In this document: positions 1-64,000 of the stretch, one piece after another
Layout of the letters: each line of letters starts with the position of its first letter
Position numbering within the stretch: the first letter of the stretch is position 1
Assembly: GCF_010669285.1 (NCBI RefSeq)
Contig: NZ_CP048711.1
Coordinates: 3,782,001 to 3,846,000, forward strand
DNA: 64,000 nucleotides
Reading direction: 5' to 3'
Source of the DNA: Kineobactrum salinum
GTDB lineage: Bacteria; Pseudomonadota; Gammaproteobacteria; Pseudomonadales; Halieaceae
Notes under the pieces: generated by a model
Database searches by the model: none
What the model saw: only the letters and a program-made list of their open reading frames with translations
What the model was told of the DNA's origin: nothing
Translations under genes and position numbers: made by a program

Positions 1-2
1 AA

Positions 3-194
3 CACGCAAGCTACGCCGAGGAAGTACCGGAACTTGCCCTGGCTCACGTCAGCAGCGACCGTACCCGCACCGCCTACGCGCGAGGGGAGCTGATTGATAA
101 ACGGCGTGAGCTGATGGACGACTGGGAACACTTTATCCTGCATGGCCATGAGGAGCGCGGTGGCAAGGTGGTCAGCGTCGGAGGACGGAAGTGA
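3..194 (+). CDS. P4-type tyrosine integrase, C-terminal end (partial)
   Basis: This frame is open from the window edge and gives the last 63 residues of a phage/island integrase. The stretch TRTAYARGELIDKRRELM is the typical C-terminal box of P4-family tyrosine recombinases, and its Tyr (codon at 75-77) would be the nucleophile that attacks DNA. Such integrases insert genomic islands at tRNA 3' ends and normally sit at one island end. Its place at the left edge, followed by decayed genes and then a catabolic cluster, fits the left end of island A. The N-terminal part lies outside the window, so I cannot tell whether the gene is complete. Confidence 0.8.
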   Translation, partial: HASYAEEVPELALAHVSSDRTRTAYARGELIDKRRELMDDWEHFILHGHEERGGKVVSVGGRK

Positions 195-682
195 TGGACA
201 TAGCCAAAATTCGCCATCTGTTGGACCGATCTGCCCGATTTCGCATCCAGCGGGCGATGTGCTGTCGAGTTCTCGGACCCGCTCTTTTGATGAGTCACCA
301 AACTCTACATGGAGTGTCGACCCAAAAAAAGCTCTGTTCGCCTGATCGAAAGCTACCACAAAGACAGTTCTGGCAAGCTGCCACACCAGGCTTCCCGGAC
401 TGAGACCATTTCGCCATTCTGGGAGTATGACAATCTCTCCCTCACCGCCGCCCTGCTTTATAAGTCACAGATTTATAGGCATTAATAAGCAGTATAGATG
501 TGGTTACCAACAAAACACCTACATGCGGCGCGGCCTATGGCGGCCATACTCCAGCCATACACCACTGAATAGACACAAGCCATCACACCCACAGAGGGCC
601 AGCACCCTCAGTCGATATTCTCAAAGTCCCTGAAGTCGTAGACTCTGCCGGTCTGTTCCCCTGGTGCATTTGGATGCCTTCG
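195..682. other. Gene-poor segment, possibly decayed coding DNA
   Basis: No convincing gene. A short reading frame begins at 194 (MDIAKIRHLLDRSARF...) overlapping the integrase stop, but it shows no recognisable domain. Another open stretch at about 310-500 reads as plausible protein (it contains KLPHQASRTETISPFWEY) and ends at a TAA near 500, without a credible start. Both could be remnants of island cargo next to the integrase. Confidence 0.3.
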
Positions 683-823
683 ATGCCCGCTACCTCAGAG
701 AAAATGGCCGAGATGCTGAGCACCAATCCGGTTGTGTTGCGTCGCCCCTTGGGGTTGTTACGGGATCAGGGCTATGTGCGCTCCGTGAAAGGCCATAACG
801 GACGTCGAAGAAGATCCGCTTGA
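683..823 (+). pseudogene. Rrf2-family regulator fragment
   Basis: A 46-residue frame beginning at ATG 683 contains [18 protein letters not shown] followed by [16 protein letters not shown]. This matches the winged-helix recognition region of Rrf2-type regulators (NsrR/IscR/YwnA class), where the usual text is close to 'LAESVNTNPVVVRRLLGLLR'. The first helix and the C-terminal half are missing, so this is a remnant. The cysteines that bind Fe-S in some members are not present in the fragment. Confidence 0.6.
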
Positions 824-864
824 GGAGAAACTGGTGACGAAAAAAGAGCAATGCAAATAAGTTC

Positions 865-1443
865 CTATATTCTGGGCGCTAGCGCATCGCTCTCATAAGG
901 GACTTCCCCATAGTTGAGCATTGCTTTAGCAAATCTGTTAGATAATTCAAGCAGTTCATCAGCACCTTTAGGCCAATGCCCTGTGGTTTCTATATACCTA
1001 TTCTTTGTCGCCTGATCTTGGTCGGAAAGATCATTCCCAAGTTCTTTGGGAGTTATCCCGACCCGCTCCATCTCTTGAATAAGGATTGGAGCGTCAATGC
1101 ATTGCGTAGCGTGCACTGTCAGCATCGACAACTGAATCGTGTCAAGGATTTCGTAAACAGTGGCGTCCTCTTCCAACGCCTTGACAATATGCATTTCAAT
1201 GCCACCCGAGTATAGGTGATTTACGCTGGCATCTAGTGCAATGTAGATCAATTCGCAGGTCTTTCGATTGAGATTGCCTGATTCGAAAGGTGTCTGATGA
1301 AATTCCAAGTAGGCATTCAAGTATTCAGTCGAGTAGGAAAGTAATCCCTCATGAAATTCGTGCTAGTAGCCGCGCTTTTCTACTACCTTCTCTCGAAGTA
1401 ATTTCTTTTATTCTGGGCTGTATGCTTCGTTATTGAAATTCAT
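865..1443 (-). pseudogene. Carboxymuconolactone decarboxylase-family protein, broken
   Basis: Reading leftward from ATG 1443, the frame gives an AhpD/carboxymuconolactone-decarboxylase-like protein of about 190 residues with two in-frame stops, TAA at 1408-1410 and TAG at 1363-1365. The conserved core is clear after the second stop: ELIYIALDASVNHLY, then GIEMHIVKALEEDATVYEIL and a VHATQCIDAPIL segment. The TAG sits in a GY-stop-HEF context where relatives usually carry Trp (GYWxxF), so a single TGG-to-TAG change would explain it. A 151-residue frame remains open from a TTG at about 1320. The CxxC pair of redox-active AhpD is absent. Members of this family accompany aromatic or lactone catabolism. 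Confidence 0.7.
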
Positions 1444-1638
1444 TAGAAGGACCAAAGGTATTTATGGAAAGATCAGGTACGAGTATATACGCAAACGAGC
1501 AACATACGTGGTGAGGACATGCAGGATTTCTGCAACTCAAGTTCGTACTTACACACACAGTCGTACAGCCTCATAGCGTAATACTTCGCGCTAGCTAGCT
1601 GCCGGTGATTTTCAGTCCAGTTGTCCAAGAATCTGTGC

Positions 1639-2525
1639 TTAAGCAGCGCATTTATTCCGCTCAATTTCCTGTAACTTTCCAGGGTTGAGCGATACCGGTC
1701 CGGTTGCATCCCAGTTTCGGATTTGACCAGGCCAGCGTCTAGGATATAGGCGCTTTGCTCTTTCATAAACCGCTTTTCGATGCGTCAGTTTCTCAAGATA
1801 TTCGCCACGGTGCCGACTGCCCGGCGTGACGAAGTTGATGCCACTGAGCAAGTGCTGCTCGTTATAGGCATGCTCGAACGCCAGCATCCATTCACGAACC
1901 GCCCGCAGCGAATCAAAGCCCTTGACTGGCTATCTGGGACAGTACTTTACCGTCTTGAACAAGGACTCCTAATACGGGTTGTCATTGCTCACCCGGGGAC
2001 GGCTGTAGGACAGACGATCTTGCGACTGTAGATGTCCAGGATCAGGTACAGATACCAGTGCTGGCCGCGGACCACAGAAGGATAGCAACTGATATCCCAA
2101 CTCCAGACCTGGTTCGGCCCGGTGGCGGTAAAGCTGGTAGGCTCCGGCACTCTTCTGGTCGGTTGCATGCGCCCACGGTGGTTCAACTGCCGGTGTTTCT
2201 TTAGGACCCGGTAGAACGAGGACTCCGACGCCAGATAAACACCCTGATCAGCCAGCAGCGGCACGATCTGCGACGGCGGCAGGCTCTGGTGTTTCGGCAA
2301 GTTGTAGGTGCTAACGATCGCGGCTTCCTTTTCTGTGGTTAATTGATGGGGTTGCTCGACTCGATTCGCTTCAGCGCGTTGATCCTGAGAGACCGAACCA
2401 TCAGTTTCGCGCCAGCGCTTCAAGGTGCGCTGACTCAGATCCATCAGTTCCGCCGCCTTGTAGCGCGTCGCACCGCCGGCTATGGCCTCATCAAAGTACT
2501 GCAAGAGCCTAATACGCGCGGTCAA
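1639..2525 (-). pseudogene. IS3-family transposase OrfB, internally deleted
   Basis: The N-terminal part (2525 down to about 1990) has a helix-turn-helix (KAAELMDLSQRTLKRWRETD) and the start of the rve integrase core with the first catalytic Asp region (PNQVWSWDISCYPS, then YLYLILDIYSRKIV). After SRKIV the frame is lost, and the sequence resumes in another frame at SNDNPY-stop-ESLFKTVKYCPR-stop-PVKGFDSL, followed by REWMLAFEHAYNEQHLLSGI and GPVSLNPGK. The block carrying the second catalytic Asp is therefore deleted, and two stops lie in the rest. Non-functional. Confidence 0.75.
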
Positions 2526-2530
2526 CGAGG

Positions 2531-3037
2531 TCAGTTGTCCTCGTTGTCCGGATCTTCGCCGTACAAGGCCTCCAGCTTTTTTGACAGCACCAGCAGGGAG
2601 GTAGTCTCCCCCAAGGCGCGGTCCTTACGACGAACTTCCGCCTTCAGTTTCTTGATGGTTTTCCGGGATTCCCGCTGCTGCTTCTGGGCGGCTTTCTCCT
2701 GGCCTTCCTGCATGACAGCGCCCTGAAGGCAGGCTTCCTTCCAGCGCTGCACCTGCTCTGGATACAGGCCTTTCTCGGGGTAGTAAGCCCCGAGTTCGGC
2801 TTCAGACATGGCGGCGGTTTCAATCACAACAGCCAGCTTGGCTTCCGAAGACCAATGCTCTCCGATATTACGGTTACCCGGTACAGGTATTCCCTTTTGT
2901 CGACACTGTTTCAACCAACTATACAGAGTCACATCGGAAATGCCTTCCTCCGCTGACACCGACACCACGGTGCGGTTCAACGGGGGTAACAGCTTCTTCA
3001 GCACTGCGGCCTTACGTTCTTCGGAATACCGAGGCAT
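2531..3037 (-). CDS. IS3-family transposase OrfA
   Basis: A 168-residue protein beginning MPRYSEERKAAVLKKLLPP, containing a helix-turn-helix (VSVSAEEGISDVTLYSWLKQ) and a basic coiled-coil tail (ESRKTIKKLKAEVRRKDRAL), as expected of an IS3-group OrfA that binds the terminal repeats. ATG 3037 is preferred over upstream alternatives because the homology begins there. The partner OrfB is broken, so this copy is probably inert. Confidence 0.7.
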   Translation of the reverse strand: MPRYSEERKAAVLKKLLPPLNRTVVSVSAEEGISDVTLYSWLKQCRQKGIPVPGNRNIGEHWSSEAKLAVVIETAAMSEAELGAYYPEKGLYPEQVQRWKEACLQGAVMQEGQEKAAQKQQRESRKTIKKLKAEVRRKDRALGETTSLLVLSKKLEALYGEDPDNEDN

Positions 3038-3170
3038 GAAAGCTCTCATACCGCCCACTCTGGAGTGAATTCAGGCAAAATCGCCAACTGTACAACCAGG
3101 CTGACAGAGTGGGCATGCTCTAAATGAAGGTGTAATCCCCCCATTTCTAACCACCCATTTGAGTAGAGGG

Positions 3171-3968
3171 TTATGCTGCCTGTAGCAGCCGGGCCGGAGG
3201 TATCCCTCCTATAGCTGTATTGGGTCGCTCGTTATTGTATTCCCATAGCCACTGTGTCGCTAATAGCTGGGCATGGGCAACGCTGCTGAACTCATGCAGA
3301 TCCAGCCATTCATGTCGCGCGGTCCGGTTGAAACGCTCCACATAAGCATTCTGAGTTGGCTTGCCCGGCTGGATATAGATCAGCGTTATCCGGTTCTTGT
3401 TCGCCCACGCTACCAGCGACTGCGAGATATATTCCGGCCCATTGTCACAGCGAAGTGCCGCTGGCTTTCCACGCCATTCAATGATCTGTTCCAGTGCGCG
3501 AATCACGCGTGAGGCAGGTAACGACAAGTCTACTTCAATCCCCAGACCTTCACGGTTGTAATCGTCAATCACGTTGAACGTGCGAAAGCTCTTGCCGCTG
3601 ACGAGCTGATCACTCATGAAGTCCATGGACCAGACCTGGTTCGGCGCAGTCGGAACATCCAGTTCGCCTGGATAATCCCGCTTGATCCGCCGCTTGGGCT
3701 TGATGCGCAGGTTTAGCTCGAGCTGTCGGTAGAGGCGGTAGACCCGCTTGTGATTCCACGGGTAGCCCTTCACGTTGCGCAGATACAGGAAGCACAGCCC
3801 GAAGCCCCAGCGCTTGTGGGTTTGCGTCAGCTTTAGCAGCCATTCGGCAATCAGGGCATTCTCGCCATCCAGCTTTGCCTGATAGCGATAACAGGTCTCG
3901 CTAATGCCGTACACCACACACGCCAGCCGGACACTGATGCCATGTTTGGCCACGCCTTTCCTGGCCAT
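3171..3968 (-). CDS. IS3/IS407-type transposase OrfB (rve integrase core)
   Basis: From ATG 3968 the frame encodes 265 residues with the IS3 HTH_21 segment ([20 protein letters not shown]) and a complete rve domain. Catalytic acidic residues are visible in [15 protein letters not shown], in [12 protein letters not shown] and in [19 protein letters not shown] (Asp, Asp, Glu). The frame is open upstream of 3968 across the end of OrfA, so the active protein is probably an OrfAB fusion made by frameshifting. No disruptive mutation is seen. Confidence 0.9.
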
Positions 3969-3988
3969 CTCCCGGCGTTGAGATGGCC

Positions 3989-4255
3989 TTACAACTTTCC
4001 CTCGAGGGCTTCCTGGCGCAATTCGGCCTTGATCCGCTCTTCGGCATACATCTTCTTCAGGCGAGCATTCTCGGCTTCCAGCTCCTTCAACCGCTTCATG
4101 AGCGGCGCGTCCATCCCACCAAACTTTGCGCGCCACTGATAGATCAGTGCCGTGCTGACGTTGTGCTCGCGGGCCAGATCCGCGACCGGAACGCCCGCTT
4201 CGTGCTGCTTCAAAACCGCCAGTATCTGGCTGTCGGAAAATCGAGACTTCTTCAT
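3989..4255 (-). CDS. IS3/IS407-type transposase OrfA
   Basis: An 88-residue protein, [19 protein letters not shown]..., with a helix-turn-helix ([20 protein letters not shown]) and a leucine-zipper-like end ([20 protein letters not shown]). This is the standard IS407-group OrfA that recognises the terminal repeats and oligomerises. It ends EGKL-stop, with OrfB in another frame continuing just downstream, as in relatives where a programmed -1 frameshift makes the OrfAB transposase. Confidence 0.9.
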
Positions 4256-4324
4256 GCATCGCTCCTTCTGCGATCATTATAAAAGCCTCTACTCAAAATC
4301 TCGATTATTTTCTGGGGGATTACA

Positions 4325-5347
4325 AAGGTATGGAAGATTATCGATAACTTGGATAACTTGGCTCGAGGTCAGATAATGAAACGTTATCGGAATACAGACT
4401 TAGACAACACTAAACGCTGTTACATGACTATCTGGGATAGCTGCAAAGGGCATGAACACTCAACTACTGAGTCTTCAAATAATATAAAAGAACGTCCGTA
4501 CAGTTATTTATTTTTCTGGGTGTACTGTCGGTGAGATAGCCCATCTGTATGCGTATCGAGGATGGAAGTAATTACTTCCTCAATGCTGTCTGGCCGCTAA
4601 CATAGCGCTATTGGGGCATAAAACATTGAATATGTCATCACGCCTGTTTCCTTCGGCACGCGGGCGAAGTCGAAGAGGGAATTCCGTAATGTCTACTTCG
4701 AACCGGAGGATCGCCCGCGCAGGACATTATTGGCGATCCGACAATTGCAGCGGAGGGTATTATTCGCAACGCAACTATCCTGTTCATTCGAAACGTATCC
4801 CGTAACCAAATGAAAATATTAGATTTATTCCGAGGCATTGGTGTGATGCACCGCCAGTGCAACGAGAAATTGCTGATAAGAGAGTGAATGGAAAGCCTCT
4901 GTCACTGCGAAGCCTCTTGACAATATAAGGCCGACCGGTCATTCTGTTAATAATGGAGTGGCAATATGGAGGTTTTTGCTTGGTGAGAGAACGGTTTTAC
5001 GGTAAGTCTGAATCTGGCCTCCATTACATATATTGCGACGATATGCCGGTTTTTGAGTGCTTGGGAATTCCGCTACTTTATTGGCCGGTCATTCGGTATC
5101 TGGTACTTGAGGGTTTGTAAGAATTTCCCGGAGGGGTGCACCTCTTTAACCAAGTAAGTTTTTGGGGAGTTGGTTCGCTTCGATCCGCTTCGTGTGACCT
5201 TCAATAAGCTGGCGACTCGATCTGGGCATATTTCTACAGAAGCTTTGTATCGTAGCATGATAGAAATTTGGCTATTGATATTGGGTCTTTGGTCTGAGAC
5301 AAGCGGCCATAGTTATAATTATGGCAACATAAATATCGGAGAAAGGA
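4325..5347. other. Intergenic segment before the first catabolic gene
   Basis: About 1 kb without a credible gene. It holds the right copy of the AAGG duplication (4325-4328), a promoter/operator at 4917-4945 and a second partial operator-like string GGCCGGTCATTC at 5083-5094 without a matching -35 box. Short frames here have no homology that I recognise. The DNA may be decayed island cargo. Confidence 0.4.
4917..4945 (+). promoter_or_regulatory. Promoter with TetR-type operator in the spacer
   Basis: TTGACA at 4917-4922 is followed at offset 16 by the palindrome GACCGGTC (4933-4940) and then ATTCT. The same arrangement occurs at 13520 and 24404. A 17-bp spacer would put CATTCT at -10, so the palindrome would lie between or over the promoter elements, as in a repressed promoter. 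The nearest downstream gene starts at 5348, which implies a long leader. Binding by the TetR protein of 18205-18789 is inference. Confidence 0.55.
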
Positions 5348-5773
5348 ATGCGGAATCCAGAATCGGAAGCGGAAATTCTACGTATTGAGAAATTGTTTAA
5401 TCGGCCCGACTTCGACATTGGGGAATGCCTCGATTATTGCGATCCCAAGGATTTCGTCTCATTTGACTTTTTATACAATATCGTAGGCAAGGAAGCTCAC
5501 AGAAAACATCTTGAAAGCATGCGCTCTAACATTCCAAAGTTAGATTGTGAATTTCTCAGGATGGAAATCAGCGCCGGTGACGACCATGGTTTTGCCAATT
5601 ATATCCTGCATGTTACGTTGTACAACGACGACGACAGCATCATGTACGAAAGTAACATGAGAGTAACAATCTGTTACCGGAAATCCGATGGAAAATGGTA
5701 CCAAGTGGCGCAACATGCATCAGTCCCTATTGATCTCCAAACCGGCGTGCCTGATTTAAAATCCGTATGGTAA
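5348..5773 (+). CDS. SnoaL/NTF2-like protein
   Basis: 141 residues with the look of a small NTF2-like alpha+beta barrel (SnoaL class). It has a helical N-terminal third, then beta-rich text (NYILHVTLYNDDDSIMYESN, MRVTICYRKSDGKWY). Family members are small isomerases, dehydratases, hydrolases or accessory subunits that bind hydrophobic substrates. No catalytic dyad can be assigned with certainty. A good ribosome site (ggagaaagga) precedes ATG 5348. It is the first gene of the CoA-dependent cluster, which suggests a role with its cyclic or steroid-like substrate, but the reaction is unknown. Confidence 0.6.
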   Translation: MRNPESEAEILRIEKLFNRPDFDIGECLDYCDPKDFVSFDFLYNIVGKEAHRKHLESMRSNIPKLDCEFLRMEISAGDDHGFANYILHVTLYNDDDSIMYESNMRVTICYRKSDGKWYQVAQHASVPIDLQTGVPDLKSVW

Positions 5774-5849
5774 TGATCGGAATTTAGGCGACGCTACACC
5801 CTCTTCCTGAGAGATAATAAAACCCACCCCATATGAGTTTGAATTGATT

Positions 5850-7319
5850 ATGACTCTTATATCTTCTATAGCCGCACTGCGACACTGGGTTGAACAGGAC
5901 CCTAACCGTCCCGCATTGACTGATGACGAGCGAACACTGAGTCGGGGAGAGTTAGAGAAGCGTACCAATAAGGTGGCGCGTATTCTGGGGAAACATGGGG
6001 TCAAAGAAGGAAGCTTCGTTACTATAGTTCTGCCTAATTGCGCAGCCTTTATTGAAACTACAATAGCGGTGCTTAAATTGGGTGCGACGCCGCAGCCCGT
6101 CTCGTCACGGCTGCCTAAACGCGAACTAGATGCAATCATCGAGTTGGCTAAGCCTGCGTTAATCGTTGGTGTCGTCGCAAGCGACTATCCGGGAAGCCAG
6201 GTTCTCGAGGCCAATTTTTCAGTACCTAGAGACATATCGGAAGAGCCCTTGCCCGAACGTGTTTCGCGCTATTGGAAGGCACCAACATCCGGAGGGAGTA
6301 CTGGTCGACCGAAACTCATCGTGTCTAACGTGGCCGCGCAAGTAGATAATGAATTTGTGCCGTTTTCCCTGCCCATGATGTTGCCCAAAGCGGGTGTAAT
6401 CCTCGTGCCTGGGCCCCTTTACCACAATGCGCCGTTCACGTTGGTAATGCACGGTTTATTCCAAGGAAATCATGTCGTGATAGAAAACCGATTTGATGCC
6501 CTTCGTACACTGGACTTGATAGAGCGTTACGAAGTTCAGATGGTGTTGATGGTTCCCACCATGCTATCGCGAATCTGGAAGCTGCCAAGGGAGAAGAGAG
6601 AAGGAGTTAATATTTCAAGTTTGAAATTAGTCTATCACATGGGATCACATTGCCCATCTTGGCTCAAGGAAGCGTGGATTGAATGGCTTGGGCCGGAGCG
6701 CGTCTACGAATTATATGGTGGAACGGAGATGCAGGCGGTGACGGTCATTTCTGGCTGTGAGTGGCTAGATCACCGTGGTTCGGTGGGCCGTTGTCTGATG
6801 GGAGAAATGAAAATCGTCGGGGAAACTGGCGAAGAGCTGCCACCTGGCGAAGTGGGGGATATCTATATGCGACCTGGCGCGGACTTGCCTCCAACCTATT
6901 TCTACGTCGGTGCGGAAGCGAAAAACGTAGATGGTTGGGACACTATTGGCGACATTGGGTGGTTTGACAAGGATGGTTACCTTTATCTAGCAGATAGGCG
7001 GACGGATATGATTGTGCGCGGCGGGGCTAATATCTATCCCGCAGAAGTCGAAGCCGCCATTGAGGAGCACCCGTCGGTTAGATCCTGCGCAGTTGTAGGT
7101 CTGCCGGACGAAGACCTTGGTCAACGAGTACACGCAATAATTCAGGCTGGGGATGGAGTAACGGAGGCGGAGCTAGCAGTATATCTCGCAGCTAGACTTG
7201 CCAAATATAAATTACCACAGAGCTACGAATTCGTGAGCGAGCCTTTGAGGGATGATGCGGGCAAAACGCGCCGTTCAGCACTCCGTGATGCGCGTATATC
7301 AACTCTGGGAACTTTTTAA
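5850..7319 (+). CDS. Acyl-CoA synthetase (AMP-forming)
   Basis: 489 residues of the ANL superfamily, which activates a carboxylic acid to acyl-AMP and then acyl-CoA. The phosphate-binding loop is TSGGSTGRPKLI, the A5 motif is YGGTEMQ, the hinge region is DRRTDMIVRGGANIYPAEVE, and a C-terminal Lys is in DDAGKTRRSA. ATG 5850 is chosen over the in-frame ATG at 5844 because the N-terminal homology fits either and the difference is two residues. It is followed by a second CoA ligase, so the cluster probably activates two different acids or the same skeleton at two stages. The specificity is not predictable. Confidence 0.9.
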   Translation: MTLISSIAALRHWVEQDPNRPALTDDERTLSRGELEKRTNKVARILGKHGVKEGSFVTIVLPNCAAFIETTIAVLKLGATPQPVSSRLPKRELDAIIELAKPALIVGVVASDYPGSQVLEANFSVPRDISEEPLPERVSRYWKAPTSGGSTGRPKLIVSNVAAQVDNEFVPFSLPMMLPKAGVILVPGPLYHNAPFTLVMHGLFQGNHVVIENRFDALRTLDLIERYEVQMVLMVPTMLSRIWKLPREKREGVNISSLKLVYHMGSHCPSWLKEAWIEWLGPERVYELYGGTEMQAVTVISGCEWLDHRGSVGRCLMGEMKIVGETGEELPPGEVGDIYMRPGADLPPTYFYVGAEAKNVDGWDTIGDIGWFDKDGYLYLADRRTDMIVRGGANIYPAEVEAAIEEHPSVRSCAVVGLPDEDLGQRVHAIIQAGDGVTEAELAVYLAARLAKYKLPQSYEFVSEPLRDDAGKTRRSALRDARISTLGTF

Positions 7320-7378
7320 TCATTCTTGCAAATGTCAGATGAGAAAAAACACCAGCATATTGTTACAGGAGCGATAAT

Positions 7379-8998
7379 ATGGCTGTCGACTATAGACAGA
7401 GGCGTCGCCAATTTAATCTAAAAGAGAATACAACCGCGATTCTTGGTAAAGATACCTCGCAGCTAAATGTAGCGGTGCTTTGTTGCGACAGGCATTGCGG
7501 TGAAAACAAGATAGCACTGCACTGGCGAAACGAGGAAGGTGTATCCCGGGACTATACCTTTGAGGAACTTAAGGTACGCTCTGAACAATTTTCAGATGTC
7601 CTGCGCAAACAGGGGGTTGGTTCCGGAGACAGGGTTGCAGGATTGCTGCCGCGCATTCCTGAACTAGTCATTACGATTATTGCGGTCTGGCGAATTGGAG
7701 CAGTTTATCAGCCCCTGTTTACGGCTTTCGGTCCCAAGGCAATTGAACATCGCGTGACTACATCCAGTGCAAAAGTCATAGTGACTGATCTCGTAAACCG
7801 CCCAAAGCTGGAGAGCGCGGGTCTGTCCGCAACGATAGTTACGGCCATTAGAGAGGGTGAAACCCTTCCTGCCGGAGATGTAGCATTCAATCAAAAAGTG
7901 GATCTTTCTAGTTCAAATACGAAACCAGTTGGCCGCAATTTGGATGACGCGTTTTTGATGATGTTCACATCCGGTACGACTGGCCTCCCCAAGCCGTTGT
8001 ATGTCTCAGTTAAAGCGCTTGTGCCTTTCGCCAACTATATGCGTGATGCAATAGGCCTCAGGGACGACGATCGTTTTTGGAACCTTGCTGATCCGGGTTG
8101 GGCCTATGGGCTTTACTATGCCGTTACGGGTCCACTGCTTCTCGGATGCGCAACGCTCTTGTACGACGGACCCTTTAGCGTGGATAGCGCTATTAATGTC
8201 ATTAAAGATAATCACGTGAATAATCTCGCTGGAGCGCCAACAGCTTACCGGCTGATGATGGGGGCTAAAAGTAAAGCCGTCCATGAAATCAAAGGGCAAT
8301 TAAGAGCAGTCAGTAGTGCAGGCGAACCTCTGAGTCCGGATGTAATTTCTTGGTTTTCTGAAAACCTGGATACCGTGATCCACGATCATTATGGTCAAAC
8401 TGAACTAGGCATGCTCCTTTGCAATTACCATGGTCTTCAGCATGAAGTCACACCGGGTACCGCTGGCTACGCGATGCCTGGGTTTCGTTTGGCAGTTGTC
8501 AGCGATGAGGGGGCTGAATTGGCAGCTGGAGAAGCGGGGATTCTGGCCGTCGAGCTCTCGGGATCTCCGTTATTTTGGTTCACGGGTTATGAAGGTATTT
8601 CAACAAATTTAGTGGACGAGCAATTCTATTTAACAGGTGATATTGCGATATTGAACCGCAATGAAAGTATTAAGCTTGTTGGAAGGGCTGACGATGTCAT
8701 TACCTCATCAGGATATCGAATTGGTCCTTTCGATATCGAAAGCGTATTGATCGAACATGAGGCAGTTGTAGAAGCAGCTGTGATTGGAAAGCCGGATACC
8801 ATACGAACCGAGATAATAAAGGCTTTCGTTGTTCTGGAAAATAATGTCGGTACAACCGATTCGTTAGTAGAAGAACTACAAGCTTGGGTTAAACAACGCT
8901 TGGGTGCTCATTCATACCCAAGAGAAATCGATTTTGTTGATGATCTACCGAAAACCCCGAGTGGAAAAGTTCAACGGTTCCTGCTAAAGCAGCGTTAA
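7379..8998 (+). CDS. Acyl-CoA synthetase, acetyl/medium-chain type
   Basis: 539 residues, ANL superfamily, closer to the acetyl-CoA synthetase/ACSM branch than the preceding ligase. Motifs are MFTSGTTGLPKPL (P-loop), HYGQTELGM, GRADDVITSSGYRIGPFDIE (hinge and CoA-binding start) and LPKTPSGKVQR with the adenylation Lys. A ribosome site AGGAG lies seven bases before the ATG. It lies 59 bp after the first ligase and is probably in the same transcript. The acid substrate is unknown. Confidence 0.9.
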   Translation: MAVDYRQRRRQFNLKENTTAILGKDTSQLNVAVLCCDRHCGENKIALHWRNEEGVSRDYTFEELKVRSEQFSDVLRKQGVGSGDRVAGLLPRIPELVITIIAVWRIGAVYQPLFTAFGPKAIEHRVTTSSAKVIVTDLVNRPKLESAGLSATIVTAIREGETLPAGDVAFNQKVDLSSSNTKPVGRNLDDAFLMMFTSGTTGLPKPLYVSVKALVPFANYMRDAIGLRDDDRFWNLADPGWAYGLYYAVTGPLLLGCATLLYDGPFSVDSAINVIKDNHVNNLAGAPTAYRLMMGAKSKAVHEIKGQLRAVSSAGEPLSPDVISWFSENLDTVIHDHYGQTELGMLLCNYHGLQHEVTPGTAGYAMPGFRLAVVSDEGAELAAGEAGILAVELSGSPLFWFTGYEGISTNLVDEQFYLTGDIAILNRNESIKLVGRADDVITSSGYRIGPFDIESVLIEHEAVVEAAVIGKPDTIRTEIIKAFVVLENNVGTTDSLVEELQAWVKQRLGAHSYPREIDFVDDLPKTPSGKVQRFLLKQR

Positions 8999-9169
8999 TT
9001 AAACCCCAAATTTCGCCGAATAGTACGATGGAGAGGCCCTTTTCTTGGTTAGGATAGTGAATTAGGTGAAATTGACTGTGGCTAACATTTGAGCTCAACA
9101 AAGCCAAGGTTACAAAACATTGACGGGTAAGTGAAGTACCGAGAAGTCGAGAGAAATAAGGGAGATGTA

Positions 9170-9991
9170 ATGACAAATGTGGCAGGCCGAACGGCGTTCA
9201 TTACGGGTGGAGCAAACGGTATTGGGTTGGGGATCGCACGAGCGTTTGCCGGCGCCGGTGCAAAGCTTGCTCTAGTTGATATTGACGAAGACGCATTGAG
9301 TACTGCTAAAGACGAGCTCGCCGAGATTACTGACGTTTATGTTGCCACGTTAGATGTTCGAGACCGAGAGGCATACGGAAACGTTGCTAAGGACCTGAAA
9401 GAATCATTGGGAGATGTGTCGATACTCGTAAACAATGCGGGCGTCGGCTGCGATATACCCCTTGAAAACTTGAATTTCGATATCTGGGATTGGGGGGTCG
9501 GTATCAACTTCAATGGCGTATACAACGGCATTCACACCTTCGTGCCAGGCATGATTGCGCGGGGTGATGGTGGGCATGTCATTAACACTGCATCAGGCGC
9601 GGGTTTGGTGGCGAGCAATGTCGGAGTTCTTTATCACGCCACAAAGTTTGGCATAGTGGGTATGAGTGAGGCCATGCAAATCGAATTGAAGCGGTATGAC
9701 ATTGGTGTAACGGTGCTATGTCCTGGTCCAGTCACGACCGGGATAATGGATCGTTCTAAGGAGTTTCGGCCTAAAATTAACGGCGAATTTAGCTCAGAGC
9801 AGTTGGAAAGGGTATCTAAACGGTTCAATAACATGAGTGAATTTCTAAAGCAGGGGAAATCTCCTGGGGAAGTAGGAGCAATGTTGCTCAAAGCTGTTAG
9901 TGAAAACTGCTTATATCTGCACACCGATTCGACCATCAAAGGCCTGGTCACGGCACGTCATAAAGCGATTATGGATTCAATGCCCGATTAG
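9170..9991 (+). CDS. Short-chain dehydrogenase/reductase
   Basis: A 273-residue classical SDR. It has the NAD(P)-binding TGGANGIGLG near the start, LVDIDEDA with an acidic residue after strand beta-2 that favours NAD(H), NNAGVG, a catalytic Ser in NTASGAGL, and YHATK as the active-site Tyr/Lys. ATG 9170 is chosen because it has the ribosome site AAGGGAG, while the frame is open further upstream. It would oxidise a secondary alcohol, or a 3-hydroxyacyl-CoA, within the acyl-CoA pathway encoded around it. Confidence 0.88.
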   Translation: MTNVAGRTAFITGGANGIGLGIARAFAGAGAKLALVDIDEDALSTAKDELAEITDVYVATLDVRDREAYGNVAKDLKESLGDVSILVNNAGVGCDIPLENLNFDIWDWGVGINFNGVYNGIHTFVPGMIARGDGGHVINTASGAGLVASNVGVLYHATKFGIVGMSEAMQIELKRYDIGVTVLCPGPVTTGIMDRSKEFRPKINGEFSSEQLERVSKRFNNMSEFLKQGKSPGEVGAMLLKAVSENCLYLHTDSTIKGLVTARHKAIMDSMPD

Positions 9992-10067
9992 CGTCCCTGT
10001 CATGAGCGGCGGTGAATCCTACCGGCCTCGGTGTCGGAAGAAAATATCAAACGAATAGAGTGCACAA

Positions 10068-11213
10068 ATGAATTTCGACTATTCAGAAGAGCAGATCTTC
10101 TTGAAAGATCAAGTACGCACGTTTTTGGAAACTGAATGTACGTCATCGGTTACAAGGTCGGTTTTGGAGGATAAGCATACTCCTTATGACGAAGCTCTCT
10201 GGCGGTCAGTTAGTGAAATGGGCTGGATGGGAGTAGCCGTTCCTGAAAGCTACGGTGGGCTTGGCCTTGATCATGTTTACTTATGTGCAATCGCGGAGGA
10301 ATTGGGCCGGGTCATTGCACCGATACCTTTTTCCTCTACGGTCTATATTCTAGCTGAAGCACTTATGCTGACGGGCACAGAAGATCAAAAGCGGCGTATT
10401 CTTCCCCGCCTGGTATCTGGAGAGATTGTCGGTTGTCTAGCAACTTCGGAGGGGCGAGGGTATACCTCGATCAATTCCCTATCCGTTAGGGCGGAGGGCG
10501 GGTTTGTTACCGGTGAAAAAATTCCAGTTGTAGACGGTGGCATAGCTACCCACGCAATCGTCTCAGTGCGAAGTGAAAAGGGGCCTAGTCTCTACCTGGT
10601 AGATCTTTCTGCCGACGGCGTAAAAAGAGAGGAACTTGACTCCATAGATCCGACTCGTAACCTTGCAAAGGTAATCTTTAATAGGGTGCCTGGTGAGGCG
10701 CTGGGAGAGGAGGGTAAAGGAGAAGAGTTACTGGCAGGTGTACAGAATCGCGCTGCAGTCCTATTCTCGTTTGAACAAATCGGGGGCTCGGAGCGCTGTC
10801 TTGATATCGCCAAAGATTATGCGATGAACCGATACGCATTCGGGCAGATAGTTTCAAAGTATCAGGCGATAAAGCACAAGTTCGCGGATATGTATGTAAA
10901 GAAGGAAATTGCGCGTTCAAACGCTTACTACGGGGCGTGGGCGCTTTCTACGAACGCGGACGTATTGCCTGAGGCTGCAGCGTCCGCGCGGATTGCAGGG
11001 TGTCTTTCTTACGAATTTTCTGCGCAGGAGAATCTTCAGATTCACGGAGGCATGGGCTTCACTTGGGAGACAGATTGCCATTTACATTTACGTCGGGCTC
11101 GCCAGTTAGGTTTGGTTTTGGGGGGATTGCCGATTTGGCGCGAACGCTTGGTACGCGCTCTCGAGGAGCGTGGTGTCGTCCAGAAAGGAGAGAATAATGG
11201 ACTTTCGCGATAA
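10068..11213 (+). CDS. Acyl-CoA dehydrogenase, alpha-type subunit
   Basis: 381 residues. The N-terminal helical domain starts MNFDYSEEQIFLKDQVRTFL, and the C-terminal FAD domain has RYAFGQIVSKYQAIKHKFAD and QIHGGMGFTWETDCHLHLRR. These two motifs mark the subunit of heterotetrameric ACADs (known from steroid side-chain catabolism) that pairs with a second gene next door. The stop overlaps the next ACAD gene by 17 bp, which supports co-translation. It introduces a 2,3-double bond into an acyl-CoA and passes electrons to ETF. Confidence 0.88.
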   Translation: MNFDYSEEQIFLKDQVRTFLETECTSSVTRSVLEDKHTPYDEALWRSVSEMGWMGVAVPESYGGLGLDHVYLCAIAEELGRVIAPIPFSSTVYILAEALMLTGTEDQKRRILPRLVSGEIVGCLATSEGRGYTSINSLSVRAEGGFVTGEKIPVVDGGIATHAIVSVRSEKGPSLYLVDLSADGVKREELDSIDPTRNLAKVIFNRVPGEALGEEGKGEELLAGVQNRAAVLFSFEQIGGSERCLDIAKDYAMNRYAFGQIVSKYQAIKHKFADMYVKKEIARSNAYYGAWALSTNADVLPEAAASARIAGCLSYEFSAQENLQIHGGMGFTWETDCHLHLRRARQLGLVLGGLPIWRERLVRALEERGVVQKGENNGLSR

Positions 11214-12426
11214 TGCACAAGAAGCTGAATTTCGTAAAAATACTCGGGACTGGCTCGCCGTCCACGGATCGATCTTTACCGAGCTTAAGCTGGCAAAATA
11301 CGATAGAGAAAAGGAGTTGGAAATAGCCAAGCGGTGGCAGGCAGCTAAGGCTGAAGCGGGTTATGCCTGTATAGCATGGCCGGTAGAGTGGGGCGGACGC
11401 GGTGGTACTGCCATGGAGCAAACCATATTCTCCGAAGAGGAAGAAAAGCTGGGCGTCCGGTTTCAATATTTCTCCATTGGCTTGGGAATGTGTTTGCCTA
11501 CTGTAATAGCATTTTCAGACAAAGAAACGAAGTCGAGGTTGGTGCCGCCGGCAGTGCGAGGTGACACCATCTGGTGCCAACTCTTCTCAGAGCCGGCGGC
11601 GGGCTCCGATGTGGCAGGCATTCGAACCCGTGCTATAGAGACCGAAGATGGAAGCTGGTTGTTGAGCGGACAGAAAGTCTGGACGTCGTATGCTCACCAA
11701 TCTGATTACGGAATTGTCTTAGCGCGCACCAATCCTGATGTGCCCAAGCACAAAGGATTAACTATGTTTTGGCTCGACATGAAATCACCTGGTATTGAGG
11801 TGCGCCCGATTCATATGGCTTCTGGCGAAAGTGATTTCAACGAAGTATTCTTTACAGACGTACGTGTAAAAGATAGTCAGCGTCTTGGAGAAGTCAATCA
11901 AGGATGGAAAACGGCCTTACTCACCTTAGATAACGAGCGACTTTCCTTTGGTGGTGCTGAGGGCCCGGACTGGGAAGAACTAATGTCACTTGCCGCAACA
12001 TTGCCTAGCGGAATGGGCGGGGGATCTGTATTAAAGGAAGGTGGTTTTCGTGACAAACTCGCTGATTTTTACGTCCTCTCCGAGGGGTTGAAATATACAC
12101 GCTTGCGATCATTAACCACATTGAGTCGTGGACAAACACCGGGTCCTGAGAACTCGGTCGGGAAGCTGATTTCTGCAACTCAAATGCAACGTGTGGCCAA
12201 TGAAGCCCTAGAACGCCTCGATCAGTATGGCATCCTAGCAGACGAAGATTTTCTATCTGACGTGGGCGCTTTCCAGCGCAACTTCTATTGGGGGGCTGCG
12301 ATGAGAATCGCAGGTGGAACCGACGAAATTTTGCGCAATATTATAGCCGAACGCGTATTGGGTCTACCTCGAGAACATCGCCTAGACGCTGAAGTGGCAT
12401 TTAAAGATCTGCCGAAAGGCATCTAG
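11197..12426 (+). CDS. Acyl-CoA dehydrogenase, beta-type subunit
   Basis: 409 residues from ATG 11197 (preceded by AAAGGAGAG), overlapping the previous ACAD. Motifs are ARTNPDVPKHKGLTMFWLD, WCQLFSEPAAGSDVAG (substrate/FAD loop) and the C-terminal AGGTDEILRNIIAERVLGLP. This is the partner type to the gene upstream, and the pair probably forms an alpha2beta2 enzyme. The usual MCAD-type Glu position (YEGT) reads AGGT here, so the base must lie elsewhere, as in other members of this branch. Confidence 0.88.
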   Translation: MDFRDNAQEAEFRKNTRDWLAVHGSIFTELKLAKYDREKELEIAKRWQAAKAEAGYACIAWPVEWGGRGGTAMEQTIFSEEEEKLGVRFQYFSIGLGMCLPTVIAFSDKETKSRLVPPAVRGDTIWCQLFSEPAAGSDVAGIRTRAIETEDGSWLLSGQKVWTSYAHQSDYGIVLARTNPDVPKHKGLTMFWLDMKSPGIEVRPIHMASGESDFNEVFFTDVRVKDSQRLGEVNQGWKTALLTLDNERLSFGGAEGPDWEELMSLAATLPSGMGGGSVLKEGGFRDKLADFYVLSEGLKYTRLRSLTTLSRGQTPGPENSVGKLISATQMQRVANEALERLDQYGILADEDFLSDVGAFQRNFYWGAAMRIAGGTDEILRNIIAERVLGLPREHRLDAEVAFKDLPKGI

Positions 12427-12450
12427 GATGTATACAAGGTGGTATACATC
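12427..12450. promoter_or_regulatory. 24-bp inverted repeat between ACAD and hydratase genes
   Basis: Perfect 9-bp arms GATGTATAC and GTATACATC are separated by six bases, directly after the ACAD stop and 57 bp before the enoyl-CoA hydratase start. There is no T-run, so it is unlikely to be a rho-independent terminator. The TGTATAC...GTATACA core resembles operators of GntR/FadR-like or similar dimeric repressors, but no such regulator is in the window. Confidence 0.5.
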
Positions 12451-12507
12451 GTTTATCGATCAAGCGGTAAAAAATTGACGTTTAATATGACTATGGAGTC
12501 AAAAGCG

Positions 12508-13368
12508 ATGGAATACACGGAAATTCGGTATGAGCTTCCTGATCCAAAAATTGCACGTATTGTTATGGCGCGCCCTGATACGCGAAACGCCCAGAGCTTA
12601 AAAATGCTCTATGAAATCAATAACGCTTTTGACGCGGCTGCAAGGGATCCAGAAGTAAAAGTAATTATTCTCGCTGGCGATGGTCCGCATTTCTCGTCTG
12701 GTCATGACTTAAAAGACGAATGGGATACGCTCGCGCACGAGCCTGTCGTCCAGGCAGCAGGACATCATGAACCCGGCGTAGGCGGCATGTATGCTGCTGA
12801 AGAAGAACACTACATAGGTCTTCATTGGAAATGGCGAAATATTGCTAAGCCAACGATTGCGCAAGTACAAGGGAAAGCGATTGCCGGGGGTATGATGATC
12901 GCTATGCCAATGGATATCATCATCGCATCAGAAGACGCACAATTTTCGGATCCGGTTGTAGCTTTTGGTGTCAATGGCCACGAATATTTTCTACATGCTT
13001 GGGAATTGGGGCCGCGTAAAGCGAAAGAGATGCTCTTCACTGGAGCGATACTTGAGGCTCAGGAATGTAAAGATCTTGGCATGGTCAACCATGTGGTGCC
13101 ACGTGATGCACTGGAGGCGGTTACCTTACAGCTCGCGCATAAAATCGCGTTACGGCCAGCAATTGGTTTAAAGCTCGCAAAACAAGCTGTTAACTTCAGC
13201 ATGGATTTACAGGGTCAGCAACAAGCCTTGACCGGTACATTAGCAATGCATCACGTCGGACATGCCCATGCTCGCGTACAATTTGGGCAGGTCATAGACC
13301 CTGCGGGAATTGAAATAATCAAGCGTGAATCAAAACAATCCACGGGATCCATTGTGGATAGAGAATAG
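12508..13368 (+). CDS. Enoyl-CoA hydratase/isomerase (crotonase family)
   Basis: 286 residues from ATG 12508 (ribosome site GGAG nine bases upstream). The frame is open further upstream, but that part has no homology. Crotonase features are ARPDTRNAQSLKML, the oxyanion segment GPHFSSGHDLKDEW and KAIAGGMMIAMPMDIIIASE. The usual hydratase Glu pair is not obvious: the second region reads DAQFSDPVVAFGVNGHEY, so it may be a hydratase with altered substrate or another crotonase reaction. It sits directly after the paired ACADs whose product it would take. Confidence 0.8.
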   Translation: MEYTEIRYELPDPKIARIVMARPDTRNAQSLKMLYEINNAFDAAARDPEVKVIILAGDGPHFSSGHDLKDEWDTLAHEPVVQAAGHHEPGVGGMYAAEEEHYIGLHWKWRNIAKPTIAQVQGKAIAGGMMIAMPMDIIIASEDAQFSDPVVAFGVNGHEYFLHAWELGPRKAKEMLFTGAILEAQECKDLGMVNHVVPRDALEAVTLQLAHKIALRPAIGLKLAKQAVNFSMDLQGQQQALTGTLAMHHVGHAHARVQFGQVIDPAGIEIIKRESKQSTGSIVDRE

Positions 13369-13731
13369 TGAGAGCATTAAAAATACTTCATTACAGAAGA
13401 GCATGAGAGGGCCAGCGTATGCCTGACAGGATAGCTTTTGGTGATTAGGCGATGCCATTTGTGGAAGCTTGGCGCGTCGCCTCATGGAGATTACTAGAAG
13501 GACAAGTTGATTATGACCCTTGACATTTATTATCCGAACGGACAATCTATTAATTATTATTATGGACATCGTAACCCAGAAGGTGAGGCCCTCTGTCCTC
13601 GTGGCTCGAGCCGGTAAGTTTAGCTGAGCGAAGCTATTAATGAAATCTCCATTCTGTATATGAACTATCTAGGCAATCCATTTTATTGCTCCCACATTTT
13701 GTCTTCAACTTAATTACTAAAGGTGAGAAAA
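13369..13731. other. Intergenic region upstream of the monooxygenase
   Basis: A 363-bp segment with no gene. It contains the promoter/operator at 13520-13548 and the leader of the monooxygenase gene. I see no clear terminator after the hydratase. Confidence 0.4.
13520..13548 (+). promoter_or_regulatory. Promoter with variant operator before the monooxygenase
   Basis: TTGACA at 13520-13525 is followed at offset 16 by GAACGGAC (13536-13543) and AATCT. It aligns base for base with the sites at 4917 and 24404 (GACCGGTC, ATTCT), apart from two changed operator bases. This is the most direct promoter candidate for the gene starting at 13732. The imperfect palindrome may mean weaker repression. Confidence 0.55.
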
Positions 13732-15591
13732 GTGCAAAACCATAATACAGTAGAGAAAAACGCAACGGCCGAAATTGATGTAGAAGCCTGGCGAGAGAAA
13801 TGTCGTCAGGAGCGCGATAAGCGGCTGCGCGAAGACGGGGAGTCTCAATATATACATGCACTAGGGGATTTTTCGGAGTACGCGGATAGCGATCCATTTA
13901 TTGACAAAGAAATAATCAGGGAGCCACTCACTGACGAAATAGAAGTGGTCGTTATTGGCGGTGGATTCAGTGGTTTGATGGCAGGTGCTCAGTTGAGGAG
14001 CCGGGGAATCAGTAGTTTTCGAATTATCGAAGCGGCCGGCGATTTCGGGGGCTGCTGGTATTGGAATCGATACCCGGGCGCGCAATGTGATATTGAATCG
14101 TACGTGTATTTGCCGCTTCTCGAAGAAACCGATTACATGCCAAAGGAAAAGTATTCTTTTGCTGCCGAAATTTTTGAGCATTGTCAGCGGGTGGGTCACC
14201 GCTATGATCTTTACCGAAATACGTGTTTTCAAACGAAGGTAGCGGGTATCGAGTGGGATGATGAATCCAGTAGATGGATTATCAGGACCAATCGCAATGA
14301 TGCCATGAAGGCTCGTTTTGTCATGGTAGCGGTTGGAGTTGGAAGTAAGCCCAAGCTGCCCGGCATTCAGGGAATACGCGATTTTGAGGGTCCTAATTTT
14401 CATACGAGTCACTGGGATTTTGAGTTTACCGGTGGGGACCCAGGCTGCGCTCGATGGGATGCCAAGGATGATGGCGAAGGTGGTACCGGAAAGTTAGATA
14501 AGCTCGGAGATAAAGTAGTTGCGGTAATTGGTACGGGAGCAACTGGGATTCAATGTATACCCTATCTCGCTCGTGATGCAAAGCAAGTGTATGTTTTTCA
14601 GCGCACTCCCAATACTGTCTCTTTGCGCGGCGGAAATCCTGAAACTGATCCTGAATGGGCGGAAAATCTGGAATCCGGTTGGCAAAAAAAGCGTCAGGAG
14701 AATTTCGAAGATGTAGTAATCGGTAAAGCGCAAGAGGATCTCGTGGACGATTGTTGGACACATTTGTTCACAGAAGCAAAGGCCTTCATGAAAAGGGCTG
14801 GTGAGATGACTCCGGAACAACTAATGTTTGAGGCTGAGGTTTCCGAATACAAAGTCGTTAATAGGGTTCAAAAGGAGATTGAGCAGCTCATTGATAATCA
14901 AGAGGTCGCCGAAGCGTTAAAGCCTTGGTATCGGCTTAGCTGCAAGCGGCCGGGGTATAACGATGAATACATTCCGGCTTTCAACCGTTCCAACGTGGCG
15001 CTTGTTGATGTTAGCGAAAGTAAAGGTGTGGAAAAAATCACCAAGGATGGTGTAGTTGCAAACGGTAAGGAATACAAGGTCGATTGCATAATTTTTGCCA
15101 CCGGATTTGAAATTGCGATTACTGATTTCAAGACCGGCATAGGTTTTGATGTGGTTGGGCGTAATGGCGTATCAATATTCGACCACTGGGCGAACGGAAT
15201 TCGATCTTTGCATGGTCACTCTACGGTAGGGTTTCCGAATTGGTTTTACATCGGTTTTTCTCAAAACGGATTTGGTCTTAACCAGGGATATATGCTGCAG
15301 GAGCAAGTGAAACACGTTACGTACATTATCGATGAGGCGATAAAGCGCGGTGCCAAAGTTGCCGAGGTAACACTTGAAGCGGAGGATGAATGGGTTTCTA
15401 TAATTCGGGAGAACTCAATGGTGAATAGGCCAGTGTTGGAATCCTGCACTCCGGGATTCTATAATAATGAAGGCCATTTGCGCGGCGGAATTCTTTCGGA
15501 ATCATACGCTCTTGGTGTTAGGGAGTTCAATAAAGTACTAGAAGCTTGGCGTCAGGAGGGAAATCTTAAAGGCTTCATGCTCAAAAAATAA
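13732..15591 (+). CDS. Baeyer-Villiger-type flavin monooxygenase
   Basis: 619 residues. The FAD-binding GGGFSGLMAG follows VVVI, then GGCWYWNRYPGAQCDIES, the hallmark of class B flavin monooxygenases of the cyclohexanone/steroid BVMO kind. The BVMO fingerprint region reads FEGPNFHTSHWDFEF, and a second dinucleotide site GTGATGIQ binds NADPH. Family reactions insert oxygen next to a ketone to give an ester or lactone. GTG 13732 is preferred because AAAGGTGAG lies at the right distance, and an in-frame GTG also exists at 13723. With the hydrolase remnant at 17200 and the CoA genes it suggests ring opening of a cyclic ketone, which is inference. Confidence 0.88.
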   Translation: MQNHNTVEKNATAEIDVEAWREKCRQERDKRLREDGESQYIHALGDFSEYADSDPFIDKEIIREPLTDEIEVVVIGGGFSGLMAGAQLRSRGISSFRIIEAAGDFGGCWYWNRYPGAQCDIESYVYLPLLEETDYMPKEKYSFAAEIFEHCQRVGHRYDLYRNTCFQTKVAGIEWDDESSRWIIRTNRNDAMKARFVMVAVGVGSKPKLPGIQGIRDFEGPNFHTSHWDFEFTGGDPGCARWDAKDDGEGGTGKLDKLGDKVVAVIGTGATGIQCIPYLARDAKQVYVFQRTPNTVSLRGGNPETDPEWAENLESGWQKKRQENFEDVVIGKAQEDLVDDCWTHLFTEAKAFMKRAGEMTPEQLMFEAEVSEYKVVNRVQKEIEQLIDNQEVAEALKPWYRLSCKRPGYNDEYIPAFNRSNVALVDVSESKGVEKITKDGVVANGKEYKVDCIIFATGFEIAITDFKTGIGFDVVGRNGVSIFDHWANGIRSLHGHSTVGFPNWFYIGFSQNGFGLNQGYMLQEQVKHVTYIIDEAIKRGAKVAEVTLEAEDEWVSIIRENSMVNRPVLESCTPGFYNNEGHLRGGILSESYALGVREFNKVLEAWRQEGNLKGFMLKK

Positions 15592-15814
15592 TATTCTTAC
15601 TAGCGTCATGAATTCGTCGAGGATATGGAGTGCGTTTCTCTCAAAAAGTAGTGTGATAGAGGCGCTTCAGCAATCTCTAAAGAGGCTTATTAGCACTTCT
15701 CTACGTCTAGTCATTGATAGATTTATATTCAGCATCATCTAGTTAATCCGTGAAAATATAAGGTGATCATGCCATAACGCTGGTCTCTGACCGCAGTAGT
15801 ACTAGGAGGCAACA

Positions 15815-16351
15815 ATGAAGTTTCGTCGCATTGTCACTGGTCATAGCCTCGAGGGTAAATCGATTGTGCGGAACGACGAGGAAGTGGAGCCGATTACGCT
15901 ACCCACGGTACCCGGGTTTGAGTCGTACGAACTCTGGTCTGAAAAAGGGGCCCGTTTTGTTGAGCACGCCTCCGGTACAATGGGTGCTCCGAGATACTTT
16001 CCAGAGGAGGACGAGATCATCGCAAGGATGTGTGTTTTTCCTCCTAATTCAGTCTACACGTCAGATATTGATATGGAGGCTGCCGCGGCCGAAGTTGACC
16101 TGCTATACCCAGGCATGTTGACCCATTTTCATCCGGAATTTCCGGGAATGCATGCGACAGATTCAGTCGATATCGGATTTCTGATTGACGGAGAACTTGA
16201 GCTTGAACTCGATGGTGGTGAGGTGGTTCACCTTATTAGAGGTTCTAGCGTTGTCCAAACAGGGACCTGGCACGCGTGGCACAACCGCAGTAATAGGCCA
16301 GCCGTTGCTGCCTTTATACTACTGGGAGCCAAACGCCGAAGTAGGAGTTGA
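15815..16351 (+). CDS. Cupin-domain protein
   Basis: 178 residues. The C-terminal two-thirds is a cupin barrel with metal-ligand-like text THFHPEFPGMHATD, then GFLIDGELELELDGGEVVHL and TWHAWHNRSNRPAV. A strong AGGAGG ribosome site precedes ATG 15815. Cupins of this kind occur in degradation clusters as putative dioxygenases, isomerases or binding proteins. The His cluster would hold a metal ion, but the function cannot be assigned. Confidence 0.75.
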   Translation: MKFRRIVTGHSLEGKSIVRNDEEVEPITLPTVPGFESYELWSEKGARFVEHASGTMGAPRYFPEEDEIIARMCVFPPNSVYTSDIDMEAAAAEVDLLYPGMLTHFHPEFPGMHATDSVDIGFLIDGELELELDGGEVVHLIRGSSVVQTGTWHAWHNRSNRPAVAAFILLGAKRRSRS

Positions 16352-16423
16352 CCGTATTTGTGCAGGCAAATCTCCTGGTCGTTGGTATACGAAAAAAAAT
16401 GATGAGCTAGAGAGGTGATTGTT

Positions 16424-17179
16424 ATGGAATTCTCGGGAAAAACAGCATTCATTACGGGAGCTTCACGGGGAATTGGACAGGCGACAGCTGTGGCTTTTGC
16501 GCAGGCGGGAGCGCGCATAATGGCTGTCGATTTAGACAAAGAATCTTTGTGTGAAACAGTCAAACTGATCCATGAGATAGGTGGGCAAGTAGAAAGCTAT
16601 GCTGCGGATGTCACTGATGTTGTAGCTGTTTCTATGGCAGTTAACGCTACTGTCGAGCATTTTGGGTCATTAGATTGTGCCGTCAATAACGCCGGCCTTT
16701 ATCCCCAGCAGATCATGGTCGATGAAATAGAGGAAGAACTTGCACGTAAGACTATGGAAGTCAATTACTGGGGTGCTTTTAACGGTATGCGGGAAGAGAT
16801 ACGTGTCATGAAGTCTCAAAACACTGGGGGGACGATCGTTAATATTTCGTCCGGCGCTGGCCTATTTGCATTTCCATTAAGTAGCGCCTACTGTGCCTCG
16901 AAACATGCGGTCATTGGGCTTACGAAATCGGCTGGAATTGATTACGCGGCTCAAGGTATTCGTATCAACGCCGTCTGTCCTGGAGCTATCGAGACTAGAA
17001 TGGTGGATTCCTTACTAGCGACGAACGAAGCTCGGACCGCATTGACGGCAGGACATCCAATTGGTCGTCTTGGTCATCCGAAGGACATCGCCGACGCTGT
17101 TCTTTGGCTTAGTTCCACCCGCGCGGAATTTGTTATAGGTATCGCGCTACCGGTCGACGGCGGTTATACTGCCCTGTAG
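16424..17179 (+). CDS. Short-chain dehydrogenase/reductase
   Basis: A 251-residue SDR with TGASRGIGQA, AVDLDKES (acidic end of beta-2, suggesting NAD), NNAGLYP, ISSGAGL and active-site YCASK. ATG 16424 is preferred, and a GTG at 16415 is in frame. It ends with PVDGGYTAL, the usual SDR tail. It probably oxidises a hydroxyl group of a pathway intermediate. Confidence 0.88.
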   Translation: MEFSGKTAFITGASRGIGQATAVAFAQAGARIMAVDLDKESLCETVKLIHEIGGQVESYAADVTDVVAVSMAVNATVEHFGSLDCAVNNAGLYPQQIMVDEIEEELARKTMEVNYWGAFNGMREEIRVMKSQNTGGTIVNISSGAGLFAFPLSSAYCASKHAVIGLTKSAGIDYAAQGIRINAVCPGAIETRMVDSLLATNEARTALTAGHPIGRLGHPKDIADAVLWLSSTRAEFVIGIALPVDGGYTAL

Positions 17180-17199
17180 CGGGCCATCAGGTAATAGTT

Positions 17200-17970
17200 A
17201 TGGGCTCAACTGACTCCAGCGGTAACAGAAGAGGTGAAAAGGCGTGGCTTGATTATGATCAAGCAGCTCTGGATGATGCGTATGACCAATCTGTCTATGC
17301 GCCGAGTAGTCCGGCGAATGGAGCGAGCCAGTCTCCTCATGCGTTCACGCGTCGGGGAACCTCAGGTTTTTAGCTACGGACCGTCTGGCATTGAAAGAAT
17401 GTACTACTATCCCGCCAGCGTAGCAGGTGCGCCGATCCATGTTCATGTCCATGGTGGTGCATGGAAGCAGCGAAAAGTAGAGGGAGTAATGTTTCCGGCT
17501 GAGATGTTTTTTGCATCGGAGATTGGATTCGCCTCTCTTTATTTTATTTCGGTGGATGAAACCAACGGAGATCTTGAGCCAATGCTGGAGCAGGTTTGCC
17601 GAGCACTCGCCTGGATCGCGAGCCATGCAGTTGAGCTAGACGGAAGCCCTGATCGGCTTTACCTTTCAGGGTTTTCGTCAGGCGCCCACCTCGCCGCCAC
17701 AGCGATCGCTGCTGATTGGGAATTGCTGGGATTTCATCACGTTCCCTGCAAAGGCGTGGTGCTTGCCTTGCTAGCGGAATGTATGAGTTGCATCCGGTCC
17801 GACTGTCCAAACGCTCAAAATACGTGACTTTCACCGCAGAAATAGAAGATGTGATGAGTCCACTACGACATCTGGACAGGATAAAAGTACCAATTATTCT
17901 AGTGCATGGCGATCTTGAAAGTCCTGAGTTTCAGAGGCAGACACGTGAATTCGCGCAGGAATTAATTTGA
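17200..17970 (+). pseudogene. Kynurenine-formamidase-like alpha/beta hydrolase, broken
   Basis: Three frames are needed to read one protein. From ATG 17200: AWLDYDQAALDDAYDQSVYA. After a shift near 17300: VFSYGPSGIERMYYYP, HVHGGAWK (oxyanion HGG) and LSGFSSGAHLAA (nucleophile Ser). After a second shift near 17765: SGMYELHPVRLSKRSKY and VHGDLESPEFQRQTREFAQ. A stop then removes the C-terminal part that carries the catalytic His. The order matches esterases of the arylformamidase branch. Two frameshifts plus truncation make real decay more likely than sequencing error. It may once have hydrolysed the ester made by the monooxygenase. Confidence 0.75.
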
Positions 17971-18204
17971 ACAAATAAGTCAGTGCACTATTTTTAGGCA
18001 GAAGGTTTTAACCACTACGAGATTATGGAAAGTTTTGGGAATCCATTTAGCCCAATAGGCCAGTTGCTGATCCGCCAGGCACTGGATTCCTAGAATCTTA
18101 CGACGACAAGTGTTCGTGAGAACGGTGAATAAGTGTATACTCATAGAACTAAAAATTCTCGTAGTACAAAGCAAATATATCGAAAACATAAGGCGTAAAA
18201 TCCC

Positions 18205-18789
18205 ATGGCTAGAACGCAGGCAGTAGATTATGATCAGAAACGTGATGCCATCACACAAGCGGCTGCTTATTTGTTTGCGGAATCAGGGTTCAATGGTTCA
18301 TCAATTTCGCAATTGTCCGTGCAATGTAAAACGTCAAAATCCCTAATTTATCATTATTATCCGTCGAAAGAGGCAATTCTTTTCGATGTCATGAATGTAC
18401 ATGTGGATGATCTTATCTGTGTCATCGAAGAGATTGAGTCACTTACCGGAAGTCCCGTTAAAAAATTCAAGACATTGGCCTCAAAGCTGATGCAGTGCTG
18501 TGTCGATGCGGCTGATTATCATCGGGTTTTACTGTACGAACTAGATAATTTGCCAACGAAAGAACGTAGAACAATTGTTGAAAAGCAGAGAAGAATAGCA
18601 CATTGCGCGGAAAGTTTGCTGTCACAAATTGAAGCTAAAAAGCGTGGTAAGAACAGCGATCTCGGCCCGAAAGTCATGCTGTTCTTTGGTATGTTGAACT
18701 GGACACACAATTGGTACAATCCCAAAGGCTCAATCGAGCGCGATCAGCTTGCAGAGATGGCAGCTGAAATGACTATTAATTCGGTCTGA
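18205..18789 (+). CDS. TetR-family transcriptional regulator
   Basis: 194 residues. The N-terminal TetR DNA-binding domain is clear: DAITQAAAYLFAESGFNGSS, then ISQLSVQCKTSKSLIYHYYP and SKEAILFDVMN. The C-terminal ligand domain is of a common TetR type, and its effector is unknown. It is the only intact regulator in island A and the best candidate to bind the repeated GACCGGTC sites at 4933, 13536 and 24420 and the GACCGATCGGTC palindrome at 24954. That link is inference. Confidence 0.9.
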   Translation: MARTQAVDYDQKRDAITQAAAYLFAESGFNGSSISQLSVQCKTSKSLIYHYYPSKEAILFDVMNVHVDDLICVIEEIESLTGSPVKKFKTLASKLMQCCVDAADYHRVLLYELDNLPTKERRTIVEKQRRIAHCAESLLSQIEAKKRGKNSDLGPKVMLFFGMLNWTHNWYNPKGSIERDQLAEMAAEMTINSV

Positions 18790-18954
18790 TCGGCCGAGCA
18801 TATCTCCATACTTAACTTCGAGGACTCCCTTCCTATCTTACTAGGGAGCTCCGCCTTCGCTGTTGAATACATCGCAAATCTTTATGTTTTGTCTGTATCC
18901 GTCCGGTAAACCCATCTACCCATGTCCGGCTTGATGGGTGTAACCGTCCGGTAA

Positions 18955-20523
18955 TCACACCTTGATGGGCGGCTCCCAGTTGTGCGGCAGCAGAGCTGTC
19001 AGGTCAGATTGCCTGGCGGTGGGGATACGCTCCAGCACATGCCGCAGATAGGCCTGGGCATCAAGCCCATTGATCTTAGCCGACTGGATCAGCGTCATCA
19101 CGTTGGCCGCGCGCTGGCCGCTGCGCACAGAGCCTGCAAACAGCCAGTTCTTCCGCCCCAGGGCCCACGGCCTGATCTGGTTTTCCACCCAGTTGTTGTC
19201 GATGGGGATTCGCCCATCATCCAGATAACGAACCAGGGCCTCCCAGCGTTTCAAAGCATAATCGATCGCTTTGGCGGTACGTGTGCCGCTCGTCAGCTTG
19301 GATCGCTGTCCGGTTAACCAGCCATGGAATGCGGTGATGATGGGCCGCGCCTGTTGCTCGCGAACCTGTTGTCTGTGTTCCGGCATGGCTTCAGCCGTTG
19401 CGCGCTCAATCTCATAAAGCGCACCGATGGTGGCAAGGGCTCGCTCCGCAATCGGGCTCTGGTTGTGCTCCAGTAACTCATGGAACTTGCGTCTCGCATG
19501 GGCCCAGCAACCCACTTCGTGAATGCCCTGTACAAAGCCCGCTTTGTAGCCTGCGTAATCATCACAGATGAGGCTCCCCTGCCAACCGGCCAGGAACTCG
19601 CGAGACACCTGGCCGGATCGCGTGGGTTGGAAGTCGTACACCACGCCCTGTATCGGCAAGGTCCGCGGTGTCGCATAGGCCCACACATAGGCTCGCTGCG
19701 TTTTCTTCTTGCCGGGATCCAGCATCGCCACCGGTGTTTCATCGGCGTGCAGAATGTCCTGTGCCAGCAGTTCACGACGCAGCGCATCGACCAGCGGGGC
19801 CAGCTCCACCCCGCAGCGGCCCACCCAGTCAGCCAGTGTTGAGCGGGAGAGCTCAACACCCGCGCGGGCATAGATCTGCTGTTGCCGATACAGCGGCAGG
19901 TGATCCGCGTATTTGCTGATCAGCACCTGAGCCAGCAGGTTGGTCGTCGGAATGCCCTTGTCAATGACGTGGGGCGCCACGGGCGCCTGCACGAGGGTCT
20001 CGCACTGCTTACAGGCCCATTTGCTACGGATATGGCGTTCTACCGAGAACTGACCGGGCTCGTAGTCGAGCTTCTCACTGATATCTTCGCCAATGCAGGC
20101 TAGCTGGCAGCCGCAGGTGCACATGGTCGACTCGGGATCGTGGTGGATATCCGTGCGGGGCAATTCTGCAGGCAAGGATTGCCGTGCCGGCTTACGTGGC
20201 GTCCGCGTTGACCTGGGTGTGTCGGTGAGCTGCGCCAGCTCCGACTCTACCGCGGCGAGGTCCTCCTCAACGATGTCATCGAGCAGGCGGTATTGCGTGC
20301 TGCCACCCGCTTCACTGCGCTGGCCAAAGCGGTGACGTTTCAGTATGGCCAGCTCGTGAGTCAGTTGTTCGTTACGGATTTTGTAATGCTGCAGGGTCTT
20401 GTCGCGCTGGAGGAGTTCGGCGGCATGCTGCGCCTGTTGATCACCCAGCTGGGTGATCAACTGCGCTGCCATCTGGCGGAGCTGATCGTCTGAGAGGTGT
20501 GTGAGATCGGTGCGCAATTCCAT
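18955..20523 (-). CDS. tnpC: IS66 transposase TnpC (inner element)
   Basis: 522 residues from ATG 20523. It has an N-terminal leucine-rich helix region, a zinc-binding segment (MCTCGCQLACIGEDISEKLD, then KWACKQCETLVQ) and the IS66 DDE core: ILHADETPVAMLDPG (first Asp), LICDDYAGYKAGFVQG (second Asp) and DNNWVENQIRPWALGRKNWL (Glu). It is about the normal length for the family and intact. An in-frame ATG at 20565 is further upstream, but the homology starts at MELRTDLTHL. Confidence 0.93.
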   Translation of the reverse strand: MELRTDLTHLSDDQLRQMAAQLITQLGDQQAQHAAELLQRDKTLQHYKIRNEQLTHELAILKRHRFGQRSEAGGSTQYRLLDDIVEEDLAAVESELAQLTDTPRSTRTPRKPARQSLPAELPRTDIHHDPESTMCTCGCQLACIGEDISEKLDYEPGQFSVERHIRSKWACKQCETLVQAPVAPHVIDKGIPTTNLLAQVLISKYADHLPLYRQQQIYARAGVELSRSTLADWVGRCGVELAPLVDALRRELLAQDILHADETPVAMLDPGKKKTQRAYVWAYATPRTLPIQGVVYDFQPTRSGQVSREFLAGWQGSLICDDYAGYKAGFVQGIHEVGCWAHARRKFHELLEHNQSPIAERALATIGALYEIERATAEAMPEHRQQVREQQARPIITAFHGWLTGQRSKLTSGTRTAKAIDYALKRWEALVRYLDDGRIPIDNNWVENQIRPWALGRKNWLFAGSVRSGQRAANVMTLIQSAKINGLDAQAYLRHVLERIPTARQSDLTALLPHNWEPPIKV

Positions 20524-20603
20524 GACCGATACTGTGCCAAAGAATCGAGCACGGCACCAGATCAACTATTTGCGTAGACTACGGTGCCCTTTTTTGCTCT
20601 GCG

Positions 20604-20939
20604 CTACTGCCGGTCAATCACGTGATTGGCCGCCGCGTATTGCCAGGGCAAGCCGACCACGAGGGCCTGTAGCTGCGCGCTGTCGAGTGTGACCACGCCG
20701 CCCGTGCGCAGGGGGCTCCAGGTGAACTTGCCCTGATGTAACCGGCGCGCGGCGAGCCAGATACCGAAGCCATCACACACCAGCACCTTCATCCGGTTGG
20801 CGCGCTTGTTGGCAAATACGTAGGCACAGTGGTGCCGGGCTTCACCGAAGCTGTTGATGACTCGGGCCAGCGCCGTATCGGGGCCTGCCCGCATATCGAG
20901 GGGTTCACGCGCGAGCCAAATCTCGTCAATCTGTATCAC
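20604..20939 (-). CDS. tnpB: IS66 accessory protein TnpB (inner element)
   Basis: 111 residues starting at GTG 20939, which overlaps the tnpA stop as GTGA. The text REPLDMRAGPDTALARVINS, AYVFANKRANRMKVLVCDGF and GIWLAARRLHQGKF is the standard TnpB (Orf2) of IS66 elements, which is required for transposition in studied members though its biochemical role is unclear. Intact. Confidence 0.9.
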   Translation of the reverse strand: MIQIDEIWLAREPLDMRAGPDTALARVINSFGEARHHCAYVFANKRANRMKVLVCDGFGIWLAARRLHQGKFTWSPLRTGGVVTLDSAQLQALVVGLPWQYAAANHVIDRQ

Positions 20940-21301
20940 TGCAGGATGGACCTGAGCCAGGAGACCGAACGGTCGATCTCGCTCAATGGCCACTCCACGG
21001 TGACCTGGCCGAGCGGCGCATCCAGCCGGATGCTGACAGTGGGCTGAACTCGCGCTACGCTCTGGCCAGGGTTGGATGAGTCTTTGGTGGGCACGGGTAG
21101 CCGCACAAATTCTCCCGTGCCATCAACCGCCCGTGACCGGCGCCACTTGTGTACCAGGTTGAGGTTGAGGCCATGCCGCAGCGCGACCTCGGCCACGGAG
21201 GTGTTTGGCTGATGGCACTCGGCCAACACTCGCTGTTTGAACCTCGGCGAATAGCGCCGCCGCCGCTTGATGATCCTTGGAAGAGACGCTTCGTCATCCA
21301 T
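20936..21301 (-). CDS. tnpA: IS66 accessory protein TnpA (inner element)
   Basis: A 121-residue protein with an N-terminal helix-turn-helix (KQRVLAECHQPNTSVAEVAL, then HGLNLNLVHKWRR). This is the IS66 Orf1 type, likely a DNA-binding partner of TnpB and TnpC. It begins at ATG 21301 and its stop overlaps the start of tnpB. Intact. Confidence 0.9.
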   Translation of the reverse strand: MDDEASLPRIIKRRRRYSPRFKQRVLAECHQPNTSVAEVALRHGLNLNLVHKWRRSRAVDGTGEFVRLPVPTKDSSNPGQSVARVQPTVSIRLDAPLGQVTVEWPLSEIDRSVSWLRSILQ

Positions 21302-21430
21302 ATCAGGTGCCCACTTATCATTAGGTGGGCACCTAGCTTACGCAGTTCGCGGGGTTCGAAAAGATGGGTTTACCGGACGGTTACTGATGGGTAACGTAGG
21401 TGTCCACCTATTCGGAAGTGGACACCTGCT

Positions 21431-21796
21431 ATGGATCACGAAGCATCAACCCCAAGGATCATCAAGCCCCGCCGCAGACACTCCCGTGCTTTCAAGGAGC
21501 AGGTGCTTGCCGAGTGCCGGCACTCTGGCGAGTCGGTTGCCGCGATTGCCTTGCGGCACAGCATCAATGCCAATCTGATTCACAAGTGGCGCCGTGCGCG
21601 ACAGCGGGAAGCCAGCGACGAGTTCCTGCGACTACCCGCTCCAGGAGGGCCGATGCCACTGACAGCAACAATGCCTGTTACCCCTGGAGATACGATACGC
21701 CTGGAAGTGGCGGTGGGCCAGAGCCATATCACGGTGCACTGGCCGGTAAGCCAGATGCATCAGTCCGTCGAGTGGCTGAAGGCGCTCACGCAGTGA
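21431..21796 (+). CDS. tnpA: IS66 accessory protein TnpA (outer element)
   Basis: 121 residues beginning MDHEASTPRIIKPRRRHSRA, with the helix-turn-helix ECRHSGESVAAIALRHSINA. Homologous to but clearly diverged from the inner-element copy, so the two IS66 elements are related but not duplicates. The stop overlaps the GTG of tnpB. Confidence 0.9.
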   Translation: MDHEASTPRIIKPRRRHSRAFKEQVLAECRHSGESVAAIALRHSINANLIHKWRRARQREASDEFLRLPAPGGPMPLTATMPVTPGDTIRLEVAVGQSHITVHWPVSQMHQSVEWLKALTQ

Positions 21797-22128
21797 TCCG
21801 TATCGACGAGATCTGGCTATCCCGGGAGCCGCTGGATATGCGCGCCGGTCCCGACACGGCGCTGGCGCGCGTCATCAACCGCTTCGGCGAGGCGCGGCCC
21901 CACTGCGCCTATATCTTTGCCAACAAGCGTGCCAACCGGATGAAGGCGCTGGTGTGTGACGGCTTCGGTATCTGGCTGGCATCACGCCGTCTGCACCAGG
22001 GTCGGTTCGTCTGGAGCCAGCTGCGCACCGGTGATCCACTGGCCATTGATTTGCCGCAGTTGCAGGCACTGGTGGTCGGCTTACCCTGGCAGCATGCTGG
22101 CGCAGGGCACTTGATGGACCGGCATTAG
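21793..22128 (+). CDS. tnpB: IS66 accessory protein TnpB (outer element)
   Basis: 111 residues from GTG 21793 (GTGA overlap with tnpA). It contains IWLSREPLDMRAGPDTAL and CAYIFANKRANRMKALVCDG, very close to the inner copy. Standard IS66 Orf2, intact. Confidence 0.9.
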   Translation: MIRIDEIWLSREPLDMRAGPDTALARVINRFGEARPHCAYIFANKRANRMKALVCDGFGIWLASRRLHQGRFVWSQLRTGDPLAIDLPQLQALVVGLPWQHAGAGHLMDRH

Positions 22129-22217
22129 ATAACACCAGAATCCCGCTCACAGTTCCAGAGAACGATTGCCGATGATTGCGGCTGGCACGGATTTGCGGGT
22201 GCTGGCACAGTACTCCC

Positions 22218-23798
22218 ATGGAAGCGCCTATCGATCTCAATCATCTCAACGAGACCGAACTCCGCCAGATGGCGGAGCGGATGCTGGCGCAACTGGGTGA
22301 GCGCGATGCACGCCTTGCGGCGCAAGACGCCGAGCTTGCCGCACGCGACGAGGCTATCCGCCGCTACGGTATCCGCGAAGAACAGCTGACCCACGAGATT
22401 GCCCTGCTCAAGCGCCACCGCTTTGGGAAGCGCAGCGAAGGCGTCAACCGCCAGCAATACAGCCTGCTTGAAGAGCTTGTCGACGAAGACACGGCGGCCA
22501 TTGAACAAGAACTGGAGCGGCTGGCTGAGAGTCGTCCTCGACCTGAACCACAGCTCCGTACACCGAAGCGCCGGCCCTTGCCGCCGCAGCTACCGCGCAC
22601 CGAGATCCGGCATGAGCCTGACCACACCACCTGCAACTGTGGCTGTGCCCTGACCCGCATTGGCGAGGACATCAGCGAGAAGCTGGATTACGCACCCGGG
22701 CACTTCTCGGTGGAACGGCATATCCGCGGCAAGTGGGCCTGCCGGCAGTGTGAGACCATCACGCAGGCCCCGGTGGCACCGCACGTGATCGACAAGGGTA
22801 TTCCCACCACGAACCTGCTGGCTCAGGTGCTGGTCAGCAAGTATGCGGATCACCTCCCGCTGTACCGCCAGGAGCAGATTTACGCCCGGGCCGGGGTGGA
22901 GTTGTCACGATCCACACTGGCGGACTGGGTCGGACGCTGTGGCGTGGAACTGACCCCACTGGTGGAGCACCTGCGGAGCAAGCTGCTTGAACACCCGGTC
23001 CTGCATGCCGACGAGACGCCGGTGCCCATGCTGTCGCCGGGCAAAAAACGAACGCACCAAGCCTACATCTGGGCCTACGCAACGACGCGCTATGCGCCGG
23101 TGCAGGGTGTCGTTTACGACTTCCAGTCCTCACGCTCCGGCAAGGCCTCCCGGGACTTCCTGGCAGACTGGCGCGGTCATCTGGTCTGCGACGATTACAC
23201 CGGCTACAAGGCCGGCTTCGCCACGGGCATGACCGAAGTGGGTTGCTGGGCACATGCCCGACGCAAATTCCACGAGCTGATGGAGCGGAACCAAAGCCCT
23301 ATCGCCGAGAAAGCGCTAACGTACATCGGCACGCTCTACGACATTGAGCGCCAGGCCAATGGCCTGCCGCCAGACGAAAGGCAGCGGTTGCGTGACACCG
23401 AGGCACGGCCCATTGTTGCGCACTTGCGCGACTGGCTCACGGGTCAGCGATCACAGCTGACGAATGGCACACGGACTGCGAAGGCCATCGATTACACCCT
23501 GAAACGGTGGGCCGCGCTGATCCGCTACCTGGATGACGGCAATCTACCCATGGATAACAACTGGGTGGAGAACCAGATCCGACCCTGGGCCCTTGGCCGA
23601 AACAACTGGCTGTTCGCGGGTTCCTTGCGCAGTGGCCAGCGCGGTGCAAACGTGATGACTCTGATCCAGTCGGCAAAGATCAACGGTCTGGACCCGCAGG
23701 CTTACCTGTGTGACGTCCTGGCGCGCTTGCCGAGTGCGCGACAGTCAGACCTTGATGATCTGCTGCCGCATAACTGGATACCTGGAATCAAGGTGTAA
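22218..23798 (+). CDS. tnpC: IS66 transposase TnpC (outer element)
   Basis: 526 residues from ATG 22218. It has a zinc-binding segment (CNCGCALTRIGEDISEKLDY, KWACRQCETITQ) and a DDE core visible as LHADETPVPMLSPGKKRT, VCDDYTGYKAGFATGM and MDNNWVENQIRPWALGRNNW. Length and motifs are complete, so this element may be able to move despite the insertion near its left terminus. It ends 15 bp before the right inverted repeat. Confidence 0.93.
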   Translation: MEAPIDLNHLNETELRQMAERMLAQLGERDARLAAQDAELAARDEAIRRYGIREEQLTHEIALLKRHRFGKRSEGVNRQQYSLLEELVDEDTAAIEQELERLAESRPRPEPQLRTPKRRPLPPQLPRTEIRHEPDHTTCNCGCALTRIGEDISEKLDYAPGHFSVERHIRGKWACRQCETITQAPVAPHVIDKGIPTTNLLAQVLVSKYADHLPLYRQEQIYARAGVELSRSTLADWVGRCGVELTPLVEHLRSKLLEHPVLHADETPVPMLSPGKKRTHQAYIWAYATTRYAPVQGVVYDFQSSRSGKASRDFLADWRGHLVCDDYTGYKAGFATGMTEVGCWAHARRKFHELMERNQSPIAEKALTYIGTLYDIERQANGLPPDERQRLRDTEARPIVAHLRDWLTGQRSQLTNGTRTAKAIDYTLKRWAALIRYLDDGNLPMDNNWVENQIRPWALGRNNWLFAGSLRSGQRGANVMTLIQSAKINGLDPQAYLCDVLARLPSARQSDLDDLLPHNWIPGIKV

Positions 23799-23813
23799 TT
23801 ACCGGACGCATAC

Positions 23814-24111
23814 TTTTGTCTTGGCTATATGCCGATAATGGCCGCGCTGTTGTTCATGTGAATAAGACGCGTGAGGACGAGGAGGTCCCCGAGATCGGTG
23901 TCAGAGGCAGGATTCACCATGTCGCTTTTATTGTCCCGATTACGATGCAATGATTATCCGTCTAAAAGCGATGAACCAGCCCTATCAACACCATGATAAT
24001 GAGTGCGAAGGGTTGTCTCTACTTGTGACAAAAGATCCCAATGGAATTTTTGTGGAGCTCTCCTTCGGCGTCGATAACGCGATGGATCCTAGCCTAGTAG
24101 CCGCATCTTGA
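23814..24111 (+). pseudogene. VOC/glyoxalase-family protein, 3' remnant
   Basis: Immediately right of the outer IS66, the sequence reads LYADNGRAVVHVNKTREDEE and GRIHHVAFIV. After one missing base in the CCC run at about 23935-23937 it continues DYDAMIIRLKAMNQPYQHHD, LLVTKDPNGIFVELSF and a TGA at 24109-24111. HHVAF and DPNGIFVEL are metal-site segments of vicinal-oxygen-chelate enzymes. The N-terminal half is not recognisable left of the element at 18.8 kb, so the gene was truncated by IS66 and also frameshifted. Confidence 0.75.
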
Positions 24112-24403
24112 TGTCTTCGATTGAAGGTTTGCGGAAGCTGTAAAGCCAAGCTGGCTTGCGAGGAGGTAAACATGGATATAGTGCACCAATTGGAGGACGC
24201 CGAATTCTAAGCGGGCTACACACTTGCATGTCAGGCTTGTCGAATTGGGGATTCATTCATTGTTGGCCTTGACCAATAGAACCCTAAACTACAGGAAGAA
24301 AAATAGCATATTGATGGAAATTTTAGGCGCTACATTGCTCATGACTTTCGCTTGTTCTTCGCTCAAAACGTGGCAATTAATGTTGCGAAAGTCTCTATAA
24401 TTC

Positions 24404-24432
24404 TTGACATTAAAAGATCGACCGGTCATTCT
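24404..24432 (+). promoter_or_regulatory. Promoter with TetR-type operator (orphan)
   Basis: TTGACA at 24404-24409, GACCGGTC at 24420-24427, then ATTCT. The layout is identical in spacing to 4917 and 13520, and the flanking bases of the 4917 site are also similar. No intact gene lies within 590 bp downstream, so it may be the promoter of a lost gene or a distal promoter for the TonB receptor at 25027. Confidence 0.55.
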
Positions 24433-24953
24433 AGATATAAAGGCAGAGCCGAGACTGGTCTTATGAAGGATATAAATTTAGCATTAAGTCTACTTATAGA
24501 CTATTTGGTTGAGCGACGCTAACAGGTGTTGAAAGGCAGTCCAATGTCATTGGCCATGTAGTGGCCGATGGCAAACTCGAACACACGTACATGATTGGAT
24601 TATTACATCCAAGATTGCTTGGGGATTTCTAAGCGTATCAAGACCTTCATCGGAACTAGCGTGTAGAAAATCCACCTAGCTCGCATTTGCGGCGGTTCCA
24701 GAGTAGCGCAAGCCGTAGTTGACATGAGATACGACAGTTAAATCCAGAAATACATTTGCGAAGTATGCGGAAATGGTAGCCGCTCAGGTAAATACTCCGG
24801 ACCTGTTCGAGGCAAAGTCTATCGAGCGCGGAGATGGTCTATTTATCGATGGAGGTTGCCCAATAACTGAATTTCCTAAATTGCTTTCAGGTGGCGCTGA
24901 GCCTCTTTCGATTGATTTAATATGGAAAATTTGTTACACGCCTATAAAAGAAC

Positions 24954-24965
24954 GACCGATCGGTC
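24954..24965. promoter_or_regulatory. 12-bp palindromic operator before TonB receptor
   Basis: A perfect palindrome, GACCGATCGGTC, 62 bp upstream of the TonB-receptor start. TATAAA at 24943-24948 could be a -10 box, which would place the palindrome over the transcription start, a usual repressor position. It shares the GACCG/CGGTC half-sites with the GACCGGTC sites, but with wider spacing between them. Confidence 0.5.
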
Positions 24966-25026
24966 TATGTGTAGTATGTTGATTGATTTTATTCTCTAAT
25001 AAGCAGAAAAGCGTTGGGAGTACTTA

Positions 25027-27198
25027 ATGATGAATATCGAAAACATAAATCTGTATCAATTCAAAATAGTTGTTTTATGGAGCACTCTGCTGAGCTTGGC
25101 ACCTGGAGCGCATTCGCAGACAGAAGATTCGCGTGAGAATTCAAACCAAAAGGTAGTACTTGAAGAAATCATAGTCACGGCTAGGGGCCGCAACGAAAGC
25201 CTGCAGGAAATTCCCATAGCGATTTCCGTACTGACGGAAGAAGATATAGAAAGGAGAGGTATCGCTAGTGTTGAGGATATTGCGCTTTCGACTCCAAATG
25301 TAAATTTCAACCAAGGGCTTGGTCTAAATGGCTTTTTCCTTTCATTACGGGGTCAGAATTCAGAGCGCTATTCACCGCCGCCGGTTGCAGCAGTGGTTGA
25401 TGGAGTTCTTCAGATGATGCCGGCACAATTTAATGTAGATGAGTTCGGGCTGGAGCAGATTGAAGTGCTGAAGGGGCCCCAAGGGGCTATCTATGGTAAA
25501 AACGCAATTGCTGGTGCGTTCAATATGCGAACGGCTAAGCCAGATGAGGAATTTGAAGGAAAGCTTTTTGCCAGAGGTGCGGAGGGTGATGAGCGTGTGG
25601 GCAAAGTACTGCTCAGCGGGCCAATTATTCGCGAAAAGCTTGGGTTGCTCGGCGGTGTCTCTAGGGTAAAAAGGAGGGGACAAATAAAAAATGTCAACAA
25701 CGGTGAATACGTTGACAAATATGAAGATACGACTAAACGGGCTCGTGCTGTAATAACTCCTTTTGAATATCTTGAGATTGATTTGAAGTATACTGATTCA
25801 GAAACAATTGGTCCTGATCCGACGTATATAGAAAGTGAATCCGGGAATCCTGAGAAAACCGATGACCCTATAGATTCCGATGGTGTAGGGCTGAGTGAGC
25901 GCGACTTAAAAGATAGATCGGCGCGTATAGTTTTGCACACTCCTTACGCTTCGATTATTGGAGTATTTGCAGACGTTGACGTAGTAGAAAGGTCTCGATT
26001 GGACTTGGATAGCCTTCCAATCCCTCTCGCCATGGGGGACCAGATTCAAACGGATGAAGGGTCGTCGCGGGAGTTCCGTATTCAGTCTTCCGGTAACGGA
26101 TGGTTCGACTGGATGATCGGAAGATACGATGCTAAACAGGAACAATTGAGAGATTCTATTCTATTCTTATCAAACCCTGTTACAGGTGAAGAGATGCCAG
26201 GATTAGGCAGTGTCGAACTTTATAAGTCTGAATCGAAAGCTATATTTGGTGCGCTTAGTTATTATCCATTAGATTCTCTAAAAATAGACTTAGAATATAG
26301 GTACGATAAAAATCCTGTTACTAAGATACCGAAGAACGGCTTCAGTCCGGGGGTGGGTAACCCAGTGCCTATGGAACCGGAGCCTCCGCAGTCGACGACG
26401 TTTAGAGAAAGACAACCAAAAGGAACTATAACGTATACGCCCACATCTGATATTTCCATTTATGTTAGTGCCGGAAAGGGTTTCCGGTCGGGCGAATTTA
26501 ACCCATCTTCACGAACATTTGGTGACGATATTGTTAAGGCAGAGACGGCTAAAAACTATGAAATTGGTGCAAAAACAAGCTGGCTGAATAGGAGACTCAT
26601 TGTAAATGCAGCAATATTTGAAACTGATGTAGAAAATACGCAGTTTAAGCTATTCGACATCCAGGCTGGAACGAGCATTGGCGTTAATTATGACAAAGTC
26701 AGGATAAAGGGATTTGAGGTCGAATCTACCTATCGAATTCATGAAAATATTGGCGTAAACATTGCCATTGGCTATGTTGATGCCGAAGTTGAAGAGTTTA
26801 CGCTTCCCGAAGGAATTGAAGGAGAGCCAAGTGATTTCGAGGGTAATCGCCCACAGCGTGTACCTAAATACACAGGCAACCTTGGATTTGATGTCTCATT
26901 TCCAGTATATGATAATTTGAGTGCTTTTCTGCGTGCTCAATATCGTTATACCAGTACCTATTTTTGGGATCCCTTAAACGACTTCGAACGTCCTTCAGAA
27001 GAGTTGCTCAGTGTTAGAGCCGGATTTTCTGGTTATGACAACAGATGGTCGTTGACTTTTTTTGTTGAAAACGCCCTTGACGAAACAAGCACATCAGATT
27101 ATCAGCCGGTTACTGTAACAGGAAGCCCTTTCATGACCGATGTCTATGCGACACCTATTCAAAAATTAATAGGAATGGAGGCTATGCTCCGATTCTAA
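25027..27198 (+). CDS. TonB-dependent outer-membrane receptor
   Basis: 723 residues with a Sec signal peptide (hydrophobic IVVLWSTLLSLAPGAHS) and a TonB-box-like LEEIIVTARGRNESLQEIPI. The plug domain has IEVLKGPQGAIYGKNAIAGA and the beta-barrel ends in ...LIGMEAMLRF with the C-terminal Phe. These proteins import scarce bulky substrates across the outer membrane using TonB energy. Next to a CoA/monooxygenase cluster it more likely takes up the carbon substrate than iron, though this is inference. The DNA is more AT-rich than its neighbours, suggesting separate origin. The start at 25027 has a GGGAG site, and 25030 is an equal alternative. Confidence 0.92.
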   Translation: MMNIENINLYQFKIVVLWSTLLSLAPGAHSQTEDSRENSNQKVVLEEIIVTARGRNESLQEIPIAISVLTEEDIERRGIASVEDIALSTPNVNFNQGLGLNGFFLSLRGQNSERYSPPPVAAVVDGVLQMMPAQFNVDEFGLEQIEVLKGPQGAIYGKNAIAGAFNMRTAKPDEEFEGKLFARGAEGDERVGKVLLSGPIIREKLGLLGGVSRVKRRGQIKNVNNGEYVDKYEDTTKRARAVITPFEYLEIDLKYTDSETIGPDPTYIESESGNPEKTDDPIDSDGVGLSERDLKDRSARIVLHTPYASIIGVFADVDVVERSRLDLDSLPIPLAMGDQIQTDEGSSREFRIQSSGNGWFDWMIGRYDAKQEQLRDSILFLSNPVTGEEMPGLGSVELYKSESKAIFGALSYYPLDSLKIDLEYRYDKNPVTKIPKNGFSPGVGNPVPMEPEPPQSTTFRERQPKGTITYTPTSDISIYVSAGKGFRSGEFNPSSRTFGDDIVKAETAKNYEIGAKTSWLNRRLIVNAAIFETDVENTQFKLFDIQAGTSIGVNYDKVRIKGFEVESTYRIHENIGVNIAIGYVDAEVEEFTLPEGIEGEPSDFEGNRPQRVPKYTGNLGFDVSFPVYDNLSAFLRAQYRYTSTYFWDPLNDFERPSEELLSVRAGFSGYDNRWSLTFFVENALDETSTSDYQPVTVTGSPFMTDVYATPIQKLIGMEAMLRF

Positions 27199-27644
27199 GC
27201 TATAACGAGAATTTGGAAGTAAAAGTGAATAGAACTAAACGTCGTCCAGGGCGCTAAAAATTAGGGGAGTACCGTTCAATCTGTAACGGCTGAATCCACA
27301 GCATCGCCCGACTGGCCGGGTCTCCGGCAACACTGTGGCTCAATGGAAAGCTTCGCCATACTCAGCCTGTGCGGATCACCTCGCCGAGGGTTGCTACTGG
27401 TGTCAGCGGGGCGGCCACCTGCATCAGCGATATCCGTTGCTGATGACTCTGCGGCGGTGTCAAGACTTGGCCATGATTGGACGTACCATCCGGTGAGGGG
27501 GCGAGGCGGTGCACCCTAATGGTATTCTCAAGGCGAGCAGCGCAGCCACAGAAGACCAAAGGTGAACGCGAATGTGGATAAGTATTATGGGTGCAATGAA
27601 ATGTTCGTGCTTCAAAAACTGCGGACAACATTGAGGAGATTGTA
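27199..27644. other. Intergenic GC-richer patch, origin unknown
   Basis: A 446-bp region between the receptor and the PPOX gene. The middle (27,280-27,560) is visibly more GC-rich than the AT-rich genes on both sides, which suggests an inserted or decayed foreign piece. A minus-strand open frame (27362-27631) has no homology that I recognise. No inverted ends or duplication were found. Confidence 0.35.
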
Positions 27645-28652
27645 ATGTATAGAGCGATAACTGATATTTCTGTTTTGGAATCGTTGATTGGAAAGGCGCC
27701 CAGGATGATGATGGAAAAAGCTATCGATCATCTCGACTCTGGAGCTCAACAGTGGATTGCGTATTCTCCAATCATATTTTTATCTTTTGGGTTCGGGACG
27801 GACAATACAATAACTATTGCTGGTGGTAAGGCAGGCTTTGTGAAAACGGGTGACCACTCGATGTCTATTCCCAAATCTATGATCGATAATCATGGGTTAG
27901 CGAAGGTCGGTATGGCCACTGGCTCTCTCATACTTCTACCTGGAATCAGAGAAACGATGCGTGTAAACGGTGTGATTTCCCGTGTCGACGATTCTTCAAT
28001 AGTTGTTGAAGTGAAGGAATGCTTTACCCATTGTGGAAAGTCAATCATACGAGCCGAGTTTTGGAGCGGTGTCGCTGAAACATCGGGATTACATGTTCCG
28101 GAAAAATTTGCAGAAGCTGGCCGCTACCTTGCAATCGCCACTATCAGTGGAGACGGAAATGCTGATGTGAGCCCAAAGGGTGATAAGGCCGGTGATCTTG
28201 CACATATAAAGGAGGGGGCTCTTTGCTTTGCGGATCGCCCAGGGAACAAGCGTTTCGATAGCTTCCGCAATATACTTACACAGCCCAAAGTATCAGCGAT
28301 AATGGTCGTACCTGGAACATCCCAAATCATGCATTTTTCGGGTATTGCCAGTATTACAGATGATGACGAGTTGCGCGCTAGTTTTGAAGTTCAAAATAAA
28401 ATACCATTGGTAGTTACTATTATAGAGAATGTTACGACGAATGTTTTTACTAGCGGTGCTTTAGAGCGGGCACAGCTATGGACAACGAAACCAATAGAAT
28501 ATCCTTTCAAGCCTTCCGAAATAATGGCTAAGCAAACAAAGCTAATGAAGAGCAAGGGGTTGGCAGAAAGACTAGTTAAAGCAGCCGCTTCTTCGTCGCC
28601 CGGTCTTTTGGAAAAAGGCATGGAGCATGATTATAAGAAAAATCTTTATTAA
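27645..28652 (+). CDS. PPOX-family FMN-binding protein
   Basis: 335 residues. The C-terminal half is a pyridoxamine-5'-phosphate-oxidase-like split barrel: YLAIATISGDGNADVSPKGD, FADRPGNKRFDSFRNILTQP and SAIMVVPGTSQIMHFSG match the MSMEG_1061-like group that binds FMN. The N-terminal 150 residues look like a degenerate second barrel (FVKTGDHSMSIPKSMIDNHG). Such proteins act as flavin- or F420-type reductases or haem-degrading oxygenases, and the substrate here is unknown. A GGAG ribosome site precedes ATG 27645. Confidence 0.75.
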   Translation: MYRAITDISVLESLIGKAPRMMMEKAIDHLDSGAQQWIAYSPIIFLSFGFGTDNTITIAGGKAGFVKTGDHSMSIPKSMIDNHGLAKVGMATGSLILLPGIRETMRVNGVISRVDDSSIVVEVKECFTHCGKSIIRAEFWSGVAETSGLHVPEKFAEAGRYLAIATISGDGNADVSPKGDKAGDLAHIKEGALCFADRPGNKRFDSFRNILTQPKVSAIMVVPGTSQIMHFSGIASITDDDELRASFEVQNKIPLVVTIIENVTTNVFTSGALERAQLWTTKPIEYPFKPSEIMAKQTKLMKSKGLAERLVKAAASSSPGLLEKGMEHDYKKNLY

Positions 28653-28959
28653 TGGAGTTGCATACCTAGCTGAGTACAGTGGAAGGCAGCGCAGCAATGC
28701 AGTCGGACTAGCTAATAAAGTTGCCCATGGTACCGTAAGCTTCCCCGTCAAGCGGACAGTTCGAAAGTAGAGTTTCCGGCGCTTTGTAAATGGGCTTCCG
28801 GTGGTGTCAGTCGCCCAGTGAATCGTGGGGTGATCGCATTCAGTGGAGTCGGCAAGAGTGGGCTCGGGACTTTTCCTTCTTGGGGGGTGTTTATTTTTGT
28901 TGGTAAGATCGTCGGTAAAACTGAAATAATTCTGTAAGACATTGATTTTATAGATTTAT

Positions 28960-28973
28960 TGGTACCGGAGGCC
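28960..28973 (-). repeat. Copy of tRNA-Leu 3' end (probable att site)
   Basis: TGGTACCGGAGGCC is identical to 58989-59002, the last 14 bases of the tRNA-Leu(CAA) gene including CCA. The identity stops on the tRNA-internal side after GGCC, while the outer flank is AT-rich at both sites. A 14-bp chance match in a 64-kb window is unlikely (about 2.7x10^8 possible 14-mers). The placement 271 bp before an integrase start fits an attachment site. Confidence 0.7.
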
Positions 28974-29243
28974 AAGTCCTCGGCGCAGTATCATAGAATC
29001 GCAATTTGTATTAAAATCCCTATAAAAATAGGTACAATACGAATTTCAGTGTCTTAACCTGTTTCATGCTCTATTATCAAATCACATCTTTTATGTTGTT
29101 ACAGTAGTAGTACCTACGTATTTGGGTCCGGTTTTTTTGATTCGATGTTGTAATGGATGTGGTTGAGCAATATTACCTCTTGAATCTATGGGATGTCTGG
29201 TTCCGGAACTCGGGTCCGGAAAGCCAAGCTGCTGGAGTGGACA

Positions 29244-29285
29244 ATGCCAAAGAGAGCGAGAGAACTGACAGATGCCGCTGTACGT
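29244..29285 (+). pseudogene. P4-type integrase, first 14 codons only
   Basis: ATG 29244 with a GGAG ribosome site begins MPKRARELTDAAVR, the usual opening of P4-family island integrases. The next base starts the 77-bp inverted-repeat element, and the frame does not continue as integrase after it, so only the start survives. Position and orientation (att copy on the left, gene reading rightward) mirror the integrase end at the left window edge. With 14 residues the family call rests on a short match. Confidence 0.5.
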
Positions 29286-29362
29286 TGGACTTCCCCTGGT
29301 TCATGGAGATTTCTAGACTATTCTGTGAGGCCGGGAACTCTCCATGAACCAGGGGAAGTCCA
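29286..29362. mobile_element. 77-bp MITE-like element with perfect 24-bp terminal repeats
   Basis: The first 24 bases (TGGACTTCCCCTGG...) are an exact inverse of the last 24, leaving 29 bases between. A near-identical copy of the left 43 bases stands alone at 58535-58577. The TGGACTTCCCC start resembles some IS3-family termini, so this could be a deletion derivative of such an IS. No target duplication longer than 2-3 bp is evident. It interrupts the integrase start. Confidence 0.7.
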
Positions 29363-29535
29363 GTTAGCTGATCGACTCTGGCCGTCCTTCTGCCGCCTGG
29401 TGTAAAAGTGCAAGCAGACGTACTTGGGTTACATCCATTGAACCACTTCACTTCCCATTTGGCAGGAGCGAAGTTGTTTGAGTCCTTCACCGTCGAAAAC
29501 ATGTGGAGGATTCTTGCGGGAGTAAAGTGGAGTAA

Positions 29536-30762
29536 TTACTTCGGTCGTCCTAGGGTTAGCAGGGCTAAGCCGCTAACGGTGACCAGTACCATGGTGAGCA
29601 CTAGGAACGGTGTATAGCTCTGGTGATAGTCGAAGGTGGCACCGGCGGCAAGAGGCCCGAATGCAGCTCCAAGTGTCAACGCAGCGACGACAACGCCGAA
29701 AAGCGCACCAAAATTTCTTAAACCAAAATATCGGCTGGAGAGATAGGCCATGACGTCTACTTCTGCTCCCAAGGTGAAGCCTATGATTATTGCGGCCACA
29801 ATCTGATTGGATATTCTGTCGCCTTGTGTGAGAAGCAGGACGCAGGCAATGTTTGCAATGAGAAATATAACTGCTCCCACCCGCTCGCTTGAAAAGCGGT
29901 CAAGGAGGAATCCAGTCCCCAAGCGTCCGACAAATGAGGAGATGCCAATTATAGAGGCGATTCCGGCTGCAGCGAGTCGACTACTACCGTATTCCATCAG
30001 GATAGGAACAAAATGCACCAGAATCCCGATCATTGTGAAGGCGAACATTGCGCCTGCAAATAGCAGCTTGTAGAGAGCTGGGGAGCGGAAACCCTCTGCT
30101 AGACTAATCCCGATCTCTGCTCTATTTGGCTTGATGGTAGCAACATCGATCGATTCCTGGGGTTGATCCGCCGCGCCACGAAAACGCAGAAAAATGATCG
30201 GAAGTACTATCGTAGTCCATAGTATAGCGGTTGCTCTAAAAGCTGTTCGCCAGCCATAATTTTCTATAAGCCATGCCGACAGTACTGGAAACAGGGTCGC
30301 TCCTATAGGCGCCCCTGAAAGGGCGACCGCAAAGGCGATGCCCCTCGAGCGCTCAAAGCGACTTGCCACAGCACTCGTCCAGACAGTTGACTGTGCCCAC
30401 GGTACACTTACTGCCACGAAGCTCCACAAGAGTACCCAGTTCAAAATGTGTCCAGTAGCTGTGCCCAGTGAGGAGTACGCTATGGCTATCAATAGGACTC
30501 CGATTAACCCGATGCGGCGAGGTCCTAGTCGGTCGACCAATATGCCCACGGGTATGCACAGAAGAGCACTTCCTACATTGGCGATGGTGATCCCAAGCGA
30601 GACTTGCGCGCGTGTCCAGCCGAACGCGTGCTGCAGCGGTTCAATGAACGGGCCCAATGAGTAGATGTGGAGAACGGACATAGAGTACCCGAATGCTGCG
30701 ACACATGGGAGATACCAGTATCGCTGCCATTCAATCTGCACCTCACGCGTCGCATAATTCAT
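29536..30762 (-). CDS. MFS transporter
   Basis: About 408 residues with many hydrophobic segments in two halves, as in 12-helix major facilitator permeases. The motif between TM2 and TM3 reads GILVDRLGPRRIGLIGV, and the TM8-9 equivalent reads GTGFLLDRFSSERVGAVI. The overall style resembles the monocarboxylate/oxalate-formate (MCT/OFA) branch. ATG 30762 has AAGGA upstream, and a GTG at 30783 is in frame. It would move a small acid, substrate or product across the inner membrane. It is divergent from the TonB receptor at 31162. Confidence 0.88.
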   Translation of the reverse strand: MNYATREVQIEWQRYWYLPCVAAFGYSMSVLHIYSLGPFIEPLQHAFGWTRAQVSLGITIANVGSALLCIPVGILVDRLGPRRIGLIGVLLIAIAYSSLGTATGHILNWVLLWSFVAVSVPWAQSTVWTSAVASRFERSRGIAFAVALSGAPIGATLFPVLSAWLIENYGWRTAFRATAILWTTIVLPIIFLRFRGAADQPQESIDVATIKPNRAEIGISLAEGFRSPALYKLLFAGAMFAFTMIGILVHFVPILMEYGSSRLAAAGIASIIGISSFVGRLGTGFLLDRFSSERVGAVIFLIANIACVLLLTQGDRISNQIVAAIIIGFTLGAEVDVMAYLSSRYFGLRNFGALFGVVVAALTLGAAFGPLAAGATFDYHQSYTPFLVLTMVLVTVSGLALLTLGRPK

Positions 30763-31161
30763 ATAGTCCTTATGGTCTCTCACAGCCGTTCAAGGGTTAT
30801 AGGCTGAATAAGTTGTTCTGTTTGGTTTGAGAAAATGTGGCCTGTTTCGTCTGCTCCTTGCCTGGGGGCAGCGTGGACACTGGCTGCTCGTCAGCGTGCG
30901 GGCCTGTGGGTCCAGACAAGCATAGCCTCGTGGCTCGTATCGATACAGAGGCAGTTGGCGCACTTTGCATCGTCTGCATCACATTTGGCGCGAATTGCAT
31001 CTTTGCTTCCGCATATATGTGCCGCCGGATTGCATACACTTATCTTCGGTTGCCCAGTAGTGTGATCCTAGTTACTGAGACTTGGGCACCTAAAGAAACG
31101 CTAGTACTGGTGTTCTCCAGGTCGTCAGATAAAACAATAATCTGCAAAGAGGCAAACACAA
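30763..31161. other. Divergent intergenic region (MFS / TonB receptor)
   Basis: A 399-bp region between two outward-facing genes, which must hold promoters for both. I do not see a convincing sigma-70 pair or a repeat of the GACCGGTC operator. A long frame across 30837-31256 lacks homology and is not called. Confidence 0.4.
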
Positions 31162-33567
31162 ATGAAATATACTCTACCGGCTATCATAGTTGTCGGACCA
31201 CTGGCAACAATGTTGTCCGCCGTCTCAACGCATGCTCAGCCTCAAACAGTAACTAGTGACTCTATGGATCATCAAGCTAGATCTGGGCTTGAAGAAGTTA
31301 TTGTAACTGCTCGACGCCGCAGCGAAAGCGTCCAAGACGTACCGGTGGCGGTTTCAGTATTGAGTGGAGAGGCGTTGCAAATGCGTAGCGTTACCTCGGA
31401 GGGTGACCTGCAGGTTGCATTTCCTGGCTTGGTGGTTCGATCTGCCAATAATAACAACCAGCTGAATTATGTCATTCGAGGGGAGTCTGTTGATGCTTAT
31501 TCGGGGTCACCACCCGGAGTGCAACCCTATATCAATGATGTACCTTTTCTTGTCGGCGCATCAACGACCTTCTTCGATCTAGGGAATATCCAAGTCGTTA
31601 AGGGCCCACAGGGTACCCTTTTTGGCCGTAACTCAACCGGCGGCGCTGTGTTATTCCAGACTAAAGAGCCTGAAGGTCAGTTTGGCGGCTATGCTTCCAT
31701 TCAATACGGTAATTTGGATAGCCTCATTGCAGAGGGCGCGATTAACATCCCTGTGTCGGACAAACTCAAGTTCCGTCTCGCGGGCACAGCTTCGTCAGGT
31801 GGTGATTGGGTAAAGAATCTATACGACAATCAGACGTTAGGTGGAAAGGACGAGCAGTCGGCTCGCTTTACCATTGCATTTGATCCTTCGGAGCGTCTGT
31901 CTAACGTAACCACGATACAGGTTTCCGAGTCGGATGGTACTAACGCTCCAAACGCCATGTATTACACCATCCCATGCGGGGAGCCGTCAGGTTTCAACTC
32001 TTGCCTCTATCACCCAGACGTTCCAGCTTTTCAGAAGCTACTGAACGGTGAGGGTCTGCAGGGATATCCCACCGGTAACGTCCATCCAGGTGGTTTTGAA
32101 AACCTTCCGGAATTCCTCCGATCACAAGGCGATTATGTAGTCAGTGCCAATGCCTCCTTTTTCTACGAAGCCAGCAGTAAGTTTTTCATCAACAAGACTG
32201 ATTTCGACATATCCCCTACGCTTTCCATAAAAAATATTCTAGGTTATACCCACTCAGAAAACGCGCTCAACTATGATACGGACTACTCCCCTTATCCCAT
32301 CGTTCAGCAGTATGCGCCTTCGGCCCTCCTTCAGGAAGGTCCTCTTCCAGTGGAATCCGGAGAGTGGGAAACCTGGTCCAATGAATTCCAGTTGCTTGGT
32401 ACCGCTTTTGACGAGCGCCTGGATTATCTCCTTGGAGTTTTCTACATTGACTCGGAAGAGAAATACTACTCCCCGCTGACAATCATGGGGATAGATCCGC
32501 CAGACACAGTGCTTCAGCCATCTTCTGTCGCCTATAACGCAGTAACGGGTAATGAGTCCACTGCTGTATTTGGTCAAGGTACTTACGAGCTGACAGATAA
32601 CCTTAATTTAACGGTGGGTGCGCGTTATACCTGGGAAGAAGTCACCATGACTCAAGGATCCGAGTCCATCTTTCTATATCTCGATCCGGAACCATTCGGC
32701 GGTATTGATTTGCCACAAAAATCAAAGCAGGAGGACTCGAGTTGGACAGTCTCTCTTGACTATCATCTGACTGATCAAATCATGGTCTACGCAACCACAA
32801 GAGGCAGCTGGCGTCGTGGTGGTTTCAATCCATTTAATCCGCCTACACCACAACCAACGACTGCAGCGACTGGAGGCGGTGGAAACTACTTCCTGCCAGA
32901 ACAAATTCGCGATGTGGAGGGTGGTGTGAAGTTTGATGGATTTTTTGGTGAGGTACCTGTGCGGGCTAATCTGGCTCTCTACCAAAGTTGGGTGGACGAT
33001 ATACAGAAAACCGCGTATGTAGTTATCGGGGGTACAGCTTCCTCTGCGACGATCAATGTACCGGAAACAGAAATTAGTGGCTTTGAGGCTGATATTCACT
33101 TTGAGGCAAACAGCTGGCTGAGGTTGGGTGGTTCCGTTGCTCATACTGATGCTGAGTTCACTAAGCCGGATTCGCTCTTGTTTGGAAACACAGTGACCTA
33201 TGGCCCATTTGGCGATGCGCCTGAATGGTCGGGAACGCTTTTTGCCGACATGTCCATGGAACTGGGTGAAGGTAGGGGCTATCTGAACTACCGTGTTGAT
33301 GTCTATGCTCAGTCCCATTTCTACTTCTCAAACCTGGGGGGTACTATTCAACCAGGAACAAAACTTCCCGGCTACACGCTAGTTAACATGCGCCTGGATT
33401 GGAACGATATCTTTGGCAGCAGAGTAAAAGGTAGTCTATTTGTAAAAAACCTCGGCGAGAAGGTCTACTACACCGGCGGCTCAGCCGGGGCACAAAACTT
33501 CTCAGTGGAGTCCGCTACTTTCGGTAAGCCACGCATCTATGGGCTGCAACTGCGGGTGGACTTCTAG
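31162..33567 (+). CDS. TonB-dependent outer-membrane receptor
   Basis: 801 residues with signal peptide (VVGPLATMLSAVSTHAQ), TonB-box-like LEEVIVTARRRSESVQDVPV, plug motif VVKGPQGTLFGRNSTGGAVL and barrel end RIYGLQLRVDF. It is followed by a SnoaL-like protein and a PQQ alcohol dehydrogenase in the same direction. That order (receptor, small protein, periplasmic dehydrogenase) suggests that the imported substrate is oxidised in the periplasm. Confidence 0.92.
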   Translation: MKYTLPAIIVVGPLATMLSAVSTHAQPQTVTSDSMDHQARSGLEEVIVTARRRSESVQDVPVAVSVLSGEALQMRSVTSEGDLQVAFPGLVVRSANNNNQLNYVIRGESVDAYSGSPPGVQPYINDVPFLVGASTTFFDLGNIQVVKGPQGTLFGRNSTGGAVLFQTKEPEGQFGGYASIQYGNLDSLIAEGAINIPVSDKLKFRLAGTASSGGDWVKNLYDNQTLGGKDEQSARFTIAFDPSERLSNVTTIQVSESDGTNAPNAMYYTIPCGEPSGFNSCLYHPDVPAFQKLLNGEGLQGYPTGNVHPGGFENLPEFLRSQGDYVVSANASFFYEASSKFFINKTDFDISPTLSIKNILGYTHSENALNYDTDYSPYPIVQQYAPSALLQEGPLPVESGEWETWSNEFQLLGTAFDERLDYLLGVFYIDSEEKYYSPLTIMGIDPPDTVLQPSSVAYNAVTGNESTAVFGQGTYELTDNLNLTVGARYTWEEVTMTQGSESIFLYLDPEPFGGIDLPQKSKQEDSSWTVSLDYHLTDQIMVYATTRGSWRRGGFNPFNPPTPQPTTAATGGGGNYFLPEQIRDVEGGVKFDGFFGEVPVRANLALYQSWVDDIQKTAYVVIGGTASSATINVPETEISGFEADIHFEANSWLRLGGSVAHTDAEFTKPDSLLFGNTVTYGPFGDAPEWSGTLFADMSMELGEGRGYLNYRVDVYAQSHFYFSNLGGTIQPGTKLPGYTLVNMRLDWNDIFGSRVKGSLFVKNLGEKVYYTGGSAGAQNFSVESATFGKPRIYGLQLRVDF

Positions 33568-33785
33568 CTAATTTCTCATCACCTCCTGGCGAATCCGGCT
33601 TCGTTAGGTGGTAAAAGAAAGTCTTCTGGCAGCGTTTGATGACTCATCGTCGGCACCTCTGGAGGTCTCCAATGTCAGTATGTCGCACTACTTCGCGCAG
33701 ACAGATTGCCACATTGCAAAGGTTATCCCGCGGTATTTGGTGATATCGATAAATTTACTTCATTGTGAATAATAAGGAGCCACAT

Positions 33786-34316
33786 ATGATTTCCCTTGAA
33801 GACCAGCATGCTCTGCAGGACTTGCATAATAGGTATGTACATGCCACTGATCGTGGTGACTATACCTTGTTGAGATCGTTGTATACCGAAGACGCGATTG
33901 AAAATCACGGCGACTACACTGGTCCCGTAGACGGTTTCATCAAATGGCTGCCGCAAGCTGCGGCTTACTTTGAGTCTACCACCCATATGGTTAGTAATTT
34001 ACTCATTCGGGTGAATGGTGGCGCGGTTGAGAGCGAAGGGCGCGGTACAGCTTATCTCCGCCTCAAAGGCGAGCCGTCGTTCAATATGATTGTGATAAAC
34101 CGGCTGTTCGACAGTTACAAAAAAATCGATGGTCTTTGGTTATTTCATCGTCGGGCCCTCAGTGTCGACTGGGTACAACAGTTCTCCCCGGGAGATGCCG
34201 ACCTGGATCTGACAAGTTCGATTCCCTCTGGTACTAATGGCCCGGATGATCCTGTATACCATAATATTCCAGCACTGGTGGCATCCTTGCGTAAGGGGTT
34301 GCCGCCAATCAAATAA
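33786..34316 (+). CDS. SnoaL_4/NTF2-like protein
   Basis: 176 residues from ATG 33786 (ribosome site AAGGAG; the GTG at 33765 is less likely). It has ALQDLHNRYVHATDRGDYTL, YTEDAIENHGDYTGPVDGFI and TTHMVSNLLIRVNG. The Tyr/Asp near residue 20 and the His in THMVSN correspond to the catalytic area of SnoaL_4 dehydratases such as LinA, scytalone dehydratase and BaiE, so a dehydratase role is possible. A paralogue (frameshifted) is at 38680. The stop overlaps the next start (TAATG). Confidence 0.75.
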   Translation: MISLEDQHALQDLHNRYVHATDRGDYTLLRSLYTEDAIENHGDYTGPVDGFIKWLPQAAAYFESTTHMVSNLLIRVNGGAVESEGRGTAYLRLKGEPSFNMIVINRLFDSYKKIDGLWLFHRRALSVDWVQQFSPGDADLDLTSSIPSGTNGPDDPVYHNIPALVASLRKGLPPIK

Positions 34317-36433
34317 TGCCGGAAACGGCCAGAGTAACTATGATGCACATAACTCAAAACGCTATTCCTCTAATCTTAATAATCGCGGCGTCACTTTATA
34401 CTGCGGGAAATTCGGCCGGAGAATCGAATGCCATTGCCCTGGACGAATGGCCCTTCCACGGCGGCAGTCCCTTGGAGCAACGGTTCAGTCCATATTCCCA
34501 GGTGAATGTAGAGAACATCTCCGACCTGGGGCTTGCATGGTCCTTTGAGTTCAACTCCAAGCGGGGCCAGGAAGCCACCCCGATTGTGGTGGATGGTGTC
34601 ATGTATGTCTCAACCGCCTGGTCCCGCGTTTACGCCCTGAATGCTGTATCAGGAGAAATGCTTTGGCATTTCGATCCCCAGGTTTCCGGGGCTACTGCCT
34701 TTAAGGCTTGTTGCGACGTGGTCAATCGGGGTGTTGCCGTGTCGGAAGGGCGCGTTTTCTTGGGAGCCCTGGATGGAAGGCTGATCGCACTAAATGCGAA
34801 AACCGGGAAGCTGCTCTGGTCTGTTGATACAATAGATCCCGACAAGGCGTATACCATCACCGGCGCGCCGCGAGTCTTCGACGACAAAGTTATCATTGGT
34901 AATGGCGGTGCTGAATACGGAGTACGTGGTTATGTGACTGCCTATAATGCCAGTACAGGAAGGGAGGTCTGGAGATTCTATACTGTGCCAGGCGCACCGG
35001 ATGCGGAGGCAGACGGCGCTGCATCCGACCAGATTCTGCGCGAGCTGGCACTTCCTACCTGGCATGGGGATTGGTACAAATATGGCGGTGGAGGTACGGT
35101 TTGGGATTCCATTGTTTATGATCCGGAATTGCATCAACTCTATATCGGCGTGGGGAACGGCAGTCCCTGGAATCACCAGGTCCGGTCGGATGGGAAAGGA
35201 GACAATCTGTTTCTCGCTTCCATTATTGCCCTCGACCCGGATACCGGGGCATACAAGTGGCATTATCAACAAAACCCAGGTGAAAGTTGGGACTTCACGG
35301 CCACTCAACAGATGATTCTGGCCACGTGGAATATGGGCGGCAGGGATCGAAAAGTTTTGATGCAGGCACCAAAGAATGGATTCTTTTATGTTATCGATCG
35401 AAGCAATGGGGAACTAATTTCCGCAGAAAATTTTGTGCCGGTCAACTGGGCATCCGGGATTGATAAAGTCACTGGAAGGCCGATTGAAAACCCAGAAGCG
35501 CGCTATCGCGAAGCACCTTTTGTAATGAGGCCTAATGCCTTAGGAGCACATAGCTGGCATCCAATGGCTTATAACCCTGAAAAGCAATTAGTCTACATAC
35601 CTATATACCATTCACTGTTTGCCTATGGCAATGAACCTGATTTTAAATTCCAACCTGGTATATGGAATAATGCGATCGATCAGGCGTTGTTACAGGTGCC
35701 TGATGATCCTGAAGAAATGCGGAAAGGCTCCGCCGGCTTCGAGGGACGGCTGCTGGCGTGGGACCCCGTGGCCCAAAAGGAAGTGTGGTCTGTGCGTCAC
35801 CCCACAATGCAAAATGGCGGCGTGCTCGCTACCGCGGGACACCTAGTATTTCAGGGCACTGGAACGGGCTGGTTCGAAGCGCGTCACGCGGATACTGGCA
35901 AGTTGTTGTGGAGGTTTGATGCTCGGGACGGGATAATCGCAGGGCCGGTCAGTTATCAACCGAACGGTACTCAGTACGTGGCTCTCGTGGCGGGTTACGG
36001 GGGCGCTTTCGGCATTGGTGAGGGGGTCGATACACCTAAAATTCGACCCAATGGTCGGGTTCTGGTCTTCAGTCTCAATGGGGCGGCGGAGTTACCCTTG
36101 CCAACAAAAGAGGTGCTGTTTCCTCTTGACCCGCCGGAGACCCGTTTTACTGAAGTACAGATAGATCGTGGACGTTTGCTCTACACCACGCATTGCTATC
36201 GTTGTCATGGTGCCGGCGCTCAGTCGACAGGGGTTTTGCCTGATCTTCGGCGATCTCCAGCCCTGGCTAATAACGATTACTGGCGAGCCATCCTCATAGA
36301 CGGTGTTTTAGCAAGTAAAGGGATGGTCTCGTTTGCCGAGTGGATGACTTCCGAAGAGATCGAATCTGTTCGGGCCTATGTGGTACACAAGGCGAGGATC
36401 GCTCAAGAGCAGGAAGCAAAGAAAGAAAGGTGA
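34316..36433 (+). CDS. PQQ-dependent quinohemoprotein alcohol dehydrogenase
   Basis: 705 residues: signal peptide (IPLILIIAASLYTAGNSA), an eight-bladed PQQ propeller and a C-terminal cytochrome c domain with heme site CYRCHGAG. The vicinal disulfide motif FKACCDVVNRGVAV, which sits over PQQ in methanol/ethanol dehydrogenases, is present. The catalytic Asp region reads ESWDFTATQ. This is the type II layout, in which electrons from alcohol oxidation pass from PQQ to the fused heme c in the periplasm. The start at 34316 overlaps the upstream stop, and ATG 34340 or 34343 is possible. No PQQ synthesis genes are in the window. Confidence 0.92.
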   Translation: MPETARVTMMHITQNAIPLILIIAASLYTAGNSAGESNAIALDEWPFHGGSPLEQRFSPYSQVNVENISDLGLAWSFEFNSKRGQEATPIVVDGVMYVSTAWSRVYALNAVSGEMLWHFDPQVSGATAFKACCDVVNRGVAVSEGRVFLGALDGRLIALNAKTGKLLWSVDTIDPDKAYTITGAPRVFDDKVIIGNGGAEYGVRGYVTAYNASTGREVWRFYTVPGAPDAEADGAASDQILRELALPTWHGDWYKYGGGGTVWDSIVYDPELHQLYIGVGNGSPWNHQVRSDGKGDNLFLASIIALDPDTGAYKWHYQQNPGESWDFTATQQMILATWNMGGRDRKVLMQAPKNGFFYVIDRSNGELISAENFVPVNWASGIDKVTGRPIENPEARYREAPFVMRPNALGAHSWHPMAYNPEKQLVYIPIYHSLFAYGNEPDFKFQPGIWNNAIDQALLQVPDDPEEMRKGSAGFEGRLLAWDPVAQKEVWSVRHPTMQNGGVLATAGHLVFQGTGTGWFEARHADTGKLLWRFDARDGIIAGPVSYQPNGTQYVALVAGYGGAFGIGEGVDTPKIRPNGRVLVFSLNGAAELPLPTKEVLFPLDPPETRFTEVQIDRGRLLYTTHCYRCHGAGAQSTGVLPDLRRSPALANNDYWRAILIDGVLASKGMVSFAEWMTSEEIESVRAYVVHKARIAQEQEAKKER

Positions 36434-36568
36434 GCTTGGCTTGCGGAATCTCAAGCTCAATGACCAATAGCAAGCGTGGAAGGCGAATCGTTAGTTGTAG
36501 CTTTGGCTTGTGTGTGACATTATTTCCTGGCTCAGCATTTCATATAACTACTATGATTGGAGGAAATG

Positions 36569-37672
36569 GTGTTCAAGCCGACAACCTTGCGTGTGTATCT
36601 GCTCCGAGCCCGTGAGGCTGGTTTTGACCCTGACGAGATTCTTCGAGGAAGCGGCGTGACGTGGAATGACGTTGACTCCCTAAAGCCTTTTGAACTCGAT
36701 ACCATTGCGGATCTATTCCACTACATTGCCCGCGCTACACCACCCGATTTCGCTATGAAATGTGGGTATGCATGTTCAATTCGAGATTTCGGCATAGTGG
36801 GCTTTTCCATGATGAGTATGCCTTCACTCCGTGACGCCTTTGAGTACTACACCCGCTACTCCTTGTTAGCAGGGCACCCACTAGTCAGTACGGTGGTAGA
36901 GGACGGAAATCAATGGAAAATGCACTTCGTGCCACGGAGAATTATGTCTACCGAGGCGCTGCGTTTCTGTCTCGAGGTATCTATCGCCGGCATGGAGCCA
37001 GTGATACGGGAATTGACTGAGCAGCCAGCGATTACCACTGGAATCGAGTTCACCTTTGGCAAACCGTCTTCGGACTCGAGGTACGGTCTATTTGGTACTA
37101 ATGTTATTCGTTTCGGCTCCAAAGCCTCTGCCTATTGCGGCCACCGGACTGATCTTGACCGGCCTATACGCTCTTGGGATGGTGAGGTTAGTCATTTATG
37201 TTACCAACAAAGTGACAAGTTCCTTGCCGAACTGACAAGGTCGAGGTCCATCAGGGAGCAGTTGGAGGATCTGATGTTGATTTCGGCGGGGGAAATGCCT
37301 TCTGTGGACGATATGGCCAAAGCTCTGCGTATGAGTCGCCGTTCACTGCAACGTCAACTTACCAACCAGAGCCTCAGTTACCAAGAGATTGCTAAGGAGT
37401 TTCGCATGCGCCACGCCATAGCGCTATTGATGGAAGATCGTTCAAATGTTAAAACCATCGCGTTTTCGCTGGGCTTTCGGGACGTGAGTAGTTTTAGGCG
37501 TGCATTTCGTATATGGACGGGGCTTTCCATTGGGGAATGGAAGGCCGCGAATGTTGTGAAGGACGCAAGATGTGTGAAGCAGAGAGTGGTGGTTAACTTG
37601 GATAGTATGAGAGCTAAGGTCGGATATCATCATACCACTCTACGTAGTCCTGCTTCCTTCACTGGCCATTGA
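36569..37672 (+). CDS. AraC-family transcriptional regulator (Arabinose_bd/OruR type)
   Basis: 367 residues. The N-terminal domain (SGVTWNDVDSLKPFELDTIA, RDFGIVGFSMMSMPSLRDAF) matches the domain Pfam calls Arabinose_bd, found in OruR/ArgR-like activators. The C-terminal double helix-turn-helix reads SVDDMAKALRMSRRSLQRQL and VKTIAFSLGFRDVSSFRRAF. GTG 36569 sits five bases after GGAGG, and ATG 36566 and TTG 36557 are in frame. It lies after the PQQ dehydrogenase and likely activates island-B genes in response to a pathway compound. Confidence 0.85.
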   Translation: MFKPTTLRVYLLRAREAGFDPDEILRGSGVTWNDVDSLKPFELDTIADLFHYIARATPPDFAMKCGYACSIRDFGIVGFSMMSMPSLRDAFEYYTRYSLLAGHPLVSTVVEDGNQWKMHFVPRRIMSTEALRFCLEVSIAGMEPVIRELTEQPAITTGIEFTFGKPSSDSRYGLFGTNVIRFGSKASAYCGHRTDLDRPIRSWDGEVSHLCYQQSDKFLAELTRSRSIREQLEDLMLISAGEMPSVDDMAKALRMSRRSLQRQLTNQSLSYQEIAKEFRMRHAIALLMEDRSNVKTIAFSLGFRDVSSFRRAFRIWTGLSIGEWKAANVVKDARCVKQRVVVNLDSMRAKVGYHHTTLRSPASFTGH

Positions 37673-37793
37673 AACTTTTTCAACTCAGGCGCCCCTGATG
37701 TTTCTCGATTGCTGAGCGACCGCATTCATGTGCCACTTCTTCACACATCCGCCAGTGGCCTGGTAGTGTGTGGGTCGCTTCCCCCAATGCGCT

Positions 37794-38450
37794 TTAGGAG
37801 ATATCTTCGAACAGGGAGGAACGGAAAATCTCCGAGAATTCGTCGAGCATTTCGCGCGCCGTTGCATCGTAGGCCTGTACCTCAATGAGATAAAATAGCC
37901 TATCCATCAATAAATAGAGCATGACAAAACGAATGAGGAATTTTCTGCGTTGCTTTCCCTCGGGAATTGTCTTGACTATGGCCATAGCCTCTGCCAATCG
38001 GTGAGTTGTGGGTACGAGTTCGGCTGCGAGTTCGGGGTCGCTCCTGGTGGCGTCCCAGAAAGCATCACAAAGGACATGCATGCGCTCCCACATCTCGCCA
38101 TACTGATCCATCCATCCACGAATGCCGTCGTGACTAGGTTGCTCGAGTTCGTCGAATTGCTCGAGAGTCTTTTTAACGTCCACGTTGATATGACCCTGGA
38201 GTTCTCTTGCGACATCCGCCTTGCTACTGTAGTAGCGATAGAAAGTTGTCGCTGTCGTGCCGGCAAGTTTGGCGATCTGGTTTACGCTGGTTGCCTGATA
38301 GCCGTGTTTGATGAAAAGCTCGGCAGCGCTAGCGGTTAGTCGCTTACGGGTCAGGGTTTTCTGTTGTTCCCGAAGTGAAGCCACTGTGCGGCTCTCAGGT
38401 CCTGAGGTCGATTTGGTATATCTAGCCTTTCCAGAGTTGAGCTTACTCAT
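37794..38450 (-). CDS. TetR-family transcriptional regulator
   Basis: 218 residues. TetR DNA-binding helices: LTASAAELFIKHGYQATSVN, QIAKLAGTTATTFYRYYSSK. The basic N-terminal extension (MSKLNSGKARYTKSTSGPES) is longer than usual. It is divergent from the SnoaL/TonB-receptor/GMC genes starting at 38680, with a 229-bp shared promoter region, the standard arrangement for a local repressor. The ligand is unknown. Confidence 0.88.
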   Translation of the reverse strand: MSKLNSGKARYTKSTSGPESRTVASLREQQKTLTRKRLTASAAELFIKHGYQATSVNQIAKLAGTTATTFYRYYSSKADVARELQGHINVDVKKTLEQFDELEQPSHDGIRGWMDQYGEMWERMHVLCDAFWDATRSDPELAAELVPTTHRLAEAMAIVKTIPEGKQRRKFLIRFVMLYLLMDRLFYLIEVQAYDATAREMLDEFSEIFRSSLFEDIS

Positions 38451-38569
38451 TTTCCCCGTTTGTCCTTTTCCGGCCTATTGAGAACTGGGTTAGCCGTAGC
38501 CCCGGGCTAAGCCCTGTGGGCGGCCCAGACCAAAGTCTACCGCAAACGTGACTGAGAGTGAAATTATAG

Positions 38570-38597
38570 TTGACACTCGACCTCAAAATGTTACACA
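38570..38597 (+). promoter_or_regulatory. Candidate promoter for the SnoaL/TonB/GMC genes
   Basis: TTGACA at 38570-38575 and TACACA at 38592-38597 with a 16-bp spacer, about 85 bp before the ATG at 38680. The -35 is perfect and the -10 is weak, which would suit an activated promoter. It does not contain the GACCGGTC block of the island-A promoters. The call rests on position and the -35 match only. Confidence 0.35.
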
Positions 38598-38679
38598 CTC
38601 TAACAGAACGGGCCATTAAGAACCATAAAGTAGCTCTATGGCACTAAATAATAGGTAATATAATACGGGTAGCATCACT

Positions 38680-39212
38680 ATGATAGAAATCGAGGTTCAA
38701 CGGGAGCTGGAACAGCTCCTTCTTTCCTATTGCTACGCACTTGATCGCAGAGACTACGCTACAGTAAAGCAGCTGTATCACGATGGGGCCGAAGACGACC
38801 ATGGTGACTATCGGGGGGAGTGGATGGTTTAATCGCCTGGCTGAGCAATGTTCAGGAAGACTTGGAGAGCTCCTCTCACACTCTGAGTAATATGAGATTT
38901 GCACGTAGGGACGATTACGCAGAGAGCGAGTGTCGTGGCATTACCTATCTGTGCCTCAAAGGTAGCCCTCCGCAAAATGTGATGGTCGTGGGTCGCCATT
39001 TCGACAAGTATGAGCGACGCGAAGGAGTCTGGGGTTTCACTCATCGGGCGTTGTGTGTCGATTGGGTGCAGCTTATGCCGCGCGTCGATGCGGAGTTCGA
39101 TCTGACCGGTGCCGTGGAGCCCGGGAAAATGGGCCCTGATGATCCATTTTATTCCAGGCTTGAGCTGCTGCCGGGAACTGTAAAGACAGTTGGAACCGCT
39201 AGGGGCAACTGA
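38680..39212 (+). pseudogene. SnoaL_4/NTF2-like protein, one-base frameshift
   Basis: From ATG 38680 the frame reads LLSYCYALDRRDYATVKQLY and HDGAEDDHGDYRG, then meets a stop. One G too many in the six-G run at 38813-38818 accounts for it. In the next frame the protein continues VDGLIAWLSNVQEDLESSSH, NMRFARRDDYAESECRGITY and WGFTHRALCVDWVQLMPRVD. The whole aligns with the intact paralogue at 33786 (HGDYTGPVDGFIKWL, RALSVDWVQQF). It is either a recent frameshift or a consensus error, as everything else is preserved. Confidence 0.8.
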
Positions 39213-39246
39213 TAGATCCATTTTTTCCACCAACCGAGGGAATCTC

Positions 39247-41439
39247 ATGATTAACAAATATAAGCTGATTTCTTGTCCCGAAGTACTGCGTCTTCCCGTC
39301 ATGTCCGCCCTTGTACTGAACGGATTACTTCCGGCATCCGGCACTTATGCAGCAGAAGTGTCCGTGGGCGCGCTGGAAGAAGTTGTTGTTACGGCGCAAC
39401 GGCGCGAGGAACGCTTGTCCGAAGTACCGATGTCAATTTCCGCCTTTACTGGCACAGATATGCAGCTTGCGTCGATCAACGATACTCAGGGTCTGAGCAT
39501 GAAAGTCCCCGGGCTGGTCTATCCCGCGAGTGATAATTTCGCGATGCCCTACATTCGTGGTGTGGGTATGGCCTTTGCCGCGAACGGTCTCGAAGTTCCA
39601 ATCGCCACCTACATCGATGACGTTTACATCCAGCAACAAACGGGATCAATTGCGCAACTTGTGGACCTGGAAAGAGTTCAAGTGCTGAAAGGTCCTCAGG
39701 GAACGCTGTACGGGCGAAATGCAACAGGGGGCGCCATCGTAGTTAACACAATGGATCCCACAGAAGAACTGGAGGGTTATGTCCGACTCGGTTATGGAAG
39801 ATTTGACTCCCTGCGTTCTGAAGGCGTACTAAATGTCCCACTCTCAGATACTGTAAGTGCGCGTGTGGCACTACAGTTGTTTGATCGCAGAGAGGGCTAC
39901 ATCGAGAATGTGTTTACCGGCAATGACCTTGGGGAGGACAAGCGAGTAACGGCTCGGGCGAAAGTCGCTTGGCGACCCTCTGAGGCTACCGAAGTGATCG
40001 GTTCCTTCGAGCGTTTTCGGGGCGATGATACGATCAATGCACACGCCCATGGAGAGGTGTCGGTATGCACAGGATGCGCTGCGTATGGCGTGACTCCTCC
40101 GAGTGGTTTCTATGAGGTTTTTCAGGATCACGAAACACAAACACAAAGTGACGCGGACCTGAGTATATTGCGTATTTCCCACGATTTTGGAAACCTGGAG
40201 TTCTACAGCGTGACTTCCTACAGGGAGTATGTTTTCTCTGGGGAGTTCGATCAGGATTTTACATCCGCACCATTATTTGTCTACAGCACGAGAAACGAGT
40301 CCGAGACGATAGAGCAGGAATTTCGTCTAACCTCAAGCTTTGAAGGTGCCCTCAACTTCGCGGCCGGCGTCTTTTATGAAAAAGATTCAACGGATGCACC
40401 GGCATTCTTGCGTGGTGACGCGTTCGGAGCACTCGTTCCTGGAGCCGAAAAAATTGAGTCCAAACTCGATGCAGCGGCAGTGTTTGGGGAAATTTACTAT
40501 GATCTGAGTGATAATTGGAAATTTACTCTAGGCGGACGTTACAACCGGGATGATCGTTCTCTGGAGATCCGGAACAATCCCGATGGTGTGTTGGTATTTG
40601 GGGTCGAGGCGTTCAAGCTGGAAGACACCTTCACAGACTTTACCCCGAGAGTCGTGCTCGCGTATAACAACGATGATGTCAATCTCTACGCGAGCTACAA
40701 CGAAGGTTTCAAAAGCGGTGGGTACAACTCAGCGGTCTTTACGCCACCGGAAGCGTTGACTTCGGAAAAAATCAAGAGCTATGAAATAGGGGGCAAATTC
40801 GGTTTGTTGGACAATCGGATGAGGCTCAACACTTCTGTGTTTTTCTATACCTACGATGATATGCAGGTCACATTCTATGACCCGCTTACTTCAGCGCTCA
40901 TCTTACGCAACGCCGCTGATTCGGAGAGTGTTGGGGTCGATTTTGACCTGACTTGGGCAGCAACAGAGTCATTGACTATCGGTTTCGGAGGTCAGTACCT
41001 GGATGCTGAGTTCAAATCATTCCCCAACGGCTCCATATATGTACCCGCTCCGGGAGCCCTGGTGCCCGAGGAAGCCGATCTGAGTGGGGAGCCTTTGCCT
41101 AATGCCCCAGAATGGTCGGGATTCATCAGTGCAGACTACATCCACCCTATCGGTAATGGCCTTGAGCTGGCTCTTGGCATCGTAGCTAATTATACCGACG
41201 AATACGACTTTATGCCGGGGGCGGGCGGTCCACTGCAACTTGACAGACAGGAATCGATGACGCGAGTGAATGCAACGGCCTCGATCGGCAGCCCCGACCA
41301 AGGATGGTCCGTGATGTTGTGGGTAGAAAACCTCACGGACAAAGAATATTACAATAACAGGCTCGCAACCGGGTTTGGTGATCAGCTGACCATGGCCCTT
41401 CCAAGAATGTATGGGGCGAGTGTGGAGTGGCGCTTCTGA
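39247..41439 (+). CDS. TonB-dependent outer-membrane receptor
   Basis: 730 residues from ATG 39247 with a signal peptide (VMSALVLNGLLPASGTYAA), TonB-box-like LEEVVVTAQRREERLSEVPM, plug motif VQVLKGPQGTLYGRNATGGA and barrel end PRMYGASVEWRF. Its stop overlaps the ATG of the GMC oxidoreductase, so the two are co-translated and probably share a substrate. In known polyether-degrading operons (peg genes) a TonB receptor is likewise adjacent to a GMC-type alcohol dehydrogenase. Confidence 0.92.
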   Translation: MINKYKLISCPEVLRLPVMSALVLNGLLPASGTYAAEVSVGALEEVVVTAQRREERLSEVPMSISAFTGTDMQLASINDTQGLSMKVPGLVYPASDNFAMPYIRGVGMAFAANGLEVPIATYIDDVYIQQQTGSIAQLVDLERVQVLKGPQGTLYGRNATGGAIVVNTMDPTEELEGYVRLGYGRFDSLRSEGVLNVPLSDTVSARVALQLFDRREGYIENVFTGNDLGEDKRVTARAKVAWRPSEATEVIGSFERFRGDDTINAHAHGEVSVCTGCAAYGVTPPSGFYEVFQDHETQTQSDADLSILRISHDFGNLEFYSVTSYREYVFSGEFDQDFTSAPLFVYSTRNESETIEQEFRLTSSFEGALNFAAGVFYEKDSTDAPAFLRGDAFGALVPGAEKIESKLDAAAVFGEIYYDLSDNWKFTLGGRYNRDDRSLEIRNNPDGVLVFGVEAFKLEDTFTDFTPRVVLAYNNDDVNLYASYNEGFKSGGYNSAVFTPPEALTSEKIKSYEIGGKFGLLDNRMRLNTSVFFYTYDDMQVTFYDPLTSALILRNAADSESVGVDFDLTWAATESLTIGFGGQYLDAEFKSFPNGSIYVPAPGALVPEEADLSGEPLPNAPEWSGFISADYIHPIGNGLELALGIVANYTDEYDFMPGAGGPLQLDRQESMTRVNATASIGSPDQGWSVMLWVENLTDKEYYNNRLATGFGDQLTMALPRMYGASVEWRF

Positions 41440-43043
41440 TGGAAGAGTACGATTACATTATAGTTGGCGCTGGTTCAGCGGGATGCGTTTTATCTGAGAG
41501 ATTGTCGGTGAGCGGCGAGCATTCTGTCCTCTTGATCGAAGCTGGCCCGGACGATAGTAATCCATTCGTTTCCATGCCGATGGGTTTGTTCAAACTTTTT
41601 GCTGATCCTTCCAAGACATGGAGCTACCTGCTGGAACCTGATAGTGAGACAGGCAAACAGCATGCGTGGCTACGTGGCAAGATGATTGGCGGATCGAGCT
41701 CCATAAATGGCATGCTCTACTTTCGTGGTCAGCCCCAGGATTACGATGGCTGGAAGGAATTGGGCTGTGAAGGCTGGGGTTGGGAAGCAATGCGAGAGGT
41801 ATTCCGAGCCATAGAGGATCATGAGCTGGGTGACGATGGTGTTAGAGGTGTCGGTGGTCCATTGCATGTGTCAGTGCAAAGGGAGAAGACGCCGCTTACG
41901 GAGGCCATACTTAAAGCGGGCGCGGCACTGGGCCTCCCTGTCCGCGAAGACCTGAACCGGGAGGAGCAGGAAGGCATCGGCTACAGTCCGCGTACTATCA
42001 AGAACGGTCGCCGCGTCAGCGCAGCTGATGCGTTTCTTAAACCCGCAATGGGGCGAGATAACCTCACAGTTGTTACTGATACACTGGTAACAAACATTGA
42101 TTTTGACGGCAGGCGGGCGAGTGGCGTCTCGACTGTCCAAGGAGAAAATAAACGAAGCTATAAGGCCCGCCGTGAAATAATTCTTTCCGCAGGCGCCCTG
42201 CAGTCACCGGTAATTCTCCAGCACTCAGGTGTCGGGCCGGCTCATTTGCTGAGGAAATACGGAATTCCAATTATTCACGATAGCCCCGGAGTTGGCCGGA
42301 ATGCCAGGGAACACAAGGTTGTGACTATAATATCTCGGCTGTCGGCGCACAGTCTCAACAAGGAATACCGAGGCTGGCGAAAATATATGAATGGGATACG
42401 GTACTTCCTGACGCGAAGCGGTCCACTGACCGCAACCTACGACATTAATGCCTTTGTACGGACCAGCGATACTCTTGATCGGCCTGACGCGCAACTTACC
42501 TTCTGGGCTGTTACCCCGGATCTTAATTCGTCCGTATATCAACCGGATAGTAAACCTGGCTTGTTCTTCATGGGTTACCCTTTGCGCTCGGACAGCCAAG
42601 GCGTGGTTAGCATTACATCTAGCGACCCGCGCGATCCACCTTCGATACAGGCAAATTTCCTTACCACGGAGCATGACAAAAAAGTTATCGTTGATCTGTT
42701 TCGCTACGCGCGCCGTTTGCTTGAGCAAGCACCTGTATCAGATTACATCGTTGAAGAATTACATCCAGGCCCAGCTGTACAAACCGATGAAGATATTATC
42801 GCGGCCTGCCATCAGGATACGACCTGCATGCATACCGTCGGGACCTGTCGGATGGGGCCAGAAACTGATGTAGAAGCGGTGCTCGATAGTCAACTTCGCG
42901 TACGTGGTGTGGAAGGGTTGCGAGTAGTGGATTGTTCTGTCATGCCAACACAAGTTTCAGGTAACACCGCTGGCCCCGTCATGGCCATCGCCTGGCATGC
43001 GGCCGACATGATATTGGCCGACACCGTGTCGCGTCGATCGTGA
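41439..43043 (+). CDS. GMC-family flavin alcohol oxidoreductase
   Basis: 534 residues. The N-terminal FAD motif is DYIIVGAGSAGCVLSERLS. GMC signature 1 is in GKMIGGSSSINGMLYFRGQP and signature 2 in GALQSPVILQHSGVGPA. The catalytic His region is MHTVGTCRMGPETD, and the end reads DCSVMPTQVSGNTAGPVMAI. The family includes choline, long-chain alcohol and polyethylene-glycol dehydrogenases. It oxidises an alcohol to an aldehyde or ketone with FAD. There is no signal peptide, so it is probably cytoplasmic or membrane-associated. The start at 41439 overlaps the receptor stop. Confidence 0.9.
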   Translation: MEEYDYIIVGAGSAGCVLSERLSVSGEHSVLLIEAGPDDSNPFVSMPMGLFKLFADPSKTWSYLLEPDSETGKQHAWLRGKMIGGSSSINGMLYFRGQPQDYDGWKELGCEGWGWEAMREVFRAIEDHELGDDGVRGVGGPLHVSVQREKTPLTEAILKAGAALGLPVREDLNREEQEGIGYSPRTIKNGRRVSAADAFLKPAMGRDNLTVVTDTLVTNIDFDGRRASGVSTVQGENKRSYKARREIILSAGALQSPVILQHSGVGPAHLLRKYGIPIIHDSPGVGRNAREHKVVTIISRLSAHSLNKEYRGWRKYMNGIRYFLTRSGPLTATYDINAFVRTSDTLDRPDAQLTFWAVTPDLNSSVYQPDSKPGLFFMGYPLRSDSQGVVSITSSDPRDPPSIQANFLTTEHDKKVIVDLFRYARRLLEQAPVSDYIVEELHPGPAVQTDEDIIAACHQDTTCMHTVGTCRMGPETDVEAVLDSQLRVRGVEGLRVVDCSVMPTQVSGNTAGPVMAIAWHAADMILADTVSRRS

Positions 43044-43062
43044 TATTAGGGAGAATTATTGT

Positions 43063-43596
43063 ATGAGCATAGTATTTGGTGGAATTCGTCAGCTTGGCAT
43101 GGTGGTCCGCGACGCGGATAAAGCGATGGAGGAGTGGGGGAAGCTTGGTGTAGGTCCTTGGTTTACAATGCGGAACTTTATCGTGGACGACTTTATTTAC
43201 CGTGGAAAAACTTCCCCCGCACCCGAATTGACACTTTGCTTCGCATGTTCCGGGGCTTTACAGATTGAACTGATTCAGCAGCACAACGATGTGCCGAGTG
43301 CCTACCAGGATTTTCTCGCCCAGGGTAAAGAGGGCGCGCAGCATGTTGCGGCTTGGTTCAGTGATCATGACAGTTATGACGCCAAACGGGCACAATTGAT
43401 GGCGCGGGGCTTCGAGCTCATTCATGAGGGAGCTGCGCGGGAGAATGATTCAAGGTTTGCATATTTTGAAACTGGGGAGCCCGGAGGGCTTATGTTTGAA
43501 ATCGCAGAAGCCACATTGCCAAATCTCGAAGAGTTTCAGCAAACCATTGTACAGGCCGCAATCGATTGGGATGGCCGCCAGCTGATAGCGCTTTAG
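43063..43596 (+). CDS. VOC (glyoxalase/epimerase-like) protein
   Basis: 177 residues with VOC-fold pieces: GGIRQLGMVVRDADKAMEEW, then GKLGVGPWFTMRNF, then QIELIQQHNDVPSAYQDFLA, QHVAAWF and FAYFETGEPGGLMFEIAEAT. A ribosome site AGGGAG lies ahead. Relatives include methylmalonyl-CoA epimerase-like and ring-cleavage enzymes. The GIRQLGMVV start often places a metal-ligand His where this protein has Gln (G-I-x-Q/H), so the metal site may be atypical. Function unknown, but it is transcribed between the GMC enzyme and the TPP-dependent complex. Confidence 0.75.
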   Translation: MSIVFGGIRQLGMVVRDADKAMEEWGKLGVGPWFTMRNFIVDDFIYRGKTSPAPELTLCFACSGALQIELIQQHNDVPSAYQDFLAQGKEGAQHVAAWFSDHDSYDAKRAQLMARGFELIHEGAARENDSRFAYFETGEPGGLMFEIAEATLPNLEEFQQTIVQAAIDWDGRQLIAL

Positions 43597-43623
43597 ATCA
43601 CTAGGTGAAATCACGGAATTAGG

Positions 43624-43645
43624 TCTCTCGCAGTATCGCGAGAGA
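43624..43645 (+). promoter_or_regulatory. Short hairpin before the TPP-complex genes
   Basis: TCTCTCGC and GCGAGAGA form an 8-bp perfect inverted repeat with a six-base loop, 30 bp ahead of the E1 alpha start. There is no T-run, so it is not a typical terminator. It may be an operator half-site pair or an RNA processing or stability element between the VOC gene and the complex. Confidence 0.4.
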
Positions 43646-43674
43646 AATCTGCACGGCCAAAGGGAAATCACCGA

Positions 43675-44649
43675 ATGACACCGAACAGGCAAACGCTCCT
43701 CGAAATATTCTCGAAAATGTCTCTTTCAAAGCAAAGCGACGAAAAAATGCGGTCCGCGATAAAATCTGGAAAGTTGTCGTTGCCGTACTATTCTGCCCGC
43801 GGGCAGGAGTGTATTCCTGCCGCCGTATCCGCCTGCCTTCGTACTGATGACTACATCTGCACGATCTACCGAGGTATGCACGATGCCCTAAGCAAAGGCG
43901 TTCCACTTAAACTTTTGTGGGCGGAGTACGCAGGCAAAGCATCCGGAACCTGCAAGGGTAAGGGTGGGCCAATGCATATAACTCATCCGGAATCGGGGGT
44001 TATGGTAACCACCGGTATTGTCGGCTCGTCAATGCCGGTGGCAAACGGCCTGGCATGGGCATCCCAGTTATCCGGTGACGGCCGAGTTACGGTGGCATAT
44101 TTTGGTGACGGTGCAAGTAATATAGGTGCTTTCCATGAGGCGCTAAATCTTGCGTCACTTTGGAAATTACCGGTAATTTTCGTTTGCCAGAACAATCATT
44201 ACTCAGAACATACCCGCTTTGCAGCGGGAACGGCCGTAGATAGAGTCTCGCGGCGTGCCGACAGCTACTCCATGCCGGGAGTCACAGTGAATGGTAACGA
44301 TCCCGTTGACGTGTATGCCGCTGCTGAACTTGCGATAGCAAGGGCACGTGCCGGAGACGGCCCGACATTGATTGAAGCGATGACATTCCGCTTGTTTGGG
44401 CACGTATTCGGCGACGATGACTCGGTAATGCTACCAGGAGAACGGGAAGAGGCTATGAAGAGTGATCCGTATCCCATATTCCGTAGCCGATTGATTGCGG
44501 AAGGGAACGCCGCCGAAGACGAGCTTGCGGAGATCGAGGCGGCACATGCTTTGCAAGTGAACGACGCGTTACGGTATGCACTCGAGAGCGAATACCCCGG
44601 GGTTAATGAACTGTGCCATGACGTCTATGCTACGGAGACATTATCGTGA
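43675..44649 (+). CDS. TPP-dependent dehydrogenase E1 alpha subunit (acetoin/2-oxoacid type)
   Basis: 324 residues. The thiamine diphosphate motif is VAYFGDGASNIGAFHEALNL...VCQNNHY (GDG to NN spacing normal). Other family text is YYSARGQECIPAAVSACLRT, YICTIYRGMHDALSKG and KGKGGPMHITH. The length and 'KGKGGPMH' style match acetoin dehydrogenase AcoA-like E1 alpha more than pyruvate dehydrogenase. The enzyme decarboxylates a 2-oxoacid or cleaves an alpha-hydroxyketone and hands the acyl or aldehyde unit to lipoyl-E2. The stop overlaps the E1 beta start. Confidence 0.9.
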   Translation: MTPNRQTLLEIFSKMSLSKQSDEKMRSAIKSGKLSLPYYSARGQECIPAAVSACLRTDDYICTIYRGMHDALSKGVPLKLLWAEYAGKASGTCKGKGGPMHITHPESGVMVTTGIVGSSMPVANGLAWASQLSGDGRVTVAYFGDGASNIGAFHEALNLASLWKLPVIFVCQNNHYSEHTRFAAGTAVDRVSRRADSYSMPGVTVNGNDPVDVYAAAELAIARARAGDGPTLIEAMTFRLFGHVFGDDDSVMLPGEREEAMKSDPYPIFRSRLIAEGNAAEDELAEIEAAHALQVNDALRYALESEYPGVNELCHDVYATETLS

Positions 44650-45646
44650 CCGACAAAATGAACATGCTCAATGCAATAAATCTTGCTTTACATGATGCGA
44701 TGAAGGATGACGATCGCGTCCTGGTCCTTGGAGAAGATGTAGGTGATGAACAAGGTGGCGGCGTAATAGGTGCTACAGCAGGTCTCACCAAGCAATTTGG
44801 TGCTGACAGAGTGAAGTCAACGCCCATCTCCGAGCAAGCTATTATGGGAGCGGCAATAGGCGCTGCAGTTGCGGGCTATCGACCCGTTGCCGAGATAATG
44901 CTGATGAACTTCACGACGGTGGCCATGGACATGATCGTCAACCATGCCGCCAAACTTCGCTATATGTCAGGGGGCAGACCAGTGTGCCTTTGACCATCAG
45001 GACCATGACCGGATCGGGTATGGGCAATGGGGGGCAACATAGCGATTTCTTGGAAGGGTGGTTTGCTCATACTGCAGGGATAAAAGTCGTTGTTCCTTCC
45101 ACTCCTGCAGATGCGTACGGTTTGCTTCGCACCTGCATCGAAGATGAGGACCCCTGTCTTTTTATTGAAACTATGCCACTTTTATGGACCCTCGGTTCTG
45201 CTCCGGAACCAGGAAGCTATGTACCACTGGGCAAGGCGCGCACTGTCCGTGAAGGAACCGACGCAACGGTCATAACCTATGGGCGCCAGGTTTTCGAGGC
45301 GGTTGCTGCCGCAGAAGAATTGCAAAAGCAGGATATCTCTGTAGAGGTGATAGACCTGCGCAGCATTTCACCATGGGACAAGGAAGCCGTGCTGAAATCC
45401 GTGTCAAAGACACACACCGCTATTGTGCTTCATGAGGCAGTGAGAAATTTTGGCCCCGGTGCGGAGATCGCTTCTAGTATTCAGGAGGAACTCTTCGGAG
45501 TACTAAGCGGGCCGGTATTACGATTAGGAGGCGCCTTTTCTCCAGTCCCTTTCTCAAATGTGCTGGAATCAGCCTTCGTGCCTGGAATAGACGAAATAGT
45601 AGGTGCCATAAAGCAGGCTACGTCGAGAAAACCGGCGTTAGTCTAG
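44646..45646 (+). pseudogene. TPP-dependent dehydrogenase E1 beta subunit, one-base frameshift
   Basis: From GTG 44646: NLALHDAMKDDDRVLVLGED, PISEQAIMGAAIGAAVAGYR and VNHAAKLRYMSGG, then a stop. Adding one G to the G5 run at 44970-44974 restores SGGQTSVPLTIRTMTG, and the protein continues to 45646 (NGGQHSDFLEGWFAHTAGIK, VIDLRSISPWDKEAV, HEAVRNFGPGAEI). Both halves are otherwise normal, about 333 residues together. It partners the E1 alpha gene. It is either a sequencing slip or a recent lesion that would inactivate the complex. Confidence 0.85.
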
Positions 45647-45706
45647 GGAGATACTGGTTCTGCGATATATCGGCAGTGAATGGAAAAAATTAGTTGGGGA
45701 CAGAGT

Positions 45707-45934
45707 ATGACCGAAGTCACATTCCCGAAAATCGGCTTTGCAATGACAGAGGGCACCCTTGCTCGCTGGCTGGTTGAAGATGGCAGCAACGTGGAAGAGG
45801 GACAACCTCTTTACGAGCTAGAAAGCGAAAAATCTATCCAGGAGGTTGAGTCTCCTGCGACTGGTATCATCCACATAGAGGCAGAAGCAGATAAGGTCTA
45901 TGCGGTTGGCATCAAATTGGGTTGGATAGAGTGA
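45707..45934 (+). CDS. Stand-alone lipoyl-domain protein
   Basis: 75 residues from ATG 45707 covering only a lipoyl/biotinyl domain: MTEVTFPKIGFAMTEGTLAR, WLVEDGSNVEEGQPLYELES and EKSIQEVESPATGIIHIEAE. The Lys in ESEKSIQEV is the expected lipoylation site. In most complexes this domain is fused to E2, but here E2 is a separate gene that overlaps by GTGA. It would act as a mobile lipoyl carrier between E1 and E2. An upstream in-frame ATG at 45680 is less likely. Confidence 0.88.
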   Translation: MTEVTFPKIGFAMTEGTLARWLVEDGSNVEEGQPLYELESEKSIQEVESPATGIIHIEAEADKVYAVGIKLGWIE

Positions 45935-46658
45935 GTGCTCGCGGTCAGACACTCCTGGAAGCTTTGTCGCGCCATGGCGAGGTGGAGGCGGCGCCAATGG
46001 GGCGAATACAAAATTATGTCGCGCGTGCTATGGAGAAGAGCTGGACTACCATTCCTCATGTGACTACACACGATGAAGCTGATATCACGGATTTCGAGCA
46101 TGCCCGCCAGGATTACAACGCCGGCGGCCATAGATCGAAATTAACCTTGTTGGCCCCTTGGTAAAGGTGGTGGCGACAGCGTTGCGGGAGTACCCACGGT
46201 TCAACACTTCTTTGGCTGAGGATGGGGGCACAGTGTTGTGGAAAAGCTACGTTAACGTGGGCGTGGCTGTCGACACCGCAGAAGGCTTGGTGGTTCCGGT
46301 CATTCGTGATCCATCGTCACAAGGCATTGATTCACTTGCGGATGAAATTTCCCGTCTCGCAGAAAAGGCGAGAGGAAAAGGGCTCTCAATGCAGGATATG
46401 TCAGGAGGCTGCTTCACTATCTCATCGATAGGACATGTCGGGGGAACCGGCTTTACTCCGATAATAAATTTACCGGAAGTTGCCATACTTGGCATATCTC
46501 GGGCACGAGACAGGTTGGTTCCAAGCGTGGCAGGTAGTCCTCTTACACGCCGGTTTCTACCACTGTCGCTGAGTTATGACCACCGAGTGATAAATGGTGT
46601 CGAGGCTGCAGCGTTCTTGACCAGAGTGGCCGGTGATCTCGCGACTTTCGAGTTTTGA
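45931..46658 (+). pseudogene. E2 acyltransferase catalytic domain, one-base frameshift
   Basis: GTG 45931 overlaps the lipoyl gene stop. The first part reads PMGRIQNYVARAMEKSWTTI, PHVTTHDEADITDFE and SKLTLLAP, then stops. One extra C in the run at 46154-46157 would restore LLAPLVKVVATALREYPRFN and on to the end at 46658. The active-site motif is YDHRVINGVEAA, with Asn in place of the Asp of DHRxxDG, a variant seen in other E2 proteins. No lipoyl or E3-binding domain is present. No E3 (lipoamide dehydrogenase) is encoded in the window. Confidence 0.85.
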
Positions 46659-46672
46659 GGAGTAGTCTGACC

Positions 46673-48841
46673 GTGGGCAATAGGTTGAGGGGGAAAGTTA
46701 AGCTATGGGAGACGAGCTTGCCCGGCATCGCGGCAAAGTTTCTTGCCCTTGCGGGTATTTCAATGTTGTCTTCCGCGGGCAACGTTCCTTTTACGGCGGA
46801 ACAGGCAGACAATGGTGCTTTGCTGTATGCACAGCATTGCCAAACCTGTCATGGATCGAACCTCAGGGGCGGCACACATGCACCAACATTGAATGGCGGT
46901 GTGTTTCGTGCGCAGTGGGCAGCTCGCTCGGTGAGTGATCTTTTGAATTATCTCTCTACCAATATGCCACCCCGGCAAGCATCAACTCTCTCACTGCAGT
47001 CGCATGCAGATATTCTCGCATTTTTGTTGCAGAAGAACGGAGAGCAGGCATCCTACCCACAGTTGCCCGGGGACTTCGATACCCTTTTCGAATTAAGACT
47101 TCCGCCTTGGCCCAACTATCTCAGTGGGGGCGGCTTGGCGCCCGGTGTCACAATCCCGGCCGCACCGGCCAAGTCAAATCCATTGCATTCTCTTAGTCCC
47201 GTAACTGATGCGATGCTGACGCAACCGGCTGATGGCGATTGGCTTATGTGGCGTCGTACCTACGATGCTTATGGTTTTAGTCCGCTTGACGAAATCGACG
47301 CGTCGAATGTTGGGTCGGTGACACTCGCCTGGAGTTGGACACTGCCGCAAGGCCCCAATCCCTCGACACCCGTGGTACATGACGGTGTGCTCTTCGTGTA
47401 CGGCATGGGTGATACGGTGCAGGCACTAGATGCGTCGAATGGAGACCTGCTGTGGCAGTATTCCCGGCGACTGCCTTCGGGGGTCACCCCAAGTCACAAG
47501 CGAAGCCTTGCTATCTACGGCACTTCACTATTTTTACCGACCTCGGACGGCCATGTAATTGCGCTGGATGCGAAAAGTGGTACGGTAATATGGGATCAAA
47601 GTGTGGGAGTTATGGACGGTGACCTGCAGTTGATAAGTGGTCCCATTGTGGTCAAAAGCAAAGTGATTATCGGTACCTCAGGAAGTCGGGCAGGCGGGAA
47701 TGAAATTATCGCCCTGGAAGCGGCCACCGGCCAGGTGTCCTGGCGAATTCCTGTGATCCAGCGTCCCTTTGAAGGTGGAATCGACACATGGAACGCTGTG
47801 CCACTGGACGAGCGGAATGGTGGTTCTGTTTGGCTGCCGGGTAGCTATAACGCAAAGTATGATGTAGTTCTATTCGGTACCGGAAATACCTATCACACCA
47901 CTCCTCTCATGACTAAATCCTCAAGTGAGGATGTCAGCAATGATGGTCTGTACCTCGATTCGACTCTCGCATTAAAGCCAGAAACTGGTGAGCTGGTTTG
48001 GTATTTCCAGCACTTTTCGAACGATCAGTGGGATATGGACTGGGCGTTCGAGCGACAATCCATACGACTGCCCATCAATGGAGTCGAGCAGGATGTGGTA
48101 ATCACCGGTGGCAAGGTGATGATTTTCGATCTACTCCGTGCTCAAGATGGCGCTTATCTGTCATCAATATCTCTCGGAATGCAGAATCTCATAAGCGATA
48201 TAGATCCCGTAACGGGGAAGAAGCACATTAATTCTGACTTGCTTCCTGTACGGAAGCAAGTCACCACCATCTGTCCTCACGTTAGCGGTGGACGAGGTTG
48301 GCTCCCGACGACTTACCTGCCTGAAGACCGTGTTCTCGTTGTACCAATAACCGAGGCGTGCATGGACTTGGTGCCCGCGGGGGAGAACGAATCTACTGTG
48401 CTTAGCACTGGTTTCCGTTGGACGGTACGCCCCCGTCCAGACAGCGATGGGCTCTACGGCAGGCTGCAGGCCGTGGATCTGGAGACCGGTGAAACGCGTT
48501 GGCTTGTGCGTGAGAGACCACCTTTTACAGCGGGTACTCTTGCGACAGCCGGTTCCATCGTTTTTGCCGGCTCGTTGGATCGGACCTTCAAGGCATACGA
48601 TTCCGGGACGGGTAAGATGCTTTGGTCGGCACGCCTGAATGATGCGCCGAGCTCACCGCCCATTACCTATGAGAGTGGAGGCAAGCAGTATGTGGCCGTC
48701 ATCGTTGGTCCCGGCGGATACCAGTCCGTGAGTTATGATTCCCTTTTGCCGGAGCTCCAGAATCCAATGGATTCAGGGACCGTTTTATGGGTATTTGCCC
48801 TTCCAAATGCGTTAGCTCCGCGAGCCGGAGATACTCATTGA
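46673..48841 (+). CDS. PQQ-dependent dehydrogenase with N-terminal cytochrome c domain
   Basis: About 722 residues from GTG 46673 (preceded by GAGGAG). A signal segment (GIAAKFLALAGISMLSSAGN) leads into a heme c motif, CQTCHGSNLRGG, and then a PQQ propeller: WLMWRRTYDAYGFSPLDEID, KRSLAIYGTSLFLPTSDGHV and ALDAKSGTVIWDQS. The vicinal Cys-Cys of methanol-dehydrogenase types is absent. The heme domain precedes the propeller, the reverse of the enzyme at 34316. It is likely a periplasmic alcohol or sugar-type dehydrogenase. It follows E2 directly. Confidence 0.88.
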   Translation: MGNRLRGKVKLWETSLPGIAAKFLALAGISMLSSAGNVPFTAEQADNGALLYAQHCQTCHGSNLRGGTHAPTLNGGVFRAQWAARSVSDLLNYLSTNMPPRQASTLSLQSHADILAFLLQKNGEQASYPQLPGDFDTLFELRLPPWPNYLSGGGLAPGVTIPAAPAKSNPLHSLSPVTDAMLTQPADGDWLMWRRTYDAYGFSPLDEIDASNVGSVTLAWSWTLPQGPNPSTPVVHDGVLFVYGMGDTVQALDASNGDLLWQYSRRLPSGVTPSHKRSLAIYGTSLFLPTSDGHVIALDAKSGTVIWDQSVGVMDGDLQLISGPIVVKSKVIIGTSGSRAGGNEIIALEAATGQVSWRIPVIQRPFEGGIDTWNAVPLDERNGGSVWLPGSYNAKYDVVLFGTGNTYHTTPLMTKSSSEDVSNDGLYLDSTLALKPETGELVWYFQHFSNDQWDMDWAFERQSIRLPINGVEQDVVITGGKVMIFDLLRAQDGAYLSSISLGMQNLISDIDPVTGKKHINSDLLPVRKQVTTICPHVSGGRGWLPTTYLPEDRVLVVPITEACMDLVPAGENESTVLSTGFRWTVRPRPDSDGLYGRLQAVDLETGETRWLVRERPPFTAGTLATAGSIVFAGSLDRTFKAYDSGTGKMLWSARLNDAPSSPPITYESGGKQYVAVIVGPGGYQSVSYDSLLPELQNPMDSGTVLWVFALPNALAPRAGDTH

Positions 48842-48870
48842 AACTGCCAGTAGGGACAAATTCCAAACCG

Positions 48871-50730
48871 ATGAGAATCGGTTGGATGACTTATTTGATA
48901 GTCATTGTGCTATTTCATGTGAAAACGGCAGACTCGGCAGCCTCCCTCGAGCTCGAAGCACAAGGTACGGAAGCCGAAGCGCTCTATTTGGCGAACTGCT
49001 CCGAGTGTCACGATAGTCCCGTTGCCCGAGCGCCACAGCGACTGGTGTTCGGAATGCTCGGTGCCGAGGCAATCCTCGCTGCACTTGAAGCTGGTCCGAT
49101 GCAGAGTCAGGGTGAGCATTTAAGTGAAGCTCAACGGAGACTATTAGCAGAGCACTTGGGTAGTGGCAAGCTGAGAAATGGTTGGGATTCTCGGGATTGG
49201 TTCTGCACCGACCCATTCGATGCCAATTTGTCAAAGTCAAAGACGCATGCTTGGGGGTTTTCCCCCGAAAACACCCGGCATATTTCGGACGCTGGACTCA
49301 CTGCAGAAGAAATGCCGCAACTTGTTCTTAAATGGGCATTTGCGTACCCGGGGGCAACAAGAGCAAGATCTCAACCCACTGTCGTGGCGGGAGTTGTTTA
49401 TGTCGGGTCACAGTCGGGGAGTGTCTATGCTCTTGATCTGCAGTCCGGCTGTGTTTATTGGAGATTCGATGCCGATGCGGAAGTGCGCTCAGCAATTTCC
49501 TTCGGGCTCGACGGTGCTGCGGGAGACGGCGGAGGTGAGTCAGTATATTTCGGAGATTTTTCTGGTAGCGTATACCGTGTAAACGCCCGCACAGGCAAAC
49601 TTCTCTGGCGCGCAAAGGTCGGCGACCATCCGGATGTTACAATTACTGGATCACCACAACTGCATCGCGACCGACTGTATGTTCCACTCTCTTCGACTGA
49701 ATGGGCCAGGGCAACCGACCCATCCTACGCATGTTGCAATTTTCGCGGTGGTGTTGTGGCTCTGTCAGTCACAGCCGGAAAGCAACTCTGGAAAACGCAC
49801 GTGATTCCGCAGGTTCGCCAAGAATTGACTGGTGATCCCGAAAACGTGCGTGAGAATGACACATATTCGGGCGCACCCGTTTGGAACACCCCGACTATCG
49901 ACAGGGCCCGAAACCTGCTCTATGTTGGAACTGGGCAATCCTATACCTCTCCAGCTCATCGAAACAGTGATGCTGTTATAGCCATGGACCTCGACAGCGG
50001 TGAAATAAAATGGAGTCGCCAGCTTCTCTCTGGTGACGCCTGGAATCTTGCCTGTCTTTTGCCAGGTGAACATGTGAACTGTCCTGAACAGAATGGTCCG
50101 GATTTTGATATTGGCGCGCCGCCGATTCTGTGGAGCGACGAGCAGGAGAGGGAACTCCTTTTGGTCGGTCAAAAATCGGGTATGGTCTATGCGTTGGATC
50201 CAGATCTGGAGGGTGAAACTGTATGGAAGAGGAAGCTGGGTCGAGGGGGATTTTCAGGCGGTGTTCATTGGGGCATGGCTGCCGACTCCCAACAATTGTA
50301 TGTACCTATCGCCGATACTGAATATTTTGGTAAGTATGAGAAGCTCCCGGCAAGTCCCGGCTTGTTTGCACTTGATCCAAAGACCGGTATGCAAATGTGG
50401 TTCGCGCCTGCCGGTGATCATTGTCTGCCGGAACAACGACCTGCCTGTGACCCCGGTCTATCGGCAGCTGTTACTTCAGTTCCAGGTGCGGTTCTGGCTG
50501 GTGGTTTTGATGGAATGCTGAAGGCTTACACCGCTGATACTGGCGCAGTAATCTGGCAATACGATACCAATAGAGAGTTCACGACGGTTTCCGGTGTTTC
50601 AGCCAGAGGTGGTTCAATTGAATCAGATGGGCCTGTGGTTTCCGAGGGCCATCTGCTCGTCAACAGCGGCTACCTGTATGGCGGACGTCTGCCCGGGAAT
50701 GTTCTCTTGGTTTTTGGACGTTCGCTCTAA
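48871..50730 (+). CDS. PQQ propeller protein with heme c, polyvinyl-alcohol-dehydrogenase-like
   Basis: 619 residues from ATG 48871, followed by a signal segment (MTYLIVIVLFHVKTADSAAS), heme motif CSECHDSPVA and a PQQ/BamB-type propeller: PTVVAGVVYVGSQSGSVYAL, YFGDFSGSVYRVNARTGKLL, SYACCNFRGGVVALSV and GPDFDIGAPPIL. The combination of N-terminal heme, 'ACCxFRG' and 'GPDFDxGxxPIL' resembles the polyvinyl alcohol dehydrogenase group, which oxidises secondary alcohols in the periplasm. A TTG at 48838 overlapping the previous stop is an alternative start. The substrate need not be a polymer. Confidence 0.8.
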   Translation: MRIGWMTYLIVIVLFHVKTADSAASLELEAQGTEAEALYLANCSECHDSPVARAPQRLVFGMLGAEAILAALEAGPMQSQGEHLSEAQRRLLAEHLGSGKLRNGWDSRDWFCTDPFDANLSKSKTHAWGFSPENTRHISDAGLTAEEMPQLVLKWAFAYPGATRARSQPTVVAGVVYVGSQSGSVYALDLQSGCVYWRFDADAEVRSAISFGLDGAAGDGGGESVYFGDFSGSVYRVNARTGKLLWRAKVGDHPDVTITGSPQLHRDRLYVPLSSTEWARATDPSYACCNFRGGVVALSVTAGKQLWKTHVIPQVRQELTGDPENVRENDTYSGAPVWNTPTIDRARNLLYVGTGQSYTSPAHRNSDAVIAMDLDSGEIKWSRQLLSGDAWNLACLLPGEHVNCPEQNGPDFDIGAPPILWSDEQERELLLVGQKSGMVYALDPDLEGETVWKRKLGRGGFSGGVHWGMAADSQQLYVPIADTEYFGKYEKLPASPGLFALDPKTGMQMWFAPAGDHCLPEQRPACDPGLSAAVTSVPGAVLAGGFDGMLKAYTADTGAVIWQYDTNREFTTVSGVSARGGSIESDGPVVSEGHLLVNSGYLYGGRLPGNVLLVFGRSL

Positions 50731-50847
50731 CTCCGGTCAATGGCTGACAGTTGATTGGTCGACACTCAGTCGCTTTGAAACTGGGCGGGGTCAGATCGAC
50801 ACTTTCCGCCAACTGCTGGAACATCTCGTTAAAGAGAGGATCAATCT

Positions 50848-51654
50848 ATGGCTGAGGCACCACCACTTCTTGTCTCGTACGCGGACGGTATCGCAAGATT
50901 GACATTGAATCGTCCTCAAGAAGGTAATTCCCTTACGCCCGAGCTACTGTTGGCTCTGGAGGACGCCTGGCAGGAGGTCGAGGAAGACACTGACGTTCGT
51001 GTAGCTGTCATCACGGGGGCAGGAGACCGCCACTTCTGTACCGGGGCCTCCGTATCAGCACTCGAGGTTGGCAGAGGAACCCTGCAGAATCTGCGAAATA
51101 CCGTGGTCAACCGATTCTCTCCCCGTATGTGTCAAGTCAGCAAGCCTGTGATCTGCGTAGTCAATGGTCTGGTGAACGGCGGGGGACTCCATTTCATCGC
51201 CGATAGCGATATCGTGATTGCGACATCCGGAGCTGCTTTTATGGACTCCCATGTCAGTGTCGGACAGGTCTCCGGTCTGGAATCCATCGGCATCGCCCGA
51301 CGCGCGGGGCTGGGGGCTGCCCTTCTTATGGGGCTCGCCGGGCGCAGCTATCGAATGCCTGCTGAGCGCGCCTGGCAACTGGGCATGGTAGACCTCCTAG
51401 AGGATACTGTGGAGGCCACTCTGGACCGGGCTTATGAACTGGCGGAATCAATTGCCAGGAATTCCCCACAAGCCATGGCGCTGACCAAACGTGCGATTTG
51501 GGCGTCTACCGAGATGCCGGACCCGGCTGCACTGGATTACGGATGGGAATTGCTAAAGTCTCATTGGGCGCACCCGGACTTTGTTGAGGGCCCACAGGCC
51601 TTCATCGAAAGGCGCACTGCGGTCTGGAACCCGGACCCTAATGCACGTCGGTAA
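50848..51654 (+). CDS. Enoyl-CoA hydratase/isomerase (crotonase family)
   Basis: 268 residues. LTLNRPQEGNSLTPELLLAL, AVITGAGDRHFCTGASVSAL (oxyanion hole) and VCVVNGLVNGGGLHFIADSD-type text (CVVNGLVNGGGLHF) mark the crotonase fold. The region that carries the second Glu in true hydratases reads SHVSVGQVSGLESIGIARRA, where a Glu is present. Hydration or isomerisation of an unsaturated acyl-CoA made by the nearby ACADs is likely. A GAGAGGA site lies ahead of ATG 50848. Confidence 0.88.
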   Translation: MAEAPPLLVSYADGIARLTLNRPQEGNSLTPELLLALEDAWQEVEEDTDVRVAVITGAGDRHFCTGASVSALEVGRGTLQNLRNTVVNRFSPRMCQVSKPVICVVNGLVNGGGLHFIADSDIVIATSGAAFMDSHVSVGQVSGLESIGIARRAGLGAALLMGLAGRSYRMPAERAWQLGMVDLLEDTVEATLDRAYELAESIARNSPQAMALTKRAIWASTEMPDPAALDYGWELLKSHWAHPDFVEGPQAFIERRTAVWNPDPNARR

Positions 51655-51703
51655 TTAACCCGTATAAGTCTGGCAACTTCCGGCCCGATAAGGAGAAGGA
51701 TTC

Positions 51704-52686
51704 ATGCAACATGGCCTCAGCTATCATCCCAGCCCCGATCAGTTGGCGCTCGCCGAGTCGCTAGTCAAACCTATTTCATCACTACTGCCACTATCGCGGC
51801 TGCACAAGTCGCCGCTTGAGAGCAAGGAGACCTGGACTCAATTTGAGGAGCTGGGGATTTTTGCCATCCACCTCCCCGAAGATGCGGGGGAACCGGTCTC
51901 GGAGTAACCGAGGAAGCCCTGATTGTGCTTGAGCTCGGGCGCCACCTGGCAGCCCCCTCAGTTTTAGCCACCATGGGCGCAACACCTGCAACGGCGGGTG
52001 ACGAAACAGCGTCACGACGGACCACTCCGGCATACCAGCGAGGGGACAAGGTGGTCCTCCTGACAGACCCAATGGCCGATGCCATTCTGCTGCGTGTGGG
52101 GTCGAAGACAGCACTGTATCCGATGATTGCCGACTCACAACCACTTGCAACACAGCCGTGGCTTGACACTCTGCACACCAGCAGCGACCTGCCACCACCG
52201 CTTGCCAGATTCAGTGCAGAGGCTAATCGAAGAATGACCCTCATTGACGCTGCCGCGCTTGCAGGCATCGCCCAGCGAGGTCTCGAGATGGCAGTGGACT
52301 ACGCCAAGCTGCGCGAGCAGTTTGGTCGTCCGATTGGAAGCTTTCAGGCAATAAAACATCACTGTGCCACTATGGCAATCTCGGCTCAGCGGTCTCGGGA
52401 TCAGGTCCTGTTCGCCGCAACCGCGATAGACGAGGGGCGAGAGGATGCGATGCTTCAGACTGACTGTGCATTGTTGGTTGCAGCTCGAGCAGCCACTGCA
52501 AACGCCGCCCTGAACATCCAGATTCACGGCGGTATCGGTTTCAGCGCAGAGGCAGATCCCCATTTGTTGGTCAAGCGGACACAGGCTCTGATCGCGATCA
52601 CCGGGGGACTTGAAGCCGTCAACAGGCGGATCGTCGAGTGGGATGCTGGAGCCAGATCCACACAGGCCAGTGTAGGTAGACGATGA
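51704..52686 (+). pseudogene. Acyl-CoA dehydrogenase, alpha-type, one-base frameshift
   Basis: ATG 51704 has an AAGGAG site. Frame one gives TQFEELGIFAIHLPEDAG and then a stop. Adding one G to the G5 run at 51886-51890 restores GTGLGVTEEALIVLELGRHL and continues to 52686 with YAKLREQFGRPIGSFQAIKH and NIQIHGGIGFSAEADPHLLV. About 327 residues in total, shorter than a normal ACAD in the middle domain. The motifs are those of the alpha-type partner. The stop overlaps the next gene. Confidence 0.8.
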
Positions 52687-54314
52687 ACCAGAATCATATC
52701 AACGGGCGCAGGAGTATCGGCGGTCACTCCATCCGCTGGGATGCAGGTCGAGCCGAGGCGGCCTACAGAGATGGATGGTGGGTGCGCGAGACACTGGCCG
52801 ACTCTCTAGAGCGGGAAGCTCGGGAGTCGCCCGATAGAATCCTCCTTGTCGATGGAGATATTCATCTTTGTGCCCGTGAGGCTCATCATCGGGTCACCCA
52901 TCTCGCCCAGATATTACTTGATCGGACCCCGACAGGCAGCGTGGTGTCATTCATGTTGCCCAACTGGCATGAAGCGGCGTTGATTTACCATGCCATTACC
53001 CTGGCTGGCATGGTTGCACACCCGATCCTGCCCTCTCTACGCGACCAGGAACTCTGGTTCATGCTCAGCGATTCCCGCTCCCGCCTCCTGTTCATTCCCT
53101 CGGCATACCGTGGTCACGACTACGTAGAAATGGTGAAACGGGTTACCGGAGATCTGCCACAGGCGCCTGATGTGATCGTACTACGCGGGGACGCAGGAGA
53201 GTACATTGCCTATTCGGACCTGGAGCGGTCCACTGTCTCAGGCAGTCTACCGCATCTGGACCCGGATGCCGTGAGGCTCATCATGTACACCTCTGGTACC
53301 ACTGGCCGCTCCAAAGGAGTTCTGCACACCCACAATACGCTGCATGCCCTCTTAATGCAGATTGGTCAGCACTGGCTTGTTGAACCCGGCGACACCTTCC
53401 TGGTGCCATCCCCGATCAGTCACATAGGTGGTTCCATCTACGCTTTTGAGGCGCCACTGCTACTCGGTACAGCGGCAATATTAATGGATCAGTGGAACCC
53501 GGAAGCCGCCCTGTTCCTGGCGACAACAACCCCCTGCACCCATATCTGCGGAGCAACTCCCTTCCTGCAAAGTTTGCTTGACGTAGCTGAGCGAGTCGAT
53601 GAACACCTGCCCGACCTGAAACTCTTCGTTTGTGGCGGTGCATCAGTACCGCCTTCCCTGATAAAAGCGGCCACTGCGCATTTTAGTGGTGCCTGCGTAA
53701 CTCGAGTTTATGGCTCTACCGAAGTCCCTGTAACCACTGTCGGTTGTACCGGACACAACGAGCTGGGCTATGCCGCCACTACTGATGGCCGCTCCGGCAT
53801 TGCCGAGATTCGACTCGCAGACGGTGCTGGTGACGTAGGAGAGATTCTCGTTCGCGGACCCCAGATGCTCGTCGGTTACCTCCACGGTGAAGCAGAGTCT
53901 GAGGTTTTCGACAATCAGGGCTTCTACCGCACCGGCGACCTAGGCCGCTGGATTGATGACAAATACCTCGTGGTGTCCGGACGAGTGAAAGACATCATCA
54001 TCCGCAATGGCGAGAATATCTCACCAAAGGAAATCGAAGATCTCCTCATGGAACATCCACAGATCAAGGAAGTTGCAATAGTCGGCCTGCCAGACGCGCG
54101 AACCGGTGAGCGCGCGTGTGCGGTAGTGGTTGTCAAAGGGGGAATTGCCCCCGATGTTAATACGCTGGCGCAGTTTCTGGATCAGCGTGGATTGGCAAAG
54201 TTCAAATTTCCAGAGGACGTTGTTGTTCGAAACGTCCTCCCCAAGAACGAAGCCGGAAAGGTTCTTAAGCACCAGCTACGGACTGATCTCATTCAGTCGG
54301 GAGAAACTTCATGA
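52683..54314 (+). CDS. Acyl-CoA synthetase (AMP-forming)
   Basis: 543 residues of the ANL superfamily: MYTSGTTGRSKGVLHTHNTL (P-loop), VYGSTEVPVTTVG (A5), YRTGDLGRWIDDKYLVVSGR, VKDIIIRNGENISPKEIEDL and LPKNEAGKVLKHQLR with the adenylation Lys. It activates a carboxylic acid to its CoA ester. It overlaps the ACAD upstream and the SDR downstream by four bases each, so it lies in a tight operon. The acid may be the product of the PQQ/GMC oxidation steps. Confidence 0.92.
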   Translation: MNQNHINGRRSIGGHSIRWDAGRAEAAYRDGWWVRETLADSLEREARESPDRILLVDGDIHLCAREAHHRVTHLAQILLDRTPTGSVVSFMLPNWHEAALIYHAITLAGMVAHPILPSLRDQELWFMLSDSRSRLLFIPSAYRGHDYVEMVKRVTGDLPQAPDVIVLRGDAGEYIAYSDLERSTVSGSLPHLDPDAVRLIMYTSGTTGRSKGVLHTHNTLHALLMQIGQHWLVEPGDTFLVPSPISHIGGSIYAFEAPLLLGTAAILMDQWNPEAALFLATTTPCTHICGATPFLQSLLDVAERVDEHLPDLKLFVCGGASVPPSLIKAATAHFSGACVTRVYGSTEVPVTTVGCTGHNELGYAATTDGRSGIAEIRLADGAGDVGEILVRGPQMLVGYLHGEAESEVFDNQGFYRTGDLGRWIDDKYLVVSGRVKDIIIRNGENISPKEIEDLLMEHPQIKEVAIVGLPDARTGERACAVVVVKGGIAPDVNTLAQFLDQRGLAKFKFPEDVVVRNVLPKNEAGKVLKHQLRTDLIQSGETS

Positions 54315-55114
54315 ACCAGGACATTGAGATGGTGGCCCCACGTCACACCAAAGTTGCTGTCATTACTGGCGCCGGGAGTGGCATCGGACTGGCCTGCGCC
54401 AAGAAATTAAGTGCAGCCGGCATCGCTATCGTTGGTGTTGGTCGCACTGTAGAGAAACTCAAGGAACTGGAGCGGGTAATCGACAAACCGGACCAAATAG
54501 CAACGGTGGCCATCGACGTCACCTGGGAAGATGCTCCTCAGCGTATTGTTCAGGTGGCGCTTGATCACTGGGGCCATATCGACTTTCTAATCAACAATGC
54601 GGGCGTTGGCAGCCCCAAGCCACTACATGAAGCGGACGATGACAATCTCGACCACTTTCTCAACGTGATGCTGCGTGCCCCATTCAGGCTTAGCCGTGAG
54701 GCGCTCCCGCACATGCCAGCAGGTTCCGCTGTGATCAATATCTCTTCAACCTTTGCAGTAATTGGTGGGCTGCGTGGGGGCGCCTACTCAGCAGCGAAAG
54801 CAGGCCTGGACGGGCTCACACGGCATATCGCATGCCAGTATGGAGCTTCCGGAATTCGTGCCAACTCGGTGGCACCGGGGGTGATTTATACTGAAATGAC
54901 TGAAAGCAGACTGAAAGACGAGAGCTTTCGGAGAATGAATGTGGAAATGACACCACATACTCGTCTTGGTCGGGTAGAAGATGTGGCAGGAACAGTCGCG
55001 TTCCTGTGCTCTGACGATGGAAGCTTCATAAACGGACAAACAATCGTGGTTGATGGTGGATGGACATCCACAAAATATTTCTCCGAGCGTGGCCGTACTT
55101 CGGTTTGGACCTAA
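54311..55114 (+). CDS. Short-chain dehydrogenase/reductase
   Basis: 267 residues. TGAGSGIGLACAKKLSAAGI, NNAGVGSPKPLHE, ISSTFAVIGG and active-site YSAAKAG define a classical SDR. The Arg in GVGRTVEKL after beta-2 may favour NADP. It overlaps the synthetase gene by four bases. It probably handles a hydroxyacyl-CoA or a related alcohol. Confidence 0.88.
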   Translation: MNQDIEMVAPRHTKVAVITGAGSGIGLACAKKLSAAGIAIVGVGRTVEKLKELERVIDKPDQIATVAIDVTWEDAPQRIVQVALDHWGHIDFLINNAGVGSPKPLHEADDDNLDHFLNVMLRAPFRLSREALPHMPAGSAVINISSTFAVIGGLRGGAYSAAKAGLDGLTRHIACQYGASGIRANSVAPGVIYTEMTESRLKDESFRRMNVEMTPHTRLGRVEDVAGTVAFLCSDDGSFINGQTIVVDGGWTSTKYFSERGRTSVWT

Positions 55115-55294
55115 ATTTCTGGGCCCTGGGATTGCAACTGAATTGTGCAGACCTTTTTCAGGACTGTAGCTATTGATGGCGTTGAGGGCGTCGCGGATTT
55201 CAGTTGTCTCGGGCAGGGTGTATTCAGGGGGTCAGTTTTCTGCCTCGTGGCTGGAAGTAAAACGTGCAACTTGAGACTTTAGGAGACGAAAGGC

Positions 55295-56460
55295 ATGGAA
55301 TTTGGTTGGTCGGCAGAGGAAGTCTCACACCGAAAGTGGATTAGGGAGGTCTTGGATAAGTTACTTCCTTCGAACTGGGAGTCGATCTCAGTGCATGGTC
55401 CAGGCAGTGACGCACAGACAGAATTTTCCCGGGATTTCTGCAGGAATCTGGCTGCAGAAGGACTATTGGTGTCGCACTGGCCAGTCGAACACGGTGGTGA
55501 GGATGCCCCAGTATGGCAGCAGTTCATTCTCGGTGAGGAGATGTGGGCAGCAGGCGAGCCGCGTGGCCCACAATATATGAATGTTAACTGGGTGGGACCG
55601 GTGCTCATCCGGTTCGGTACCAGTACCCAACTAGACAAATTTCTGCCTCCCATCCGGCACGGTGATGCGGTTTGGTGTCAGGGATTTTCAGAGCCGGAGG
55701 CAGGTTCAGATCTTGCCGCGTTGCGCACTCAGGCCGTGCCCGTGGAGGGTGGCTACCGGGTTACGGGAGCGAAGATCTGGACGTCCTATGCGGGCCATGC
55801 CGGCCGATGCTTTTTACTGGCACGGGTACCGTCATCGCATGGTGGTGAGAAGGGTAAGGGCGGTATCGTTATTCTGCTCACTGACATGACGTCACCCGGA
55901 ATACGCGTGAAGCAGATTCCGGCACTGATTGGAGAAGGGGATATCCACGAAGTCTTCTTTGACGACGTCTTCGTGCCCTCAGAGGACAGGCTGGGCGAGG
56001 AGGGCAGGCATGGGAAATCATCCAGTACGCACTTCAGAATGAGAGAGTAGGTATTGCACGGTACGAATTTTCCCGGCGGATGCTGGATCGCGGGGTCGCG
56101 ACGCTGAAGGCGGCTGGCCGCTGGGAGGCACCGGCTGTCCAGGAGCGAGCGGCGCGCGCATTGATGTTGTGTGAGGCCGCGCGTCTGCTGGTGTACCGTG
56201 TAGTCGACGGCAAAGCCCGCTACCTGGCGCATGATGCATTTCCCAGCGTGGCACGCTGGGCGATAGTGCAGGCGGACACCGGTGTGAACGAGTTCCTCAC
56301 GGAGTTTCTTCCGGAGGGGCTGATCGGTAAGGATTCCGTTCAATTGGCGCACCACCAGCGTGCGATCGCCGCAGGCATTGCGTCCGGTGCAGCGGAGATT
56401 CAGCTCAACCTGATTGCTCGACGCTGGTTGGGACTTCCGGGAGAGGGGCACAAACAATGA
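55295..56460 (+). pseudogene. Acyl-CoA dehydrogenase, beta-type, one-base frameshift
   Basis: Frame one reads LLVSHWPVEHGGEDAPVW, WCQGFSEPEAGSDLAALRTQ, TGAKIWTSYAGHAGR and DVFVPSEDRLGEEG, then runs off. Restoring one G near 56007-56008 gives RAWEIIQYALQNERVGIARY and then ARYEFSRRMLDRG...SGAAEIQLNLIARRWLGLP to 56460. About 388 residues in all. The GTxEIxRNxIAxRxLGLP tail identifies the beta-type partner, with SGAAEIQLN here. The stop overlaps the next ACAD. Either decay or an error in the consensus. Confidence 0.82.
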
Positions 56461-57383
56461 ATTTTGCAATGACAAGCGACCAGATAAGTGTTCTGACTGA
56501 GGTCGATAGGCTGCTGGGGCGGTTGCCTCAACAAGGGGCGTCGGAGCCTGAGTTAGCGCCCTATAGTGACCTGCTGGACAGTTTGATTTCTGAGGCAGGG
56601 TTTCTGGATATCGCGAGAGAAGAGGGTTTTGGAATACTGGACGCGGCGCTATTGGTAGAACGACTGGCGAGAGAGCCACATATTGTTGAGGCGGCAGCAT
56701 CGTCAGTCGTTGCCCCGGGTTTGGGCTTGGCTGCGGGTCTGCGACCGGTAGCTCTGGTATCTGGTGAGGCGACGCGGCCCGCGCGCTTCTTGTCCCGGGC
56801 GCAGGTATTGCTGGTGGACTGCGGCGACCGCGCGCTGGCGGTGACCGTTGACCCATCAAGGGTCATGAAATTGGAGAGTATCTTTGCCTATCCCTATGGC
56901 CAGCTGGACAGCCTGGAGGGTCTTGACGTACAAGAGATCAATGATGTGGCGACTTTGCGTCGCCGTTGGCGTATCGCGATGGCTGCGGAGGCAGCCGGGT
57001 GTATGGCGGGTGCTCTGGCGTTGGTTATCGACCATGTAAAGGCGCGCTGGGCTTTTGGTCGGCCGTTGGGTGCGTTCCAGGCAATCCAGCATCGGCTGGC
57101 CATGGCTGCGGAAACCGCCGAGTCCAGCAAGTTGTTGGCACTGCGTGCGGCGTGGTCCGATGATGAAGGCGATGCTGCGTTGGCTGCAGGATTCGCGCAG
57201 ATCCGGATCGCTCAGTTCACCTATGACCTGCATCAGTTTACCGGAGCCATGGGACTGACGCTGGAGTACCCCTACACTTGTGGACGTATCGGTTGCGAGC
57301 GCTCTCCGGGGAGCTCGGTGGTGGTACCGCGCAGGCATGTGAAGCAGCCAGGTGTGCCTGGCCGGAAACCGCAGCATGAGTAG
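56457..57383 (+). CDS. Acyl-CoA dehydrogenase, short alpha-type
   Basis: 308 residues, shorter than usual ACADs (about 380), with a reduced middle domain. The C-terminal part reads ARWAFGRPLGAFQAIQHRLA and LHQFTGAMGLTLEYPYTCGR, where alpha-type partners usually have QxHGGxGFTxE. Short members with a lost or altered active site occur in heterotetrameric ACADs of steroid catabolism, where they pair with a catalytic partner. It is flanked by beta-type ACADs on both sides (overlaps of 4 and 8 bp). Confidence 0.85.
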   Translation: MNFAMTSDQISVLTEVDRLLGRLPQQGASEPELAPYSDLLDSLISEAGFLDIAREEGFGILDAALLVERLAREPHIVEAAASSVVAPGLGLAAGLRPVALVSGEATRPARFLSRAQVLLVDCGDRALAVTVDPSRVMKLESIFAYPYGQLDSLEGLDVQEINDVATLRRRWRIAMAAEAAGCMAGALALVIDHVKARWAFGRPLGAFQAIQHRLAMAAETAESSKLLALRAAWSDDEGDAALAAGFAQIRIAQFTYDLHQFTGAMGLTLEYPYTCGRIGCERSPGSSVVVPRRHVKQPGVPGRKPQHE

Positions 57384-58503
57384 GCCGATCAGTGAGTTCC
57401 GCACGGAGGTTCGCTCGTGGTTGAACGAGCATGTTCCACCAAAGCAGGCGCCACATGATGGTTCGGCGGCGCGAGCGTTCGTACTCGATTGGCAGCGCAT
57501 CCAGGCTGAGGGTGGTTGGGCAGGTATATCATGGCCTCAGTCTGTCGGCGGCTGTGGGCTCTCAGTTTCTGAGCAAATTGTGTGGTTCGAAGAGTATGTG
57601 CGGGCAGGGGCGCCGTCTGTGCTCAATCCGCTATTCGTCGCACTAAATCATGCTGGACCCACCTTGATTGCGTGTGGGACGCCAGAGCAGCAGGCCGAGC
57701 ATTTGCCTCATATCCTCAACGGTGAGGTGATCTGGTGTCAGGGCTTTTCCGAACCGAACGCGGGCTCTGATCTTGGGGGACTTAGAGCCCGTGGGCGAGT
57801 GGAGGGTGATCAGCTTGTCATCAACGGTCAGAAAATCTGGTCAAGCTATGCGGACATCGCAGACTGGCAGGAGATGCTGGTTCGTACTGACCCAGAGGCG
57901 CGAACTGGACAGGCGTTATCGTGGGTGATAGTACCAATGGAGACAGATGGAATCACCGTCCGCCCCATCGCAACCATGGCAGGTGCCGCTACATTCTGCG
58001 AAGTGTTCTATGACGAGGTGCGTGTGCCTCTGGCAAATGTTGTCGGTGGCTTAAACAACGGTTGGGCAACAGCGATGTCAACGCTTGGCTTCGAACGGGG
58101 TACCGCAGCCTTGGCGCTACTTATGGATCTTGTGTGGCGCGTTGATGAGCTGCTGCGCGACTGTCCGGTTGCCAGGCCACTGATGCGGAGTCGCCTGGCT
58201 GAGCTTCGGGCGGAAGGCAGGTCAATCCTGTCCATGAACTACCGTTTGGCCTTGGAGTCGCAGAACTCGGTACCGGACTCGGGTGGTTCGTTGGTGCGGC
58301 TCGCCTTTGCCGAATTTGCGCAACGGGTGTCTGCCGCGGCAGTCGAACTCTACGGTATCGAGAGTGACAAGGTGACGGGTTTCCATGGTTGGGGCTACGA
58401 GTACCTGCACTCATTTTCGGAAACTATTGCCGGAGGTACAGCAGAGATCCAGCGGGACATCATCGCTGAGCGCGTCTTGGGCTTGCCAAAAGGATCCAGG
58501 TAG
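57376..58503 (+). CDS. Acyl-CoA dehydrogenase, beta-type
   Basis: 375 residues from ATG 57376. Motifs are WAGISWPQSVGGCGLSVSEQ, WCQGFSEPNAGSDLGGLRAR, INGQKIWSSYADIADWQEML and AGGTAEIQRDIIAERVLGLP. This is likely the catalytic partner of the short ACAD upstream. It is the last gene of island B, and after its stop the sequence becomes non-coding up to the tRNA gene. Confidence 0.9.
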   Translation: MSRPISEFRTEVRSWLNEHVPPKQAPHDGSAARAFVLDWQRIQAEGGWAGISWPQSVGGCGLSVSEQIVWFEEYVRAGAPSVLNPLFVALNHAGPTLIACGTPEQQAEHLPHILNGEVIWCQGFSEPNAGSDLGGLRARGRVEGDQLVINGQKIWSSYADIADWQEMLVRTDPEARTGQALSWVIVPMETDGITVRPIATMAGAATFCEVFYDEVRVPLANVVGGLNNGWATAMSTLGFERGTAALALLMDLVWRVDELLRDCPVARPLMRSRLAELRAEGRSILSMNYRLALESQNSVPDSGGSLVRLAFAEFAQRVSAAAVELYGIESDKVTGFHGWGYEYLHSFSETIAGGTAEIQRDIIAERVLGLPKGSR

Positions 58504-58988
58504 GTATGTAGGGCGAAACGTGCACGATCCTGAATGGACTTCCCCTGGTTCATGGAGATTTCTAGCTTATTCTGTACGCTCTAGTATCCTGTGCGTCCCG
58601 CATGAGCGACCGCGACAAGATCGTAAGCATTGAATATCATACTTCTCCGGCGGTGGAAAGATAGTCACCGAGGAAGGGGACCGACACCCCCCTTTTCATG
58701 AAGCTAGCCAATACTCTGGATCACGTCGAGTGTATTGCGGTCCAATCGATCAAGTCGCGTACAATCGTGTTTCTCGTTACAAGCACAACCCAAGTCTGTT
58801 CGCATGAGTCTGTTAGTGGCATCTCCTGTACGAGAAAGGATCCATCAGACCCCAGGGGGAAGGATGTCCGAGATCTGCTAGCTGACCGAATTCTGGGTTG
58901 CGTAGTTTGAGAATTGGCTTGCTGAGATTTTATGTTGTTATTTATTTGGTTATATTCATTATGTAACTTATTGATAATATTGATATTA
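58504..58988. other. Island-B right margin, no gene
   Basis: A 485-bp stretch between the last ACAD and the tRNA gene. It contains the solo inverted-repeat end (58535-58577) and a very AT-rich tail (58,915-58,988) directly against the tRNA 3' end. The AT-rich tail resembles that beside the second att copy at 28.9 kb. Small frames here are not supported. Confidence 0.5.
58535..58577 (+). repeat. Solo copy of the MITE-like terminus
   Basis: It matches 29286-29328 with two mismatches in 43 bases (TGGACTTCCCC..., ending ATTCTGT). Only one end is present, and the inverse arm found at 29339-29362 is missing. With the copy at 29.29 kb it forms a direct repeat enclosing 29 kb of island B. Confidence 0.8.
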
Positions 58989-59075
58989 TGGTACCGGAGG
59001 CCGGACTCGAACCGGCACGCGTTTTACCGCATCGGATTTTGAATCCGACGTGTCTACCAATTTCACCACTCCGGC
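58989..59075 (-). tRNA. tRNA-Leu (CAA)
   Basis: The 87-nt minus-strand sequence begins GCCGGAGTGGTGAAATTGGT and ends CTCCGGTACCA, with the CCA encoded. The anticodon loop is TTCAAAA with anticodon CAA (complement of 59039-59041), and there is a long variable arm as in class II tRNAs. The first acceptor pair is G-U rather than G-C. The 3' end faces left and abuts the accessory DNA, so this is the likely integration site. Confidence 0.97.
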
Positions 59076-59123
59076 AGAGAGGGCAAGCGGGTTGCGCACG
59101 GGGCGCACCCTGGAGAGCGCGCG

Positions 59124-59151
59124 ATTATAGCAACCGGGCCTCAAACTGCAA
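59124..59151 (-). promoter_or_regulatory. Promoter of tRNA-Leu
   Basis: On the minus strand TTGCAG (59146-59151) and TATAAT (59124-59129) are separated by 16 bp, with a GC-rich discriminator CGCGCG after the -10 as in stringently controlled stable-RNA promoters. Transcription would begin near 59117, about 40 bases before the tRNA 5' end. Confidence 0.8.
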
Positions 59152-59269
59152 TGATTTTCCTTAACCTCGGGCCAATTCAGGGTAGACTTCGCGCGGTCCC
59201 GCGAGCCTCAGGCACCGGCGACAGTTGGCCCCAGGGCTCAAATTTCTGAGTATCGAAGGAGAAAAGATC

Positions 59270-59548
59270 GTGGCAATGAAACTGGTCAAAAAGACCGCAG
59301 ATTACAGTATTTTTCAGCGCGGCGATGAGCGCTACGCCGTCAAGGACGTCTACAAGCAGCCTATCAACGGTGAAGACAAGGTGCGTATCCTGACCACTGA
59401 AGGCCTGGTCAAGGTCACCGCGCCAAAGGCGCCGGCTCCGGAGGAAGAGCCCGCGGCAGAAGAGGAAGTGGTTGCCGAGGAATCTTCGGCCGCTGAGGAA
59501 GCACCCGCCGAGGAAGCGGCTGAAGCAGAAGGTGAAGGCGAGAAGTAG
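59270..59548 (+). CDS. Small protein with acidic Glu/Ala tail, unknown
   Basis: 92 residues from GTG 59270, which has AAGGAG at ideal distance (ATG 59276 is an alternative). The first 55 residues (KKTADYSIFQRGDERYAVKD, VYKQPINGEDKVRILTTEGL) look like a compact beta-rich domain. The rest is a low-complexity acidic tail of Glu and Ala. I do not recognise the family. It stands alone before queA with its own terminator and is core-like in GC. Acidic tails of this sort can mediate protein contacts, but no role can be stated. Confidence 0.7.
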   Translation: MAMKLVKKTADYSIFQRGDERYAVKDVYKQPINGEDKVRILTTEGLVKVTAPKAPAPEEEPAAEEEVVAEESSAAEEAPAEEAAEAEGEGEK

Positions 59549-59569
59549 GCCTTCGCGCTGCGGGAGCAA

Positions 59570-59593
59570 AGCCGGCATCGGGCCGGCTTTTTT
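59570..59593 (+). terminator. Rho-independent terminator
   Basis: AGCCGGC and GCCGGCT form a 7-bp GC-rich stem with a five-base loop followed by six T's, 22 bp after the stop of the acidic-tailed protein. It ends only three bases before the queA start codon. Confidence 0.88.
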
Positions 59594-59596
59594 GCG

Positions 59597-61785
<2,189 letters not shown>

Positions 61786-61787
61786 GG

Positions 61788-62402
61788 ATGACTGCAGCGG
61801 ATTCTGCCGGTAGTCTTTTCGCTCGTCTGCAGCGCCACCATGCCCCGCGTCCTGAACCCTGGCGCGGCGAAGGCCGGCAGGCAGCAGTGCTGGTGGCCAT
61901 AACAGAGGAAGCAGAGCCCAGGGTGGTATTGGGCAGGCGGGCAGAGCATCTGCCGCTGCACCCCGGCGAGATCGCCTTTCCCGGCGGCAAGCGGGAGCCG
62001 GAGGATGCGACACCCTGGGACACCGCGCTGCGGGAAACCGAAGAGGAAATCGGCTGGCCGCGCATCGCGGTACAGCCGGTGGCGCAGTTGGGGGTGCTGC
62101 TAACCCGTTCCGGCTTTGCAGTGCATCCCTGCGTGGTACGGGTGGCGGAACTGCCGCCGATGCGGGTGGATCAAGAAGAGTTTGATGCGGTCTTCCTGGC
62201 GCCGCTGGCGCTGTTCGCGGAGCGGGCCCGGCTCCGGCTGGAGCGCATGCAGGTGGGCGATGAGCAGCGCTGGGTGCCGCATTACGAACTGGAGCATGGT
62301 ATCGTCTGGGGAGTCACCGCCAGAGTGCTCGCCCAACTGGTCAATACCGGTATGGACGCCGGGCTGGATCTTGACCCAGACAATGATGAGGAAGCGCAAT
62401 GA
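61788..62402 (+). CDS. Nudix hydrolase, CoA-pyrophosphatase-like
   Basis: 204 residues. The Nudix box reads [20 protein letters not shown] followed by EEIGW, and it is preceded by [13 protein letters not shown], the UPF0035/CoA-diphosphatase signature of the YeaB/NudL group. It hydrolyses CoA or related nucleotide diphosphates. ATG 61788 lies two bases after the tgt stop with GAGG just ahead, and the stop overlaps the next gene by four bases. Confidence 0.92.
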
Positions 62403-62920
62403 TATACAGTCTAGACGGCAAGCAGGTCACACTGCGCGGCAGTGGACATTTTATCGCGCCCAACGCCGCGGTAATTGGCGATGTCACCTTGCATGAGCAC
62501 AGCAGTGTCTGGTTCAGCTGTGTCTTGCGTGGCGATGCTGAGCGCATTGAGGTGGGTGCCGGCAGCAATATTCAGGATGGTGCGGTACTGCATGCGGACC
62601 CGGGCTTTCCGATGGTCGTGGGCGAGAATGTCACCGTCGGGCACAATGCGATGTTGCACGGTTGCAGCATTGGCGACGGCTCTTTGGTGGGTATTGCCGC
62701 GGTGGTGCTGAACGGCGCCAAAGTGGGCAGGAACTGCCTGATCGGCGCCGGCGCGCTGGTCACCGAGGGGATGGAGATTCCCGATGGCAGCCTGGTGTTG
62801 GGCGCCCCGGCCAAGGTGCGCCGCCAGTTGAGCGAGGAGCAGCAGGCGGAGTTGCAGTTGAACGCCGACCACTATGTCGGCAATGCAACCCGTTATGCCA
62901 GCGGGCTGCGGGAACAGTAA
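62399..62920 (+). CDS. Gamma-class carbonic anhydrase-like protein (YrdA family)
   Basis: 173 residues with a left-handed beta-helix hexapeptide repeat. Zinc-ligand-type His residues are in VLHADPGFP and [35 protein letters not shown] and a C-terminal helix complete the family pattern. Members bind zinc, and some have carbonic anhydrase activity. It overlaps the Nudix gene (ATGA) and the next gene (TAATG). Confidence 0.92.
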
Positions 62921-63114
62921 TGAGCGAACCCGAGGCACCTCGGTCGCCCTGTATTTCCGTCTGCCTGCTGGATGAGCACGATATCTGCCAGGGCTGTTAC
63001 CGCAGCGCCACCGAAATCACCGACTGGTTCATGGCGGAGCCGGCGGAAAAGCGGGATATCCTGCACCGCGCCCGGCAGCGCGAGCGGCAATACAATCCCG
63101 TGCGCCTGGACTAG
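62920..63114 (+). CDS. DUF1289-family small cysteine protein
   Basis: 64 residues: SPCISVCLLDEHDICQGCYR, then SATEITDWFMAEPAEKRDIL. The four cysteines (CxxxC...CxxC) with TEIxxW are the DUF1289 pattern, probably a metal- or Fe-S-binding small protein of unknown role. The start overlaps the stop of the gamma-carbonic anhydrase gene, so it is in the same operon. Confidence 0.9.
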   Translation: MSEPEAPRSPCISVCLLDEHDICQGCYRSATEITDWFMAEPAEKRDILHRARQRERQYNPVRLD

Positions 63115-63166
63115 TACCTAGTACGAATGGCAATTACTTTAGCTGACTCCGGTAGAAGGTCGGCGT

Positions 63167-63262
63167 CCTGGGCGGGTGCTTTCGAGACCGTTTGCAGCAT
63201 GGATGCTGCAACCGAGCCCCCATGGAGGGGTTAACGGCGTGTCTCGAAAGCACCCGCCCAGG
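63167..63262. repeat. Structured inverted repeat with nested hairpins
   Basis: Perfect 22-bp arms (CCTGGGCGGGTGCTTTCGAG.., 63167-63188, and its inverse at 63241-63262) enclose two smaller palindromes: GCAGCATGGATGCTGC (63194-63209) and CCCC...GGGG at 63217-63230. The long stem capped by two hairpins looks like a REP/BIME-type dispersed repeat rather than a terminator, as no T-run follows. It lies between convergent genes (DUF1289 and CorC-like). Confidence 0.75.
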
Positions 63263-63313
63263 ATGTCGGCCGGGCTACGAAGTCCCAAAACCCTCAAGTA
63301 AGTGCCATTCTAC

Positions 63314-64000
63314 CTACTGCCGCGCTTTCCGGCTGGCGGCAGAGGACGCCTTGACCGCCTGCACCACATTGCCCTGCAGCTCCAGGATCTCCAGCCGGTA
63401 GCCGGCAATGGCCAGGCTGGCGTTGCCGTCCGGAAAAGATTCCAGGTATTCCAGGATCAGGCCACTCAAGGTCTTGGGGCCGTCGGTGGGCAGGTCCCAG
63501 TGCAGTGACTTGTTGACGTCGCGCAGGTTGGCGTTGCCGGCAATGATGTAGCTGCCGTCGCGCTGGGGAAAGATGCTGTCGTTGCTGTCGCCCAGCTTGG
63601 AGGTGAACTCGCCGACGATCTCTTCCAGGATATCCTCCAGCGTCACGATCCCCATTACTTCGCCGTACTCGTCGACCACTATGGCCAGGCGCAGCTTGTT
63701 TTTCTGGAAGTGCAGCAGTTGGGTATGCAGGGGGGTGTTTTCGGGAATGAAGTAGGGCTTGTCCATCTCCCGCTCCAGGGCGCCACGATCCAGACCCTGA
63801 CTGTCGAGGATGCGGCTGATGTTGCGCATGTGCAGCACGCCGACAATATTGTTGATGTCGTCCCGCCACACCGGCAGACGGGTGTGCGAGCCGGCCTGGA
63901 TGCAGCGCAGGAGGTCGGCATCGCTGTCGTCCAGGTCGATGCCATAGACCTCATTGCGTGGCACCATGATGTCATCCACCGACACCTCCTCCAGATCGAG
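63314..64000 (-). CDS. CorC/HlyC-type CBS-domain protein, C-terminal part
   Basis: The frame continues past the window edge, and the visible 229 residues are the C-terminal part. Tandem CBS domains are seen in VDDIMVPRNEVYGIDLDDSD, HTRLPVWRDDINNIVGVLHM and VDEYGEVMGIVTLEDILEEI, then the CorC_HlyC domain (GSYIIAGNANLRDVNKSLHW, SFPDGNASLAIAGYRLEILE). Full-length relatives have an N-terminal CNNM membrane domain and take part in magnesium/cobalt efflux or membrane-associated regulation. The end is at 63314. Confidence 0.93.
   Translation of the reverse strand, partial: LDLEEVSVDDIMVPRNEVYGIDLDDSDADLLRCIQAGSHTRLPVWRDDINNIVGVLHMRNISRILDSQGLDRGALEREMDKPYFIPENTPLHTQLLHFQKNKLRLAIVVDEYGEVMGIVTLEDILEEIVGEFTSKLGDSNDSIFPQRDGSYIIAGNANLRDVNKSLHWDLPTDGPKTLSGLILEYLESFPDGNASLAIAGYRLEILELQGNVVQAVKASSAASRKARQ

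Follow-up and report, generated by a model that had tools for sequence, protein, structure and literature searches.

Organization of the locus

The window, a stretch of 64,000 nucleotides of Kineobactrum salinum (contig NZ_CP048711.1, positions 3,782,001 to 3,846,000), contains a tRNA-Leu(CAA) gene whose 3′ end recurs further left as a direct repeat, the start of an integrase gene close to that repeat, a 77-bp element with inverted ends and, at the left edge, the end of a second integrase piece (Table 1). Two islands of about 30 kb, here termed A and B and of one integrase lineage, appear to stand in tandem at this tRNA gene, a sequence-based reading that relies on the core repeats, the GC content, the integrase pieces and the stretches shared by the right ends. 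The cores are located at genome positions 3781017, 3810960 (window 28960) and 3840989 (window 58989) and bound blocks of 29,943 bp (A) and 30,029 bp (B). The two cores of B agree exactly over 14 bp, while the left border of A, directly before the headless integrase body, reads TGGTACCGGAG, an exact match of 11 bp (12/14 bases). The 205 kb examined contain four copies of this 11-mer, where arithmetic predicts about 0.1: each of the three borders carries one, and the fourth lies elsewhere in the opposite strand. The exact 14-mer has three copies genome-wide, the third of which, at 3599832, lies inside an SDR-like frame (MVVPEAF; named by eye) and is read as a coincidence.

Table 1 Features of the locus, with positions given in the window unless marked otherwise
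Feature	Position	Strand	Basis or remark
Headless integrase body of island A, 3′ end	1–194 (whole: genome 3781017–3782194)	+	PF13356, PF22022
Core direct repeat TGGTACCGGAGGCC between A (left) and B (right)	28960–28973	+	Equals the tRNA-Leu 3′ end, 58989–59002
Leader, 270 bp, from core to integrase start	28974–29243	+	Within the 343-bp stretch 86% identical to L054
Integrase head, codons 1–14, MPKRARELTDAAVR	29244–29285	+	39/42 bases as in the L054 gene start; N-terminus pattern as in full-length relatives
77-bp element, IS3-family-like ends in inverted orientation	29286–29362	+	Arms 29286–29309 and 29339–29362
First long reading frame of island B past the element, MFS-transporter-like	29536–30783	−	ORF list; named by eye
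Partial element copy, left 41 bp only	58535–58575	+	95% identity over 41 bp; close to B's right end
tRNA-Leu (CAA), 3′ end is the right-hand core of B	58989–59075	−	ARAGORN

The GC content, in 10-kb steps, is 0.48–0.56 in the blocks versus 0.59–0.65 at 3641–3751 kb and 0.63 right of the tRNA. The GC border is sharp on the right, at the tRNA, whereas on the left GC declines gradually, starting near 3751 kb, with 3771–3781 kb already at 0.52–0.58; the left border of A is therefore defined by the core remnant together with the integrase body. At the right ends of both islands a TTGAT-containing, AT-rich stretch precedes the core, and such stretches are also found at two places in Haliea. Two features expected of a tRNA-integrated island, direct repeats of the tRNA 3′ end on either side and atypical GC content, are present, and the integrase is there as remnants only. 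The cargo of A and B, named by eye, includes acyl-CoA synthetases and dehydrogenases, SDRs, TonB receptors and PQQ-type dehydrogenases and looks catabolic. Two transposon-like gene sets (IS66-like by eye) stand back to back in opposite orientation at 18955–23798 of island A, and transposase-like frames are also located at window 1989–4277.

The integrase head of island B

Codon 14 of the head ends at 29285, one base ahead of the 77-bp element. The coordinates given in the initial annotation are exact, and the integrase frame gives way to the element right after 14 codons, as described there. The accompanying statement that the frame ends at the element holds for the integrase part, but the reading frame itself stays open through the element to 29405 and encodes 53 aa, of which 14 are integrase; the integrase protein is thus replaced, not stopped, at codon 14. 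A tblastn comparison of two full-length integrases with window 29000–31000 matched codons 1–14 at 64% identity (E 0.30 and 0.40), a match that is not significant by itself. All other matches in this interval were at chance level and scattered over several frames, and no integrase body was found there right of the head, in agreement with the original observation that no integrase sequence follows.

The 14-residue match being insufficient, the integrase identity of the head rests on its DNA match to Haliea. The closest relative, locus L054 on contig 9 of genome G076, corresponds to Haliea sp. E1-2-M8 NZ_JAUTDR010000017.1 (identical over the 6393 bp compared). The segment 28942–29284, which spans 343 bp of core, leader and head, is 86% identical to this locus, and the match breaks off one base before the 77-bp element. 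Base 29285, the last of codon 14, is already a mismatch to the Haliea homologue, which makes 29284 the final base of the DNA likeness. The Haliea locus displays the order core–leader–head–body: its gene has the same 14 residues and goes on with RRLRHG... (CGG AGG CTG CGA CAC past the head), followed by an internal deletion and then by the integrase body. On this DNA likeness MPKRARELTDAAVR is the start of an integrase, and its reading as an integrase start in the initial annotation stands; the refuting condition named there, that no homologous island has it as an integrase start, does not hold. The leader carries three GGKNCCGG motifs, at 29124, 29199 and 29212, all of which are also present in L054; the mean in 2000 mononucleotide shuffles was 0.015 and no shuffle reached three. 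These motifs are possibly candidate arm-type sites of the integrase.

More distant relatives of the integrase are widespread. When the body found at the left end of island A was searched against 140 genomes of the family, 55 of them, K. salinum included, matched at E ≤ 0.001. Among 30 loci from that search the nearest full-length relatives start with MPKSVPGLSDAAVRRL, MPRLAQELSDAAVRRL, MPKLAKELSDSHVRRL, MPRLAKELTDAKVRRL or similar sequences, and many more distant ones possess long unbroken frames. The core 10-mer GGTACCGGAG was present in 1 of 31 integrase loci examined, K. salinum's own orphan body, and a tRNA was detected in 1 of 16 of these loci (tRNA-Leu(TAA) in L033); thus, the more distant relatives do not visibly share the tRNA target. 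Relatives of the body were also found at seven loci in GTDB contigs, the Haliea copy being 86% and the remaining ones 32–59% identical, and at two loci in viral contigs (38 and 50%).

Further island homologues were not recovered at the DNA level in the order, where 4 of 390 genomes matched, namely K. salinum itself and three with weak leader matches; with at most two candidates scored in the genomes listed, and the Haliea genome not among the matches, this is a weak negative. A second order-wide search, equally weak under the same scoring limit, matched K. salinum alone of 390 genomes. The DNA behind the element (29363–31150), searched in the 140 family genomes, returned K. salinum itself and three weak matches, all within the MFS-like frame, and none of these matches (at most two candidates scored in those shown) displayed an intact left end of B.

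The 77-bp element

The arms of the element are identical over 24 bp, which bears out the perfect 24-bp terminal repeats reported for it, and contain one mismatch over 28 bp; the middle is 29 nt long. When the 64-kb window was scanned for perfect inverted repeats (at least 16 bp, arms at most 100 nt apart), two places emerged, the element and 63166–63263, so the element is not a product of chance. The second repeat has 23-bp arms by seeds and lies beyond the islands, close to the window's right edge. A genome-wide search for the element, as suggested in the initial annotation, yielded one complete copy plus one 41-bp end. The left end matches five other places, at 58535, three in G076 and one in G084, with 89–95% identity over 31–45 bp, and any match to it was found in 3 of 145 genomes, K. 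salinum included. Four of the five other end copies lose their likeness about 39–42 bp in, with different sequence after each; these solo ends in differing contexts are L014, L016, L018 and 58535–58575. In L016 a second end-like sequence directly follows the first, and in the Klebsiella relative L114 the first 40 bp of the end stand in tandem.

The family assignment comes from the remaining copy (G084, L015), where the same end precedes an OrfA remnant by about 60 bp (PF01527, E 1e-6 over 32 aa). The DNA of this remnant matches 27 plasmid records with 60–80% identity, and among the 20 records listed some are annotated as IS3 family transposase and others are unannotated. Because the end precedes an OrfA remnant that resembles annotated IS3 transposase DNA, the 77-bp element is most likely, on sequence grounds, a remnant of IS3-family ends whose inside is gone. 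By eye, one of these ISs, on a Klebsiella plasmid, has a similar layout, its TGGAC... end being separated from the start codon by about 60 bp and its two ends being imperfect copies of each other. Like IS3-family insertion sequences, the element has ends that begin with TG and finish with CA, besides the spacing of its end to OrfA in a relative; unlike them, it is only 77 bp long, lacks a transposase and a target duplication, and has perfect 24-bp ends. IS3-family insertions duplicate 3–4 bp of their target. The element is flanked by ACGT on the left and GTTA on the right, and with no target duplication it is not a clean insertion and is classed as an IS remnant. No full-length IS bearing such ends turned up in the genomes, plasmids or viral contigs searched, neither OrfB nor a right end was seen in L015, and four OrfA relatives in G081 (59–61% identical) had no such end in the loci examined. 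A plasmid or viral source of the stretch was rejected, as 29180–29420 had no match in plasmids and the 23-bp end had none in viral contigs.

The orphan integrase body of island A

The initial annotation regarded the integrase body as missing and proposed a genome search for it. None was found right of the head, but a headless body of the same lineage stands at the left end of island A, 30 kb left of the head of B, on the same strand and mostly outside the window. PF13356 and PF22022 score above the cut-off on this body, while PF00589 on its last part falls below (20.2 vs 27.1 bits). Genome positions 3781204–3782106 display 89% DNA identity over 905 bp to the integrase body of L054. The body carries two frameshifts, so that three frames are needed to read through it. 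The two islands are therefore complementary, with a head without a body in B and a body without a head in A. One other PF13356 integrase is encoded in the genome, an unbroken frame of 454 aa at 4031 kb that is 43% identical. The pieces resemble the P4-type tyrosine integrases, which carry the PF13356 arm-binding domain, in the N-terminus pattern of the head, in PF13356 and PF22022 on the orphan body and in a core at the 3′ end of a tRNA; they differ from them in being split over two islands and broken in both.

Loss of the integrase

The account preferred here, with a probability of roughly 0.7, is that of two tandem islands, with an IS3-family insertion at codon 14–15 and later loss of the body in B and a separate decay in A. 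Each island would have been brought by a tyrosine recombinase of the same lineage, with a gene start some 270 bp inward of the left core. An IS3-family element would have entered the integrase of island B at codon 14–15; only the 77 bp of its two ends would later have remained, and the flanking integrase body would have been lost, probably via an IS-adjacent deletion or recombination with another IS copy. In island A about 360–370 bp between the core and about codon 30–34 would have been lost, with frameshifts afterwards; this deletion size is estimated by analogy with Haliea and B. The gene pieces, the cores, the element with its likeness to the end before the OrfA remnant and the absence of the body in B are observed directly; the order of events, two separate gene copies in A and B and the loss of mobility are inferred. 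The account gains from the Haliea locus, where the head precedes a body that is 89% identical to the orphan body of A. It is weakened by the missing target duplication, by the failure to find a full-length IS with such ends in the collections searched, by the gradual left GC border of A, by the lack of an integrase of this family left of tRNA-Leu in 15 relatives, by the fact that no empty site was seen in the species, and by the complementarity of head and body, which also fits one gene split by rearrangement.

For the loss in B the initial annotation had offered two routes, insertion of the element followed by deletion and recombination between element copies. The damage to the integrase at the element stands; insertion with an adjacent deletion fits the head of B best, and copy–copy recombination is kept as a rival. 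The missing target duplication excludes only a clean insertion and does not choose the route. Recombination between two IS copies in or near B, which would have removed the body and left a hybrid pair of ends, overlaps the preferred account, whose deletion route is left unspecified. It is tentative and the less probable choice: the absent target duplication and a second left end in B at 58535 in the same orientation agree with it, but that copy is a 41-bp end 29 kb away with the cargo still between, and no second complete copy was found in the genome.

Head and body could also derive from one gene copy, if a circle of island A had inserted via a site in its own integrase gene instead of via attP, giving body–A–core–leader–head; B would have entered afterwards and would then have lost, at the 77-bp element, its left end together with the integrase it had brought. 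Read from the body through the A cargo, core and leader to the head, the order is indeed an exact circular permutation, and the left junction consists of the core TGGTACCGGAG fused to the body at about codon 30–34. Such a history is nevertheless unlikely, since it requires more events, the junction at 28960 (TTGAT-rich arm left, leader right) fits tandem islands as well, and L054 displays the normal order core–leader–head–body. It is very improbable that the 77 bp represent a mobile MITE or a hairpin with a structural role, such as a terminator, instead of an IS remnant. The shortness, far below transposase length, and the perfect 24-bp ends are outweighed by the absent target duplication, by one complete copy and one 41-bp end where a MITE should have several whole copies, and by a stem without a T run 3′ of it, which speaks against a terminator.

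Decay across the integrase lineage and mobility of island B

Four copies of the integrase were found by likeness to the head or the body, and all are broken, each differently and all with sequence missing within the first hundred codons (numbered by the G076 contig-6 integrase). B retains codons 1–14 only, A starts at about codon 30–34 and is frameshifted, Haliea lacks codons ~19–92 and is frameshifted, and G072 has codons 1–12 followed by pieces from about codon 172. The distance from core to start codon is 18 bp in G072, with the core variant TGGTGCCGGAGGCC, compared with 268 bp in the Haliea copy and 270 bp in that of B, and the new junction in both A and G072 involves the core or a core variant. 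A long shot is that the integrase deletes its own gene start, with recombination between the core and core-like motifs within or right in front of the integrase gene removing the leader and the N-terminus and so fixing islands after entry; if true, such self-deletion would be a simple built-in route from a mobile to a fixed island. The A and G072 junctions could be integrase-made or arise by slippage between short repeats, and the two cases are a lead only.

The proposal that the damage locks island B in place is weakened: B shows no integrase of its own, but its cores are intact and the genome holds the 454-aa PF13356 integrase, which might help in trans. With no visible integrase in B and a broken one in A, B should not excise by itself, so that excision in cis has probably been lost. 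Published work on accretion considers how a functional element may mobilise its decayed neighbours (PMC9513070).

Overall, tandem islands have decayed here in an ordinary way, one pattern being mildly intriguing, and the initial annotation is right on the gene and its damage, incomplete on the missing body and too strong on locking. AICEs of Streptomyces are integrative elements that accrete at one tRNA gene while resident ones decay (PMC9513070). A and B resemble them in successive elements bounded by the same direct repeats at one tRNA and in remnants that lack function genes. They differ from the AICEs in a host of the Haliea family, in a catabolic-looking cargo (by eye) and in having both integrases broken; conjugation genes were not noticed in A or B. 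None of the publication titles returned by the literature searches referred to this locus. The locus illustrates how islands in a gammaproteobacterium of the Haliea family can become fixed by successive entry at one tRNA, each integrase being lost by a different lesion. In practice, when the body of an integrase seems to be missing, the adjacent island is worth searching for it.

Surroundings of tRNA-Leu(CAA) in relatives

The tRNA-Leu(CAA) gene stands beside queA in 19 of 19 loci scanned, K. salinum included. The 60 bp left of it vary among 15 relatives, five of which (L099, L102, L111–L113) share one similar flank, and these 15 did not reveal what formerly adjoined the tRNA. The match in K. 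salinum to the Haliea gene left of the core lies at 1908 kb and thus does not identify the former neighbour either. In the 15 relatives, the stretches on the left side of tRNA-Leu yielded no integrase of this family.

Several of these loci carry further tRNA-derived repeats. Left of tRNA-Leu(CAA) in L101, L103, L104, L106, L108 and L109, two to four tRNA-Leu 3′ ends, the tRNA counted, stand in a row with a spacing of 71–125 bp, and resemble tRNA-tail repeats or stacked solo att sites; about 22 bp are common to most, the comparison in L108 and in one L104 copy covering the 11-mer only. In L099, L102, L111, L112 and L113 a 40-bp 5′ part of tRNA-Leu(CAA) is repeated about 50 bp beyond the called tRNA, as if an element had entered inside the tRNA and its own copy had restored the gene. 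In G072 a 59-bp tRNA-Leu piece (L057, 8447–8505) lies about 3.7 kb away from the integrase remnant, with the genuine tRNA of this contig at a distance of about 92 kb, which suggests a longer island array there.
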